Counted from the stretch's first letter, positions 1-64,000 are shown. The stretch is 64,000 bases of DNA from an uncultured Roseobacter sp. (GCA_913054455.1 CAJXIL010000001.1:1-64000); one strand, 5' to 3'. Notes: generated by a model not told the origin, from the letters alone. Program-made: numbers and translations.

Positions 1-1120
1 CCAGGTTCTTAAAGCCCTCCAGTTCGGTTTCAACGTCCCGCACATCGGCCACATCCAGATTGGCAATTTGTTGTGCCAACATCGAGTGGTTGATGATCAG
101 CTCCCCAACAGCGTTGATAAGCCGGTCCACCCGCTCGAGATCAACGCGCAGTGTTGGATTTGGCCCACGCTGCTCAGATTTTGCGTTCTCGGCTTTGGGG
201 GCCGCAGGCTTGCCGCCGGACACTTCCGGTTTTGCCTCCGGTGTTGGTGCGGGGGCCGGCTGTTCAAAAGGGGCTGCGGGGGTCTCTTCAACCATGGCTG
301 CGGGCTCCGATACAGGCGTTGGGTCTGTTGGGGCACCACCAAAAGCGGCTTCTAGCGCCGCAAGGGCAGCAGCATCCGCTTCCGCGTCACCGGCACCTTC
401 GATTGACAGTTCGCAGAGGCCTTCGACAAACTCAAAGACCGCTTCAACTGTGGATCGTGCTTCGGTGGTGACAAGGGTCAGATTCCAGCTGAGATAGCTT
501 TCCTCTGGATCAATACTGTCAAACCCGGGCAGCTCCATAACATCGAGCTCGATGTTCAGCTCACCCATCTCTTTGAGAGCTTGGAACAGGAAAATGGGCT
601 CATTGCCGGTGCTGTACATGTCCTTGAGGGGACGGAAATGGATCTGATAGGTCTCTTCGGTCGGGGCCGCAGGGATATCAATCGCACTTATATCCATCGG
701 ACCACCAAGCCCCATGGGCTCAAAGGTCAGATCTTCTTCCTCTTCAGGAATGTACTTGTCCAGAGCTTCGATCAGCATGTCGTGATGCGCCTGGTCGGTT
801 TCGCCGCCATCGCGGGCAACGGCGACCAGGTTGTACAGGTGATCGCAGGAGCGCAGCAGCAGCTGGATCAGCGGCTCATCAAGCTCCATCCGGTTGGCCC
901 GGACCTCATCAAAAACAGTCTCAAATCTGTGGGCAAAAGCCACCAACTCGTCCAAGCCAAATGCGCCCGCGCCACCCTTGATCGAGTGAACCGCGCGGAA
1001 AACGGCATTGACTACCTCTGGGTTATGATCGCCTCCTTCGATGGCGCTCAAACCCTCATCCGTTGCTTCAAGGAGTTCTTCGCACTCCTCAAAGAAGGTA
1101 TCTTGGATTGACCCCGACAT
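1..1120 (-). CDS. cheA: Chemotaxis histidine kinase CheA, N-terminal part (Hpt/P1 and P2 region), truncated by the window start
   Basis: Reverse complement from 1120 reads MSGSIQDTFFEECEELLEATDEGLSAIEGGDHNPEVVNAVFRAVHSIKGGAGAFG, the CheA P1 Hpt motif (HSIKGGAGAFG); frame stays open to the window edge; next to cheY. Confidence 0.93.
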   Translation of the reverse strand, partial: MSGSIQDTFFEECEELLEATDEGLSAIEGGDHNPEVVNAVFRAVHSIKGGAGAFGLDELVAFAHRFETVFDEVRANRMELDEPLIQLLLRSCDHLYNLVAVARDGGETDQAHHDMLIEALDKYIPEEEEDLTFEPMGLGGPMDISAIDIPAAPTEETYQIHFRPLKDMYSTGNEPIFLFQALKEMGELNIELDVMELPGFDSIDPEESYLSWNLTLVTTEARSTVEAVFEFVEGLCELSIEGAGDAEADAAALAALEAAFGGAPTDPTPVSEPAAMVEETPAAPFEQPAPAPTPEAKPEVSGGKPAAPKAENAKSEQRGPNPTLRVDLERVDRLINAVGELIINHSMLAQQIANLDVADVRDVETELEGFKNL

Positions 1121-1121
1121 T

Positions 1122-1496
1122 TTATGCCGCAGCCCCGGTTACGCGCTTGAGTGCGAAGATCAGGGAGGCATCATCAAATGGTTTGGTGATCCAACCAGTG
1201 GCACCGGCGTTACGGGCACGTGCCTTCATCTCTGGGGCGCTTTCCGTGGTTAGGACCAGGATTGGAACCTTGGAATTGATGTCAGTGCCGCGCAGTTCTT
1301 CGATCACGCCAAAACCGTCGAGGTTGGGCATGTTGATGTCTGTGATCACCACATCTGGTGCGACATCATCATACATGTCGACGCCTTCGCGGCCATCGAC
1401 CGCACTTACATACTCAAATCCGGCCTCTTCCAGGGTGGCCGCGAGCAGATTCCGGATGGTGCGGGAATCATCGATTGCCAGTACTTTGGTTTTCAT
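1122..1496 (-). CDS. cheY: Chemotaxis response regulator CheY (single receiver domain)
   Basis: 124 aa MKTKVLAIDDSRTIRNLL...PDVVITDINMPNLDGFGVIEELR...TGWITKPFD; canonical DD, D and K residues. Confidence 0.93.
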   Translation of the reverse strand: MKTKVLAIDDSRTIRNLLAATLEEAGFEYVSAVDGREGVDMYDDVAPDVVITDINMPNLDGFGVIEELRGTDINSKVPILVLTTESAPEMKARARNAGATGWITKPFDDASLIFALKRVTGAAA

Positions 1497-1780
1497 GCTG
1501 TTACCTCGTCTTCAAATCGGTTGGGCTCAAGACCCAAGAGCGTCAGGGACTTGCGGCAGGAATCGTTAATATGGGTTACCGCGAACCCCAGTTCTTCGGA
1601 GCGCCATTGTTGTTCGGCGCTAAGCAACAGTTGCAGACAGCGCGAAGGCATGGCTGCAACATTGCTGCAATCAATCTCCACTGCGGCGGAGCGGGCCCCG
1701 CTCAGAAATGCTGTGAGCGGACTCAACTCTGCAAATGCATTTGGCAATTCCAAAAGGTGTTTCTGCGTTTCTGTGGTCAT
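1493..1780 (-). CDS. STAS-domain protein in chemotaxis operon
   Basis: 95 aa with AAVEIDCSNVAAMPSRCLQLLLSAEQQW, STAS-like; overlaps cheY start. Confidence 0.7.
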   Translation of the reverse strand: MTTETQKHLLELPNAFAELSPLTAFLSGARSAAVEIDCSNVAAMPSRCLQLLLSAEQQWRSEELGFAVTHINDSCRKSLTLLGLEPNRFEDEVTA

Positions 1781-2229
1781 CTTCCGCGATTCTCACCCCC
1801 ATTGTCGGTGACATGTTTGTATTCGATAGCTTCATAGTTAGGCCTTTGGGCTTAACAATTGATTGCTGCAAACAGTGAGAACAGAGGTTTTGTGCGATTG
1901 AAAACCAGGGAGATCCGCGCATTTTCCTAAAGTTTTTCCGGTTCCTGCAGTGCCGACAAATCAAAAGGAATGATTTCGTTTAACGACAGCACCAAAGGGA
2001 GCGGCGCAAGAGTACCGTATATATAGGCGCTATTTCCTGATGGCTCCAACAGCTCGACTATTGGGATAAAAATGGTGCCTGCTGGACCCAGGAATAGGCA
2101 TGAAATGACTTTAGATTTCTAAAATTGAAATTACTGACGGGGTCCGTAAGCCGCAAATTAACATCTCTTCTGCAATCTAGCCGCTAGTCATTACGCGGTT
2201 TGCCGCGAAACATGCCGCAGGAGAAGAAA

Positions 2230-4602
2230 ATGCAGGGTCTGAAGTCTCTGAAGATCGCCCACAAACTACCGCTGTTCGTCGTCGGGTTTGGGGTGCTGCT
2301 GACCGCGATTATTGTCACGATCAGTACAATCAACTTTCAGAAAAGCGCCTTTCAACAGGCCGAAAATCAGTTCGAGTCTCTCATTGCTGGGCGCAAAACG
2401 GCTTTTCAGGCGCTGTTGCGCGGGGTCAACGCCGACCTGCTGACGTTGGCAAGTACGCCTTCCACAGCAACGGCCATTCAGCGGCTTTCGGCAGCCTGGA
2501 GCAACCTCGGGGCTGAGGCCTCGGATATCGCACGCAAGACCTATATCGCAGAGAATCCCTTTCCAGCTGGTGAGCGCCACATGCTCGACCGCGGCAAACA
2601 GACGATTCCCTACAATATCCATCACTCCAAGTTTCATCCTTCCTTTCGGACTCTGCTGACAGCGAAAGGCTACTATGATGCCTTCCTGATCAGCATGCCT
2701 GGGGATGTGATCTATTCAGTCTTTAAAGAAGACGACTATGGCACCAACCTGATGAATGGCGCCTACAAAGATAGTGATCTCGCTGTCCTCTTCCGCGAAG
2801 CACTGGAGGCTGAGGCCGGCAGGGTCGTCTTTTCCGATGTGACGCCCTACGCGCCAAGTGACAATGCAGCCGCTGCTTTTGCGGCCACCAAGATTGTCGC
2901 GCCTTCGGGCCAAACGGTGGGTGTTGTGATCCTGCAAATCCCAATGAACATGATCAACAGCATTATGAACGATGATCAGGGTATTGGCGATTCGGTCGAT
3001 ATCTTTTTGGCGGGGCCCGACCTCACCGCGCGCTCGTCTTCCCGCTTTGAAGATGGCCATGCCGTTTTGGACCAGCTGCCTGCCAGCGACTACCTGACAC
3101 AAGCCCTGGAAGGAAACGGTCGCTTTACCACAGAAGCAACTGGCCTGCGCGGCCAACCTGTCGCGGCCTATGCCGAAAGCATTCCACTGGAAAGAGGCAC
3201 CTGGGTTATTGCCATTGAACAAGATCGCCAAGAGCTGCTGGCGCCAGTGGTAAGAGATCGCAATATCTTGATGATTGCCTCGTTGCTGGGCGCTGCCGTC
3301 ATGTCGGTCTTTGGCTGGCTGTTTGCTGGCCGGATTACCCGTCCTTTGGCTCGCATCTGTCGCAATATGGATGCGGTTTCTTCTGGCAATCTGGATATTG
3401 ACGTGCCGGATGCGGACCGCGGTGACGAGATTGGCGAGATCGGTAAGACACTGGTGTCGATGCAGGAAGATCTGCAGCAGGCCCGCATTGCCGAAGAACA
3501 TCGCGCAGAGCTGCAACAGGAACAGCAAATTGTTGTTGAGAACCTGAGCGCGGGTCTGGTCAGGCTTTCTGAGGGCGATTTCTCTCTCCCTATTGAACAG
3601 GTCTTCTCTGGTGAGCACGAAAAACTGCGCCTGAACTACAATCAGACAATCGAGACCCTTAGCGAAACTGTTTCTCAAGTCATTGATTCTTCTAGTTCCA
3701 TTCGCAACGGTGCGACTGAAATTAGCCGTGCCTCTGATGATCTGTCCAATCGGACAGAAAGTCAGGCCGCGACCTTGGAAGAAACAGCGGCCGCTCTGGA
3801 TGAATTGACCGCAAGTGTGAAATCCGCGGCCGATGGCGCCCGTAGTGTTGAAGCCACCATGGACGAAGCAAAGAAAGAGGCAGAGAACACCGGTGAAGTT
3901 GTGCAAAGTGCGGTTTCAGCCATGACTGAAATCGAACAGAGTTCGGATCACATCGGTCAGATCATCTCGGTTATCGATGATATTGCGTTCCAGACCAATT
4001 TGCTTGCGCTTAATGCGGGCGTAGAAGCGGCCCGAGCCGGTGAGGCTGGCAAAGGCTTTGCGGTTGTGGCCTCTGAAGTCCGAGCTCTGGCGCAGCGGTC
4101 TTCTGACGCGGCGATGGAGATCAAGACCCTTATCAGTGACAGCTCGAAACAGGTCGAACGCGGTGTTGATCTGGTTGGCAAAGCTGGGGATGCGCTCAAC
4201 AATATCGTTGAACGCGTCAGCCACATCTCCAAGCTTGTGTCCGGTATTGCGGAGGGGGCCGTGGAACAATCCACAGGGCTCAATGAGATCAATACTGGCG
4301 TGACGCAGTTGGATCAGGTGACACAGCAAAATGCCGCCATGGTGGAACAAGCGACAGCGGCTGGACACCTGCTGAGCTCCGATTCGACGCAGCTGGCGCA
4401 GCTGGTATCTCGTTTCAGCATCAAGGATGGCGCCAAGGTCGTGCAGATGCAGACGGCTGCTTCGCCACCTGCGACGCAGGATCAGCTTCCCTCTGCCCAT
4501 GGAAATGATGACTGGGATTTGGATGAGGTGAAACCAACGCCATCCAGCGTCGCTGCCCACACCGGTGGAAATGCCGCACAGGACCTGTGGCAAGATTTTT
4601 GA
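2230..4602 (+). CDS. Methyl-accepting chemotaxis protein (Cache-type sensor, HAMP, MCP signalling domain)
   Basis: N-terminal TM, long sensor region, second TM (ILMIASLLGAAVMSVFGWLFAG), HAMP, MCP hairpin (IDDIAFQTNLLALNAGVEAARAGEAGKGFAVVASEVRALAQRS). Start chosen at 2230 because AGGAGA sits just upstream; the ORF opens at 2200. Confidence 0.93.
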   Translation: MQGLKSLKIAHKLPLFVVGFGVLLTAIIVTISTINFQKSAFQQAENQFESLIAGRKTAFQALLRGVNADLLTLASTPSTATAIQRLSAAWSNLGAEASDIARKTYIAENPFPAGERHMLDRGKQTIPYNIHHSKFHPSFRTLLTAKGYYDAFLISMPGDVIYSVFKEDDYGTNLMNGAYKDSDLAVLFREALEAEAGRVVFSDVTPYAPSDNAAAAFAATKIVAPSGQTVGVVILQIPMNMINSIMNDDQGIGDSVDIFLAGPDLTARSSSRFEDGHAVLDQLPASDYLTQALEGNGRFTTEATGLRGQPVAAYAESIPLERGTWVIAIEQDRQELLAPVVRDRNILMIASLLGAAVMSVFGWLFAGRITRPLARICRNMDAVSSGNLDIDVPDADRGDEIGEIGKTLVSMQEDLQQARIAEEHRAELQQEQQIVVENLSAGLVRLSEGDFSLPIEQVFSGEHEKLRLNYNQTIETLSETVSQVIDSSSSIRNGATEISRASDDLSNRTESQAATLEETAAALDELTASVKSAADGARSVEATMDEAKKEAENTGEVVQSAVSAMTEIEQSSDHIGQIISVIDDIAFQTNLLALNAGVEAARAGEAGKGFAVVASEVRALAQRSSDAAMEIKTLISDSSKQVERGVDLVGKAGDALNNIVERVSHISKLVSGIAEGAVEQSTGLNEINTGVTQLDQVTQQNAAMVEQATAAGHLLSSDSTQLAQLVSRFSIKDGAKVVQMQTAASPPATQDQLPSAHGNDDWDLDEVKPTPSSVAAHTGGNAAQDLWQDF

Positions 4603-4611
4603 ATAGCCATT

Positions 4612-4636
4612 CTCGGGGCGCGCAAGCTGCCCCGAG
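4612..4636 (+). terminator. Hairpin between MCP gene and cheB (possible attenuator or terminator)
   Basis: CTCGGGGC - 9 nt - GCCCCGAG perfect 8-bp stem; no immediate T-tract. Confidence 0.4.
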
Positions 4637-4685
4637 GCGACCGTAAACTTCGGTTTTTTGCCGATCAACCTGACTGGGTGACACA

Positions 4686-5690
4686 TTGCCGTCTCAGAAC
4701 TTATTGATCATTACTACTGATCGGGCCTTTGCCCGTTCCATTCAACAGCACATGGAATCTACCTATCCTGGTATGAAGGTGTTTTTGGCCAACAACCTGA
4801 TGATGGCCTACAATCAGGCAGAGGCAGCGCAGCCGGTTTTTGCCTTTGTTGAAGATGGTTTTACCAAGCTGCCAGAATTTGAGATGATGCTGGCGCTGTT
4901 CTCCGCGCTAGACACCCGGTGGGTCGCGGTGATGGATAGTCTTGGGGCGACGCCAGCGCGCAAATCCTCGCCTTTGCTGAACGTCGGAGCCGGGATTTTT
5001 GAACTGACAAAAACGGATTCTCCGGTACAGTTCTCGCAGTACTTTGACATGATGGTCAAAGCCCCCAGGCGTGATCAAACCAGGGCCGGAAAACGAAACG
5101 GCGCAGCTGGCTCTGCGACTGACTTTAAAAAGATCATTCTGATTGGCTCCTCCACAGGTGGGGTAGAAGCTTTGCGCAGCGTTCTCGTTGGTTTTCCGGC
5201 GCAGTGCCCACCAACCTTGATTGTGCAGCACACCGGCAAGAATTTTGGCCAGGGCCTCGTATCGCTGTTGGATCGGATCTGCGCCGCCAAAGTTCTCCCG
5301 GCAGACGACAATATGACGCTGGAGCCAGGACACGTCTATGTTGCGGCGGGTCAGCGGCGCCATATGGGCATGACTCAACGTAAGCCAATGCGGGTGCGCC
5401 TCAAAGAAGGCCCACCTATTTCAGGTCATATGCCTTCTGTTGACGCATTGTTCACCTCTGCCGTGCCATATGGAAAAGAGGTGGTTGCAACCATCTTGAC
5501 CGGCATGGGCCAGGACGGGGCCAAGGGGCTCTTGGCCCTACGCAACGCAGGGGCAACCACCTTTGCGCAGGATGAAAAATCCTCGGTTGTCTATGGAATG
5601 CCACGTGTCGCCTGGGAAACCGGCGCTGCAGAAAAACAAGTTTCCCTAGCCCGTATGGCTGGGGCCCTTTTACAGGCTGCAAAAGCCTGA
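4686..5690 (+). CDS. cheB: CheB-type protein-glutamate methylesterase with a divergent receiver domain
   Basis: Catalytic motifs GSSTGGVEAL, VQHTGKNF and LTGMGQDGAKGL; TTG start; followed by cheD. Confidence 0.9.
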   Translation: MPSQNLLIITTDRAFARSIQQHMESTYPGMKVFLANNLMMAYNQAEAAQPVFAFVEDGFTKLPEFEMMLALFSALDTRWVAVMDSLGATPARKSSPLLNVGAGIFELTKTDSPVQFSQYFDMMVKAPRRDQTRAGKRNGAAGSATDFKKIILIGSSTGGVEALRSVLVGFPAQCPPTLIVQHTGKNFGQGLVSLLDRICAAKVLPADDNMTLEPGHVYVAAGQRRHMGMTQRKPMRVRLKEGPPISGHMPSVDALFTSAVPYGKEVVATILTGMGQDGAKGLLALRNAGATTFAQDEKSSVVYGMPRVAWETGAAEKQVSLARMAGALLQAAKA

Positions 5691-5713
5691 GTTTAGTTGA
5701 TAAGGAGTGTGCT

Positions 5714-6277
5714 GTGACAACAGTTTTTGCCAATACTACCTCGGTCACGGTTCTGCAGGGGGAATACCGGGTCTCTACAGATCCTAAAGTGATGTTTTCT
5801 ACCGTTCTCGGCTCCTGTATTGCGGCCTGTATCTATGACGCCGAAAATGGTGTCGGCGGAATGAACCATTTCCTGCTGGCAAACGCCAATGGCAACGGCG
5901 TGAGCGCCCGCTATGGCATTCACGCAATGGAGCTATTGATCAACGGCATCATGAAAAAAGGGGCGCAGCGGAACAACCTCAAGGCCAAGGTCTTTGGCGG
6001 CGCTAAGATGTCTGCGAACCTCTCCGATATTGGTGCGTCTAACTCTGCCTTCGTGCAGCAGTTCCTTCAGGACGAAGGCATTCCTGTCATTTCGTCCAGC
6101 GTTGGTGGCACCTCTGCGCGGCGTGTGCGGTTTCATGCGGTCTCTGGCAGTGCCCAGCAAACCCGGGTGGCAAATGACCGGCGGTTGGGTGAACAGGAAT
6201 TGGCGGCAGCGCGGCCGGCTCCAAAACCCGCTCCAGCGCCAGCGGCAGCCGATCCAGGTGGGCTGACGCTCTTCTGA
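5714..6277 (+). CDS. cheD: Chemoreceptor glutamine deamidase CheD
   Basis: TVLGSCIAACIYDAENGVGGMNHFLLA and KAKVFGGAKM motifs; GTG start. Confidence 0.93.
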   Translation: MTTVFANTTSVTVLQGEYRVSTDPKVMFSTVLGSCIAACIYDAENGVGGMNHFLLANANGNGVSARYGIHAMELLINGIMKKGAQRNNLKAKVFGGAKMSANLSDIGASNSAFVQQFLQDEGIPVISSSVGGTSARRVRFHAVSGSAQQTRVANDRRLGEQELAAARPAPKPAPAPAAADPGGLTLF

Positions 6278-6297
6278 TCGCCTACACTGAATTCGCA

Positions 6298-6332
6298 AAG
6301 GCCCGCCCCATGAAACACGGGGGTGGGCTTTT
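6298..6332 (+). terminator. Rho-independent terminator after cheD
   Basis: GCCCGCCCC - loop - GGGGTGGGC stem followed by TTTT. Confidence 0.75.
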
Positions 6333-6502
6333 GTCTGTCTAGGCCAAGCGTTTCTTTACCCTGGGCGCAGTTTCCTGGCATTGGTGATCTGCATATTTGA
6401 CTTGCCCAAGGGCAATGGCAGAGCTACCCAAAAGGGACGCATTTGTAGCTGGCCCAGGGGGGCTTTGATATCATTTTCCGGATCCGATGTTTCCTTGCGG
6501 CT

Positions 6503-7246
6503 TTGATCTGCTTGAGCGGACTGGGCTTAGCCAAAACCGCTTTGGCGGCGGATGTGACGGTCTTTGCGGCTGCCAGCCTGAAGACGGCATTGGATGAGAT
6601 CAGTGCGAAATTTGAGGCTGACACCGGTCATAGGACCGCCCTGTCGTTGGCGGGGTCTTCGCTCTTGGCGCGTCAGATCGCTTTGGGAGCGCCAGCTGAT
6701 ATCTACCTGCCGGCCAGCCCAGATTGGATGGACTACCTGCAAGACCAAAACCGCATTGTCCCAAGCAGTCGCCGGGACCTTCTGGGCAATAGATTGGTTC
6801 TGGTGGCGCCAAAGCAGAGCGCCCGGATTATTACCGGATTTGAGGATCCAGTTCTTTTCGACCAGCTGGGGCAGGGCAAACTGGCTATGGCCTTGGTTGA
6901 GGCTGTTCCTGCGGGAATATACGGCAAATCCGCGTTTGAAACATTGGGGCTTTGGCCGGACCTCGCCTCTCATATTGCACAGACAGATAATGTGCGCGTT
7001 GCACTTGCACTTGTCGCGGCCGGAGCCGCCCCGCTTGGCGTGGTCTATGCCAGCGATGCCCAAGCCGAGCCTCGCGTATCAGTTTTGGCAGAATTCCCGG
7101 CGCACTCTCACGCTCCGATCCGCTACCCGCTTGCCAAGGTTCAAGGGGCGGGTGGTCCCGCCGTTGAGGCCTTTTATTCCTATCTGCAAGGCCCAGAGGC
7201 GCGCGACGCCTTTGTTTCGGCGGGCTTTGACGTGATTGCGGAGTAG
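6503..7246 (+). CDS. modA: Molybdate ABC transporter, substrate-binding protein
   Basis: VTVFAAASLKTALDEISAKFEADTGHRTALSLAGSSLLARQIALGAPADIYLPAS; start codon uncertain (no in-frame ATG; TTG given). Confidence 0.93.
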   Translation: MICLSGLGLAKTALAADVTVFAAASLKTALDEISAKFEADTGHRTALSLAGSSLLARQIALGAPADIYLPASPDWMDYLQDQNRIVPSSRRDLLGNRLVLVAPKQSARIITGFEDPVLFDQLGQGKLAMALVEAVPAGIYGKSAFETLGLWPDLASHIAQTDNVRVALALVAAGAAPLGVVYASDAQAEPRVSVLAEFPAHSHAPIRYPLAKVQGAGGPAVEAFYSYLQGPEARDAFVSAGFDVIAE

Positions 7247-7252
7247 CGGCGG

Positions 7253-7945
7253 ATGAGCTGGCTTGGCCCCGAAGAATGGCAGGCGGTGGCGCTGTCTCTC
7301 AAAGTTTCGATCTGGGCCAGCCTTGTGACCTTACCTTTTGGTATCTTTACCGCCTACGCGCTGGCGCGTTGGCAATTTCCCGGCAAACAACTGATCAATG
7401 GGCTGGTCCATCTACCACTGATCTTGCCGCCGGTTGTTACTGGTTATCTGTTGCTGCTCACCTTTGGCCCGCAGGCCGGGTTAGGTGGATTTTTGCAGCA
7501 GTTTGGTATGTCTTTTGCCTTTCGCTGGACTGGCGCAGCTTTGGCAGCGGCGATCATGGGCTTCCCGCTTATGGTCCGGGCCATTCGACTGTCGATCGAG
7601 GCCGTGGACCCTAAATTGGAACAAGCCGCTGCGACCCTTGGGGCCAACCCATTTTGGGCCTTTGTCACAGTGACCCTGCCGCTCATCCTGCCTGGTATCC
7701 TTGCCGGTGTCATTCTTGCCTTTGCGAAGGCGATGGGGGAATTTGGCGCCACTATCACCTTTGTTTCAAATATCCCTGGGCAGACCCAAACTCTGCCCTC
7801 GGCGATCTATGCCTTCTTGCAGGTTCCGGGGGGCGAAAGTGCCGCGCTACGTCTGGTCGGGATCTCTGTTGCTGTCGCCATGGGGGCGCTGATCCTCTCC
7901 GAAGTGCTGGCGCGCCGCGCAGCCCGCCGCTTGGGAGGCCTGTGA
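7253..7945 (+). CDS. modB: Molybdate ABC transporter permease
   Basis: Membrane permease with EAAATLGANPFWAFVTVTLPLILPGILAGVILAFAKAMGEFGAT. Confidence 0.94.
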   Translation: MSWLGPEEWQAVALSLKVSIWASLVTLPFGIFTAYALARWQFPGKQLINGLVHLPLILPPVVTGYLLLLTFGPQAGLGGFLQQFGMSFAFRWTGAALAAAIMGFPLMVRAIRLSIEAVDPKLEQAAATLGANPFWAFVTVTLPLILPGILAGVILAFAKAMGEFGATITFVSNIPGQTQTLPSAIYAFLQVPGGESAALRLVGISVAVAMGALILSEVLARRAARRLGGL

Positions 7946-9042
7946 TGCTTGAGGTGTCTTTGCGCCAGCCCCTGGATGGTTTTACGCTTGATTTGAGCTT
8001 TGAGGCCCCTGCCGGGGTGACAGTACTGTTTGGCGGTTCTGGGGCGGGCAAAACAGCCGTGATCAATGCGGTGGCCGGGCTGAGGCGCCCTGAAAGTGGT
8101 CGGGTGGCGTTGAACGGTCGGGTGTTGTTTGATCTAGGCAAAGGCCTTTGGGTGCCGCCGCACCGCCGTCGCTTGGGCTATATCTTCCAGGAGGCGCGGC
8201 TTTTCCCTCATCTCACCGTACGCCAAAATCTGTTGTTTGGCCGCTGGTTTGCGCCGCGTGGTGCCGTGCGGGAGGATCTGGATCGGATCGTGACCATGCT
8301 TGGCATCGGTGCCTTGATGCAGCGTCATCCCGTAGCGCTGTCGGGGGGGGAAAAGCAGCGGGTGGCCATTGGGCGGGCCTTGCTTTCCAGCCCGGATCTG
8401 ATCCTTGCGGATGAGCCTCTGGCCGCATTGGACGAGGCCCGCAAAGAAGAAATCCTGCCTTATTTTGAACGCCTGCGGGATGAGCTGAAGGTGCCGATGC
8501 TCTACGTCAGCCACTCCGCTGCTGAGGTGGCGCGCCTAGCCACATCCGTCGTGGTGCTGAAAGACGGACAGGTGCAACGCCAGGGTAACGCGGCAGAGGT
8601 CTTTGGTGACGATCGGGTGATGCCAACTGGGGTGCGCGCCGCAGGGGCGCTCCTCGAGGCTCGGTTGTTGCGCCATCATCCTGATGGGCTCAGCGAGCTT
8701 GATGCAGGGGGTGTGTCCCTGTTTTTGCCTCAGGTGCAACAGGCGCCCGGCAGCCTGTTGCGGGTGCGGATCCTGGCGCAGGATGTGATCCTGTCCCGAC
8801 ACCGCCCAGAGGGTTTGTCTGCTCTGAATATATTACCCGCCGAGGTCGAGCAGATCCGTAGTGGCAGCGGTCCTGGCGCCATGGTCTCGCTCAAGACCGA
8901 CGCAGGGCGGGTGCTGGCGCGTATCACCCGGCGTTCTGCTCAGGCGCTGGAGCTATCCTGCGGAACGCCCTGCTACGCCGTTGTCAAATCCGTTGCAATT
9001 GCCCGCAGCGATGTTGGCGGTGCGGTGCCCGTTGACGACTAG
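7945..9042 (+). CDS. modC: Molybdate ABC transporter ATP-binding protein
   Basis: Walker A GGSGAGKTAV, LSGGEKQRVAIGRALLSSPDLILADEP; start overlaps modB stop (ORF track opens earlier at 7654). Confidence 0.94.
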   Translation: MLEVSLRQPLDGFTLDLSFEAPAGVTVLFGGSGAGKTAVINAVAGLRRPESGRVALNGRVLFDLGKGLWVPPHRRRLGYIFQEARLFPHLTVRQNLLFGRWFAPRGAVREDLDRIVTMLGIGALMQRHPVALSGGEKQRVAIGRALLSSPDLILADEPLAALDEARKEEILPYFERLRDELKVPMLYVSHSAAEVARLATSVVVLKDGQVQRQGNAAEVFGDDRVMPTGVRAAGALLEARLLRHHPDGLSELDAGGVSLFLPQVQQAPGSLLRVRILAQDVILSRHRPEGLSALNILPAEVEQIRSGSGPGAMVSLKTDAGRVLARITRRSAQALELSCGTPCYAVVKSVAIARSDVGGAVPVDD

Positions 9043-9046
9043 ATCA

Positions 9047-9076
9047 GAAAAAAAGGCCACGCCCAAAGCGCGGCCT
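9047..9076 (-). terminator. Hairpin between convergent modC and LysM gene, T-tract on the minus strand
   Basis: GGCCACGC - CCAAA - GCGCGGCC (one mismatch), flanked by an A run that is a T-tract on the minus strand. Confidence 0.65.
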
Positions 9077-9112
9077 CTTGTAGGTATCTTCGTAGGTCAA
9101 CCCCTAAGGCGG

Positions 9113-10132
9113 CTACTGCAACTGTGCCCAGAACAGCTCAAGATGGCGGGCAACGATTTCCTCAAACCGTCCCTCTTTCTTCAGAGCCTTCAGGCCAGCA
9201 TTGATCCGGTAGAGATGTGAGGTGCCACGCCAGTGGCGTTTGGAAATCACCACATGCAGCCCCTCTTCGGAGAGGGGGCGTTCCACTGGTAGGATACTGT
9301 TGCGCAGACCTTCCTCTATCAGGGTATTGGCGCCAAGGAACAGATTGACTGTGGCGGCGTCTACACGCCCTTCATTCACCAGATGAAAGCAGGCCGCAGG
9401 GGTGTCCGCCTGAACGAGAGTGATTTTTTCCTCCGTAAGCCAACGACGGCCTGGGCGATCCAGATCATGGGTGAAATACCCCTTGGGGCGGCACAGTGTC
9501 TTGCCCTCCAGATCGCTGTCTTGCTCAAAGGAAAACCCTGCATCCGCACGGGCAAAGAGCATGATTGGAATGGTGATCAGCGGCTCGGAGAAATGAAAGT
9601 TCACGCAGCGTTTATCCTGCGGCGTGGTCTCACAATCCGGCTTGAACCAGGGGAACCCCATATCAAACTCTTTGTCGTCGAGTTTTGGGAACAGATGTTT
9701 GGACCAGTCATTTTCCCAAGTGATCGAATAGGAAACAGGAGAGGGAGTGAGCTCCATTGCGGCGTTCACCAGCTCGGTAATCAAGCCCTGACCTGGCAAA
9801 TCCTGATCCGTGAAAGGGGCAAACCCACCCCCGGTCAGCAGTTTCATCTCGGCATCATCGCGGCGCAGCGGCGTGGCATCTGGGGCGGATACGCCCTTGG
9901 CGCAGGGAATGTGCAGAACCTTGCCCGGCTCGGCAACGGGGCCGGTCAGACGGCTTTGGTTGCCGTAGTAGATAAGGGTCCAGCGACCGCGATCCCCATA
10001 ATGGTGTTCTGCAATCGAGAAGAGCGTATCACCGGGTTGAACACGGTAATCCACGTCACAAATGGCCCAGGCAGTCACTGGGCTGAGAAAGCCCAGCACA
10101 ATAGCCAGTGAGAGTGATAGCTTTTTCAGCAT
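9113..10132 (-). CDS. LysM domain fused to periplasmic solute-binding (SBP_bac_3-like) domain
   Basis: Signal peptide, CDVDYRVQPGDTLFSIAEHHYGDRGRWTLIYYGN (LysM), then solute-binding-like domain; paralogue of the next gene. Confidence 0.82.
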   Translation of the reverse strand: MLKKLSLSLAIVLGFLSPVTAWAICDVDYRVQPGDTLFSIAEHHYGDRGRWTLIYYGNQSRLTGPVAEPGKVLHIPCAKGVSAPDATPLRRDDAEMKLLTGGGFAPFTDQDLPGQGLITELVNAAMELTPSPVSYSITWENDWSKHLFPKLDDKEFDMGFPWFKPDCETTPQDKRCVNFHFSEPLITIPIMLFARADAGFSFEQDSDLEGKTLCRPKGYFTHDLDRPGRRWLTEEKITLVQADTPAACFHLVNEGRVDAATVNLFLGANTLIEEGLRNSILPVERPLSEEGLHVVISKRHWRGTSHLYRINAGLKALKKEGRFEEIVARHLELFWAQLQ

Positions 10133-10143
10133 GATAGCCTCTC

Positions 10144-11226
10144 CTAGAACTCAGCCCAGATGCGGGAGAGGTGATCCTCGATGATGCGCTGGTAGGTGCC
10201 ATCGTCGCGCACGTTCTTCAGACCCTCGCTGACCAGCGCCATCATTTCTTCGGCGCGGGGATGGGTTTTGTGCACCACCGCGTGGATGCCCAGAACCGAC
10301 AGAGGCTGTGGCAGAACATTGAACTGGCCTGCCAGATCATGCTCTTTCATAACGCTGCGACCGGTGAATTCATTGATCGCAACCGCGTCGGCCTCACCTT
10401 TTGCCACCATGTCAAAGCAGTCTTTGACCGTATGAGGGGATTTCAGGGTGATCTTGTTGTCCGCAATCCAGCGGCGGCCAGAGCCATCCAGGTCGAAGGT
10501 CAAATAGCCATTGGGGCGGCACAGGGTCTTGCCCAGAATGTCGGCGTCATCCTCAAAGGTGAAGGGGCGGCTTTTGTCGACGAAGAGCAGCATCAGGGTC
10601 TCAAACATCGAGTCCGAGAACAGGAAGTTCACACAGCGATAGCTGTCGGGCATGCTGTCGCAATCGGGTCGATACCAGGGAAAGCCCACGTCGAGCAGGG
10701 CGTTGGACAGTAGGGGGTCAAAATGGGATCCCCAGTCATTCACCCAGTGGATGGCATAGCCTTCTTTTGGGGCCGCCGAGGTCATAACTGCATCCATTAC
10801 ATCCGTGATTAACCCGCCATTATGCGAAGCCTTGGAGGTAAAGGGGGCGTAGTCATCACCTGTCAGCAGATTGATTTTCTGCCGAACCGATGCATTGCCT
10901 GGTGTCACTTTTACGGGCGCTGCGGCAACCGGGGCTGCGCTGGCGGCCTTGGTGCCGCCCTCCAAGCCGGTCGGCAATCCGTTGATACAGGGCATCCGCA
11001 GTTTCATACCGACGCGAATTGCATTTGGCTTGGGGCCAATGGCGTCGATGTTTTGCGAATGGATGGTGCTCCAAGTGCCAACATCCTTGTACAACCGGTC
11101 CGCGATCACAGACAGGCTGTCTCCGGATCTGACCTTGTAGTAACCACCACAGGTTTCAGCAGCGAGGGTCTGTGCGGAAAATAGGCCGACAACTGCAAGA
11201 GTTGCTGCCAGGAGCGTGTTCTTCAT
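10144..11226 (-). CDS. LysM domain fused to periplasmic solute-binding (SBP_bac_3-like) domain, tandem paralogue
   Basis: Signal peptide, CGGYYKVRSGDSLSVIADRLYKDVGTWSTIHSQN (LysM) then INLLTGDDYAPFTSKASHNGGLITDVMDAV...; same architecture as 9113..10132. Confidence 0.82.
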   Translation of the reverse strand: MKNTLLAATLAVVGLFSAQTLAAETCGGYYKVRSGDSLSVIADRLYKDVGTWSTIHSQNIDAIGPKPNAIRVGMKLRMPCINGLPTGLEGGTKAASAAPVAAAPVKVTPGNASVRQKINLLTGDDYAPFTSKASHNGGLITDVMDAVMTSAAPKEGYAIHWVNDWGSHFDPLLSNALLDVGFPWYRPDCDSMPDSYRCVNFLFSDSMFETLMLLFVDKSRPFTFEDDADILGKTLCRPNGYLTFDLDGSGRRWIADNKITLKSPHTVKDCFDMVAKGEADAVAINEFTGRSVMKEHDLAGQFNVLPQPLSVLGIHAVVHKTHPRAEEMMALVSEGLKNVRDDGTYQRIIEDHLSRIWAEF

Positions 11227-11394
11227 GTGGTTCCCCCCAGGGATGCAAATAATTCGGTCGCCACGATCTAAGCCGTGTTTGAGTTGAGACCGGTTGGAAA
11301 TTGAGAAGGTATTTGATCGGGTCCGGTGCAGTCAGGAGCCCAAAGTTGACAGAGCCCTCAGGATGGCAGGATCCCAAGGACGACATGTTTCGTT

Positions 11395-12267
11395 TTATTG
11401 GCCGCCAAACAGTGTCAACAGCGCGTCGGTGTTGACCTCACCTGAGCTTGTCAACAACAGGGCGGGCACGGCCACTTTTTGCGTGCGATGCGCGTCGTTG
11501 ACCATTTGATCGATGTACTGGCGCGATTGCCCCTGCTCCAGTGCCGTCAACACCATGGCATAAAGTCCACTGACCTCTCCCATATTCACAGAGGTAGGTG
11601 CGGCTGTTTCAGGCAGCGCGGCTGCGTATGACTTTGGCGTCCCATTGCGCAGGGCGGCCAGTGTGCCTGCGGTGATCTGGGCCACTATGTCAGCATTGTT
11701 TGCGTCAGAGGCTGCGGCCAACTGCGCAACAGGGGTCGTCGACAAAGTTCCAGCATCAGCCGCAGCAATGACTGGGCTATAGCCCGAAGCCCCTGCCAAG
11801 CCCCCGCCTTGTATCTCACTGTCAGATCCTGAAAATTGCAAGAAGGTCAGGGCGATAGCAGCAATGCCCAAAACAGCGGCCGCGGCGATGAGTTTTATCA
11901 TTTTCATAGAAAGTCCCGGCGGAGGCAAAATTACAGAATCGATCGGCGTCGTGTCATGGGCACGCTCAGCAAACCCATCGTTCCAAGGCGCAGAAGCCGA
12001 AGGCGTGGTGGGTTCTACGGATGAAATAACACTGTGCGCTGCGCCATTCGTTTCGATATTTGCTGGTTCATTAAGATCGTTGATCGCCAAATCAGGAGGG
12101 CGCGCTTCGCCGTCGTGCGGGGAAACCACCTGCAACCCCGACTTTGCAACGACGCGGATATTGCCTTTGGTGACAACCGCGTTGAGCTTGACCGGTTTGG
12201 ACGTTGGCGCAGTTGAAGGGGTGTCATCTGTGGGGAAATCTAAGGACTGTAGCACTGAATCTGTCAC
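11395..12267 (-). CDS. Hypothetical single-pass membrane protein
   Basis: 290 aa; one TM segment (MIKLIAAAAVLGIAAIALTFLQF); low-complexity N-terminus; no recognised family. Confidence 0.6.
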   Translation of the reverse strand: MTDSVLQSLDFPTDDTPSTAPTSKPVKLNAVVTKGNIRVVAKSGLQVVSPHDGEARPPDLAINDLNEPANIETNGAAHSVISSVEPTTPSASAPWNDGFAERAHDTTPIDSVILPPPGLSMKMIKLIAAAAVLGIAAIALTFLQFSGSDSEIQGGGLAGASGYSPVIAAADAGTLSTTPVAQLAAASDANNADIVAQITAGTLAALRNGTPKSYAAALPETAAPTSVNMGEVSGLYAMVLTALEQGQSRQYIDQMVNDAHRTQKVAVPALLLTSSGEVNTDALLTLFGGQ

Positions 12268-12325
12268 CCTTTAACGCGGCATACTGGACGGTCTTTGGGC
12301 GGATATGCCAAGACTTTCCTCTAAG

Positions 12326-12342
12326 TTAACAATTTATTAACC
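12326..12342. promoter_or_regulatory. Candidate CtrA-type box
   Basis: TTAACAATTTATTAACC: TTAA-N7-TTAAC, satisfied on both strands, about 60 bp upstream of the 11395..12267 start. Confidence 0.4.
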
Positions 12343-12677
12343 AATTGCCGAATCAGCGTCAACATGGCGTTGCGCTTGGAATTTCGGCACCTCTTCTTGC
12401 TTTGCAAAATGAGATTAAAAACTATGTGTAGCTTTGGTTTTAAACGATAAAATGCCTGACTTTGGACAATGCGGCTGCGGGTTCTCATGCGCAAAAGCCA
12501 CATGTCAACACTATACTGGGAAATTTCAATATCTTCCCTGGGCTGCTTTTGCGTTGCATTGATGCAATTTAGGGTAGAAATTTGTACGCCTAGGCCAAGC
12601 ACTCCTTCAGGCCTTACCCATTGCTTCCGCAAAGGGGGCATCTTGAGCGCTCGGGCCCACGAGTCTTGGGGAGGAGC

Positions 12678-14048
12678 CTAGCCGATCTCTGATAGCAGAT
12701 CGGACATTGCCTTACGGTAACGGGCAACGACTGGATCACGGGCAATATGGCGCCCCGCCTGAACAGTATGACGTCCTGCTGACCACAGATCGGTGATAAC
12801 ACTGTCTTTGGCGGCGAAGACAAGCCCATCCAAAATCTGGTCATTTGTCAGAGCGCAGAGCGATGGATGGTTGGTCTCGATGGCCAGTAGATCCGCCCAT
12901 TGGCCTTCCGCTATTTCTCCCTTTCCACGCCCTAGGGTCAGGGCGCTGCCCTTGGCGGCACCGGTGTAGAGCGCATGGCCGACCGAGCCTTCACCTCGGA
13001 CCAGAACATTGCGCGCCAGGTCCCGCAGGCGCTGTGAATACTCAAGTGTACGCAGCTCTTCTGTGAGGGAGATCAATACATTGGAATCCGACCCCACCCC
13101 AAAGGCTCCGTTCGCTTCCAGATAGGTGGCGCCATTAAAAGGGCCGTCGCCAAGATTGGCTTCCGTTATCGGGCAAAGACCGGCAACTGCGCCGGATCGG
13201 GCCATGGCGATTGTCTCGTCCTGGGTCATATGAGTGGCGTGGATCAGGCACCAGTTTTGACTCACCGGGGCATTGGCCATGAGCCATTCAACCGGGCGCG
13301 CGCCGAGACCGGCCAGGACCTCTTGAACCTCCTTTGGCTGTTCAGCGATATGAATATGGACAAGGCAGTCCTCAGCTTGGGTTTGCAAGACCCGTGCAAG
13401 ATCGTCTGGTGCGGTGGCCCGCAAGGAATGTGGGGCAATGCCAACCTGACAATCGGCGGGCAGGGTGGAGGCCGCGCTGCGCGCGAGCTCCACAAGCCTG
13501 CAAAACTGGTCTACATCATTGCCAAACCGCAGCTGCCCCGGTTCTAGCGGTCGTTTGCCGACCCCTGCATAGCTATAGAGGACTGGGAGATGGGTGAGGC
13601 CGATACCCGTTTCAACCGCGGCCGCCATGATCCGGTCCGAATGCTCTGCCAGGTTATCATAGGTTTGGCCGTCTTTTTGGTGGTGCAGGTAGTGGAATTC
13701 TCCGACCGAAGCATAGCCTGCCTCCTGCATTTCCATAAAGACCAAAGCGGCGATGGCTTCGATTTGGTCTGGGGAAAGGTGAGCGGTAAAGCGATACATG
13801 AGTTCGCGCCAGGTCCAAAAACTATCGCGCCCGGCCAGGCGGTATTCGGTCATCCCGGCCATGGCCCGCTGAAAGCTATGGCTGTGCAAATTCCCCAGCG
13901 CGGGCAAAAGGCTGTCGACCCGGCAATCGCTGGATGCAGGCTGGGTGTTGACGCAGATCTCTGAAATCTTGCCGCCATGCAGTGTCAGGCGCACTTGCTC
14001 AGCCCAGCCTGTGGTCAATAGTGCACGTTTTGCAAAGATCGTGGTCAT
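12678..14048 (-). CDS. hutF: Formimidoylglutamate deiminase
   Basis: Amidohydrolase with LPALGNLHSHSFQRAMAGMTEYR and adjacency to hutI/H/G/U. Confidence 0.93.
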   Translation of the reverse strand: MTTIFAKRALLTTGWAEQVRLTLHGGKISEICVNTQPASSDCRVDSLLPALGNLHSHSFQRAMAGMTEYRLAGRDSFWTWRELMYRFTAHLSPDQIEAIAALVFMEMQEAGYASVGEFHYLHHQKDGQTYDNLAEHSDRIMAAAVETGIGLTHLPVLYSYAGVGKRPLEPGQLRFGNDVDQFCRLVELARSAASTLPADCQVGIAPHSLRATAPDDLARVLQTQAEDCLVHIHIAEQPKEVQEVLAGLGARPVEWLMANAPVSQNWCLIHATHMTQDETIAMARSGAVAGLCPITEANLGDGPFNGATYLEANGAFGVGSDSNVLISLTEELRTLEYSQRLRDLARNVLVRGEGSVGHALYTGAAKGSALTLGRGKGEIAEGQWADLLAIETNHPSLCALTNDQILDGLVFAAKDSVITDLWSAGRHTVQAGRHIARDPVVARYRKAMSDLLSEIG

Positions 14049-14062
14049 TTCTTACCTCGTTT

Positions 14063-14076
14063 TATGTCTAGACATA
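14063..14076. promoter_or_regulatory. Perfect palindrome, candidate HutC operator
   Basis: TATGTCTAGACATA in the divergent hutF/hutI intergenic region. Confidence 0.55.
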
Positions 14077-14131
14077 TGACATATTGATTTGTACGAGAAA
14101 AGAGGAAAACAGATTTTTGTGGAGGTCACCC

Positions 14132-15343
14132 ATGACGACAGAGGGTCACGTTTTTACCGAGCTACGTGCGGCTACTCTTGTCGCCGGAGCAGGACCCTAT
14201 GGGCTCGTTGATGCCGCAGCGATTGCCGTGGTTGAGGGGAAAATCGCCTGGGTCGGCCCCGAAAGCGAGCTACCAGTCGCCTTTGAGGGCTGCCCCAAAA
14301 CCTCCTTGGGCAACCGTTTGGTCACCCCAGGTTTGATCGACTGCCACACCCATGTGGTGCATGGTGGCAATCGCGCTGCGGAATTCGAGATGCGCCTCAA
14401 CGGAGCCAGTTATGAAGAGCTTGCACGGGCAGGCGGTGGTATTGTCTCCACAGTCACCGCCACCCGTGCTGCCACCGTGGAGGCGTTGGTCGCTCAAGCG
14501 CTACCCCGCATTGACGCCATGCTGGCTGAAGGGGTCACCACGGTAGAAGTGAAATCCGGATATGGCTTGGACCAAGAGACCGAGTTGAACATGCTGCGGG
14601 CGGCCCGCGCCTTGCCAGAGCATCGCGCAATTCGGGTTGTGACCAGTTTTCTTGGGGCGCATGCGGTACCTGCGGAGTACAGCGGCAATGCTGATGGCTA
14701 TATCGCAGAGGTCTGTATCCCAACGCTGCGCGCAGCCCATCGCGAAGGTCTGGTTGATGCGGTTGATGGCTTTTGCGAAGGAATAGCGTTTTCCCCAGCC
14801 CAGATCGCACAGGTCTTTGATGAGGCACGCCGTTTGGGCCTGCCGGTGAAACTTCACGCAGAGCAGCTGTCCAATCTGGGCGGGGCCAAACTGGCGGCCA
14901 GTTACGGTGCGCTTTCTGCCGACCATATCGAATACCTTGATGGTGACGGGGTTGCCGCCATGGCGGAGGCTGGAACCGTGGCGGTGATTCTGCCTGGTGC
15001 CTTTTATACCCTGCGCGAAACACAAATGCCGCCGCTGGATCTGTTGCGCGCTGTGGGCGTGCCCATGGCGCTGGCCACCGATTGCAATCCTGGTTCTGCA
15101 CCGATGACGTCGCTTTTGCTGGCGATGAATATGGGCTGCACCCTGTTTCGCATGACGCCCGAAGAAGCCCTGTGCGGTGTCACTAGCCATGGGGCCCAGG
15201 CTCTTGGGCTTTCGGACCGCGGCTGCCTTGCCGTGGGGCAGCTTGCGGATCTTGCGGTTTGGGACGTCGCTCATCCGGCAGAGCTGGCCTATCGCATTGG
15301 CTTTAACCCTCTTTACGCGCGCATTATTGGAGGTTCCCTGTGA
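14132..15343 (+). CDS. hutI: Imidazolonepropionase
   Basis: [34 protein letters not shown]...[19 protein letters not shown]; start at ATG 14132 (GGAGG upstream). Confidence 0.95.
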
Positions 15344-16890
15344 CCAACCAAACCTTGACCCTGACCCTCACGCCTGGTGCGGTTTCTCTTGCCGAGCTTG
15401 AACGGGTTTTCCGCGAAGAATGCGCTGTGCGTCTCGATGCGAGTTGCCGTCCGGACATTGAGCGCGCGCATAGCCATATCGCCGCCGCCGCTGCTGGAGA
15501 GGCCGCAGTTTATGGGGTCAATACAGGCTTTGGCAAATTGGCCAGCGTCAAAATCGCGGCTGAGGATACCGCCACTTTGCAACGCAACCTGATCCTAAGC
15601 CACTGTTGTGGTGTCGGCCCGGCGATACCGCGGGCCCATGCGCGTTTGATGATGGTGCTGAAATTGCTCAGCCTTGGCCGTGGTGCCTCTGGGGTGCGGT
15701 TGGAGGTCATCGATCTGCTTGAGGCTATGTTGGAAAAAGGCGTTACCCCGGTCATTCCGGCGCAGGGTTCGGTTGGGGCCTCTGGCGATCTGGCGCCGCT
15801 CTCGCATATGGCAGCGGTGATGATGGGGGCGGCTGAGGCGGAGTATGACGGTCGGATCCTGTCGGGAGAGGCGGCGCTTGCGGCGGCTGGTCTGGCTCCG
15901 ATCGAGTTTGGCCCCAAAGAGGGGCTGGCGCTGATCAATGGCACGCAGTTTTCCACCGCCTTTGGCCTCGTCGGCCTGTTTGGGGCCTGGCAAGCGGCCC
16001 AAAGCGCGCTTGTGACCTCGGCGTTGACCACGGATGCGATTATGGGATCCACGGCGCCACTGCAGCCTGAAATTCATAGCCTGCGCGGTCATCGCGGTCA
16101 GGTAGAGGCCGCTGCCACCATGCGGTTGCTGCTTGCGGGATCGGTCATTCGCGAAAGTCACCGTGACGATGATGCCCGCGTGCAGGATCCCTATTGTATC
16201 CGTTGTCAGCCACAGGTGGTTGGTGCCGCGATGGATGTGCTGCGCCAAGCCGCGCTGACGCTGGAGATCGAGGCCAACGCCGCCACTGATAACCCGCTGG
16301 TGCTGGTTGGCGCTGATCTGATTGTCTCGGGCGGGAATTTTCACGCAGAGCCTGTTGGCTTTGCCGCCGATATGATCGCGCTGGCAATTGCCGAGATCGG
16401 CGCCATCGCTCAACGCCGCATTGCGCTGATTGTCGATCCGGTGCTGAGCCACGATCTGCCGCCTTTCCTGACGCCCAATCCTGGCCTCAACTCCGGCTAT
16501 ATGATTGCTGAGGTGACAACAGCCGCGTTGATGAGCGAGAACAAGCACCTGGCCAACCCCTGCGTCACCGATAGCACGCCGACCTCTGCCAATCAGGAAG
16601 ACCATGTTTCCATGGCTGCTCATGGTGCAAGGCGTCTCGGGCAGATGCTGGTGAATCTCGAACGCATCCTCGGGGTTGAGCTGCTCTGCGCGAGCCAGGG
16701 CGTGGAATTCCGCGCTCCTTTATCCACCAGCGACGCATTGCAGCACGTGATCGCAAAGCTGCGGGACGCGGTGCCGCCCTTGGACGAGGATCGCTACACT
16801 GCACCGGATATTGAGGCCGCTTCGGCGCTGATCATGTGCGGAGAAATTGCAAGGTGTAGTCAGATCGCCATGCCGGAGCTGGGAGCATGA
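15340..16890 (+). CDS. hutH: Histidine ammonia-lyase
   Basis: [11 protein letters not shown] and [19 protein letters not shown] (MIO-forming ASG). Confidence 0.97.
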
Positions 16891-17690
16891 TCTCCGCTGT
16901 TGATGTCACCAGAGGCGACAGCCCCTTGGTTCTGGGTCTGCCCCATACAGGGACATATGTCCCTGCAGAGGTTGCAGCAAAGCTGAACGCGCGGGGAAGG
17001 GGGTTGGATGACACCGATTGGCACATTGACAGGCTCTATGAGGGGCTTTTGCCCGATGTGACCTCTGTCCGTGCGGTCTTTCATCGCTATGTGATCGATG
17101 CCAACCGGGATCCCTCGGGGGTCTCGCTCTACCCTGGCCAAAACACCACGACTTTGGTTCCGCTGACGGATTTTGATGGTCACCCTATCTGGGATCAGGA
17201 GCCAGATGCAGCAGAGATTGACTCCCGCTGCCGGGAATTTCACGCGCCTTATCATAGGGCACTTGAGGCAGAGCTGGCACGGGTGAAAGCCATACACGGC
17301 TTTGCCATTCTTTATGATTGCCACTCGATCCGCAGCACTATTCCCTTTCTGTTTGAAGGAGTCCTGCCGGACTTCAATACCGGGACAAATATGGGCCGTA
17401 CCTGTGACCCCGAACTCGAGGAGATTGTGGTCTCAGCCTGCACAAAGGCCAAGAACTATGGGTCTGTGTTGAACGGCCGTTTCAAAGGTGGCTGGACCAC
17501 CCGCCACTATGGCCGCCCTGATGAAGGCCTGCATGCCATTCAAATGGAACTGGCGCAAAGCACCTATCTAACCCGCGAGGCCGCCCCTTGGATCTATGAC
17601 CAGACCAAGGCCAACCGCCTGCGTGAACATTTACATACCATTCTCACTCGCCTGGCTGACTGGGCGCCCCAGACCGGAGGAAACACATGA
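16887..17690 (+). CDS. hutG: N-formylglutamate deformylase
   Basis: [11 protein letters not shown]...[10 protein letters not shown]...[16 protein letters not shown]; operon overlap with hutH and hutU. Confidence 0.93.
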
Positions 17691-19369
17691 CCGATCCCCG
17701 AAAAAACACCCGCGATGTCTTTCCACCCACCGGATCTGAAATCACTGCCAAAAGCTGGCTGACCGAAGCACCAATGCGCATGTTGATGAACAACCTGCAC
17801 CCTGATGTGGCCGAGAACCCGCATGAACTGGTGGTCTATGGCGGCATTGGTCGCGCCGCGCGCACCTGGGAAGATTTTGACCTCATCGTTGACAGTCTCA
17901 AGGATCTGGAGGCCGATGAAACTCTGTTGGTGCAATCAGGTAAACCCGTGGCCATCGTCAAAACCCACGAGGACGCCCCCCGTGTCTTGATCGCCAATTC
18001 CAACCTGGTGCCGCATTGGGCCAATTGGGATCACTTCAACGAACTCGATAAAAAGGGTTTGATGATGTACGGCCAAATGACCGCCGGCTCCTGGATCTAC
18101 ATCGGAACACAAGGCATCGTTCAAGGCACCTACGAGACCTTTGCAGAGGCTGGTCGTAAGCACTATGGCGGTGATCTCAGTGGGAAATGGATCCTCACGG
18201 GTGGTCTAGGGGGGATGGGTGGCGCCCAGCCTCTGGCCGCAGTTATGGCTGGCGCCTGCTGTTTGGCGGTGGAGTGCAATCCCGATAGCATCGATTTCCG
18301 GCTGCGCACAAAATACTTGGATGAAAAGGCCGAGACTCTGGATGAGGCCTTGGCGATGATCGCAAAATGGACCGCTGCGGGGGAAGCCAAGTCGGTCGGC
18401 CTGTTGGGCAACGCCGCCGATGTTTTCCCTGAACTGTTGGCCCGTGCCGAGTCTGGCGGTATGCGCCCTGACATCGTCACCGACCAGACATCCGCACATG
18501 ATCCGGTCAATGGCTATCTGCCACTGGGCTGGACAATGGGGGAATGGAAAGCACGGCGCGAAAGCGATCCCAAAGCAGTGGAAACAGCGGCGCGGGCCTC
18601 GATGCGGGTGCAGGTAGAGGCCATGTGCAAGTTCCACGCCATGGGCGTGCCCACCTTGGACTACGGCAACAACATCCGTCAGATGGCGCTGGAGGAAGGG
18701 CTGGAGAACGCCTTTGATTTCCCCGGATTTGTACCCGCCTATATCCGCCCGCTGTTCTGTCGTGGCATTGGCCCTTTCCGCTGGGTGGCCCTGTCTGGTG
18801 ATCCCGAAGACATTCGTAAGACCGATGCCAAGATGAAGGAACTGTTCCCGGAGAATACTCATCTGCACAACTGGCTCGATATGGCCCAGGAGCGTATTGC
18901 CTTTCAGGGGCTTCCGGCGCGAATTTGCTGGATCGGTCTGGGCGATCGTCACAAGGCGGGGCTGGCCTTCAACGAAATGGTGAAAAACGGCGAGTTGAGC
19001 GCACCGGTGGTGATTGGTCGAGATCATCTGGATTCGGGCTCGGTTGCCTCGCCCAATCGCGAGACTGAGGCTATGATGGATGGCTCTGACGCGGTGTCGG
19101 ACTGGCCGCTGCTGAACGCACTCACCAATACCGCCTCAGGTGCGACTTGGGTGTCGCTACACCACGGGGGCGGCGTCGGCATGGGCTTTTCCCAGCACTC
19201 CGGTGTGGTGATCTGTGCCGATGGCACCGATGCCGCCGCCAAGCGGCTGGAGCGCGTGTTATGGAACGACCCGGCTTCGGGCGTGATGCGTCACGCGGAT
19301 GCGGGTTACGAAGAGGCCAAGGAATGCGCCCGTGTGCACAACCTGCGCCTGCCTGCCATCTTGAAATAA
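17687..19369 (+). CDS. hutU: Urocanate hydratase
   Basis: [61 protein letters not shown]. Confidence 0.97.
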
Positions 19370-19385
19370 AAAAGGGCGGCGCGGT

Positions 19386-20108
19386 TTAATACCGCGTCGT
19401 CATTCGATGGCCAGGACGGAAGGTCTGGCGCACAAATGTGATCGCCTCTTCCTTGAGCCAGGTGGAGCGCTCCACCGTGAACAGGGCTTCATCCTGTGCA
19501 CAGCCCAGATACTCTGCCAGTTCCGGGGTCGCGGCTGTGGCCGAAAAGGCAATTTCAGCATCCGAAAAGGGCACCGTAGAGACCAGCCATTCATTTGGCC
19601 CCAGCGTGCTGAAATCGGCCTCTTCTGCCTGAGGCAGGATGGAGAGGGAAATCCAGCGGTCCTCAAACTGATAGGGCAGGCCATCTGCGTAATGCATGCA
19701 GGTCAGGTGCAGCACCTGGGTGCCCTGATCCAGGCTCAAACGGGCACAGAGCCAATGGGGCGCCGCCTGCACTGCACGGTTGATCAAGGTATAACGATAG
19801 GCTGCGTTTTGCTCTTCAATTTCCGCTCGGACAATAGGGATAGAAAACCGTGCCTGGCGAAGGGGCGCCTGGCGGACGCGGGTGCCGGCCTTACGACGGC
19901 GCTCAACCACCCCTTCATCAGCCAGTTCTCGCATGGCGCGATTGACGGTGGCGCGGGCGCAGCCATAGCTTTCGGCCAAGTCCATCTCATTGGGCAGCAA
20001 CCCACCTGGTGCCCATTCCCCCGAGGTGATTTTTCCCATGATGTCGGCTTTGACGTGCCGGAATGTAGCCTTCATGATCTCTGCGCCTTTGTCGTTAAGT
20101 GCAATCAT
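19386..20108 (-). CDS. hutC: Histidine utilization repressor (GntR/HutC family)
   Basis: GEWAPGGLLPNEMDLAESYGCARATVNRAMRELADEGVVERRRKAGTRV; convergent to hutU. Confidence 0.92.
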   Translation of the reverse strand: MIALNDKGAEIMKATFRHVKADIMGKITSGEWAPGGLLPNEMDLAESYGCARATVNRAMRELADEGVVERRRKAGTRVRQAPLRQARFSIPIVRAEIEEQNAAYRYTLINRAVQAAPHWLCARLSLDQGTQVLHLTCMHYADGLPYQFEDRWISLSILPQAEEADFSTLGPNEWLVSTVPFSDAEIAFSATAATPELAEYLGCAQDEALFTVERSTWLKEEAITFVRQTFRPGHRMTTRY

Positions 20109-20374
20109 AAAGGCCTTTTGTCTAAGTGTATAGGTCGAGGCCTCGGTTGCAGAGCGCTGAGGGTTTCCAGCAATGTTGCAGCAGTCTTAGCCTGTCCGGC
20201 AGTGATACTCCATGCAACGCCCAGAAGTTAGGTGTTTCTCTCAGTTTTGCTTTTCCACAGGGCTTTAGCTCGGCGGGCCATAAATCGTGAACGCAGAAGT
20301 GTCAAAACTGCTTGGGTTGCCTATAGGAGAAGTGTACAACTTCGTCAGTTTATAGTTACGGTACTTTAGCCAGT

Positions 20375-22711
20375 ATGGATAGTTTCCACACCGACTCTCG
20401 TTTTGAAACTCGGGATAGCCTGGGCCATTTTGAACAATTGGCCACGCCAATTTGGGTTTTTGACGTCGACAATCATAAAATTTGGTGGGCAAACGCGGCA
20501 GGCATTTTGTTTTGGGAAGCGCCAAGCCTGGAGGACCTGCTAAAGCGAGACTTTTCCACCGACAGTGACATGGTGCGCACTCGCCTGCGTCAGATTGTAG
20601 GCAACGGCCCTGGCCAAAACCGAATCCAGGACACTTGGACGCTTTATCCCAATGATGCGCCAAAGAATGTCATATTGTCGTTTCTACCCATCACCATCGA
20701 ACAGGGCACAAATGCCGTTCTAATCGAGGTGAAGCAATTTGTCGGCAGCATGGTCGATGCCGAGTCTCTGCGGATCCTCGAAGCGACGCGCGCCTCGGCT
20801 CTGATGGTCAGCACTTTTTCGGCTGAAGGCGAGTTGCTCGCGCAAAACCCCGCGGCGCTGAGCTGTTACGGGCCTCCCAGGCCGGGATTGACCGGCAATG
20901 AAATGGCTAGCCGCCTAAAGGACCCAAACGTTGCCGTGCAGTTATTGGAAACCGCAAAAAACGGCAAAAGCCTGGATCTGGAACAACTTGTCTGGACCCA
21001 GAATGGATCTCGCGTGCATCGAATTCTGGCCCGGCGCGGGCGCGACCCCATTACCGGTGCTTTTGCAGTCATTGTCAGCGAAGAGGATGTGACCAAACAG
21101 AACGCCCTGCAGTTACAGATGCAGAGGCTGAACGCTCAGTTGGAACGCAAAGTCGAAGAACGAACCCGGCGGCTTGACGCCAGCGAGGAACGCTATGCCT
21201 TGGCCACCCAAAGTGTTGCAGTCTGGGATTGGGACATTGCGCAAAATCACCTTTATTTCTCTCCCAGTTTTCTCGAAGCGCTTGAGTGGGGACCTGATAC
21301 CAAAATCGATACTCTTGTTGGCGAAAATGGGGACGGCCTGCTGCAGAAAATATTGCATCCCGATGATACCCAGTCCTTTCTCGCGGAGCTCACCCGCCAT
21401 TTAAAAGAACCAAATGAGCCATTCAGCCACGAGCATCGGCTGAAAACCGGGTTGGGAAAGTACCGCTGGTTTCATGCGCGTGGCAAAGCAATTGCTGGCC
21501 CAGATGGACGCGCTGCGCGTTCTGTCGGAATCTTGACAGATATTACGGAAAGGAAGGAGCTCGAAGCCACTCTTCTCGCTGCTCACCGCGCGGATGCTAT
21601 TGGACAGCTATCGGGCGGCATCGCACATGATTTCAATAACCTGCTTACGGTGATCCTGGGCAATGCAGAATTGCTGGAAATGGCTGATGGTTCCAAACAC
21701 GAGCTGACCGCCGCCATCAAGAAGGCCGCGCTGCGCGGTGCCGATTTGACACGCCATCTGCTGGCCTATTCCTGCAAGCAAACCCTCCATCCGAGCCCTA
21801 TGGATTTGTCTCAGCTGATCATGAGCATGCGCAAACCGCTCCTGGCCAAACTTGGCGCGGGGATAGAGGTCGAGACAAAAATTTCTGGCGGGTTATGGCC
21901 TGTTTATGCCGATGCAGCCCAGGTCGAAAGCGCAATTCTGCACCTCGCCATTAACGCCGGGGATGCCATGCCAGAGGGTGGGAAGCTAGAGATTTCCTGC
22001 CAGAACCATCTGGTTACCGAGGCACAGCCTCTGCCAGGGGGGGAGCATAGTTTAAAGCCCGGGGAATACGTTGAAATCTTGATCCGCGATACTGGTGAGG
22101 GGATGACCCCAGACACGCTTAACCGCGCCTGTGAGCCCTTTTTTACCACGCGCAAACTTAGCCAGGGCAGTGGTTTAGGCCTTTCCATGATTTTTGGTTT
22201 TGCACAGCAATCAGGCGGCGGTTTTGCTTTGCTCAGTGAGCTGGGGCAGGGCACCAGTGCTTCACTTTTTCTGCCCCGATCCCTGCAGAATCCGGAAGCA
22301 AGTAAGGCGCCAAACTTGGCCACTCCAATCCCCGGCAATGGGGAGAATATTCACCTGCTGGAGGACGACAGGGCGGTGCAAAGCACGCTGCGCAGTATTC
22401 TGGAGTCACTAAACTACCGAGTTACACAGTCAAGCGATGCCGCCTCTGCCATGCAGGTGATTTCGCAGGGCCCGAGGCCAGCACTGATCCTCGCGGATAT
22501 TGTACTGCCAGGCGGCGAAAGCGGTTTGGAGTTTGTTGACCGGCTTGGGGATCACTTCCCCCAGATCAAAGCAGTGTTGATGTCAGGCTATACCCAAGAT
22601 GAAGCCACGCTGGATGCGCTGTCCCAGCGTGGCCATATTTTCCTGCAAAAGCCGATGAACAAGGCACGGTTGTCGCATATTCTACAGACAGCGCTGCAGA
22701 ATAAGACCTGA
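20375..22711 (+). CDS. Soluble PAS-containing hybrid sensor histidine kinase with C-terminal receiver
   Basis: PAS-like regions, H-box LSGGIAHDFNNLLTVILGNAELLEM, HATPase motifs (DTGEGM, GSGLGLSM), receiver ILADIVLPGGESGLEF; no TM seen. Confidence 0.88.
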   Translation: MDSFHTDSRFETRDSLGHFEQLATPIWVFDVDNHKIWWANAAGILFWEAPSLEDLLKRDFSTDSDMVRTRLRQIVGNGPGQNRIQDTWTLYPNDAPKNVILSFLPITIEQGTNAVLIEVKQFVGSMVDAESLRILEATRASALMVSTFSAEGELLAQNPAALSCYGPPRPGLTGNEMASRLKDPNVAVQLLETAKNGKSLDLEQLVWTQNGSRVHRILARRGRDPITGAFAVIVSEEDVTKQNALQLQMQRLNAQLERKVEERTRRLDASEERYALATQSVAVWDWDIAQNHLYFSPSFLEALEWGPDTKIDTLVGENGDGLLQKILHPDDTQSFLAELTRHLKEPNEPFSHEHRLKTGLGKYRWFHARGKAIAGPDGRAARSVGILTDITERKELEATLLAAHRADAIGQLSGGIAHDFNNLLTVILGNAELLEMADGSKHELTAAIKKAALRGADLTRHLLAYSCKQTLHPSPMDLSQLIMSMRKPLLAKLGAGIEVETKISGGLWPVYADAAQVESAILHLAINAGDAMPEGGKLEISCQNHLVTEAQPLPGGEHSLKPGEYVEILIRDTGEGMTPDTLNRACEPFFTTRKLSQGSGLGLSMIFGFAQQSGGGFALLSELGQGTSASLFLPRSLQNPEASKAPNLATPIPGNGENIHLLEDDRAVQSTLRSILESLNYRVTQSSDAASAMQVISQGPRPALILADIVLPGGESGLEFVDRLGDHFPQIKAVLMSGYTQDEATLDALSQRGHIFLQKPMNKARLSHILQTALQNKT

Positions 22712-22767
22712 TACAGTTCAGGCACTTGCCCCGACAGCATTGCTGGCCTTTGGTTCTGAGGCGTGCG

Positions 22768-23217
22768 TCAAAGAATATCCAACGAGACCTTGACCCGATC
22801 CATCACCACTGAGGTATTGAACCGGCTGACATTGGACTCGTCGAAGAAATACTCTTGGGTAAAGGCCTCATATTCTTTTAGATCTTTGGTGACGACAATG
22901 AGAATGAAATCGGCTGCACCAGTGGCATAGTAGCATTGCTGCACCTCGGGTGCCGCCCTCATGCGCTGTTTGAACGCGTCGAGGTGCATACGGCTTTCGC
23001 GTTCTAGTACCACCTCTACAATCGCTGTCATTTCGCGGCCCAGCTTGGCTGGGGAGAGTACGGCAATTTCGCTGTGAATGACGCCAGAGTCGCGCAGGCG
23101 TTTCACCCGTTTTTGCACCGCAGGTGGGGACAGGCCTACTTCGAGGCTCAGCGCATCTGCGGTCAAACGGGCATTGCCCTGCATCAGCTTCAGTATTTCC
23201 AGATCTTTGTCGTCCAT
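22768..23217 (-). CDS. Lrp/AsnC-family transcriptional regulator
   Basis: MDDKDLEILKLMQGNARLTADALSLEVGLSPPAVQKRVKRLRDSGVI plus RAM-like C-terminus. Confidence 0.92.
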   Translation of the reverse strand: MDDKDLEILKLMQGNARLTADALSLEVGLSPPAVQKRVKRLRDSGVIHSEIAVLSPAKLGREMTAIVEVVLERESRMHLDAFKQRMRAAPEVQQCYYATGAADFILIVVTKDLKEYEAFTQEYFFDESNVSRFNTSVVMDRVKVSLDIL

Positions 23218-23284
23218 GTGCCGATAAAGCGCAGAAGCAAGTCAAAGGACAACCGGTTTCTGCGCTTTTCCTCAGGGGTGTTTG

Positions 23285-24454
23285 CTAAATCACCGGAAGT
23301 TCCGGTGGTGCGCGCCGGGTCAGCAGCTTAGCCCCGTCGGCACGGATGACGATGTTTTCTTCATGGACCATGATCAGGCCGTCGCCATAGCCCAAGGAGG
23401 GTTCCAGCGTTAGCACCATGCCTTCCTGAAGGCGGGTGCCGTCAAACTCTGCATGAGAAGGCTGTTCGGTCAGCTGCATCCCAAGCCCATGCCCCAACCG
23501 GCCAATGTCGCCGCTTTGATCGTCAAGCTCTGCAATCACGCCTTGCATGGCCTGAAACAGATCCCGGCAGCTGTTGCCCGGCTGGGCTGCTGCCAACCCA
23601 GCCTCGGTGGCGCGCCACAATACATCATAGGCACGGCGGGCGGTATCATCCGCAGTTCCGACGGCAAAGTTGCGATCAAAATCGCAAAAATACCCGTCCC
23701 ATGTGGCGCCAGTGTCCAGCATCAGAATATCCCCGGCTTGCAAAGGGCGGCGCGAGGGGGGGGAGATCACATCTGCATAGCCTCCCGGCCCAGCACCGCC
23801 GACCAGATAGGGGACATCATCCGCGCCCTGGGCCAGTGCCTCGCGTCGAAAGGCACGAAAGACCTCCTCTAGCGGCATTCCCTGTGAAATTTGTTTCGGC
23901 ACTTGATCGAATGTGGCAGACCCAATTGTGCAGATATGGGCCAGTTTTTCGATCTCGGCTGCTGATTTGACCATCCGTAACCCCTGGATCAATCCGGTCG
24001 CATCAGTGAGCTGCAGACCCGGAAGTGCCTGCACCAGCCGTTCCCAGTCCCCCAAGGGCATCCTCAGGGAGGTCTCATGCCCTTTCAGAATGCCAAGCCG
24101 CGCCCCGCGTCGTGCCAAGGGCGCCAAGAGGTCGTGCAGCAAGCTGATGCCATCATCCTGCGGGGCAGGGGCGCTCCAGCTGCGAATATCTTCGATCCAG
24201 GTCTGCCGCATCAAGGCGGCGCCAATTTCAGGGGTTACCGCGATTGGCTTGCCCGATGCCGGAATGAATAAGAACCAGGGTCGTGTCGGGCTTTGCCAAA
24301 ACAGGGTGTGGAACCCGCTGAAATAGCGCACATCCGCTTCTGTCATGAGCAGTAAGCCTTCCAGGCTTTTCTGCGCCATTAGTGCCTGTGCTTTTTGCGT
24401 GCGCGCTTGAAATTCCGTCTGCGGAAACCCGCGTGCTGGGGCCTTACGCTGCAT
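23285..24454 (-). CDS. M24-family metallohydrolase (Xaa-Pro peptidase/ectoine hydrolase-like)
   Basis: GDILMLDTGATWDGYFCDFDRNFAVG, GHGLGMQLTEQPSH, LTLEPSLGYGDGLIMVHEENIVI; start likely at MQRKAPARGF (24454). Confidence 0.85.
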   Translation of the reverse strand: MQRKAPARGFPQTEFQARTQKAQALMAQKSLEGLLLMTEADVRYFSGFHTLFWQSPTRPWFLFIPASGKPIAVTPEIGAALMRQTWIEDIRSWSAPAPQDDGISLLHDLLAPLARRGARLGILKGHETSLRMPLGDWERLVQALPGLQLTDATGLIQGLRMVKSAAEIEKLAHICTIGSATFDQVPKQISQGMPLEEVFRAFRREALAQGADDVPYLVGGAGPGGYADVISPPSRRPLQAGDILMLDTGATWDGYFCDFDRNFAVGTADDTARRAYDVLWRATEAGLAAAQPGNSCRDLFQAMQGVIAELDDQSGDIGRLGHGLGMQLTEQPSHAEFDGTRLQEGMVLTLEPSLGYGDGLIMVHEENIVIRADGAKLLTRRAPPELPVI

Positions 24455-25637
24455 CGAGGTCTCCCATGATCTGGGCAAAAATGGCGGGATCCGTGACCCC
24501 TTCTGAGCCAATCAGCAAGACACGTGATCCCGCATCCAATTCCAGTTTTTGGGAAAGGTCGATATCTTGGCGTGCCGCGATCACTGCAGCCAAGCCAGCA
24601 ATGGCGCTTTCGCCCGCTTCAATTGCCAGATCCGCGTCCAGGGGCCGCGCCAAAAGGCGTACCGTAGGGGCTACAAGAGAATCCGGTATGGTCAGAAAAT
24701 CGGAAACCTCCTCTGCCAGAATTTCCCAGGCCATTCCTGAGGGTTCCCCACAGGACAGGCCGGCCATCATTGTTTCTTCTTGAATGGCAACACTGGTAGC
24801 GGTGCCCGCGCGGCCACTTTCAAACAGGCAGGCGGCCAGTTCTGGTTCGACAATCACCACCCGTGGGCCTTTTGCCCCCCAATGTTGTCGCAGCCCAGCA
24901 ACGACTCCTGCGGCCAGTCCGCCGACCCCGCCTTGCAAGAACACATGGGTTGGGGCCTGCTCCAGGCTGTCGCAGATTTCTTGCGTCATCACACCGTAGC
25001 CGGCCATGACGTCACGGGGCGGTTCAGAGTAGCCCTCCCATGAGGTGTCGGAGACTACAAACCAGCCGTTTTCTTCGGCTTCTTGTTTGGCCAGAAGAAC
25101 GGAGTCGTCGTAGTCGCCTGCGATACGGATCACGTCGGCGCCCAAATCACGCATGGCGGCAGCCCGTCCTTCGCTGACCTCGGCATGGATATAGATCCGG
25201 CAAGGGGCGCCAAATCGCTGGCAGCCCCAGGCCAGTGACCGACCGTGGTTGCCATCGGTGGCAGAGACCAGAGTGATTTTGGCGGCCTTTGCTTTGTATT
25301 TGCCTTCTCGGATATCCTGCAATGAGACCGCATGCCCCAGATTTGCCGAGAGCTGCCGTTGCAGCACCCGTTGCGCCGCATAGGAACCGCCAAGCGCCTT
25401 GAAACTGCCCAGGCCAAACCGCGGGCCTTCATCCTTATACAGCAGCTCACCAACACCGATCTTGTCCGCCAGTGCCTTGAGCGAGACCAGTGGTGTTGGG
25501 GCATAGCCCTGCCACTGGGTGATTTCAGCACGGGAGGTGGCAAAGTCCTGTCGGGACAAAACTCTCTCGACGGCGTCACCCTGGCGTTTTTTGGCAGCGA
25601 CATGGCCCAGCTTTGGGAGAGTGAGAAAATCAAACAT
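24444..25637 (-). CDS. dpaL: Diaminopropionate ammonia-lyase-like fold-type II PLP enzyme
   Basis: TPLVSLKALADKIGVGELLYKDEGPRFGLGSFKALGGSYA (PLP Lys), SATDGNHGRSLAWGCQRFG, LQGGVGGLAAGV; start at MFDFLTLPK (25637). Confidence 0.85.
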   Translation of the reverse strand: MFDFLTLPKLGHVAAKKRQGDAVERVLSRQDFATSRAEITQWQGYAPTPLVSLKALADKIGVGELLYKDEGPRFGLGSFKALGGSYAAQRVLQRQLSANLGHAVSLQDIREGKYKAKAAKITLVSATDGNHGRSLAWGCQRFGAPCRIYIHAEVSEGRAAAMRDLGADVIRIAGDYDDSVLLAKQEAEENGWFVVSDTSWEGYSEPPRDVMAGYGVMTQEICDSLEQAPTHVFLQGGVGGLAAGVVAGLRQHWGAKGPRVVIVEPELAACLFESGRAGTATSVAIQEETMMAGLSCGEPSGMAWEILAEEVSDFLTIPDSLVAPTVRLLARPLDADLAIEAGESAIAGLAAVIAARQDIDLSQKLELDAGSRVLLIGSEGVTDPAIFAQIMGDLDAA

Positions 25638-26784
25638 CGGTGGTCTTTCTGTTTGGCAGACGATCACGGACCAGTTCTGCCCATAGGGCAGCTCCAATCG
25701 GCAAAAGCGCATCATTGAAATCATAATCGGCAGAGTGCAGCGGCTGGCCATGGGCGCCATCCTCGCCATTGCCCAAGAGCAGGAAGCAGCCGGGAACAGC
25801 GGCGCAGAAATGGGCAAAATCCTCCGAAAAGCTCATTGGGGGGCGATCTGCGAGTGTTGCGAGCTGCATGCTTTGTGCCACACGCACCACCGCCTCTGTT
25901 GGATCTTTGGCATTCAGTGTTTCGATAAATTCCGTGTCAAAGCTCATCGTGGCAGTGACGCCATGGGCGGCTGCGACGCCACTGGTGATTTGGCGCATGA
26001 ACCGTTCCAGTGCCAGACGGTCCTCCGGTGCGCGCGCCCGCACGTCGCCTTTGAGCCGTGCAAGGCCCGGCAGCACATTGCGTTGGCCATCAGTGATGAA
26101 CTCGGTGACAGAGACCACAGCTCCGGAGGAGGGGGACAGCTTGCGGGAGACAATCGTCTGTAAAGCGAGAACCAGTTCAGCGCCCACAGTAATGGCATCT
26201 ACCCCCACGTGGGGCATCGAAGCATGCCCGCCCTGTCCCTGCAGGGTGATCTCAAACAGGCTTTCACTGGCGCAGATTTGTCCCTGGCAGGTCGAAACCT
26301 GGCCAAGCGGATCGCCAGGCAGATTGTGGATTGCGTAAATTTCTTCGAGCTCAAAACGCTCCAGCAGGCCCTCAGCGATCATCGTCTGCGCCCCCAGTCC
26401 ATGTTCCTCATTTGGTTGGAAGATAAAAACCACGGTGCCATCAAAATCGCGGCTCTGGGCCAGCGTTTCAACGGCGCCCAATAGCATGGTCATATGACCA
26501 TCATGGCCACAGGCGTGCATCACGCCGGTGTTTTGTGATCTGTAATCTTGATCTGTGGTTTCATGAATTGGCAGCGCGTCCATATCTGCGCGTAGGCCGA
26601 TTGCACGATTGCCGTGGCCAGACTTCAGCACACCAACAACGCCGACGCCCTCGTGTACTTCAAGGCCGAGCTGCCGCAACCGTTCCGCCACACGCGCCTT
26701 GGTGCGATGCTCATCAAAGCCAAGCTCCGGGTCCTGGTGAAACTGCTGGCGCAGCGCTGTCAGGCGCTTGTGAAATTCGTCCAT
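25630..26784 (-). CDS. M20-family amidohydrolase/aminoacylase
   Basis: GLRADMDALPIHE, MHACGHDGHMTMLLGA, FQPNEEHGLGAQTMI. Confidence 0.9.
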   Translation of the reverse strand: MDEFHKRLTALRQQFHQDPELGFDEHRTKARVAERLRQLGLEVHEGVGVVGVLKSGHGNRAIGLRADMDALPIHETTDQDYRSQNTGVMHACGHDGHMTMLLGAVETLAQSRDFDGTVVFIFQPNEEHGLGAQTMIAEGLLERFELEEIYAIHNLPGDPLGQVSTCQGQICASESLFEITLQGQGGHASMPHVGVDAITVGAELVLALQTIVSRKLSPSSGAVVSVTEFITDGQRNVLPGLARLKGDVRARAPEDRLALERFMRQITSGVAAAHGVTATMSFDTEFIETLNAKDPTEAVVRVAQSMQLATLADRPPMSFSEDFAHFCAAVPGCFLLLGNGEDGAHGQPLHSADYDFNDALLPIGAALWAELVRDRLPNRKTTDV

Positions 26785-27079
26785 TTTAAGATCCCCATGC
26801 TGGGTCCGAATTTACCCAGAACCGCGTCGGGGTGGCATCATTGTTGCCTGCGAAGGAAATAAATTACCTCTCGGATTGCCGGTTTTGTGATTGTTTTCAG
26901 ATCTGCTATTGATTCAAAGCTTCGAAAACTCAGAATTGGCGTCCAATGCTTCACTGAACGGTCACGAAACATAAACACCTTTGCGCCCAAAATAGTGTGC
27001 TTTTCCAGCCGTTCCCTTTCAACGCGGCTCTCTGTAAAAGGCGATACGACCTAACTCAAACCTGTCTGGAACGTGGTAC

Positions 27080-27808
27080 ATGCTTAGATCTTGGCTGGCA
27101 AAACTCCTCGCTCGCTCCGAGCCTGTTGCCCCTTTGTCTCCAGGCGGACCCTTCTGCGCCATTGGGGATATCCACGGGCGTTTTGATCTGTTGACGCGCT
27201 TGCTGACCAAGCTCGAACCAGAGTTGCAAGTTATCTGCGTTGGCGACTACGTGGACCGCGGCGAACACAGCGCTGAGGTTTTGGGGTTTCTCCAGACGCA
27301 CCCGGAGATCACCTGCCTCATGGGCAACCATGAGCAAATGCTTTTGTCGTTTCTAGATGATCCAAAGGCGGCTGGGCCCCGTTGGTTGCGATATGGTGGT
27401 CTGCAAACACTGGCCAGTTTTGGTGTGGCGGGGGTTAGCGATACCTCACAGGGGAAAGATCTTGAAAGGGCTTGCGAGGCTCTGACGGTGGCAATGGGGG
27501 CGGACCTCATCGACTGGCTGCGACGTCTTCCCCTGTCTTGGCAGTCGGGAAACATCTTTGTGACCCATGCTGGCTGTGATCCCACGGTGTCGGTCGAGGA
27601 GCAGAGCGCCAGTCATCTGTTGTGGGGGCATCCGGAGTTCCTAAAAACGCAACGCCAGGATGGAAAATGGGTTCTGCATGGTCATACGATAGTGGATGCA
27701 CCGAGTGCCGAGGCAGGCCGCATTTCCATCGATACGGGAGCCTTTGCCACTGGGCGGCTCACGGCTGCTGTGGTCAAAGGTCAAGCCGTCGAGTTTCTTC
27801 AGGCTTAA
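27080..27808 (+). CDS. Serine/threonine phosphatase-type metallophosphoesterase
   Basis: AIGDIHGRFDLL, CVGDYVDRGEHSAEVLGFL, CLMGNHEQML, VTHAG, LHGHTIVDAP. Confidence 0.88.
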   Translation: MLRSWLAKLLARSEPVAPLSPGGPFCAIGDIHGRFDLLTRLLTKLEPELQVICVGDYVDRGEHSAEVLGFLQTHPEITCLMGNHEQMLLSFLDDPKAAGPRWLRYGGLQTLASFGVAGVSDTSQGKDLERACEALTVAMGADLIDWLRRLPLSWQSGNIFVTHAGCDPTVSVEEQSASHLLWGHPEFLKTQRQDGKWVLHGHTIVDAPSAEAGRISIDTGAFATGRLTAAVVKGQAVEFLQA

Positions 27809-27954
27809 GCAGAGTATGCTCTTAAAAGAATAGGGGCTTTGCCAGCGCTCCGGCTTTGCGGTCCATATCCATGTGTCACAGCGAGAAGAGAATTTCCTTC
27901 CAGTGCTATGCTATCGATATGTAGGGTTGGCGACTTTGCCGCCCCACTTCGCTT

Positions 27955-29214
27955 TTAGAGGCGCAGATCGGAGGCGTCCTGTGGCAGGATGTACTTCAGG
28001 TCGTAGAGCACCGCATCCTCGCCGCCGAAAGCGCGGAAATCACTTTCCTGCATCTGGATGAAGGCGCTATGGGCAACTGCGAGGATGATACCATCATAGG
28101 CCTGCTGCTCGGGCTGGGCGACGAGTTCCACACCCAAGCTTGCCTTTGCGGCGGCAGGATCGGCGTGGGGGTCGTGCACATCGACGCTTAACCCGTAGTC
28201 TTCCAGCCCTCGCAGCACATCAATGACACGGGTGTTCCGCAGGTCTGGGCAGTTTTCCTTGAAGGTTAATCCCATGATCAGCACGCGGTGCATGGGCTTG
28301 CCGCGTTTGACCAGGGCCTTGATCATCTGCTGGGCAACGTATGTCCCCATACCGTCGTTCAAACGGCGGCCTGCCAACAGTATATCCGGATGATAGCCCA
28401 GGCTTTCGGCCTTGTGAGTCAGGTAATAGGGGTCCACTCCGATACAGTGCCCGCCAACAAGGCCTGGACGGAAGGGGAGAAAATTCCACTTGCTGCCAGC
28501 GGCCTTTAGCACAGCCTCTGTGTCTATGCCCATACGGTTGAAAATCATCGCAAGCTCGTTCACCAAGGCGATATTGATATCGCGCTGGCTGTTTTCGATC
28601 ACTTTTGCAGCCTCGGCCACGCGGATGCTGGGTGCCAGATGGGTGCCAGCGGTTACGACCTCTTTGTAGAGCGCATCCACCTGCGCCGCCACTGCGGGGG
28701 TGGAGCCAGAGGTCACCTTGGTGATATCGGGTAAGCGGCGATTTTTGTCACCAGGATTGATCCGCTCGGGCGAATAGCCGACGTGGAAATCCTGATTGAA
28801 CCGCAGGCCGGATTCCGCTTCTAGGACCGGCACGCAGTCTTCTTCTGTGGCGCCGGGGTAGACGGTGCTTTCGTAGATCACCAGATCGCCAGGTTTCAGA
28901 ACGGCGCCAACGGTTTTGGAGGCCGCCAACAAAGGGCGCAGGTCGGGGCGATGGCTGGCATCTACCGGGGTGGGCACGGTGACGATATAGATCCTGGCAT
29001 CAGAGATTTCATCAGGATTTGAAGTCAGCGCCAGATGGCTTGCCTCGCTCAGCTCTTGTGGCGAGATTTCGCGGGTTTGGTCCGCGCCTGCGCGCAGTTC
29101 TGCGATGCGCGCGCCATCTATGTCAAACCCTAGGGTGGCACGATGCCGTCCAAAGGCCACCGCGAGGGGCAGACCCACATAGCCAAGGCCAATGATGCAA
29201 ATCTGATCTGGCAT
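27955..29214 (-). CDS. Nucleotide-sugar (UDP-sugar) dehydrogenase, TviB/WecC-like
   Basis: QICIIGLGYVGLPLAVAFG, GATEEDCVPVLE, PFRPGLVGGHCIGVDPYYL; start at MPDQICIIG (29214). Confidence 0.9.
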   Translation of the reverse strand: MPDQICIIGLGYVGLPLAVAFGRHRATLGFDIDGARIAELRAGADQTREISPQELSEASHLALTSNPDEISDARIYIVTVPTPVDASHRPDLRPLLAASKTVGAVLKPGDLVIYESTVYPGATEEDCVPVLEAESGLRFNQDFHVGYSPERINPGDKNRRLPDITKVTSGSTPAVAAQVDALYKEVVTAGTHLAPSIRVAEAAKVIENSQRDINIALVNELAMIFNRMGIDTEAVLKAAGSKWNFLPFRPGLVGGHCIGVDPYYLTHKAESLGYHPDILLAGRRLNDGMGTYVAQQMIKALVKRGKPMHRVLIMGLTFKENCPDLRNTRVIDVLRGLEDYGLSVDVHDPHADPAAAKASLGVELVAQPEQQAYDGIILAVAHSAFIQMQESDFRAFGGEDAVLYDLKYILPQDASDLRL

Positions 29215-29457
29215 GCTCTGCTCCTGCAGGTTTGGGATGCCCGGATGGCGCCCTTTTGCAGATGCCCATATAGACCCTTGCCGGGTGGGCCACCAGCCCC
29301 ACCAGATTGGCATTCGGCCCGCCGGCTAGCAGATTGCCCACCTAATTGACGCGATAAAGGGAAGAACAAACATTGAAGCCCGAAAAGAATGTGTAGCTTG
29401 GCTATCGTCAAACCTATGCTGTTTAAGTATTTTATCCCTGCGCGAGGAGGCTAGGAA

Positions 29458-31119
29458 ATGTTCAGAATCGGCACACTCGTCCCGCGGTTTTCTCTACCAT
29501 GTCTGTTGCTGGGCGTGCTTTTGTTTGCCGCCTCCTTGACACCGTCTCTGATCCCCCGTGGCCCGGCTGTGCAGGGTATTCTTGGCGGGGTCCTAATTTC
29601 ACTTGGATACCTTTTTGGTCGAGCGGCTGATTTGATATGGCGCGCCGCCGATATGCCACGCCTGCAAGGAAAACTGGCCGCTTCTTTGAACCTCGCCCTC
29701 CTTGGCATCACTGTATCGGTGACCGTCTTGACTATTTGGTTCCACTTGGACTGGCAGAATGAACTGCGGCAGAAAATGGGACTGGAACCTGCAGAAGCGC
29801 AATACCTCACGACCATTCTTGTCTCAGCGCTCATCACATTTGCCATTGCATTCGTCATGGGCATTTTGATTTCGGGGGTATTTAGATGGGTCAGAGCAGC
29901 CTTTTATCGGATTATGCCTGTTCGGCGCGCAAATATTCTTGGGGTTATCACTGTCATTCTCCTCCTATTTGTTGTTACGCGTGACGGTCTTTTCGATCGC
30001 GCTGTTACGGGGCTGGATGAAAGCTATGAAGCCGCGCAAAAGTTATTCGAAAATGCTCCGCCTAGGCCAACAGCAGAGCACAAGGCAGGATCTGCCGCGT
30101 CCTTGATCGACTGGGCGGCGATGGGACAGCCCGGTCGTGATTTTGTGATGACTGGCCCTGATGCGAAAGCGATCTCTGCGTTTTCCGGTAAGCCAGCGCT
30201 TGAACCAATCCGTGTCTACGTCGGACGTGCGAATGGTGACACGGCTAAAGAACGGGCGCAGCTGGCTCTTGCCGAACTCAAACGGCTCAAAGCCTTTAAT
30301 CGAAAGGTACTGATTGTTGCCAGCCCCACGGGAACCGGCTGGATGGATCCTGGCTCCCACGACCCGGTTGAGTACATGCACAACGGAGATATCGCGACGG
30401 TGAGTGCGCAGTATTCCTATCTTCAATCGCCTCTGGCGCTGGTTTTGGAAACCAAGACCGGCTTGGATCAGGCCACCGCCCTTCTCGAAACCGTGCATGA
30501 GTACTGGAAAACACTGCCGCAGGACAGCAGACCCCGCCTTTACGCGCATGGATTGAGCCTTGGCGCCTGGTCCTCCATGTATGCTACCAACCTTTTCAGG
30601 CTCGTCGGAGACCCGATTGATGGTGCTTTTTGGGTCGGTCCGCCGTTTCCCTCCCGTTTCTGGCAATATGTTCAGCACTCACGTCGGCCAGGCAGCTCTT
30701 GGTGGTTGCCGACAATCGGCGATGGCTCATTGGTCCGATACGCTTCTCATATCTCGGATGCATCACAAGCCAAATCGGAGTGGGGCAGTATGCGCATTGT
30801 TTTTCTGCAATACTCGAGCGATCCCATTGTTTTCTATGATCCCTATTCTCTGTGGCGGGCGCCGCCCTGGATGAATGACCCACCCGCTCATGATGTTTCT
30901 ACGCGCCTTAAGTTCATCCCGATTGTGACCCAGTTTCAGCTCGCGTTCGATTTGGCTTTGGCTTTTGATGCCCCTGCGGGCCACGGTCACGCCTACTACG
31001 CCCAAGACTATATCGCCCCATGGGCAGAGGTGACCGCCCCTGAGGACTGGACGCAAGAGGACACCAGGCGGTTGAAAGAGAGATGCAACTTGGGTGTGCA
31101 GCAGGGGTGTAGAAACTGA
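29458..31119 (+). CDS. Membrane-anchored alpha/beta-hydrolase (DUF2319-like)
   Basis: N-terminal TM segments (SLTPSLIPRGPAVQGILGGVLISLGYLFG), YAHGLSLGAWSSM nucleophile elbow. Confidence 0.75.
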   Translation: MFRIGTLVPRFSLPCLLLGVLLFAASLTPSLIPRGPAVQGILGGVLISLGYLFGRAADLIWRAADMPRLQGKLAASLNLALLGITVSVTVLTIWFHLDWQNELRQKMGLEPAEAQYLTTILVSALITFAIAFVMGILISGVFRWVRAAFYRIMPVRRANILGVITVILLLFVVTRDGLFDRAVTGLDESYEAAQKLFENAPPRPTAEHKAGSAASLIDWAAMGQPGRDFVMTGPDAKAISAFSGKPALEPIRVYVGRANGDTAKERAQLALAELKRLKAFNRKVLIVASPTGTGWMDPGSHDPVEYMHNGDIATVSAQYSYLQSPLALVLETKTGLDQATALLETVHEYWKTLPQDSRPRLYAHGLSLGAWSSMYATNLFRLVGDPIDGAFWVGPPFPSRFWQYVQHSRRPGSSWWLPTIGDGSLVRYASHISDASQAKSEWGSMRIVFLQYSSDPIVFYDPYSLWRAPPWMNDPPAHDVSTRLKFIPIVTQFQLAFDLALAFDAPAGHGHAYYAQDYIAPWAEVTAPEDWTQEDTRRLKERCNLGVQQGCRN

Positions 31120-31350
31120 CACTCCACTTGCTGAGCCGCTCAGTACCCCTTGCAAGGTGGCTCGTGAAAACGGCGCAAAACTGACAAATAAGGCTCTCTT
31201 GGCGTGGCAGAATGAGTCTCAGCTGGACCTGCCTCATACATCGACGGCAGGTCTGCGGACAAATCACCATTTCGCTGCGGCTGCGCCAATGTCGGCTTTT
31301 GGTCTGGCTAAGTTAGTGACACAACGCAGTTTGCAACCTACGGTACCCAG

Positions 31351-31812
31351 ATGAACGCAACAGACAATCAAATGCATAAGGTCATATTTGATCTCGGCTC
31401 TGACATTTGGCATGGTCATTCAACTGAAAGTGTGTGGGCAACCAACCTTGGTTCGGGTGTCTATCGGCTTGAGAATTCGCCGTTCTTTGCAAAGGGCATC
31501 AGCTTCCGGGACGCTGTCATGACAAGCCAGGTCGAAGGCCAGATAAAAGTTGTCGGCCTCGGTCCAAAATCTGGGCATTCTACATACCGAATTCTTGTTT
31601 TGCAGGACAAGCATGATCCTGGGTTGTTTGCCGAATCGTGGAAACCGCTCGAGCATCTTGGATGCTCATACGAACATGGAAACTTTGGGTATCAACTGTA
31701 TGCGATAGACGTTCCCGCGAGTGTAGATATCGAAACTGCGTATGCTTTTTTGGAACGCGGAGAACAAAAGGGGGCGTGGGATTTCGAGGAAGGCCACTGC
31801 GGTCATTTTTGA
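31351..31812 (+). CDS. DUF4265-like hypothetical protein
   Basis: HKVIFDLGSDIWHGHSTESVWATNLGSGVYRLENSPFFAKGISFRDAV. Confidence 0.65.
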   Translation: MNATDNQMHKVIFDLGSDIWHGHSTESVWATNLGSGVYRLENSPFFAKGISFRDAVMTSQVEGQIKVVGLGPKSGHSTYRILVLQDKHDPGLFAESWKPLEHLGCSYEHGNFGYQLYAIDVPASVDIETAYAFLERGEQKGAWDFEEGHCGHF

Positions 31813-31993
31813 AAACACCTTGCATTGATTATTTTTATGACTTCGCATTGAAGCAGCCATTCGTGCGTCCCGCTGCATCAGTCACTCTGGGCTCACCGCC
31901 GCCGTTCGCCGCGCCAAATCGACACAGAGATCGGAGATCAAGGCGGCTGAGCGGGACCTTACTGCCACAAATAAATATGGTCTCATTGCCTGC

Positions 31994-32728
31994 TTAGTCG
32001 ATATTGTAGCTTGGCAATTGGGCTAGCGCGTTGCGCAAGGCATCCCCCCAGCTTGAAGAAACCGCTTGGTAATAGGCATCGTCCACTTCGATCCGTGGTC
32101 TCGCGGTGGCTACAAAGCTGTCTTGAAAATAGACATGAAGATCAAGGGGGAGCCCAACTGACAAATTCGCCTTAATCGTTGAATCAAATGAGACGATCAG
32201 CAGTTTGACGGCGTCCTCAAATGACATGTCAGGGTCGTAGGCCCGTACAAGGATCGGCTTGCCATATTTGGCTTCGCCAATCTGGAAGAACGGGTTGTCC
32301 TCCGTGATTTCAATGAAATTGCCTTCGGGGTAGATCAAAAACATCGTCGGTGCCCCGCCTTTGATCTGGCCTCCTACAATCACCGAGGCTTTGAATTTCG
32401 ACGATGCTTGCTGTCCTTCAGTATGGCTATCGGAAATCACTTCTCTCAATGTCGAGCCTACAAGCCGGGCGATCTGAAACATTGTTGGCAGTTCCAATAT
32501 GGAGGGGCTGCGTTCCGTTGTGATCTTTGACCGTTCCTCTAGGAGACTAACCAGGGATTGGGTTGTTGCAAGATTGCCCGATGTCATCAGCGTGATGACC
32601 CGTTCGCCCGGAACATCCCAAGTGAACATTTTTCGCGTGACCGAGAAATTATCTACGCCTGCGTTGGTGCGGGTATCGGACATGAAAACCAAGCCCTTGT
32701 TCAATCGTAGTCCGACGCAATAGGTCAT
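31994..32728 (-). CDS. Anbu (ancestral proteasome beta-like) peptidase
   Basis: MTYCVGLRLNKGLVFMSDTRTNAGVDNFSVTRKMFTW (Thr2 candidate nucleophile); downstream of alpha-E/transglutaminase/ATP-grasp genes as in known Anbu clusters. Confidence 0.88.
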   Translation of the reverse strand: MTYCVGLRLNKGLVFMSDTRTNAGVDNFSVTRKMFTWDVPGERVITLMTSGNLATTQSLVSLLEERSKITTERSPSILELPTMFQIARLVGSTLREVISDSHTEGQQASSKFKASVIVGGQIKGGAPTMFLIYPEGNFIEITEDNPFFQIGEAKYGKPILVRAYDPDMSFEDAVKLLIVSFDSTIKANLSVGLPLDLHVYFQDSFVATARPRIEVDDAYYQAVSSSWGDALRNALAQLPSYNID

Positions 32729-32775
32729 TGTTATGGTCCAGTACGGGGTAGAAAGTTCGAAACAGTCTCCCGTAT

Positions 32776-33573
32776 CTATTGCTGAATTTGCAGCGATACA
32801 ATCATCGTCTCGTCCAAAGCGCCCCTGCGAATGCCCGTGATGGGTGCCGCATCTCGTGAATCGAGGCCAGTTGCGATCCTGACGTAACGCTCGTCCGGTG
32901 AAATGCCATTCGAGACGTCAAAGCCGACCCACCCCAGCCCCTCAAGATGGGCCTCGGCCCAGGCGTGGCTGGCATCTTGATCGATCCGGTCGTCCATCAT
33001 GAGATATCCACTAACGTAGCGTGCTGGAATGCCTGCCACCCGCGTCGCAGCAACGAAGATTTGCGCATGGTCCTGGCAAACGCCACCACCAGCCTTCAGC
33101 GCCTCTTCGGCGCTGGTCCCTGCGAAGGTATTCGCTTCGCCATAGGGTGCCGCTGCGAGTATTTCTTTTGACAATGCGTGGAGATTGCTCAGCGTATCGC
33201 CTTTGGCACGGATTTGTTTAGCGAGCTTGCGAATTCCACGGCCAGGTGTTGTGCGGGGCGTGGATTGGCAAAAATGCCAAAGCGGTGCCTTGCCGTAGAT
33301 TTTGCCAAAGATACCATCAGATGAATGGGTTTCGACCACGCCTGAGACCTGAACTGAGACTTCGGTCGTGCCGGCATCGGCCTGAACCAATAGCGTTTGG
33401 TTTTGATATTGATCTTGAAACTCAAGCTCCTGCACCCCGCCGGAAATCGAGATATTCCAGTCCAGAACCGTTTGGTGCTTTGTGGAGGTCGGGGTCAGGC
33501 GCACCTGTTGCAAGCCGTAAGAGACCGGTGCATCATAGGTGTATTGGGTCGTATGAGAGATTTCCAGTTTCAT
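32776..33573 (-). CDS. Transglutaminase-like (papain-fold) protein with N-terminal beta domain
   Basis: ISHTTQYTYDAPVSYGLQQVRLTP..., GGGVCQDHAQIFVAATRVAGIPARYVSGYL, DASHAWAEAHLEGLGWVGFD. Confidence 0.92.
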   Translation of the reverse strand: MKLEISHTTQYTYDAPVSYGLQQVRLTPTSTKHQTVLDWNISISGGVQELEFQDQYQNQTLLVQADAGTTEVSVQVSGVVETHSSDGIFGKIYGKAPLWHFCQSTPRTTPGRGIRKLAKQIRAKGDTLSNLHALSKEILAAAPYGEANTFAGTSAEEALKAGGGVCQDHAQIFVAATRVAGIPARYVSGYLMMDDRIDQDASHAWAEAHLEGLGWVGFDVSNGISPDERYVRIATGLDSRDAAPITGIRRGALDETMIVSLQIQQ

Positions 33574-33585
33574 AGTTTCAAATGC

Positions 33586-34527
33586 CTATCCGATGAACCG
33601 ATAGTCTTTTTCGATTTGCTGTCCGATCGCGTTGATGTCGTCGATAAAGGCTGTGATGAATTGATGCAGTCCCTCGTCAAAAACTGTTGCAATCGTGTGC
33701 CCGCGTAGCCTGTCACGCTGCGCGCTAATCATGTCGTGACAGGTCAAACGGGTGCCATAATCCTTGGCGAGAAAACCGAGACTCTCTTCTAGAATTCGGC
33801 TGCAAAAGGACAGAGAGCGTGGAAAGCGTGGGTCAAGAATGAGGAAGTCAGCGACGCTGGCGGGCGTCATGTTTTCATCGTTGAGCCAGCGAAACGACCG
33901 GTGCGCAGAAACCGAGCGCAAAATGGTTTCCCATTGCACGTTATCCAAAGCAGACCCGACAAAACTGGCGGAAGGTAATAGCGTGTAATACTTCACATCA
34001 ATGATCCGCGCTGTATTGTCTGCTCTTTCCAATGCGATGCCCATTTGGGTGAAATCAAAAATATCATTGCGCAGCATTGTGCCGTGCAGAGCCCCGCGGA
34101 CCAATGCGCTATGGCGGCGAATCTCTCCGAGCACGGCTGGTAGGTCCGTTTCCTTGACAGGTGACTTGAGTGTCTGTTTCAAGCCCATCCAGCCCTCATT
34201 GACAGCCTCCCACACCTCTGTGGTCAAGGCGGTTCGAACCATACGGGCGTTGGTCCGTGCTTTTTCGACAGCTGAGAGAACACTTGACAGATTGGCGGGG
34301 TCACGCAGCAGGAAATCCACCACATAGGCGGCTTCGTAGGTGTCGTATTTTGCGTCATAATTGCTGCGGGCACCCGCTGTGGTCACAACAGATTTCCATT
34401 CGGAAGCAGGATCATTGGACCGTGTCAGAGCAATCCTGAAACCGGCTTCGACAAGGCGCGCAGTATTTTCGCAGCGTTCCAATAAGCGAAACATCCAATA
34501 GAGGCCACCCGCGGTTTTTCCAAGCAT
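33586..34527 (-). CDS. Alpha-E domain protein (DUF403)
   Basis: MLGKTAGGLYWMFRLLERCENTARLVEAGFR...; between the transglutaminase and ATP-grasp genes. Confidence 0.9.
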   Translation of the reverse strand: MLGKTAGGLYWMFRLLERCENTARLVEAGFRIALTRSNDPASEWKSVVTTAGARSNYDAKYDTYEAAYVVDFLLRDPANLSSVLSAVEKARTNARMVRTALTTEVWEAVNEGWMGLKQTLKSPVKETDLPAVLGEIRRHSALVRGALHGTMLRNDIFDFTQMGIALERADNTARIIDVKYYTLLPSASFVGSALDNVQWETILRSVSAHRSFRWLNDENMTPASVADFLILDPRFPRSLSFCSRILEESLGFLAKDYGTRLTCHDMISAQRDRLRGHTIATVFDEGLHQFITAFIDDINAIGQQIEKDYRFIG

Positions 34528-34531
34528 TCTG

Positions 34532-35959
34532 CTAGTCCTCCAGAACCCAAGTGTCTTTGGTGCCGCCGCCCTGACTAGAGTTGACCACCAGAGAACCGGC
34601 CTTCAAAGCTACGCGGGTCAGCCCGCCAGGGGCTATGTCAATACCCTCAGGAGATACCAGGGCAAAGGGCCGTAGATCGACGTGACGCGGCGCAAGGCCT
34701 TTTTTGGCAAAGATGGGCACTGTCGACAAAGACAGGGTTGGCTGCGCGATATAGTTGCCTGGATTTCTGCGCAGTTTGGCGGCAAAGGAGGACAGCTCTT
34801 TCTTGCTGGCCGCTGGCCCCACAAGCATCCCGTAGCCGCCTGAACCGTGAACCTCTTTCACCACAAGCTCTGCCAGATGTTCCAGCACATAGGCCAGCGA
34901 GTCTGGTTCTGAACAGCGCCATGTCTCGACGTTCTTCAAGATTGCTTTCTCGCCAGTATAGAACTCGATGATATCAGGCATGTAGGAGTAGATCGCTTTG
35001 TCGTCAGCAATGCCTGTACCAGGTGCGTTGGCAATCGTGATGTTGCCGGCGCGGTAGACATCCATGATCCCCGGAACACCCAGCATGGAGTCTGGGTTGA
35101 AATTCAGCGGGTCAAGATATTCATCATCGACCCTGCGATACAGAACATCGATATTCTTGTAGCCCCTGGTTGTTCGCATTGCGATGTGGCCGTCCACGAC
35201 CATCAGATCATGACCTTCTACCAGCTCGACGCCCATCTGATCGGCGAGAAACGAATGCTCAAAATAGGCAGAGTTGTGAATTCCAGGCGTCAGAATGGCC
35301 ACAGTGGGTTTGCCAGCGCATCCTTGGGGCGCACATGCGGCAAGGGAGCGCCGCAGGTTCTTGGGATAGTCGCTGACCCGTTGAACTTTGATCTGGCTAA
35401 ACAGTTCGGGGAACATGTGCAGCATCGTTTCGCGATTTTCCAGCATATAGGACACACCCGACGGGGTACGGGCGTTGTCTTCTAGCACGTAAAAATCATC
35501 CTCACCCGTGCGCACCAGATCAGTGCCAACGATGTGGGTGTAGACTTTACCCGGTGGTGTGATGCCGATCATCTGCGGCAGGAACGCTTCATTGCGCGAA
35601 ATCAATTCAGTTGGCACGATCCCCGCCCGCAGGATTTCTTGTCGGTGATAAATGTCGTGCAGGAAAGCATTGATGGCAACCACACGCTGCTTGATCCCTT
35701 TGGACAATTTTGTCCACTCGCGGTTTGCGATGATCCTGGGGATCAGGTCAAACGGGATCAAACGTTCTTGGGCCTCGGCTTGCCCATAGACATTAAAGGT
35801 GATGCCGGTTCGTCTAAAAAACGCCTCGGCTTCCTTTGATTTCTTTGAAAGACGCGTGGGGTCTTCGTTTGCAAACCACTTTTGGTATTCGGCATACGGA
35901 GCGCGTACGCCATCTGAACCCAAAAGCATTTCATCAAAGTGGCGGCGTTCTAAATCCAT
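34532..35959 (-). CDS. Circularly permuted type-2 ATP-grasp (DUF404/DUF407)
   Basis: FYVLEDNARTPSGVSYMLENR, VKEVHGSGGYGMLVGPAASK, RHVDLRPFALVSPEGIDIAPGGLTRVALKAGSLVVNSSQGGGTKDTWVL. Confidence 0.93.
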   Translation of the reverse strand: MDLERRHFDEMLLGSDGVRAPYAEYQKWFANEDPTRLSKKSKEAEAFFRRTGITFNVYGQAEAQERLIPFDLIPRIIANREWTKLSKGIKQRVVAINAFLHDIYHRQEILRAGIVPTELISRNEAFLPQMIGITPPGKVYTHIVGTDLVRTGEDDFYVLEDNARTPSGVSYMLENRETMLHMFPELFSQIKVQRVSDYPKNLRRSLAACAPQGCAGKPTVAILTPGIHNSAYFEHSFLADQMGVELVEGHDLMVVDGHIAMRTTRGYKNIDVLYRRVDDEYLDPLNFNPDSMLGVPGIMDVYRAGNITIANAPGTGIADDKAIYSYMPDIIEFYTGEKAILKNVETWRCSEPDSLAYVLEHLAELVVKEVHGSGGYGMLVGPAASKKELSSFAAKLRRNPGNYIAQPTLSLSTVPIFAKKGLAPRHVDLRPFALVSPEGIDIAPGGLTRVALKAGSLVVNSSQGGGTKDTWVLED

Positions 35960-36007
35960 AAGAACACTTTAGGAGGTACTGATGCTTTAGCAATGCGTAT
36001 TGTTCGG

Positions 36008-36787
36008 TCAGATAATTCGCGACACATTAACTGCCTGTTTTTTGAGCGACATACTGCCGTAGGAGGTCATGAAAGAGACGTCTGCTGCGTCCCTGCCCAC
36101 ACCAATTCGGGCAATCTCGCTCGCTTTTGCCATGCCGGTCGGGTCGACCAAATGCCACTGGCCCTCTAGATAAACCTCTGCCACGGCGTGAAAATCCTGG
36201 GGGGTGACATCTGGCGCATAGGCGCTCACAAATCGGGCGGGAATGCCCACTGCACGTGCCATTGCGATCAAGACATGCGCATAGTCACGACAAACGCCTG
36301 CACGCGCCCCAAAACTGTCCGTTGCGGTTGTCATACCGTTGCTCACAAGGTTGTCGTAGGTGAATTCGTTCCTGATCCATTTGGACATCACTGCAATCAA
36401 CTGCCCACCAGAACGCGGCCCAAACAAAGCTGGGACAGAATTCAGGAAGTCTTCAGGGTGACAGTATCTTGAGGGCATCAGAAATTTAGTGACCTCACTG
36501 GGGATCTGGTTGAGCGGTGTGGTTTGCAGATCAGACAGTTCAACACTTTGCCGATCTACCACGACCTTGGTTTGATACAGGCACTCAAACGCGTCGGCCA
36601 CGCGCAGCCAGCGCCTGATCCCAACCTGCTCTTCACCTCGCACAATATTGGTTTCAATATCGGATGAAATGCGAAACTGCATCTCCTCGAGCCGTTGCTC
36701 GGGATCTTGTGCCACCTCAATCTGCAGCAAAAGATCGCAAGGCTGTGCGCATGTGTAGATGAGGTGGGCCTGAATCGATAGAAGCAA
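36008..36787 (-). CDS. Second transglutaminase-like protein
   Basis: FGARAGVCRDYAHVLIAMARAVGIPARFVSAYAPDVTPQDFHAVAEVYLEGQWHLVDPTG. Confidence 0.92.
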   Translation of the reverse strand: MLLSIQAHLIYTCAQPCDLLLQIEVAQDPEQRLEEMQFRISSDIETNIVRGEEQVGIRRWLRVADAFECLYQTKVVVDRQSVELSDLQTTPLNQIPSEVTKFLMPSRYCHPEDFLNSVPALFGPRSGGQLIAVMSKWIRNEFTYDNLVSNGMTTATDSFGARAGVCRDYAHVLIAMARAVGIPARFVSAYAPDVTPQDFHAVAEVYLEGQWHLVDPTGMAKASEIARIGVGRDAADVSFMTSYGSMSLKKQAVNVSRII

Positions 36788-37051
36788 GAGGTATCCTCAC
36801 GGGGCGAGCAGGGCGAAAACGTATGACGTTTATGCTCTCATCTTACGGCCAAAGTGTCGATGCATTTTCCGGCTAAGGCCCAATGGGCCGTTCGGATAAC
36901 CCAGCTGTCTGAGACGGGCAAATCTAGCTCAGTGTGGGCTGTGCTTTCCCTACTTTTCGGAAAGCTTAGGGAGCCAACCGCAACGGAGATTGGAATGCGA
37001 GGGTGCCTTTTGCATCAGCTGGGGCCATATAGTTACCAGAGGGCAGCTAAA

Positions 37052-37840
37052 TCAGTGCAGTTGACTTGGTTGTACAAACCGAAGCCGAAACCGATCCCAC
37101 AAGGCCCTGAACGGGTTCCTTTGGGGCGGGGTTGCCTCACGAGATTTTTCCGAAATAAATTCTGCCAGTTTCTGGACATTTGGTTCAAGGAAATAGGTGC
37201 CATGCTTTCCCTCCAAGAAGTCCCAAGAATACTGGGAGTTCCGCTCACTCCAGAATTCAATGGGGTTTCGCGTTGAGAGGAATGGATTGAACCCGCTCTC
37301 ACGGCCAAACAGCATGAACCTTTGGCCGCGGTAGGTTCTCTTACCGATGTAGTCTATCGACAAAAGATAGGGGGACACGCCTGCGTCATCCATCATTTGT
37401 ATCGCCATGGATTCGGCAATTGGCGCACCTTGGCAATTGCCGCCAATGAGAAAGCTCGAGGCGCCTTTCACCTGCCTGACGCTTTCAATGTAGCGTTTCG
37501 CAAGGGGTTCGTTGAACCTAGTTTTCAGCCCCCATTTGTTCGTAATACCGCTAAACGAACCCATGGCATAGAGAGGCTGGTTTTCGTCCAAATGGTTGGC
37601 CAGAAGGAAAGGTTCGGCCCAGCTGTTGAAGCACCAAAACAAGGGTGGTTTCTTTCCTTTGGTATTCCAGGCAAGAAAGTCCCCAACAGCGCTAGGTGCA
37701 TGTTTTGAGGCCCGGTTCTTTTCGGCCAAGATAGCGGCAAAAATGTCTTCGAACTCAGCTGCGGGCCCCGGCGACAGGGTCTCAGGAAGCATTTTGTTCG
37801 GCACATAGCTCCAACGTTTATAGGCATCGGTATTGGTCAT
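37052..37840 (-). CDS. Thioesterase-domain (NRPS/PKS type) alpha/beta-hydrolase with predicted Cys nucleophile
   Basis: KKPPLFWCFNSWAEPFLLANHLDENQPLYAMGS; YIESVRQVKGASSFLIGGNCQGAPIAESMA (Cys where GxSxG Ser is expected); LLSIDY; GKHGTYFLEPNVQKLAEFI (catalytic His). Confidence 0.72.
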   Translation of the reverse strand: MTNTDAYKRWSYVPNKMLPETLSPGPAAEFEDIFAAILAEKNRASKHAPSAVGDFLAWNTKGKKPPLFWCFNSWAEPFLLANHLDENQPLYAMGSFSGITNKWGLKTRFNEPLAKRYIESVRQVKGASSFLIGGNCQGAPIAESMAIQMMDDAGVSPYLLSIDYIGKRTYRGQRFMLFGRESGFNPFLSTRNPIEFWSERNSQYSWDFLEGKHGTYFLEPNVQKLAEFISEKSREATPPQRNPFRALWDRFRLRFVQPSQLH

Positions 37841-37905
37841 GTCGGTTCTATTTCTTGATCACCGAAGCGGGCGGAACCCTTGGAGGGGAGGGGATGAAAA
37901 GTAGT

Positions 37906-38166
37906 TTAGACCAGCCGCGCAACGACATCATAAACAGATTCAGTCCGCCTCATGAATGTTTCAGGATGCACTCGGAGTTTGAAAGTGTTCTGTAGTTCGA
38001 TGGCCATGGTAACTGCGTCAATAGAATCCAAATCATACTCCGACAAGAGGTCGGACGCATCCAGGCTATCAGTTGGCTCCCCAATGATGGTTGCCAGATA
38101 GACCAAAATCCAACGGTTCAAGGTTTCGCTATCAAGGGTTTGTACCGCGTGCACGGAGGGCTCCAT
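37906..38166 (-). CDS. Stand-alone acyl/peptidyl carrier protein
   Basis: 86 aa with LLSEYDLDSIDAVTMAIELQNTF (phosphopantetheine-attachment DSI motif). Confidence 0.85.
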   Translation of the reverse strand: MEPSVHAVQTLDSETLNRWILVYLATIIGEPTDSLDASDLLSEYDLDSIDAVTMAIELQNTFKLRVHPETFMRRTESVYDVVARLV

Positions 38167-38205
38167 TCAAAGTCAGAGGGAAGAATGAGGATGCAGGCAA
38201 GTGCA

Positions 38206-39258
38206 TTATGTTGTCTTATAGTGGCGCTCAAGGAGGTTCAGTATTTTAGCGGCGACATCGACCTTTTTTCCTTGCCATGGGTAGTAAAAGGACAGGAGCG
38301 CCGGGCTCGCATTGAATTCCAGCAGCCAGTAATTGTCGTCCGTGGCCGGCACCGTGTAATTCTCAATCACCAGGTCGACACCAGAGTAAAGCAGGCCGGG
38401 AATTTCCTTGCAGGCTTTGGCGACGATCTCTCGATAGCTGGGGTGTACCTCGTCCCAGAACAAATAACTGTCCGCCCCTGCCGTCGCATTGGAGACGCCG
38501 CTTAGGAAAACGCGCTCGCCGGCTGACGGAATATCCTCCAGTGTCCGGCCGTGACGCTCCAGATACTCGCAAATGGCCTCGCCGATGGGAAACTGAGGGT
38601 GTGTTGGCAGTTTGCGCTCGGCGCGTTCCGCGTTTTTAGCTTGCGCCAGTTGCAACAAAGACGAGCATCCATCACCGACCACACTGCAGGGGCGCCCGTA
38701 GCGGATCCCGACGACCTCCGGTTCAACGTAAAAAAACCGAAAATGTTCGCCGGTGACACTCTCTTCGATCAGGATGTTGGGAAAGCGCGCAGCAACGCGA
38801 TCAATTGCGGTTTTGAGCCAGGCCTCCTCAGTGATGTTTGGGAAAACGCAACGTCCCTCAGACCCGTGATTGGGTTTAACGCAGATCGGACCAGAGAAAT
38901 CCTTAAAGGATGCATAGGCAGCTTCGAGATTGCGCCGGCGAAAGAACTGGCCTTTGGGGACGCTAAAGCCCTTGCTGGAAAGATGCTGTTTGCATTTAAA
39001 TTTGTGGGCTATCAGCAATGAGGCATCGTGGTTCACATTCAGGCCAATGCGGTCCCATTCGTCACTGCCCTGTGCCAGCAACATGCCGCGCGCATAAAAG
39101 AATTCTTGGCCGGCGATGTAGAATGTGAGCCAGGTATTCCGCTTACCCCCAGATTGTACAATTTTTGTGACAGTGGGGATTCCCCTGGCCTCTGCTGCTG
39201 CCTTTACATGGGTGGAATGCAGGTCCAGTTTGGCCTCTGGAGCTTCAAGAATCGGCAC
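38206..39258 (-). CDS. ATP-grasp ligase resembling the ATP-grasp domain of cyanophycin synthetase/GshAB
   Basis: PICVKPNHGSEGRCV, SVTGEHFRFFYVEPEVVGIRYGRPCSVVGDGCSSLLQLAQAKN, GERVFLSGVSNATAGADSYLFWDEVHPSYREIVAKACKEIPGLLYSGVDLV, WLLEFNASPALLSFYYPW. GTG start at 39258 chosen because AAGGGGG lies just upstream; the ORF track opens at 39429. Confidence 0.78.
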   Translation of the reverse strand: MPILEAPEAKLDLHSTHVKAAAEARGIPTVTKIVQSGGKRNTWLTFYIAGQEFFYARGMLLAQGSDEWDRIGLNVNHDASLLIAHKFKCKQHLSSKGFSVPKGQFFRRRNLEAAYASFKDFSGPICVKPNHGSEGRCVFPNITEEAWLKTAIDRVAARFPNILIEESVTGEHFRFFYVEPEVVGIRYGRPCSVVGDGCSSLLQLAQAKNAERAERKLPTHPQFPIGEAICEYLERHGRTLEDIPSAGERVFLSGVSNATAGADSYLFWDEVHPSYREIVAKACKEIPGLLYSGVDLVIENYTVPATDDNYWLLEFNASPALLSFYYPWQGKKVDVAAKILNLLERHYKTT

Positions 39259-39374
39259 TTCTGCCCCCTTGCTTCTTGTGAATGCATGCGGTCTTGACCT
39301 ACTGGTCGAAAGGGGTAACAAGCTTAAATAGTTAAATTGTTTCAAACCTATCAAAAAAATTTGAGAGGGTGTCA

Positions 39375-40481
39375 ATGACAAAAATTGGCTTGCTGTACTT
39401 TCGCAAAGTCCCTGTCGCGACCATGCCAAGGCTACGTATGCGTGCGCTCCTGGCTGAGGCTGCGCTGCAGGACCTTGATCTGGTCTTGCTCAACCCACAG
39501 GATTGCAAGCCTGAGGAAAAGACGATCGTCACCAAACGTTTCATCGGGGGGGAGTGGGATCAGCAAGAGGAGGCCTTGCCTGATGTTGTTTACATCGTGG
39601 GCGCGCCTCTTTTGCCTGCCCACGCAGTGGTCAACACGCTGGTGCGAGAAAACTGTCGGATCATCGCTGACAAAGGCGTCAATAAGCTAAAGCTGGCGAC
39701 GATCTTGGCTGGAAGCCCTGCAGAAGCCTATCTGCCGCCAACGGAGAAAATTCCCGATGAGGCGCCTGCCGAGATGCTCTGTGACTTTCTGCGCGCCAAT
39801 GGCGGCGCGGTTGTGAAACGGGCCAACGGCAACCAAGGCGTTGGCCTGTTCTTTGTTACTCAGGAACCAGGCACGGAAACCTGGCAGGTTAAATCTGATA
39901 GCAAGGTCTTCTTGGGGACGCTAGAAGAGGCGGCAAACTATGTAGCAAAGCGTATTGCCGGGCGTATGAGGTATCGAGCCTATTTGGCACAACGCCATAT
40001 CTGTTCAGTGGCGGGCGACGGTCGGCCTGCGGATGTGCGCGTACATGTGCAGCGCCATGCAGATGGCGCCTGGGGTATTACCCGCGCCTATGTGCGCTTG
40101 GCCGAGGTGGGCATGCCCTTGGCGAATATCAGCAAAGGCGGCTATCAAGGCCCCCTGGAAGGGTTTCTCAATCAGCGAAAGGTGCGCGCTCCTGCCGAGA
40201 TTGAAGCGGAACTCCTGGAGGCTGCGGTATCTATCGCGGAGGTGGAGGATAGTTATCGCCCGCGGCCGTTGAGTGAGCTGGGAATCGATTTTTTGATTGA
40301 TGAAAAAGACCAGATTTGGCTGATCGAAACCAATACTTTCCCACAGAGCTTTTTGCATGAGCATGACAGGGCTATGCATTTTCTTTCCTACTGCAAATGG
40401 TTGGCAGAACAGGAGCGACAGCTAGACCGGGTAATCCAGCCGATGGCTGCCAACGCGCAAGAAAACCAAGATTTAGCCTGA
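39375..40481 (+). CDS. YheC/YheD-like ATP-grasp protein
   Basis: MTKIGLLYFRKVPVATMPRLRMRALLAEAAL; AVVKRANGNQGVGLFFV; RPADVRVHVQRHADGAWGITRAYVRLAEVGMPLANISKGG; LIETNTFPQSFLHEHDRAM. Confidence 0.75.
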   Translation: MTKIGLLYFRKVPVATMPRLRMRALLAEAALQDLDLVLLNPQDCKPEEKTIVTKRFIGGEWDQQEEALPDVVYIVGAPLLPAHAVVNTLVRENCRIIADKGVNKLKLATILAGSPAEAYLPPTEKIPDEAPAEMLCDFLRANGGAVVKRANGNQGVGLFFVTQEPGTETWQVKSDSKVFLGTLEEAANYVAKRIAGRMRYRAYLAQRHICSVAGDGRPADVRVHVQRHADGAWGITRAYVRLAEVGMPLANISKGGYQGPLEGFLNQRKVRAPAEIEAELLEAAVSIAEVEDSYRPRPLSELGIDFLIDEKDQIWLIETNTFPQSFLHEHDRAMHFLSYCKWLAEQERQLDRVIQPMAANAQENQDLA

Positions 40482-40556
40482 AGAGCGTACAATGAATGAA
40501 CGCAAAAGCTTCGCGGTTGTCCCAATATCAGTATCTGGCTCCTTGTTGCGAAGGAG

Positions 40557-41444
40557 CTAGTGTTTATTTGTCCGTTTTTTTGCCTGCGAGGTGAGCCAAG
40601 ATACAACCGTGTCAATGGCAGCATTCGACGTGGTTTTGCGCAACGTCAACAAGTAGAAATCCTGAGCTCCGACGCTGTTCACCGGTCCAATCTCAAGCAG
40701 ATTTCCAGCGTCTATGTCATTGGCCACGAGAAAACGGCTGACCAAGGCGACACCTTGACCAGAGATCGCTGCATCCACTGCAAGGGCAGTTTGGCTGAGC
40801 CGAAGACCCCGTTTGCTTTGGTCTCCTATCCCCCATTCCGACAGCACCCTTGGCCAGAGATCATGTGTGTCATGAATTTTCGGCAAGTGGGCTAGCGTTT
40901 CATCGCTGTAGGGAGGTCGCGCGGTTTTCACCAGTTTGGGGGCAACTACGGCGATTAGATTTTGTCTAAATAAAAGCGTGGCATCTAGTGCTGCGCCGAA
41001 CGGTGGCGATCCCTGTCTAATGGCGAGGTCAATGCCGTCACTATGGAAACTAGAGACTTTTTCAGTTGCCAGAATACGCAAATCTATCTCGGGATGCCTG
41101 TTTGAGAAATCTGGTAGGTTTGGAATCAGCCACTTTGAAGCAAAGGTTGGCGTGACACTGATCAGAACTTTTCCGTTCTCAGGCTTTAGCTGGGCCGTCG
41201 CCGAGCGCAGCTCGGCAAAGGCGTGTGCAATTCTCTCGTGATAGCTGCGGCCAGCAGGTGTCAGGGCAAGTCCTTTGGGGAGACGTTCAAAAAGCGTGAT
41301 GCCGAGATGCGCTTCAAGTTGACGTACCTGCTGTGCCACGGCCCCTTGGGTAACGCCTATCTCATCTGCAGCGGCACGAAAATTCAGCCTACGGCCAGAA
41401 ACATCAAAGGCTCGTAGCCCGTTGAGGGGAGGAAGATCTATCAT
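40557..41444 (-). CDS. LysR-family transcriptional regulator
   Basis: LNGLRAFDVSGRRLNFRAAADEIGVTQGAVAQQVRQLEAHLGITLFERLPKGLALTPAG. Confidence 0.93.
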   Translation of the reverse strand: MIDLPPLNGLRAFDVSGRRLNFRAAADEIGVTQGAVAQQVRQLEAHLGITLFERLPKGLALTPAGRSYHERIAHAFAELRSATAQLKPENGKVLISVTPTFASKWLIPNLPDFSNRHPEIDLRILATEKVSSFHSDGIDLAIRQGSPPFGAALDATLLFRQNLIAVVAPKLVKTARPPYSDETLAHLPKIHDTHDLWPRVLSEWGIGDQSKRGLRLSQTALAVDAAISGQGVALVSRFLVANDIDAGNLLEIGPVNSVGAQDFYLLTLRKTTSNAAIDTVVSWLTSQAKKRTNKH

Positions 41445-41541
41445 TTGACGATAGTATTTCTACTGGCGCGAAACATCAATTCTCAATCCTGGAACTTCTC
41501 AAGACCCAATATAATAGACGGGAAAAGCATTGGAGTTGGAT

Positions 41542-42246
41542 ATGTCAGTAGAAAAAGTAGCCCTGGTAACAGCAGGTGGTAGCGGGATGGGCGCAGACGC
41601 AGCGCGGCGGCTTGCAGCTGACGGATTCAAGGTCGGTATCCTCTCATCATCGGGTAAAGGCGAAGCACTAGGCACTGAACTCGGCGGTTTTGGTGTCACC
41701 GGGTCCAATCTCAATGGCGATGATTTGTCCAGGCTTGTGCAGGGGGCACAGGAGCGGTGGGGCCGGGTGGATGTTTTGATCAATTCGGCAGGACACGGTC
41801 CTAAGGGGCCGGTGTTGGAAATCAGCGATGACGATTGGCACCAGGGTATGGAGGTGTATTTGATGAATGTGATCCGCCCGACGCGGTTGATCACGCCCCT
41901 GATGCAAAGACAGGGAGGTGGGGCGATCATTAATATCTCTACCTTTGCCGCGTTTGAACCTGATCCGCTCTTCCCGACATCTGGTGTGTTTCGCGCCGGG
42001 TTGGCTGCTTTCTGCAAGCTGTACTCCGACAAATACGCCTCAGACAACATTCGCATGAACAACGTCTTGCCCGGCTTTATCGATAGCCTGCCTGAAACCG
42101 CAGACCGCAAGGCCCGCATTCCGATGGGGCGCTATGGCCGTACCGAAGAAGTGTCTTCGATCATCTCGTTACTCGCTTCTGAGGATGGCGGCTACATGAC
42201 CGGCCAAAATTTGCGCATTGACGGGGGATTAACCCGTGCCGTCTGA
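41542..42246 (+). CDS. Short-chain dehydrogenase/reductase
   Basis: VALVTAGGSGMGADAARRL, DVLINSAGHGP, Rossmann SDR pattern; divergent from LysR. Confidence 0.88.
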   Translation: MSVEKVALVTAGGSGMGADAARRLAADGFKVGILSSSGKGEALGTELGGFGVTGSNLNGDDLSRLVQGAQERWGRVDVLINSAGHGPKGPVLEISDDDWHQGMEVYLMNVIRPTRLITPLMQRQGGGAIINISTFAAFEPDPLFPTSGVFRAGLAAFCKLYSDKYASDNIRMNNVLPGFIDSLPETADRKARIPMGRYGRTEEVSSIISLLASEDGGYMTGQNLRIDGGLTRAV

Positions 42247-42487
42247 CCTGGCCTTTAACTCAGAGCTCCGTGAACGCCTTGTATTCACGGTTAAATGGGC
42301 GGCATCCGCCATTCAAATCATGGGGTACACTGCGACGGGATTTGGCTGGACACCCTGGAACCTCTATCTGTTTCTAGTTGGTGTTCTGGGGTGGTTTGCC
42401 GTTGGCGCATTATGGAACGACAAAGCCTTGATGCTTGTCCACCTTGTTGCACTCGGAGCCATGATTGCAGGCATGACGAGCAGTTAA
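42236..42487 (+). CDS. Small membrane protein (DUF6552-like)
   Basis: 83 aa, two TM segments (WNLYLFLVGVLGWFAVGALWNDKALMLVHLVALGAMIAGM), overlaps SDR stop. Confidence 0.65.
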   Translation: MPSDLAFNSELRERLVFTVKWAASAIQIMGYTATGFGWTPWNLYLFLVGVLGWFAVGALWNDKALMLVHLVALGAMIAGMTSS

Positions 42488-42587
42488 ACTCCTTATGCTG
42501 CCCTTGAAGAAAATCACAGCGTTTATCAATACGGACACAGAGCGGCCTTTGCCCCCCCATTAGGCAGGTCTGTTTTCCATTGGAGAG

Positions 42588-42932
42588 TTAGCTTTGCAAA
42601 GGGTCTGTCAAATCAGGCAGTGCAACAATTTCTGCGCAGTTTTCGATTTGCCCTCCGCAACAATCTGCGATCAGAAACTGGACGAGCGCATTCACACTTG
42701 CAAGGTTCGCCGAGTAGTGGATTTCGCGTTGATGACGGGTTGCTGTTAGGACGCCTGCGCGTTTCAGAATGGACAGGTGGCCAGAAAGGGTTGATGGCTT
42801 TGTCCCCAGTCGGCGCGAGACTTCCAGAGCAGGCAAGCCTTTTGGGCCAATTCTGACCAACAACCGGAAAGCCTCCAGTCTTGTGGGGTGTGCAAGGGCC
42901 GTAAAGGCGTCAATGGCATCGGCTTGATCCAT
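42588..42932 (-). CDS. arsR: ArsR-family repressor with C-terminal cysteine cluster
   Basis: FTALAHPTRLEAFRLLVRIGPKGLPALEVSRRLGTKPSTLSGHLSILKRAGVL...LIADCCGGQIENC. Confidence 0.9.
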   Translation of the reverse strand: MDQADAIDAFTALAHPTRLEAFRLLVRIGPKGLPALEVSRRLGTKPSTLSGHLSILKRAGVLTATRHQREIHYSANLASVNALVQFLIADCCGGQIENCAEIVALPDLTDPLQS

Positions 42933-42934
42933 AA

Positions 42935-42950
42935 TTCGTTATTGCCCGAA
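42935..42950. promoter_or_regulatory. Candidate ArsR operator copy 1
   Basis: TTCGTTATTGCCCGAA: TTCG-N8-CGAA, 3 bp upstream of arsR start. Confidence 0.4.
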
Positions 42951-43002
42951 ATGACGAAGCTTGACAAGTGAACCGGTCTGGCCTCATTTAGCGAAATAAC
43001 AC

Positions 43003-43018
43003 TTCGGCATTTGCCGAA
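43003..43018. promoter_or_regulatory. Candidate ArsR operator copy 2
   Basis: TTCGGCA TT TGCCGAA inverted repeat, TTCG-N8-CGAA, just upstream of the divergent operon. Confidence 0.5.
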
Positions 43019-43026
43019 ATATTGTT

Positions 43027-44061
43027 TTGGGGGAACCACTGTTGGCTGCAACATCCATTACGTCTGAAGTTGACTTCAACGCGACCGGGAAGCAGACGGC
43101 TTTTTTGCGCGTGCCACATTCTGTCCACCGTTCGGCCTATGGTTGGATCCCTGTCCCGATCACCTGCATCCAGAACGGTGAAGGCCCGACCCTTGTCATA
43201 ATGGCTGGAAACCACGGCGACGAATATGAGGGGCAGATCGCGGTTTCGAACCTGGCGCGTTCGTTAGATGCGGCAGACATTCGTGGACGGTTGATATTGT
43301 TGCCGATGGTGAATGCCCCCGCAGCCGAGGCCGGTTTGCGCACATCGCCAATTGACTCTGGTAATCTCAACCGCTCGTTTCCGGGCAGCGCCACCGGCAC
43401 GCCAACTGAAATGATTGCGCATTACGTCGAAGAGGTTCTGATGCCTCTAGCGGACTATTCCGTTGATCTGCACTCTGGTGGCAGTTCTTTGTACTACCCG
43501 CCAACACTGTTGCGTGGACAAGGGCATAGCCCTGAAGAAACCAAGGCTCTGGTCGGACTGCAAGACGCGTTTGATCTCCCCTATGCATGGGTGTTTACCA
43601 GCGGTGGTGGGCGCAGCAGCACGGCGCGTACAGCAATGGGGGCTGCCAATCGTAAGGGCGTTGTCAATGTGATGGCGGAACTTGGCGGGAGCGGCGTAGT
43701 CACGCCTGAGATCCTTCAGCGCACTGAACGGGGCTTGCGACGCATTCTGAACTCTTTGGGCATGTTGCCAGACTACCAGCTAGACGCGCGCCGTGGTACC
43801 CGAGAGCTGAACGCGCAGGGTTCGGTCTATGCCTATTCGGCGGGGCTATTTGAGCCACTGAAAGCGATTGGAGATGAGATCAAAGTGGGGGAAACGGTCG
43901 GCCTTATTCACCACCCAGAAACGCCGGGATCTGAGCCCGATAAGATTACCTCTCCCTATGCGGGGATCGCCCTGTGCCAACGCGCTATGGCGCAGGTTGT
44001 GCGGGGTGATGCAGTATTTCAAATCGCCTCCGACGCCGAGCCGGAAGCGCACAAGGCATGA
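43027..44061 (+). CDS. Succinylglutamate desuccinylase/aspartoacylase (AstE/AspA) family Zn deacylase
   Basis: LVIMAGNHGDEYEGQIAVSNLAR, NLNRSFPGSATGTPTEMIAHYVEEVL, VDLHSGGSSLYYPP; upstream start within the first codons uncertain. Confidence 0.87.
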   Translation: MGEPLLAATSITSEVDFNATGKQTAFLRVPHSVHRSAYGWIPVPITCIQNGEGPTLVIMAGNHGDEYEGQIAVSNLARSLDAADIRGRLILLPMVNAPAAEAGLRTSPIDSGNLNRSFPGSATGTPTEMIAHYVEEVLMPLADYSVDLHSGGSSLYYPPTLLRGQGHSPEETKALVGLQDAFDLPYAWVFTSGGGRSSTARTAMGAANRKGVVNVMAELGGSGVVTPEILQRTERGLRRILNSLGMLPDYQLDARRGTRELNAQGSVYAYSAGLFEPLKAIGDEIKVGETVGLIHHPETPGSEPDKITSPYAGIALCQRAMAQVVRGDAVFQIASDAEPEAHKA

Positions 44062-44155
44062 AGGTGCAGCCCCTCACGCTTACCGTGATCTGCGACAGCT
44101 ATCACATGCGGCAACATCGACGGGGCACGGTTTGTATTCCCCACAGGAGACGATC

Positions 44156-44821
44156 ATGACGCTTGAACGACGCCTTATGGCAGAATGGCTTGGGACGTTT
44201 TCGCTTTTGGCAACCGTCATTGGCTCCGGCATCATGGCCGAGCGCTTGGCAGATGGGAATGTCGCAATTGCGCTTTTGGGAAATACGATCCCGACCGGGG
44301 CAATCCTTGTGGTGCTGATTACGATATTCGGCCCCATTTCGGGCGCGCATTTCAACCCGGCGGTCACCTTGTGCTTTGCCCTGCGCCAAGAGATCGAAAA
44401 GCGTGACGCGCTTTTTTACGTTGGCGCGCAGGTGTTTGGTGGGATCATTGGCGTGCTGGCAGCCCATGTTATGTTCGACCACCCGCTGGTCGATCCGTCC
44501 ACCACCACCCGCAGCGGCATCGGCCAATGGGTGGGTGAGTTTGTCGCGACCTTTGGCCTGGTAGGTACGATCCTTGCCTGTTTGAAGGCGCGCCCAACTG
44601 CGGTGCCAATGGCTGTTGGCCTATATATCACCGCGGCCTATTGGTTCACCTCTTCCACATCCTTTGCAAACCCCGCTGTCACGATTGCGCGTGGGTTTTC
44701 GGACACTTTCGCAGGAATTGCGCCAGTGGATGTGGCCGCTTTCATTGTGGTTCAGGTGATCGCGGCTGTGATGGCGACAGGGTTCTTTGGCTGGCTACTG
44801 CGTGAGGAAAACGATGGCTGA
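44156..44821 (+). CDS. aqpS: MIP-family aquaporin, AqpS-like
   Basis: GAHFNPAVTLCFAL and TSFANPAVTIARGFSDTFAGI NPA motifs; ars context; start at ATG 44156. Confidence 0.87.
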   Translation: MTLERRLMAEWLGTFSLLATVIGSGIMAERLADGNVAIALLGNTIPTGAILVVLITIFGPISGAHFNPAVTLCFALRQEIEKRDALFYVGAQVFGGIIGVLAAHVMFDHPLVDPSTTTRSGIGQWVGEFVATFGLVGTILACLKARPTAVPMAVGLYITAAYWFTSSTSFANPAVTIARGFSDTFAGIAPVDVAAFIVVQVIAAVMATGFFGWLLREENDG

Positions 44822-45992
44822 GGCATTCGATTTTGACGAGGTGATCAATCGCCGCGAGGTGCCTGCGCTCAAAACCCACCGCATGGTGCTGGGCGAGGAC
44901 GGGATGGACCTGTTTCCGGGAGGGGTCGCGGACATGGATTTTCGTGCCCCTCAACCCGTGCTGGACGCAATGACGCAGCGGTTAGCCCATGGTGTCTTTG
45001 GCTATGAGACCGTGCCGGATGGCCTGTTGCCTGCCCTCACGGGATGGATGAAGGACAGACATGGCTGGAATATTGTTCCCGACCACATCCTGCGTGCGCC
45101 CAATGTGCTCAACAGCCTGTCGATGGCGGCAAATCTGTTCACCAACCCCGGTGACGGCATCATCGTTCAGCCGCCCGTGTTCTTTGATTTCGCCGATATT
45201 ATTGCCGAGAATGGACGGTGCCTAGTTGAAAACCCGCTTGTTTTGTCCGCAGGCAAGTATGACATGGACTTTGAAGGCCTGGAGGCCTGCGCCGCCGACC
45301 CGCGCACCAAAATGCTCTTCTTGTGCAATCCACATAATCCCGTGGGGCGGGTCTGGAGCAAGGAAGACCTGGCGCGGCTTGGCGCAATTTGTCGCCAGCA
45401 CGGGGTGTTCGTCGTGGCGGATGAAATTCACGGGGATATCACCTTTTCGGGGCACGCCTACACACCCTTTGCTACGGTCTCAGAAGCAGATGCAATCAAC
45501 TCCATCACCTGCCTGTCCCCCGCCAAGAGCTTCAACATTGCGGCCTGTTGCGGGGCGTTCACCATCGTACCTGATGAGGGACGTCGTAATGCCTTCAAGG
45601 CTGAGAACAGTCGCCTGACGGTGAATAAGAACAACGCCTTTGCAAGTGTGGCAATGGAAGCGGCCTACAGGCAGGGCGGCCCATGGTTGGACGCGGCTGT
45701 TTCATACATCGAGGGCAATCTAGCTCTGGTGCTCGCGCGTTTAAACGATATCCCGGAAGTCACCTTGATCACGCCCGAAGGCACGTTCCTGCTATGGCTC
45801 GATTTTCGTGCCTTGGGCTTGGCCCAGGATGACTTGACCCGATTTTTGCGCACAGAGGCCGGCTGGGCCATTACCCGCGGCATTGCATTTGGAGAAGCAG
45901 GCAAAGGGTTCGGACGCCTGAATATAGCCTGCCAACGGGCGCGCCTGGACCAGGCCCTTGATGGGCTAGATGCGGCAATTTCAAAACGATGA
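44814..45992 (+). CDS. PatB/MalY-type fold-I PLP aminotransferase/C-S beta-lyase
   Basis: [69 protein letters not shown] (PLP Lys); start overlaps aqpS. Confidence 0.87.
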
Positions 45993-45999
45993 GACAAAC

Positions 46000-46710
46000 A
46001 TGACTGACACACCCAACATCGAAGATGACCACTTTCGCGCCATTGACAGTGATCGGCTGTTCGCAAGCGACGACATCGGTCACGCACCCCGTATTTTGCT
46101 GCTCTATGGCTCCCTCCGGGCGCGATCCTTTAGCCGCTTGATGACCGAGGAAGCCGCCCACGTTCTACATCGTTTCGGGGCCGAGACTAAGACCTTCAAC
46201 CCCAGCGGATTGCCACTGCCCGATGATACCGAAGCGGACCATCCAAAGGTTCAGGAACTACGCGACTTGGTGGCCTGGAGCGAAGGCATGGTCTGGTGTT
46301 CGCCGGAACGACACGGCGCCATGACAGGCATAATGAAATCGCAGATCGACTGGATTCCGCTCTCGCTCGGGGCTGTCCGGCCAACCCAAGGCAAGACCCT
46401 GGCGGTTATGCAGGTCAATGGCGGCTCGCAAAGCTTCAATGCTGTTAATCAGTTGCGTATTCTTGGTCGCTGGATGCGCCTTCTGACGATCCCCAACCAA
46501 TCCTCTACGCCCAAGGCCTTTCTGGAATTCGACGATAATGACCGGATGAAGCCATCGCCAAACTACGACCGGATGGTTGATGTCATGGAGGAATTGGTCA
46601 AATTCACGCTCCTCACTCGGGGGCGTTCTGATTACCTTGTTGAACGTTATAGTGAGCGGAAAGAAACCGGTGAAGCGTTGATCAGGCGCGTGAACCAGAC
46701 GGCGATCTGA
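46000..46710 (+). CDS. arsH: ArsH NADPH-dependent FMN reductase
   Basis: [98 protein letters not shown]. Confidence 0.95.
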
Positions 46711-46773
46711 CGCGCTTTCGGGGAGCCCGCAGGTTTTGTTTGCATGCGCGTCATACCCGTCGCGGCGCGCGTG

Positions 46774-47697
46774 TCAGCTGCGATGTCTAGGCGTCCTGTG
46801 GGCCACATTTGCACGACCCAATTGATCGATCAGAAAATCCATAAAAACACGGACTTTGGCTGAAACGACATTGCTTTTAGGATAGATCAGCCAAAGCGCC
46901 GGTTCGGTCGACAGGGCATAGTCGGGCAATACACGGGTCAGGGTTCCGTCTGCGATTTCCTCTTGCACCGCCCAGAGCGAATTGACGGAAATGCCGGCCC
47001 CGTTGAGCGTCGTTAGTTTTTGGGTCAACCCATCGTTCAGGATCAGACAATGCGCGGCGGACTTGGGGTCAAACAGCGCCTGCATCCCGTTGTTAGAGAT
47101 CAAGGCCTTTGGTTCGGTATCTTTAAAGGCAATCAATCGGTGTTTCGCCAGGTCTTTTGGATTAGCCGGAGTGCCATACCGTTCCAGATAAGCGGGCGAA
47201 GCACAAAGGATACGGGTATCATCTGCCAGTTTGCGCGCGGTGAGACTGCTATCGGCAAGAACCGCGTTGCGCAGGGCGAGGTCAAAGCTGCCCTCGATCA
47301 GATCAAACTGCGAATCTGATAGATGCAGGTCGAGCCGAAGGTCAGGGTACTTGTCCATAAATGCCGGCAACAGCGGTGCTAAGTAGAGTTGTGCAAAGGT
47401 GCTGGGCGCCGCAAAGCGCAGGGTGCCGCTGACCTTGGTACGGCCTTTGCCTAGCGCGGCCAGCGCGGCTTCCTCCTGAGCGATCATTTCACGCGCGTAG
47501 GGCAAAAAATCCTGCCCCTCGAGGGACAGTGAAACCTTGCGGGTTGAGCGATGCAGCAAATCCGCGCCGACAAGACGCTCTAGCTTGGCGATACGTGTGC
47601 TTGCGACTGCAGGCGCCATGCCCAGTGTGCGACCCGCCGCGCTGATATTCAGCGTCTCACAGGCGAGAACAAAAAGGCGCAGGGTTTGAGTGTCCAT
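46774..47697 (-). CDS. LysR-family transcriptional regulator
   Basis: MDTQTLRLFVLACETLNISAAGRTLGMAPAVASTRIAKLERLVGADLLHRSTRKVSLSLEG. Confidence 0.92.
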   Translation of the reverse strand: MDTQTLRLFVLACETLNISAAGRTLGMAPAVASTRIAKLERLVGADLLHRSTRKVSLSLEGQDFLPYAREMIAQEEAALAALGKGRTKVSGTLRFAAPSTFAQLYLAPLLPAFMDKYPDLRLDLHLSDSQFDLIEGSFDLALRNAVLADSSLTARKLADDTRILCASPAYLERYGTPANPKDLAKHRLIAFKDTEPKALISNNGMQALFDPKSAAHCLILNDGLTQKLTTLNGAGISVNSLWAVQEEIADGTLTRVLPDYALSTEPALWLIYPKSNVVSAKVRVFMDFLIDQLGRANVAHRTPRHRS

Positions 47698-47795
47698 ATT
47701 ATTTACTTATTCGGAATTCTGAATTCGAATATACCCTGTTTATATAGGAAACAGAAGTGATAATTCTGTTAGCGAGACGAGCACAGGAGCTGCCA

Positions 47796-48584
47796 ATGAC
47801 TAAGACAATTCTCATCACGGGCGCTACCGATGGTATCGGTCTTTTGACAGCGCAAACTCTTGCGGCTGAAGGGCATAGAATCCTCTTGCATGGTCGCAAT
47901 GTGGCCAAGCTGGAGGCAGCGGCAAAAACTGTCGGCGGCACCACAGAGCAATATATCGCGGATCTGTCGAATATGGCGCAGGTACATGCACTGGCCGCGG
48001 CCATTGTTGCAAAGCACAATCAGATTGATGTGGTTATCAACAACGCTGGCATCCTCAAGACCCCGGTCACCAAGATCAAAGAGGGGTACGATATTAGGTT
48101 TGTGGTGAATACCTTTGCCCCCTATGCGCTGACGCGCGACCTGCTGCCGATCATGGCGAAAGACGGTCGTGTCGTGAACCTATCCTCGGCTGCGCAGGCA
48201 CCGGTTGATCTGGAGGCGCTGCTGGGGCGCAAAAAGCTGGACGATATGGGCGCCTATGCCCAGAGCAAACTGGCCATTACAATCTGGTCCCGCGAGATGG
48301 CAAAGGCCCTGCCTGAGGGCCCCGTGATTGTCGCCGTGAACCCAGGCTCCTTGCTGGCCTCGAAAATGGTCAAAGAGGGCTTTGGCATTGCCGGCAACGA
48401 TCTGAGTATTGGCGTGAGCATTCTGCGCGAAGCCGCATTGGGGACCTCATTTGCAGATGCCAGTGGCAAATATTTTGACAATGACAGCGGGCAGTTTACG
48501 CAGCCACATGCGGCTGCGCTGGATGCGGCGCATAGTGCCGATGTGATGCAGGCTATCCAGGATGTGCTGACCCCACAGCCCTAA
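47796..48584 (+). CDS. Short-chain dehydrogenase/reductase
   Basis: TKTILITGATDGIGLLTAQTLAAEGHRILLHGRN, VINNAG, YAQSKLA; divergent from LysR. Confidence 0.9.
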   Translation: MTKTILITGATDGIGLLTAQTLAAEGHRILLHGRNVAKLEAAAKTVGGTTEQYIADLSNMAQVHALAAAIVAKHNQIDVVINNAGILKTPVTKIKEGYDIRFVVNTFAPYALTRDLLPIMAKDGRVVNLSSAAQAPVDLEALLGRKKLDDMGAYAQSKLAITIWSREMAKALPEGPVIVAVNPGSLLASKMVKEGFGIAGNDLSIGVSILREAALGTSFADASGKYFDNDSGQFTQPHAAALDAAHSADVMQAIQDVLTPQP

Positions 48585-49266
48585 ACCGCTTCGGCCCGAC
48601 TGAAACCGGGCCTTGCCCCCCATCAAAACCAAAGTAATCGGCCAGAGAATTCTGCGCGGCGCCGAGATAGGCAAGCCAGTGAAGTATGAGAACTTCAGGG
48701 CATTTGACATCAAAGTCGAAAGCGCTATTGCCACTGTCATCTCTTATTTGGGGGCAGTGAATGCGTAAGGTCAGGAAATACTGTCCGATTTTAATAGGCT
48801 GGCCAGCGGTTGGAACGCGACATAAAGGTGGTTATCGTTCTATCTGACAGCCCGGAAATCTGATCTGCCGCTATGACTCTGAACTCCTGAAGGAGATGCC
48901 CACCGAGCCCGCGTCACGTGAGGAGCCGCAGTTGCTTGATCTGTAATCGGTTTGAGAGCGCATCATCAGGTTCAGCTGCCCGGCTTTGATGAAGGTCCAA
49001 CAGAGCTTGATGCGAGGAAGCGTTGGAGCGCGCCGACAACATCAACCGACGGTTTTGCCCCGTTCTATAGTCAGTCGTGCGCCATTTGGGCGTGCTTACG
49101 AGGGGCGCCATCCGCGCAGCCCTCGTAATGCTGTTTTCGAAGCGCAGCCAAAGATGCAGTTTTAATTGTATTCAAAACCGGAAAACTGAACTTAGTTTTG
49201 GGCCAATTTACTCAAATATGTAGTGCTATACATAGCTCGCATCTCTTACTTACTAGGATGCGCACA

Positions 49267-50253
49267 ATGAAAGCCATGACCCTCACTGCTTACGGTGAAA
49301 CCGCAAAATTCGAGGCTGCCGATCTCCCCAAGCCAGAGCCGATCTCGGGCCATGTTGTGGTCCGCATTGCGGCCAGCAGCGTGAACACAGTTGACACAAT
49401 GATCCGGGCAATGGGCCGTGACCTGCCGCTTTCTCCGGCTCTGCCTGCGGTATTGGGCATGGATTTTGCCGGGGTCATTGAGGCCGTTGGCGAAGGCGTG
49501 AGCGCGTTTGCCGTTGGCGATGAGGTCTACGGCTGCGCCGGCGGATTGGCTGATTTACAGGGCGCATTGGCTGAGTTCATGCTCGCCGATGCGCGCTTGA
49601 TTGCCCACAAACCTAAATCCATCTCAATGCGCGAGGCCGCGGCCATGCCTCTGGTTGGCATCACCGCCTATGAGGGGCTAGAACGGACAGGCGTCAGGGC
49701 GGGCCAAAAGGTTCTGGTGCAGGGAGGCGCAGGCGGCGTTGGTCACCTGGCAGTGCAGCTGGCCAAACACTTTGGCGCAGAGGTCTATGCCACCGGCACG
49801 GGCCACACCCAGATGGGCGTGATCCAGGGGTATGGCGCGACGCCAATTGATTTTGCTGCTGAAAAGATCGTCGATTATGTAGCAAAATATACCGACGGTG
49901 CAGGGTTTGATGTGATCTTCGACACCGTTGGCGGCGCCAATATGACCAATTCCTTCGAGGCCGCAGCGCTGAACGCCAATATCGCCTCAACCGTAGGTCT
50001 GCTGGAAATAGATCTGTCGCCTGCACATTTCAAAGGATTGTCGCTGCACATCGTCTTCATGCTGTTGCCAATGCTTAGTAATCTAGGTCGTGAAAACCAC
50101 GGGACGATCCTGGCTGAGCTGGCAAAAATAGTAGATCAAGGCGCATTGAAGCCTCTTCTGGATGAGGCTGTATATGGTCTCGGTAACGTCGCTGGGGCCT
50201 ATGACCACCTGACCAGCGGAAAGGCCATCGGCAAGGTTGTGATAGACGTCTAA
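49267..50253 (+). CDS. Zinc-type/quinone oxidoreductase-like alcohol dehydrogenase (MDR family)
   Basis: MKAMTLTAYGETAKFEAADLPKPEP, VLVQGGAGGVGHLAVQLAKHFGAEVYATG. Confidence 0.9.
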   Translation: MKAMTLTAYGETAKFEAADLPKPEPISGHVVVRIAASSVNTVDTMIRAMGRDLPLSPALPAVLGMDFAGVIEAVGEGVSAFAVGDEVYGCAGGLADLQGALAEFMLADARLIAHKPKSISMREAAAMPLVGITAYEGLERTGVRAGQKVLVQGGAGGVGHLAVQLAKHFGAEVYATGTGHTQMGVIQGYGATPIDFAAEKIVDYVAKYTDGAGFDVIFDTVGGANMTNSFEAAALNANIASTVGLLEIDLSPAHFKGLSLHIVFMLLPMLSNLGRENHGTILAELAKIVDQGALKPLLDEAVYGLGNVAGAYDHLTSGKAIGKVVIDV

Positions 50254-50316
50254 CCAAACGAGATGGTGTCTGAAAGCGACTGTCACACTCCTGTAGAGAA
50301 TCACCTGTAACAAATA

Positions 50317-50330
50317 TGGAAACGTTTCCA
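50317..50330. promoter_or_regulatory. LacI/GalR-type operator palindrome
   Basis: TGGAAACGTTTCCA, perfect palindrome with central CG, 13 bp before the LacI gene start. Confidence 0.75.
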
Positions 50331-50343
50331 TTCAGGTGCTGTC

Positions 50344-51432
50344 ATGCCCCCAAAGGCCAAGGTCACAATCAAAGATGTCGCGCTCAAAGCGGGATGTGGC
50401 ATTGCGACTGCAAGCCGGGTTTTGAACAATTCAGGCCCCACCAGTGCTGAGGTACGCGAACGGGTTAACAGGGCAGCACTCGATCTTGGGTTTTCCTTCA
50501 GCGCCATCGGCCGCGCTTTGCAGAGCAGCAAATCCATGACTGTGGGCTGCCTTGTGCCCTCGCTCGCGAATCCGGTTTTTGCCGAAGCAGTGCAAGGCGT
50601 TCAAAATGAGCTGGTCGGTACCAATTATCAGCTTTTGATTTCCAGCTCGAACTATGATGACAAAGCCGACGACGCTGCGATTTCGACACTTGTCTCCAAA
50701 GAGGTGGACGGGTTGATCGTGACAATGGTGGCACCAGAACGGAGCCCGGCCCTGAAACTGGCACATCAGCGCGGCATTCCTGCTTCGCTGATGTTCCATG
50801 ACCCAATTAAGGGGTTTGCGACCTCATATGTGGACAATTTCGAAGCCGCGCGCGATGTGGCGCAGCGGTTTTCAGAGTGCGGCCACCGCCGGACCGGATT
50901 TCTGGCTTTGCGTCTTGCGACATCAGACCGCTCACGCAATCGCTACGCCGGTTTCCATGCTGAGTGCCGGGCGCGCGGGATGCCCGATCCGGCCCTTATC
51001 GAGCTTAGTGAAACAGACGCAAATCGACCTGAAAAACTGGCAGCTATCCTTGCCGCTCATCCCGACCTAACGGCGATTTTTGCCTCAAATGATTTTCTTG
51101 CTATTGCAGTGCAGAAAGCAGCACGCCTTTTGGGCTGGATCGTCCCGCGCGATTTATCCGTTGTCGGCTTTGACGGGATCGAAATTGGCAAGCTTCTGGA
51201 TGTTCCGCTTGCGACGATTGAAACCATGCCTGAGAAGATGGGCCGTCAGGCCGCGAAGTCACTTCTCACCGCGATGCAGGGAGGAGTGCTAGAGCAATTG
51301 CCCCCCCTTCCTTTCAGATTTCGCGCAGGCGCCACGCTTGCAGCGCCGCGCGCGAAAAGCCGAGACGACGGTCGGGTTGCAGCCCAACCGCCGTCAGTTC
51401 CCCTGATCAAGACCATACTCAAACAAGGATGA
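50344..51432 (+). CDS. LacI-family transcriptional regulator
   Basis: VTIKDVALKAGCGIATASRVLNNSGPTSAEVRERVNRAALDLGF. Confidence 0.95.
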   Translation: MPPKAKVTIKDVALKAGCGIATASRVLNNSGPTSAEVRERVNRAALDLGFSFSAIGRALQSSKSMTVGCLVPSLANPVFAEAVQGVQNELVGTNYQLLISSSNYDDKADDAAISTLVSKEVDGLIVTMVAPERSPALKLAHQRGIPASLMFHDPIKGFATSYVDNFEAARDVAQRFSECGHRRTGFLALRLATSDRSRNRYAGFHAECRARGMPDPALIELSETDANRPEKLAAILAAHPDLTAIFASNDFLAIAVQKAARLLGWIVPRDLSVVGFDGIEIGKLLDVPLATIETMPEKMGRQAAKSLLTAMQGGVLEQLPPLPFRFRAGATLAAPRAKSRDDGRVAAQPPSVPLIKTILKQG

Positions 51433-51436
51433 ACCC

Positions 51437-52432
51437 ATGAAACATACTGCTCTTGCGATGCTCTTCGCAACCACCATTGCCGCCCCCGCCATGGCGGAAG
51501 ATGCAATCTGCTATAACTGCCCACCGCAATGGGCCGACTGGGCCTCGATGCTCGAGGCGATTGATAAGACCCTCGATATCCAGATGCCGCATGACAACAA
51601 AAACTCAGGCCAGACGCTGAGCCAGCTTCTCGCTGAGCGCGCAAGCCCGGTGGCAGACGTGGCCTATTACGGTGTCACAACCGGCATCAAGGCCGGCAAT
51701 GAAAAAGTGGCACAGCCCTATAAGCCTGCCGGCTTTGAAGAGATCCCAGAAGGGCTGAAAGATCCCGAAGGCAACTGGTTTGCCATTCACTACGGCACGC
51801 TTGGTTTCTTTGTGAATGTTGATGCTCTGGGCGGCGCTGATGTGCCGCAGTGCTTTGCCGATTTGACCAAGCCCGAATACCGCGGGATGGTGGGCTATCT
51901 CGACCCCTCTTCGGCCTTTGTAGGTTATGCTGGTGCTGTGGCGGCAAATATCGCTTTTGGCGGCGATCTGGGCAACTTTGATCCCGCGATCAAATACTTC
52001 AACGACCTAGCTGCAAACGATCCGATCGTTCCCAAGCAGACCTCCTTTGCACGGGTCGTCTCCGGCGAGATCCCAATCCTGTTTGACTATGACTTCAATG
52101 CCTATCGCGGCAAATACGAAGAGGACGGAAATTTTGAGTTTGTCCTGCCCTGCGAAGGATCTGTGCGCGTGCCCTACGTCATGAGCCTCGTTGCCGATGC
52201 GCCGAACCCTGAACTTGGCAAGCGGGTGCTAGACTTCATCTTGTCGGACGAAGGTCAGGCGATATGGACAAACGCCTATCTGCAGCCGGCCCGGCCCGTG
52301 GAACTGCCCGCAGAAGTCGCCGAAAAATTCCTGCCCGCCAGCGAATATGAGCGCGCGATGGCCGTGAACTATGCCGAGATGGAAAAGGCGCAGGCGGGTT
52401 TTGGCCAGCGCTATCTCTCCGAAGTTAAGTAA
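51437..52432 (+). CDS. ABC transporter extracellular solute-binding protein
   Basis: Signal peptide MKHTALAMLFATTIAAPAMA, type-1 SBP features. Confidence 0.88.
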   Translation: MKHTALAMLFATTIAAPAMAEDAICYNCPPQWADWASMLEAIDKTLDIQMPHDNKNSGQTLSQLLAERASPVADVAYYGVTTGIKAGNEKVAQPYKPAGFEEIPEGLKDPEGNWFAIHYGTLGFFVNVDALGGADVPQCFADLTKPEYRGMVGYLDPSSAFVGYAGAVAANIAFGGDLGNFDPAIKYFNDLAANDPIVPKQTSFARVVSGEIPILFDYDFNAYRGKYEEDGNFEFVLPCEGSVRVPYVMSLVADAPNPELGKRVLDFILSDEGQAIWTNAYLQPARPVELPAEVAEKFLPASEYERAMAVNYAEMEKAQAGFGQRYLSEVK

Positions 52433-52501
52433 CGCGAAACCAAACGGTCGGGCGGAGCGCCGTTGCTTCGCCCGATTGTTGTCTGCCTTGGAATTATCTG
52501 C

Positions 52502-53305
52502 ATGACACAACGCCAATTCCTGCTGCTTTGCTTCTTGCCGCTGGCGATATTCACGCTGGCCTTTCTGGCCTTGCCGCTCGCGCGTCTTATTCTCGCCTCA
52601 AGCGAGAGCGAAGCAGGCTGGGCGATCTATCTAAAAATCCTGCAAACCCCGCGCTATCTTTCGACGCTGTTTCAAACCGTTTTGGTTTCCATCGCTGTGA
52701 CCTTTACGGCCCTGGCGATCTCGACCACTGCAGGCCTGTTTCTGGTGCGCAACAAATTCCCAGGGCGAGGGGTGCTTTTGTCAATCCTCACTTTGCCACT
52801 GGCTTTTCCAGGGGTGGTTGTCGGTTTTATGATCATCCTTTTGGGTGGACGTCAGGGTTTGGTAAACCAGCTACTGCCGGGCCATTGGGTCTTTGCCTAT
52901 TCTGTCTTTGGCCTGTTTCTGGGCTATCTCTATTTCTCGATTCCGCGGGTGTTGCTGACTGTAATGGCCGCTGCGGAGAAGATTGATCCAGCTTTGGAGG
53001 AGGCGGCGCTGACACTGGGCGCGCCTTCTTATCGGATTATCCTTGATGTCCTGCTCCCCGCCCTCGCGCCGGCATTGATCGCAGCGGGTGCGATTGCTTT
53101 TGCCACCGCAATGGGCGCCTTTGGTACCGCCTTTACCCTCGCCACCAATATCGATGTTCTGCCGATGGTCATCTATACAGAGTTCACGCTGTCAGCGAAT
53201 ATCGCCATGGCCTCGGCTCTCTCTGTAGTTCTGGGCCTTGTGACCTGGGCATTGCTGCTGATCGCCCGTAGTTTCTCTGGCACGACCGTGGCGGCAGGAG
53301 GCTGA
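52502..53305 (+). CDS. ABC transporter permease
   Basis: EEAALTLGAPSYRIILDVLLPALAPALIAAGAIAFATAMGAFGT (EAA loop); start at MTQRQFLLL. Confidence 0.9.
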   Translation: MTQRQFLLLCFLPLAIFTLAFLALPLARLILASSESEAGWAIYLKILQTPRYLSTLFQTVLVSIAVTFTALAISTTAGLFLVRNKFPGRGVLLSILTLPLAFPGVVVGFMIILLGGRQGLVNQLLPGHWVFAYSVFGLFLGYLYFSIPRVLLTVMAAAEKIDPALEEAALTLGAPSYRIILDVLLPALAPALIAAGAIAFATAMGAFGTAFTLATNIDVLPMVIYTEFTLSANIAMASALSVVLGLVTWALLLIARSFSGTTVAAGG

Positions 53306-53306
53306 C

Positions 53307-54098
53307 ATGCTGAAATCACCCACAAAGCTCCTCCAGCTCATCGTGACACTCGCGGCCTGTGCTTTCCTCTTCGTACCAACCCTGCAATCGGTCTTGGCTG
53401 GGGTTACCGCCAATTACTTCAGGGGCGTGTCTTCGGGCCTGACCCTGAAATGGGTTGGGCAGGTCTGGGAGCTCTATGCGGGAAGCATTTTTTTGTCGAT
53501 ACAGATTGCCCTGGCCTGCCTTGCGGCTACGCTGATTATCGGCGTTCCGGCGGCCTATGCGTTGGCAAGAAACCCAGGACGCATCTCACGTGTGCTCGAA
53601 GAATTTATCTCGCTGCCACTCGCCGTGCCCGGCCTCGCGCTGGCGTTGGCGCTACTGCAGCTTTATGGAACCAACCACGGCTTTCGCACCCATTGGAGCT
53701 TTGTCCTCGTCGGTCACGTGCTTTACACGCTGCCGTTCATGGTCCGCTCGGTGATGTCGGTCTTGGCCGCAATTGACCTCAAAACGCTGGAAGAGGGAGC
53801 GGCGTCACTTGGAGCCAGCCCGCAACGACGGTTTTTCGATATCGTTGTCCCCAATGCTCTACCTGGTATTCTTGCGGGTGCACTCACGGTTGTTACCCTC
53901 TCGATAGGAGAGTTCAATCTAACCTGGATGCTGCATACGCCCCATCTGAAAACCCTGCCAGTTGGGTTGGCCGATAGCTATGCCTCAATGCGGCTCGAAG
54001 TCGCGTCAGCCTACACGCTGGTCTTTTTTGTAATGATCGTGCCGCTTCTCCTCGCCATGCAATGGGCCTCTGCCCGCGCTCAAAGGATCACTCAATGA
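53307..54098 (+). CDS. ABC transporter permease
   Basis: EEGAASLGASPQRRFFDIVVPNALPGILAGALTVVTLSIGEFN (EAA loop). Confidence 0.9.
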   Translation: MLKSPTKLLQLIVTLAACAFLFVPTLQSVLAGVTANYFRGVSSGLTLKWVGQVWELYAGSIFLSIQIALACLAATLIIGVPAAYALARNPGRISRVLEEFISLPLAVPGLALALALLQLYGTNHGFRTHWSFVLVGHVLYTLPFMVRSVMSVLAAIDLKTLEEGAASLGASPQRRFFDIVVPNALPGILAGALTVVTLSIGEFNLTWMLHTPHLKTLPVGLADSYASMRLEVASAYTLVFFVMIVPLLLAMQWASARAQRITQ

Positions 54099-55129
54099 CG
54101 TTGACACTGCGCAATATCGCCAAGACCTTTGCTGGCGGAACCCGTGCCCTTTTGCCCACCGACTTAGAGATCAACAAGGGCGAGATTGTCTCGCTCTTAG
54201 GCCCGTCGGGCTGCGGAAAATCGACGCTTCTGCGCATCATTGCCGGGCTTGAAACGGCCGACCCAGGGGCTGCGATCCATTTTGACGGCGAGGATGTAAC
54301 CGCGCAACCAGTGGAAAGCCGCAAGGTTGGCATGGTGTTCCAGTCCTATGCGCTGTTTCCCAACATGTCGGTGCGTGGCAATATCGCCTATGGGCTGAAG
54401 ATGCAAAAGCTGCCCAAATCCGAAATCAAAGCGCGTTTGGATGAGGTTATCACCCTGTGTCAGCTTGAAAAATACGTGTCCCAGCCCATCGCATCCTTGT
54501 CAGGTGGGCAACGCCAGCGGGTTGCTTTGGCCCGCGCCTTTGCACCGCGCCCACGGCTCTTGCTGCTGGATGAACCGCTCTCGGCGCTTGATGCCGCGCT
54601 GCGAACCCAATTGCGCGATGAATTGGCACAGCTGCTGCGTAACTTTGGCATTACCGCAATTTTCGTGACCCATGACCAGAATGAAGCAATGGCCATCGCT
54701 GATCGCGTCGCTGTGATGTCCCATGGCAAAGTCGCGCAGATCGGCACACCGGAAGCGCTCTATCGCAATCCGGATACCGCCTTCGTCGCCAGGTTCGTTG
54801 GGGATGCCCAGCCACTTGTTGGCCAGATCGAAGGCAATATGCTCTATCTCGAGGGCGGAACACTGCCACTGCCGAGAGCGGCAGAGGGGCATCAGGCCTT
54901 CGTGCGCGCCGAGGATATCCGCCTTGAACCGCAAGGGCCGCTTTGTGCCAGGGTCGAAGCGGTTACCTTCCTGGGCGCCCACTACCGTATTGCGCTTACT
55001 GGCGCGGCAAAGGAGACGCTGTTTGCCCTATATGGCGGGCTAAATGCCCCCAATCCTGGCGACACCGTGCGCCTTGCCATCGCGCCTCAATCGATCCTCA
55101 CCCTGCCAGCTGATAAAGAAGCCGCATAG
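54095..55129 (+). CDS. ABC transporter ATP-binding protein
   Basis: LGPSGCGKSTLLRIIAGLE, LSGGQRQRVALARAFAPRPRLLLLDEPLSALDAALR. Confidence 0.95.
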   Translation: MTLTLRNIAKTFAGGTRALLPTDLEINKGEIVSLLGPSGCGKSTLLRIIAGLETADPGAAIHFDGEDVTAQPVESRKVGMVFQSYALFPNMSVRGNIAYGLKMQKLPKSEIKARLDEVITLCQLEKYVSQPIASLSGGQRQRVALARAFAPRPRLLLLDEPLSALDAALRTQLRDELAQLLRNFGITAIFVTHDQNEAMAIADRVAVMSHGKVAQIGTPEALYRNPDTAFVARFVGDAQPLVGQIEGNMLYLEGGTLPLPRAAEGHQAFVRAEDIRLEPQGPLCARVEAVTFLGAHYRIALTGAAKETLFALYGGLNAPNPGDTVRLAIAPQSILTLPADKEAA

Positions 55130-55948
55130 ATGCCCCGCTTTGTTCAAATCACCGACACCCACATCGTCGCCAAAGATGCCCTTGTCTGTGGCCAGTCTGA
55201 TTCCTCCAAGGCACTGGAAGCTGCCATCACGACACTCAATACTAAATTGCCTGTGCTGGGAGAGGTTGATTGCGTGATTGTGACGGGGGACCTGACGGAC
55301 CATGGCACGCCGCAAGAATACGCGCAGTTTACCGCGATCATGGCGGGTCTCAAATTGCCTTGGCTTGCAGTTCCGGGCAATCACGATCAGCGTGAGGCAA
55401 TGCGTACAAGTCTTTCGGCTGCATCCTGGATGCCGCGATCCGGCCCCATCCAATGGCACCACGATTTAGGTGCATTTTCATTGATCGGTCTCGATACGCT
55501 GTTGGAAGGCGCCCATCACGGCGAGCTTTGCAAGGAAGGGTTTGCCTTCTTGGACGCAACTCTGACTGCGATTGGAACGCAGCCCGTGATCATCGCGACC
55601 CATCACCCCTGGATGCACTCTGGTATTGCAGCCATGGATGCTGACAATCTGCGAAACGGCGCGGCGCTGATGGACCGTTTGGAAGCGCACCCTGGTCCCG
55701 TGCGCATGATTTCGGGACATGTCCACCGCGCGCTGACCACACAAATCGGACGCGTGACCTGCCAGGTGGCCCCCGCAACCTGCCATGCGGTAGATATCGA
55801 CCATCGCCCAGGAGTTTCAAACGGGTTGATCTTGGAACCCGGCGCAGTGACCATTCACAGCTGGCTCACCACGCCAGAACCCTGCCTGGTCTCTGATATT
55901 ATCCCAACTGGCGTGTTCGCTGGCCCCTGGCCGTTTAGTGATGGCTGA
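55130..55948 (+). CDS. Class III phosphodiesterase (GpdQ/CpdA-like metallophosphoesterase)
   Basis: FVQITDTHIVAKDAL, IVTGDLTDHG, AVPGNHDQRE, IIATHHPW, MISGHVHRALTTQ. Confidence 0.88.
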   Translation: MPRFVQITDTHIVAKDALVCGQSDSSKALEAAITTLNTKLPVLGEVDCVIVTGDLTDHGTPQEYAQFTAIMAGLKLPWLAVPGNHDQREAMRTSLSAASWMPRSGPIQWHHDLGAFSLIGLDTLLEGAHHGELCKEGFAFLDATLTAIGTQPVIIATHHPWMHSGIAAMDADNLRNGAALMDRLEAHPGPVRMISGHVHRALTTQIGRVTCQVAPATCHAVDIDHRPGVSNGLILEPGAVTIHSWLTTPEPCLVSDIIPTGVFAGPWPFSDG

Positions 55949-56003
55949 AGCCGTGCTAACCTAGACCTAGGTTGGGCTAACCACCGCATTTTTTAGCGTA
56001 CCT

Positions 56004-56030
56004 TGTCACAAAGGCTCTCATCCAACCGTC
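56004..56030 (+). promoter_or_regulatory. ECF41-type promoter motif
   Basis: TGTCACA-N16-CGTC (TGTCACA aaggctctcatccaac CGTC), 28 bp before the first gene of the ECF operon. Confidence 0.7.
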
Positions 56031-56057
56031 ATATCTCTGAAACTCGAATTTGGAGGG

Positions 56058-56447
56058 ATGATGCGAAACTTGTTAATGATCGGGATTGGGGGGCTCTCAG
56101 TAATGACTGCCGCCTATATGTGGACCGCCACCCAGCACTGGTATGACACTATTCCGGGGGTCAGTCTTACCGGCCCGTTGAACTCCCACTTTGCGAAGGA
56201 TGTCGCGCTAGCCTATCTGACAAGCGGGGTCGCGTTGATCTGGGCTGGGGTAAAACAGGATAGATATATTGGCCTGTTTGGCGCTGCTTGGTTGGCGTTA
56301 CATGCTCTGTTTCACATCTGGATCTGGGTCCATCGGGGCGCGCCTGTAGACTTAGTTGCGCTTATCAACCTTACAGGTATTCAATTGCCTGCCTTTATTG
56401 GCCTTGCCTCGGCGATCAGCCTGACTTCGGAAAAGGTGAAAACATGA
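56058..56447 (+). CDS. Small membrane protein, first gene of ECF operon
   Basis: 129 aa with several hydrophobic segments; overlaps next gene start. Confidence 0.65.
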   Translation: MMRNLLMIGIGGLSVMTAAYMWTATQHWYDTIPGVSLTGPLNSHFAKDVALAYLTSGVALIWAGVKQDRYIGLFGAAWLALHALFHIWIWVHRGAPVDLVALINLTGIQLPAFIGLASAISLTSEKVKT

Positions 56448-56986
56448 TCCTTAGACTTCTCAAAGCAGGCATTCGGCGGTTCGGATCGCGTTACAATTAC
56501 GATACAACCTATATGACCCATGTTGCAGACATCTCAACATCGGCAGGACTTCGACTATCTATGCTATCGACCTATAGCCAGTTCCGTGGCCCGCAAAAGG
56601 CCCAGAACGTCTGGGCCGGCGCCATGCTTGCATCGACACGGGAAGGAGACTGTGGGCCATGTGTGCAACTGATTGTTGATATGGCGTTGGAGGCCGGAGT
56701 TCCGACCGACCAAATCGCTCGTTGCCTCACGGGCCATGCGAAATCGGCCGGGGAAGTTGGCTTAGGATTCAGATTTTCCCATGCTGCCATTTCTGACTCT
56801 CCAGAATTGGAAAGCCTGCGCAGGGAGATTGAAACACGCTTTGGCGAAACAGCCGTCGTTGCGGCGTCATTTGCGGCTTCTAGCGGACGCATATACCCAG
56901 TGTTGAAACGAGGCCTGGGCTTCGGTCATGCTTGCAGTCTTGTGACGATCGAAGACGAACCAGTAAAGGTCCTGCACCAAACATGA
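56444..56986 (+). CDS. Carboxymuconolactone decarboxylase/AhpD-like protein
   Basis: GPQKAQNVWAGAMLASTREGDCGPCVQLIVDMALEAGV resembles an AhpD/CMD helix motif; start at MILRLLKAG. Confidence 0.6.
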   Translation: MILRLLKAGIRRFGSRYNYDTTYMTHVADISTSAGLRLSMLSTYSQFRGPQKAQNVWAGAMLASTREGDCGPCVQLIVDMALEAGVPTDQIARCLTGHAKSAGEVGLGFRFSHAAISDSPELESLRREIETRFGETAVVAASFAASSGRIYPVLKRGLGFGHACSLVTIEDEPVKVLHQT

Positions 56987-57858
56987 ACATCTCGGTTGAA
57001 ATATTTGAAGCGGAGCGAACCAAGCTGATTTCGCTTTGCTATCGCATGCTGGGCGAACGTGCGCGTGCGGAGGATGTGGTACAGGATACCTGGCTGAAAT
57101 GGGCGGTGGCGGACAGAGGTCAGATTGACAACCCAGCGGCTTGGCTGCGCCGGGTTGCCACGAACATCGCGATAGACACCCTGCGCAGCGCGCATCACCA
57201 ACGCGAGGTATATGTAGGTCCCTGGCTTCCCGAGCCTCTCATTCAATCAGAGACGCTAGAGCCAAGGCACCCGTTTGAGCTTGCCCAGGAATGCGAATTG
57301 GCCCTGTTGTGGGCCATGGAACGTCTCACCGAAAGAGAACGCGCAGCGTTTATTCTTCGGGAGGCGTTTGATGCCAGCTACGCGGAAATCGCTGACACGC
57401 TGGGCACAACGGAAGCCAGCTGCCGTCAACTTGTCAGTCGCTCTCAGAAGAAGTTACAAGACTCCGGACCTCGCTTCGATGCGACACCAGAGGAAGTATC
57501 TGATTTGAGTCAGCGCTTCTTCATGGCGATCATGGCGGAAGATTTTGACACAGCCCTCTCTCTCTTGAGCCCCAGCTCAATTGCGTTGTCAGATGGTGGC
57601 GCCAAAAGACGCGCAGCCCGGCGCCCGCTCGTGGGTGGGAGCGAGATCCTTCAAGTGTTCCGTGCTTTGTATGAGAAAGCACGGAACGAGCCGGGTTGGA
57701 CGACACAAATATCAACGGTGAATTCCAAGCCCGCGTTTCTGCGCTACCAATTCGGACAGTTGGATTCCATCACGACACTCGCCCCAGATTACCACGGGAA
57801 AATTGCCTGGCTATATATCATGCGAAATCCAGACAAAATCCAAGAAACCCTACATTAG
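56983..57858 (+). CDS. ECF41-type RNA polymerase sigma factor with C-terminal SnoaL-like extension
   Basis: LCYRMLGERARAEDVVQDTWLKW, FILREAFDASYAEIADTLGTTEASCRQLVSRSQKKL; C-terminal LSDGGAKRRAARRPLVG and RNPDKI. Confidence 0.87.
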   Translation: MNISVEIFEAERTKLISLCYRMLGERARAEDVVQDTWLKWAVADRGQIDNPAAWLRRVATNIAIDTLRSAHHQREVYVGPWLPEPLIQSETLEPRHPFELAQECELALLWAMERLTERERAAFILREAFDASYAEIADTLGTTEASCRQLVSRSQKKLQDSGPRFDATPEEVSDLSQRFFMAIMAEDFDTALSLLSPSSIALSDGGAKRRAARRPLVGGSEILQVFRALYEKARNEPGWTTQISTVNSKPAFLRYQFGQLDSITTLAPDYHGKIAWLYIMRNPDKIQETLH

Positions 57859-58180
57859 TGATGACCTATTGGCAGTCATATGCTGAAAAAGAAAAACCAG
57901 TCAGTATGCGCTCATAGATTTCCTGCGGCACCGCAGCGCCTTGGCCCTTCATCAGGGTGCAGACAGATAGGTTATGAGGGAGAGTTCGCAGCAAAAATGC
58001 GAGGCCTATTCAGACCGAAGGTCCTCTGCGCATACCCCCATTGCTCTTAAAAGTACTATGGTAGGCAAGGCAGGAGGCGACCTTGTTTGCCAAAGTGTCG
58101 CAATTGAGCCTGCATATTATGTGCGCGCACTGCACGGTTTTGGGCATGCTTCAAATGCGCTCGGGGAGGGGCTAGCATAA

Positions 58181-59998
58181 ATGAAACAGCCATTTACTGA
58201 TCTTGAAATAAAAAAAGCCGGTTCAGGTTTCTACGAAGGGCACAGCGTCGAAATCGCTCTGCTGAGCAAAGGTATTATCGTCGCTCTGGTGATTTGGGCT
58301 TTGATCTGGCCCGCAAATGCCAATGGTGTTCTAGGGAGCCTGAATTGGCGAATTCTTGAAGATTTTAATGCATTCTACATCATCATAGTTGGCTTCTTTG
58401 CGTTCTTTTTGCTGGTCGTTGCAGCCCTGCCGCAGACAGGAAAGCGGGTCATGGGCAGAAATGGGGAAGCCCCTGAATTTTCAAACTTTTCATGGTTTTC
58501 AATGATGTTCGGGGCAGGTCTGGGCGTTGGCCTGATGGTATTTGCGACTGCAGAGCCCTTGGGTCTTTGGGGGTCAAACCCCTTGGTCGTTTCCGGTGCC
58601 GTCGAAGGCAATACAACCGAGGCGCTCCAATCAGGCTACCGCTATACCTTCTTGCACTACGGTTTTCATGCCTGGGCCATTTATGTGGTGACGGGGCTGT
58701 CACTGGCCTACTATGCCTATACACGCGATATGCCACTCACCATTCGTTCTGCTTTGACTCCATTGTTTGGCAAATGGGTCAACGGCATACTGGGACATGT
58801 CGTTGATGTCTTGGGCGTTGTTGCAACCATTCTTGGTGTTTCGGTGACGATTGGGTTTGGTGTCAGCCAGTTCATTGACGGGGTTTATGCAATTACTGGC
58901 ATGGAATGGATGATGGACATGACCGGAGATGCGCCAGCGCCGGGAACAGTTGGGCTGATTGCAGGCCTCGTTGTCATCATGGGCCTGTCTATCATATCCG
59001 CGGTTTCAGGTGTCGGTCGCGGCGTAAAATACCTTTCAAACCTGAACTTGGTTCTGTCGGTCATACTGCTGTTGACCTTCGTGGTGTTCGGCTCGTTCCT
59101 GTTCGCCATGACGACCTATGCGAGCGCCTTTGTAGACTATGTCTTGAACTTTGCCTCGCTCAGCTTTGGGGCCTATGGCCCGCAATCGGCAGACGCATTT
59201 GCGGCGGCCTTGCCTGAGGCAGCAAAGCCTTTGGCCGGTGAACTTAAGGCCGGTGCCACCAATGCTTGGGGATCTTACGATGGGTTTGTTGGCGGACTGA
59301 CAGGCGCCGCGGCTGAGCTTCCAGCGGAAACCCTGGCTGTGGTGTATGAGGCTGGCAATGAGGGGCGTCAGTTTGGTTGGCAGGCTGGCTGGACAACCTT
59401 TTACTGGGCTTGGTGGATCGCCTTTTCACCCTTTGTCGGTCTGTTTCTTGCACGGATCTCCAGAGGGCGCACCGTGCGTGAATTCATTATAGGCTGCGTC
59501 TTTGCACCTGCGATGGTTTGCTTCGCATGGATGACCATTCTGGGCGGCACCGCCATTGATCTTGAACTGACTGGAGCCGCCGAAGGCGTCATAATCGGCG
59601 CCTCAAACACATCCAAGCTTTTTGTTACCCTCGGCGAAATGATCTCAGGCGGCTTTCTGTCTGGCATCACCATCATGTGCGTGGTCTTAATCATGACGTT
59701 CCTGGTGACATCAGCGGATTCAGGCATCCTGGTGATGAATACGATCATGTCAGGTGGCGAGCAGGATACAGGCATCAAACATCGCATCGTTTGGGGGGTT
59801 TTGCTGACGTTTGTAATCGGCGCGCTTCTCATCGCTGGCAAGACCAACGGTGGAGCCGACCCCATGGAGGCCTTGAAAAGTGCAATGATTATTGGGGCGC
59901 TGCCATTCACCGTCGTAATGGGTTTAATGTGTCTCGCGTTGGTCAAAGCGCTGTTCCGGGACGGAAAACGAGAGGCTCTTTCAACGCCTTCGAACTAA
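58181..59998 (+). CDS. BCCT-family transporter (betaine/choline/carnitine type)
   Basis: FSMMFGAGLGVGLMVFATAEPLGLWGSNP, HYGFHAWAIYVVTGLSLAYYAY, TSADSGILVMNTIMSGG. Confidence 0.94.
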   Translation: MKQPFTDLEIKKAGSGFYEGHSVEIALLSKGIIVALVIWALIWPANANGVLGSLNWRILEDFNAFYIIIVGFFAFFLLVVAALPQTGKRVMGRNGEAPEFSNFSWFSMMFGAGLGVGLMVFATAEPLGLWGSNPLVVSGAVEGNTTEALQSGYRYTFLHYGFHAWAIYVVTGLSLAYYAYTRDMPLTIRSALTPLFGKWVNGILGHVVDVLGVVATILGVSVTIGFGVSQFIDGVYAITGMEWMMDMTGDAPAPGTVGLIAGLVVIMGLSIISAVSGVGRGVKYLSNLNLVLSVILLLTFVVFGSFLFAMTTYASAFVDYVLNFASLSFGAYGPQSADAFAAALPEAAKPLAGELKAGATNAWGSYDGFVGGLTGAAAELPAETLAVVYEAGNEGRQFGWQAGWTTFYWAWWIAFSPFVGLFLARISRGRTVREFIIGCVFAPAMVCFAWMTILGGTAIDLELTGAAEGVIIGASNTSKLFVTLGEMISGGFLSGITIMCVVLIMTFLVTSADSGILVMNTIMSGGEQDTGIKHRIVWGVLLTFVIGALLIAGKTNGGADPMEALKSAMIIGALPFTVVMGLMCLALVKALFRDGKREALSTPSN

Positions 59999-60020
59999 AA
60001 TAGACATCACTACAGGTAGA

Positions 60021-60050
60021 GGAGAGGCGTCATTTGTGGCGCCTCTTTTC
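60021..60050 (+). terminator. Rho-independent terminator after BCCT transporter
   Basis: AGAGGCG - loop - CGCCTCT followed by TTTT. Confidence 0.75.
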
Positions 60051-60167
60051 TGCGTTTCGGTTCATCTACGGTTCCTGCCAATTGCGCACAGGGGCTGCAA
60101 AATGCGAAATGTCGCCGCCGTCGGCCTCCCAGGGATCGAGGGAAAGGATTAAGCGGCAAACAAGACA

Positions 60168-60635
60168 TCAAACATCAGGAAATACAGGCGTGTTTTTGAC
60201 GATGTTGTAACAAAGGCTGCTGTCGATAGAGGCGATACCGCCAATTGCATGTAGCCGATTGCGAATAAAGTCATCGTAACCATCGAGGTCTTTGACCAGG
60301 ACATGCAGCAAATAGTCCTGCCCTCCCGTCAACAAATAGCAGACCAGAATTTCGTCGATCAGTTTGATGCGGCTTTCGAAATGTGAAACGCACTCTTTGG
60401 TGTGCCGCTCCAGACGGATAGAGATAAAGGCCATCATCGAAAGGCCATACTGTTTGGGGTCTATGTCGGCATTGTAACCCCGGATAACGCCACTCTCCTC
60501 GAGTATCCGTAACCGTCGCAAACAGGGGGAAGGAGACAAGTTAACCTCCTCAGCAAGTGCGTGATTGGTGATGCGCCCATTGCGTTGCAACGCCTGGAGA
60601 ATTTGGCGGTCCTTCGCATCCAACTTTGTATTCAT
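60168..60635 (-). CDS. Lrp/AsnC-family transcriptional regulator
   Basis: MNTKLDAKDRQILQALQRNGRITNHALAEEVNLSPSPCLRRLRILEESGVIRGYNADIDP; divergent from megL. Confidence 0.93.
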   Translation of the reverse strand: MNTKLDAKDRQILQALQRNGRITNHALAEEVNLSPSPCLRRLRILEESGVIRGYNADIDPKQYGLSMMAFISIRLERHTKECVSHFESRIKLIDEILVCYLLTGGQDYLLHVLVKDLDGYDDFIRNRLHAIGGIASIDSSLCYNIVKNTPVFPDV

Positions 60636-60837
60636 ATCTCTGTCTCCCGGCGGCATGCGCTCACCGAGTAGTAAGGCACGAATCATCCCAAATCTGACGT
60701 TTTCTGGCGTTCTCATTAGATATATAAAAGGGTTTGTGAAATCTTCTGCTAAGAAATCTTAATTTTCGAGTGATCTTTGGCAGTTTCATCCAAACATCGT
60801 GCGGGACATTGGACTTCAGTTAACTGGAGACCTCCGC

Positions 60838-62040
60838 ATGACCCGTCTTACCGATGATTTTGCCACCCGTGCCATTCACCATGGCTATGATCCTCAGCAA
60901 AACCAAGGCGCGCTGACGCCACCGCTGCATATGACATCAACCTTTGTTTTTGAAACCGCCGAGGCGGGTGGCGAAATGTTTGCAGGCGAACGTCAGGGGC
61001 ATTTCTATTCGCGTATTTCCAACCCCACCAACGACCTGCTGGAGCAGCGCATTGCATGTCTGGAAGGCGCAGAAGCCGGTCTGGCGCTGGCGTCAGGCAT
61101 GGGTGGCATCACTTCAACGCTTTGGACACTGCTGTCCCCAGGCGATGAGCTGATCATCGACAAGACGCTCTATGGCTGCACCTTTGCCTTTATGCAGCAT
61201 GGGCTGAGCAAGTTTGGCATCACGGTGACGCCTATCGACATGACTGATCCGGTGAATTTGGAGCGCGCTATCAGCGAAAACACCCGTGTTGTCTACTTTG
61301 AAACTCCAGCCAATCCGAACATGCGCCTGGTTGATATTGCCGCTGTATCCGCAATCGCAAAAACCGCCGGTGCAATCGTAGTCGTCGACAATACCTATGC
61401 CACGCCCTTTTTGACCCGGCCATTGGAGCACGGGGCAGATATTGTTGTGCATTCCGCGACCAAATATCTGGGTGGCCACGGAGATCTGGTTGCCGGTTTG
61501 GTCGCCGGTAGTGCCGAGATGATCCAGCAGATCCGCCTGTTTGGTATGAAAGATATGACCGGCGCGGTGATCTCTCCCTTCAACGCCATGTTGGTGCTGC
61601 GCGGCATCAAAACGCTTGCTTTGCGGATGGAGCGCCATTGTCAAAGCGCAATGACTGTTGCCCAGATGCTGGAGGCGCATCCCGCTGTCCGCGAAGTCCA
61701 CTACCCCGGCCTGACCAGCTTTGCGCAACATGATTTGGCGAAACGGCAAATGGATGGCTTTGGGGGCATGATCGCCTTTGAACTGGAAGGCGGCATTGCA
61801 GCGGGCCGCGCCATGATGAACGCCCTGACCATGATTGGGCGGGCAGTCTCATTGGGGGATGCCGAAACGCTGATCCAGCACCCCGCCAGCATGACTCATT
61901 CCACCTACTCTCCCGAAGAACGGGCAGAACACGGCATTAGCGACGGATTGATCCGGCTATCGATCGGATTGGAGGGCGTTGAAGACATACTTGCCGATCT
62001 GAGCTCTGCCTTGCCCGCGCCCCAGACCGCTGCTGCCTAA
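60838..62040 (+). CDS. megL: Methionine gamma-lyase
   Basis: FATRAIHHGYDPQQNQGALTPPLHMTSTF, YSRISNPTNDLLEQRIACLEGAEAGLALASGMGGI, VVHSATKYLGGHGDLVAG, LYGCTFAFMQHGL. Confidence 0.9.
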   Translation: MTRLTDDFATRAIHHGYDPQQNQGALTPPLHMTSTFVFETAEAGGEMFAGERQGHFYSRISNPTNDLLEQRIACLEGAEAGLALASGMGGITSTLWTLLSPGDELIIDKTLYGCTFAFMQHGLSKFGITVTPIDMTDPVNLERAISENTRVVYFETPANPNMRLVDIAAVSAIAKTAGAIVVVDNTYATPFLTRPLEHGADIVVHSATKYLGGHGDLVAGLVAGSAEMIQQIRLFGMKDMTGAVISPFNAMLVLRGIKTLALRMERHCQSAMTVAQMLEAHPAVREVHYPGLTSFAQHDLAKRQMDGFGGMIAFELEGGIAAGRAMMNALTMIGRAVSLGDAETLIQHPASMTHSTYSPEERAEHGISDGLIRLSIGLEGVEDILADLSSALPAPQTAAA

Positions 62041-62072
62041 ACAATAAACGACCAAGGAAACAGGAGATGAAC

Positions 62073-64000
62073 ATGCAACAGGGTTTCAATCCATCGGCAG
62101 CAGTTGCCGACACCGATCCGGAAGAAACGCGCGATTGGGTAGAGGCTTTCCTTGGTCTCAAAAACGCAGTGGGCGCAGACCGTGCCCGCTTCATCCTAAA
62201 ACAGCTTGAAGACACAGCCCGGCTCGAAGGACTGAACTCCGGTGAGCAACCCTATTCGTCTTACCGCAATACCATATCTGTCGAGCAACAGGGCACCTAC
62301 CCCGGCGATCTAGAGATCGAATCCCGGCTGACCTCAATTATGCGCTGGAACGCTCTGGCCATGGTGGTGCGCGCCAATGAGGCCTATGGCGGCCTGGGTG
62401 GACATATCGCCAGCTATGCCTCTGCAGCCGAGATCTTTGAGGTTGGATTTAACCATTTTTTTCGTGCCCGCGACGACAGTTTTGGCGGCGATCTGGTCTA
62501 CTACCAGCCTCATTCTGCCCCTGGCATCTATGCACGCGCCTTTTTGGAAGGGCGTCTGGACCGGACCCAACTGGCCAACTATCGCCAGGAGGTTGCCGGC
62601 AATGGGCTGTGTTCCTACCCTCATCCCTGGCTGATGCCCGATTTCTGGCAATTCCCCACCGGATCCATGGGAATTGGGCCGCTCAATGCGGTCTATCAGG
62701 CGCGCTATATGCGCTATCTTGAAGCGCGCGGCTTCGCCCAAACCCAGGACCGCCATGTCTGGGGCGTGTTTGGCGACGGCGAGATGGACGAGCCGGAATC
62801 CATTGCCGGCCTCACACTGGCTGCACGCGAGGGATTGGATAACCTGACCTTTATCGTCAATTGCAATCTACAGCGTCTGGATGGTCCGGTGCGCGGCAAT
62901 GGCCAGGTGATCCAAGAGCTGGAATCCCTGTTCATCGGCGCGGGTTGGAATGTGATCAAGGTGCTTTGGGGATCTGAATGGGATGAACTGTTTGCCCGTG
63001 ACAAAGACAATGTGCTGTTGAGCCGTTTTGCCCAAACCGTTGATGGACAATACCAAAATCTTGGCGCCAAGGATGGCGACTATAACCGGGAAAAGTTCTT
63101 TAATGCGGATCCACGCAGTGCCGCTTTGGTCAGCCATATGTCCGAGGAGGAAATCAACAACCTCAAACGCGGCGGCCATGATCTGCGCAAACTCTATGCA
63201 GCCTTTGCCGCCGCCAAGGCCGAAAAGGGACGACCAACCGTCATCCTCGCCAAAACCAAAAAGGGATATGGCATGGGCGGCGCTGGCGAAAGCCGGATGA
63301 TCGCGCATCAGGCCAAGAAAATAGACACGGAGGCACTGTTTCAGTTTCGCGACAGGTTCAATCTTCCCATCTCGGATCAGGACGTAGAAGAGATGAACCT
63401 ATTTGAGCCGAAAGCAGAGAGCAAAGAAATGATCTATCTGCACGCAAAGCGTCAGGCGCTGGGGGGCTATATGCCCAAGCGGGAGCGCGCCGCTCCAAAG
63501 GCCAGCATGGCCGCTGCTCCGGCACTGGAAAAATACGGAAAATTTGCGCTGGAGGCGGATGGCAAGGAAATGTCCTCCACTATGGCGGCCGTTCGGATGA
63601 TGGGTGGACTGCTCAAGGACAAACAGTTTGGCCCTCGCGTTGTTCCCATTGTCGCAGATGAGGCCCGTACCTTTGGTATGGATAACCTGTTCCGTCAGAT
63701 TGGCATCTATGCGCCCTATGGTCAGCTCTATACCCCCGAAGATGCCGGATCGATGATGTACTACAAAGAAGCTGAAAATGGTCAGCTTCTGGAAGAAGGC
63801 ATCACCGAAGCCGGCGCGCTTTCGTCTTGGGTGGCTGCGGCGAGTTCCTACTCCATCCACGGCATGCCGATGCTGCCCATCTACATCTACTATTCCATGT
63901 TTGGGTTCCAACGGGTTGGCGATTTGATCTGGGCCGCAGCGGATCAGCGTGCGCGCGGTTTCCTTCTGGGCGCCACAGCCGGGCGTACCACCCTATCGGG
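62073..64000 (+). CDS. aceE: Pyruvate dehydrogenase E1 component, homodimeric AceE type, truncated by the window end
   Basis: From ATG 62073 (AGGAG upstream): MQQGFNPSAAVADTDPEETRDWVEAFLGLKNAVGADRARFILKQLEDTA..., VFGDGEMDEPESIAGLTLAAREGLDNLTFIVNCNLQRLDGPVRGNGQVIQELE, TKKGYGMGGAGES. Confidence 0.92.
   Translation, partial: MQQGFNPSAAVADTDPEETRDWVEAFLGLKNAVGADRARFILKQLEDTARLEGLNSGEQPYSSYRNTISVEQQGTYPGDLEIESRLTSIMRWNALAMVVRANEAYGGLGGHIASYASAAEIFEVGFNHFFRARDDSFGGDLVYYQPHSAPGIYARAFLEGRLDRTQLANYRQEVAGNGLCSYPHPWLMPDFWQFPTGSMGIGPLNAVYQARYMRYLEARGFAQTQDRHVWGVFGDGEMDEPESIAGLTLAAREGLDNLTFIVNCNLQRLDGPVRGNGQVIQELESLFIGAGWNVIKVLWGSEWDELFARDKDNVLLSRFAQTVDGQYQNLGAKDGDYNREKFFNADPRSAALVSHMSEEEINNLKRGGHDLRKLYAAFAAAKAEKGRPTVILAKTKKGYGMGGAGESRMIAHQAKKIDTEALFQFRDRFNLPISDQDVEEMNLFEPKAESKEMIYLHAKRQALGGYMPKRERAAPKASMAAAPALEKYGKFALEADGKEMSSTMAAVRMMGGLLKDKQFGPRVVPIVADEARTFGMDNLFRQIGIYAPYGQLYTPEDAGSMMYYKEAENGQLLEEGITEAGALSSWVAAASSYSIHGMPMLPIYIYYSMFGFQRVGDLIWAAADQRARGFLLGATAGRTTLS

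Follow-up and report, generated by a model that had tools for sequence, protein, structure and literature searches.

A compact cassette combining CphA-like and YheC/D-type ATP-grasp ligases with a carrier protein and a cysteine thioesterase-like hydrolase in an uncultured Roseobacter sp.

Described systems closest to the cassette

To our knowledge, carrier proteins are almost always loaded by AMP-forming enzymes, and the only ATP-grasp enzyme that we know to form a thioester with a carrier protein is BtrJ of the butirosin pathway. CphA and GshAB, the closest characterised ATP-grasp enzymes to the ligase described below, yield amides, not thioesters, and the YheC/YheD family is associated with the Bacillus spore coat. 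In butirosin biosynthesis, the ATP-grasp enzyme BtrJ acts alongside a stand-alone acyl carrier protein (ACP), BtrI, and the PLP decarboxylase BtrK. The substrate of BtrK is the glutamyl-S-BtrI carrier protein (PMC7857480).

The cassette reported here lies at positions 37052–40481 of a 64,000-nucleotide stretch (the window) from an uncultured Roseobacter sp. In its mode of working it appears most like the butirosin carrier pathway, BtrJ and BtrI being likened to its products by description rather than by sequence. An ATP-grasp gene lies beside that of a stand-alone ACP (~87 aa) with no adenylation (A) domain, as in butirosin, but the ATP-grasp enzymes are of the CphA-like and YheC/D types and are accompanied by an alpha/beta-hydrolase thioesterase (TE). 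Neither the surroundings of the window cassette nor its Azospirillum relatives contain a decarboxylase gene; one is present only in Amphritea, where an alanine-racemase-fold enzyme matches BtrK and diaminopimelate decarboxylases (DAPDC). Because this defining enzyme is lacking from the window and Azospirillum loci, the cassette was not classified as butirosin-type. The Dlt D-alanylation system is similar in using a small amino-acid carrier protein and, possibly, in a glycan acceptor, but no AMP-ligase (DltA) is encoded on the window contig and the carrier is only weakly DltC-like (6e-4). The scleric acid pathway, which also contains an ATP-grasp enzyme, an ACP and a TE, was set aside since it includes an NRPS module. 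The component families are known, but the open-access literature searched yielded no account of their combination in a cassette of this kind.

The four genes and their products

The original prediction of three co-directional genes and one divergent gene was borne out, all four reading frames being present with the predicted limits and encoding 1,066 residues in total:

37052..37840, minus strand: Cys-nucleophile thioesterase-like alpha/beta-hydrolase (TE), 262 aa (profile, invariant Cys/His)
37906..38166, minus strand: dedicated acyl/aminoacyl carrier protein (ACP), 86 aa (PF00550)
38206..39258, minus strand: stand-alone CphA/GshAB-type ATP-grasp ligase, 350 aa (NCBIfam, PDB profile, catalytic-type residues)
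39259..39374, no strand: intergenic region between the divergent genes, presumed to hold a shared promoter (divergent layout also in four Azospirillum loci)
39375..40481, plus strand: YheC/D-type ATP-grasp ligase, 368 aa, divergent (PF14398)

Chance reading frames are excluded because conservation at the protein level spans several bacterial groups. No sigma-70 consensus was found in the intergenic region, the promoter scan giving no signal above chance. The absence of a nearby adenylation domain was also confirmed: there are 24 AMP-binding matches in the genome but none on the window contig, and the cassette accordingly does not qualify as an NRPS locus. Comparison with PHROGs gave no match. 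The genome encodes two PPTases and a single YheC/D copy.

The 38206..39258 ligase begins with a GTG codon preceded (5') by AAGGGGG. Among NCBIfam models it matches most strongly the CphA model, in its ATP-grasp part (cya_phycin_syn, 2.7e-42), followed by GshAB (2.8e-41), in agreement with the predicted family, and a PDB profile search matched CphA 7wac at 9e-43. The alignable ATP-grasp domain covers ~260 residues (E 1e-41 to 1e-43), but the protein falls below the whole-protein NCBIfam cut-offs for CphA and GshAB: it lacks the Mur-ligase or GCS half of these two-ligase enzymes and is paired with an ACP instead. Catalytic-type residues K86, K128, R174, R249, D295, E314 and N316 are present. The protein shares 57% identity with a paralogue in its own genome and 41–45% with relatives in Azospirillum and Amphritea. 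A 1162-aa ORF elsewhere (L065:8830-12318) contains a CphA-like ATP-grasp domain 36% identical to the window protein over ~300 residues.

The divergent ligase was correctly predicted to be YheC/D-like (PF14398, 1.5e-39; 136 bits against a gathering cut-off of 26.8) and contains residues K148, E318 and N320. It is 40–44% identical to its same-cassette relatives in Azospirillum and Amphritea but only ~26% identical to Priestia YheC/YheD members, from which it also differs in being encoded beside an ACP in a Rhodobacteraceae-type alphaproteobacterium.

The ACP is clearly a PP-binding protein (PF00550, 9.2e-11; 42.3 bits against a gathering cut-off of 20.8) and also matches the NCBIfam ACP entry PRK05350 (1.6e-8). 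Ser48 (codon 38023-38025) lies within DLDSIDAV, and the motif DLDS(I/V)DA is kept in all seven aligned sequences. The nearest solved structure is 2n98, which we take to be a free-standing ACP of a lipopeptide pathway.

The TE had been described as NRPS-type, and it is indeed homologous to C-terminal TE-like domains of Rhodobacteraceae NRPSs (tblastn/HMM, E to 1e-19). Pfam returned no match for the window TE alone, so that the PF00975 gathering score is not reached; one relative scores 19.9 against the cut-off of 26.4, and one is located directly after an A-PCP pair. In PDB, a profile of nine TE sequences matched 4zxh, an NRPS of known structure, within its TE domain at 3e-7, as well as weaker TE entries. 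By profile the protein belongs to the thioesterase superfamily (GxCxG elbow, distal His, TE homology), the triad residues assigned being Cys136 (codon 37433-37435) of the nucleophile elbow GGNCQG and His213 (codon 37202-37204; HGxYF), both invariant in the nine aligned sequences. Compared with the homologous NRPS thioesterase domains (PF00975-like, Cys type), it is stand-alone, carries an N-terminal extension of ~60 residues, has the GGNCQG elbow and lies below Pfam detection. It is 37–40% identical to the TEs of the same cassette in Amphritea and UBA3532. Relatives elsewhere are either final domains after A-PCP in NRPSs or stand-alone proteins encoded beside AMP-ligases or an ACP, and the ATP-grasp ligase of the window can therefore be regarded as occupying the place of the A domain. 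Four Rhodobacteraceae loci (L042, L044, L046 and L052) encode Cys thioesterases that stand alone and have a GGNCQ motif or one near it, likewise of a family below Pfam detection; they adjoin AMP-ligases, ACPs or capsule/sulfotransferase-like genes. AlphaFold models of the TE (three sequences, mean pLDDT 36) and of the ATP-grasp ligase (six sequences, mean pLDDT 51) were of too low confidence for pocket reading.

Relatives of the cassette and their distribution

Co-occurrence of the genes in other genomes, the main test of the original prediction, was found in Azospirillum, Amphritea pacifica and a gammaproteobacterial MAG. Four Azospirillum loci, located on plasmids of Azospirillum sp. TSH100 and A. 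lipoferum 4B and on contigs of B506 and TSO35-2, encode a YheC/D protein divergently from a CphA-like ATP-grasp ligase, an ACP and an alpha/beta-hydrolase (41–45% identity), the last three genes abutting or overlapping. This hydrolase is a Ser-type enzyme (GQSTGG) in which no similarity to the window TE could be detected, and its relatives are found in pseudaminic-acid and capsule loci. In Amphritea pacifica, the genes are laid out as ACP | YheC/D–sulfotransferase–PLP decarboxylase–ATP-grasp–ATP-grasp–Cys-TE. The decarboxylase gene, whose product matches DAPDC at 7e-35 and BtrK 2j66 at 4e-24, overlaps the first ATP-grasp gene by 4 bp. The gammaproteobacterial MAG UBA3532 contains an ATP-grasp gene cut by the contig end, a second ATP-grasp gene and a Cys-TE gene. 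Judging from these gene contents, the hydrolase slot is replaceable, being filled by either a Cys-TE or an unrelated Ser-hydrolase.

On another contig of the window genome, a second ATP-grasp gene (57% identity) and a divergently arranged ACP gene (51%) are present with no TE or YheC/D gene nearby. Since this pair stands without the other two genes, the ligase and ACP look like the minimal unit. Gene content, the conservation of residues and motifs, and the co-inheritance of ATP-grasp and ACP follow directly from the sequences; the identities of the two proteins correlate across seven lineages (r = 0.96, uncorrected for kinship). A 1387-aa DUF6603 protein is encoded near the paralogous pair (L041:12233-16396).

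The Agrobacterium tumefaciens plasmid pAt (CP048491; L092:4156-9138) encodes a 1660-residue fusion protein, preceded by type I secretion genes and followed by a Ser alpha/beta-hydrolase gene, with the following domains:

residues ~579-895: YheC/D ATP-grasp
residues 1037-1295: CphA-like ATP-grasp
residues 1373-1648: another CphA-like ATP-grasp

At the level of predicted domains, this locus brings both ligase types together with a hydrolase. No ACP was detected at it, so an ACP is not a necessary partner of such ligases in all systems. The N-terminal region of the fusion gave a marginal GH76 match, and its N-terminal 570 residues recur in Mur-ligase-annotated proteins on many Agrobacterium plasmids.

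The neighbourhood check in Rhodobacteraceae returned almost nothing: no other true relative was recognised in several hundred genomes, and the relatives lie outside the family. Searches at the order, family, class and phylum levels (several hundred genomes each, in overlapping samples) turned up no additional strong relative at the thresholds applied, which makes the cassette rare and scattered, a pattern that fits horizontal transfer. The genome-contig scan was pattern-based and of limited recall; with a two-sequence alignment it found none, and a second scan found four loci. Five matches at the family and phylum levels (G884, G594, G669, G117 and G814) were rejected as distant ATP-grasp proteins beside which no ACP, TE or YheC/D relatives were recognised; two other matches (G329 and G390) are long frames of over 1000 aa. 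A scan of viral contigs gave no cassette match. At the thresholds used, the cassette was not found in three genomes of the same genus, in which the LysR and SDR genes that border the cassette on the side away from the Anbu operon are kept in whole or in part and the two flanks are split between contigs.

Proposed pathway and alternative readings

We tentatively read the cassette as a minimal carrier-protein pathway free of adenylation, in which ATP-grasp ligation takes the place of adenylation, although our confidence stops somewhat short of calling this probable. We infer the chemical steps, the amino-acid substrate and the acceptor as follows. The CphA-like ligase would activate a small acid by phosphorylating its carboxylate, an amino acid being the most likely substrate, and the acyl phosphate would be captured by the phosphopantetheine thiol of the ACP or by an amine already on it. 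The YheC/D ligase may then add a second unit or protect the first with one. By transthiolation, the chain would move from the ACP to the Cys-TE, which would release it to water or transfer it to an acceptor that may be a glycan. The DAPDC/BtrK-type PLP enzyme of Amphritea would supply a decarboxylation and the second ATP-grasp ligase there an extension. Loading of the ACP by the ATP-grasp ligase is preferred because these two form the pair that survives alone, because the ligase stands in the place of the A domain and because BtrK belongs to the group matched by the decarboxylase of Amphritea. The fusion of YheC/D with two CphA-like domains in Agrobacterium and the two PPTases of the genome also agree with the pathway. 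Of the minimal pathway originally proposed, the conservation of the unit across distant bacteria, the invariant ACP serine, the retained Cys and His of the TE and the free-standing ATP-grasp/ACP pair speak in its favour; the TE did not prove universal, its place being taken by a Ser-hydrolase in Azospirillum. The carrier-protein pathway is opposed by the paralogous locus without a TE, by the Agrobacterium fusion without a detectable ACP and by the amide products of CphA and GshAB.

The Cys nucleophile, which is suited to acyl transfer, could instead point to lipo-amino-acid or lipopeptide synthesis, in which the ACP would carry a fatty acyl group from the fatty-acid pool, the ATP-grasp ligases would produce a dipeptide or amino-acid conjugate in free form, and the two would be joined by the Cys-TE as an acyltransferase. 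The 2n98 and PRK05350 matches of the ACP agree with this, but an ATP-grasp/ACP pair without a TE in the paralogous locus, the lack of an AMP-ligase next to the cassette and the A-PCP pairs that precede TE relatives make it unlikely. We assign a similarly low probability to decoration of a capsule or other surface glycan with an aminoacyl or peptidyl group, Dlt-like in role but not in homology. Genes for a sulfotransferase-like protein and GT1 adjoin YheC/D in all four Azospirillum loci, a sulfotransferase gene is present in Amphritea, and a UDP-sugar dehydrogenase is encoded in the window (27955-29313); the recurrent sulfotransferase/GT neighbours and the pseudaminic-acid and capsule loci housing relatives of the Azospirillum hydrolase are what make a glycan acceptor possible. 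Against it, no glycosyltransferase or sulfotransferase gene was found among the window genes scanned (27.1 to 46.7 kb), and the sulfotransferase-like genes of Azospirillum and Amphritea share no detectable similarity. As this reading concerns the acceptor, it is compatible with the adenylation-free carrier pathway.

Downstream of the cassette, in the same direction and separated by 264 bp, lie a second transglutaminase gene (36008-36787) and a complete Anbu operon, together spanning 31994-36787:

31994-32728: Anbu
32776-33573: transglutaminase
33586-34527: alpha-E
34532-35959: CP-ATP-grasp (circularly permuted)

Membership of the cassette in this operon as part of a protein-tagging system is very improbable, even though the cassette ligase and the CP-ATP-grasp are alike in not having been found in the three same-genus genomes at the thresholds used. 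The fixed gene order that defines the Anbu operon is contained in 31994-35959 and excludes the cassette, in agreement with the published description of this operon as a separate set of four genes (PMC6376114). By tblastn, none of the four Anbu operon genes was found near the cassette in six other loci or near the paralogous locus, and the link was set aside as a neighbour common to no other cassette locus examined. A block around a DUF4265 ORF (31255-31896) is 99.5% identical to a differently placed same-genus copy (L083 8012-8654), and a further genome of the genus has matches to its ends at several places (76–88%); the block appears to be a short unit that moved recently. A decayed or chance cluster without joint function, to which the great rarity of the cassette in Rhodobacteraceae might point, is barely credible: with content conserved at 40–45% identity from Alpha- to Gammaproteobacteria, open reading frames and intact motifs, it is refuted as far as sequence can do so.

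The adenylation-free carrier pathway may extend to a hitherto undescribed thiotemplated family in which CphA-type ATP-grasp enzymes charge and extend a dedicated carrier and Cys- and Ser-hydrolases are interchangeable for release or transfer, a generalization that we regard as rather doubtful. If it is true, carrier loading by ATP-grasp relatives of cyanophycin synthetase would broaden the logic known for non-ribosomal assembly. The systems would be very small, the four proteins here totalling 1,066 residues, and their window, Azospirillum and Amphritea versions represent natural part swaps. Pathways that may escape genome mining based on A, KS or C domains would also come to light.
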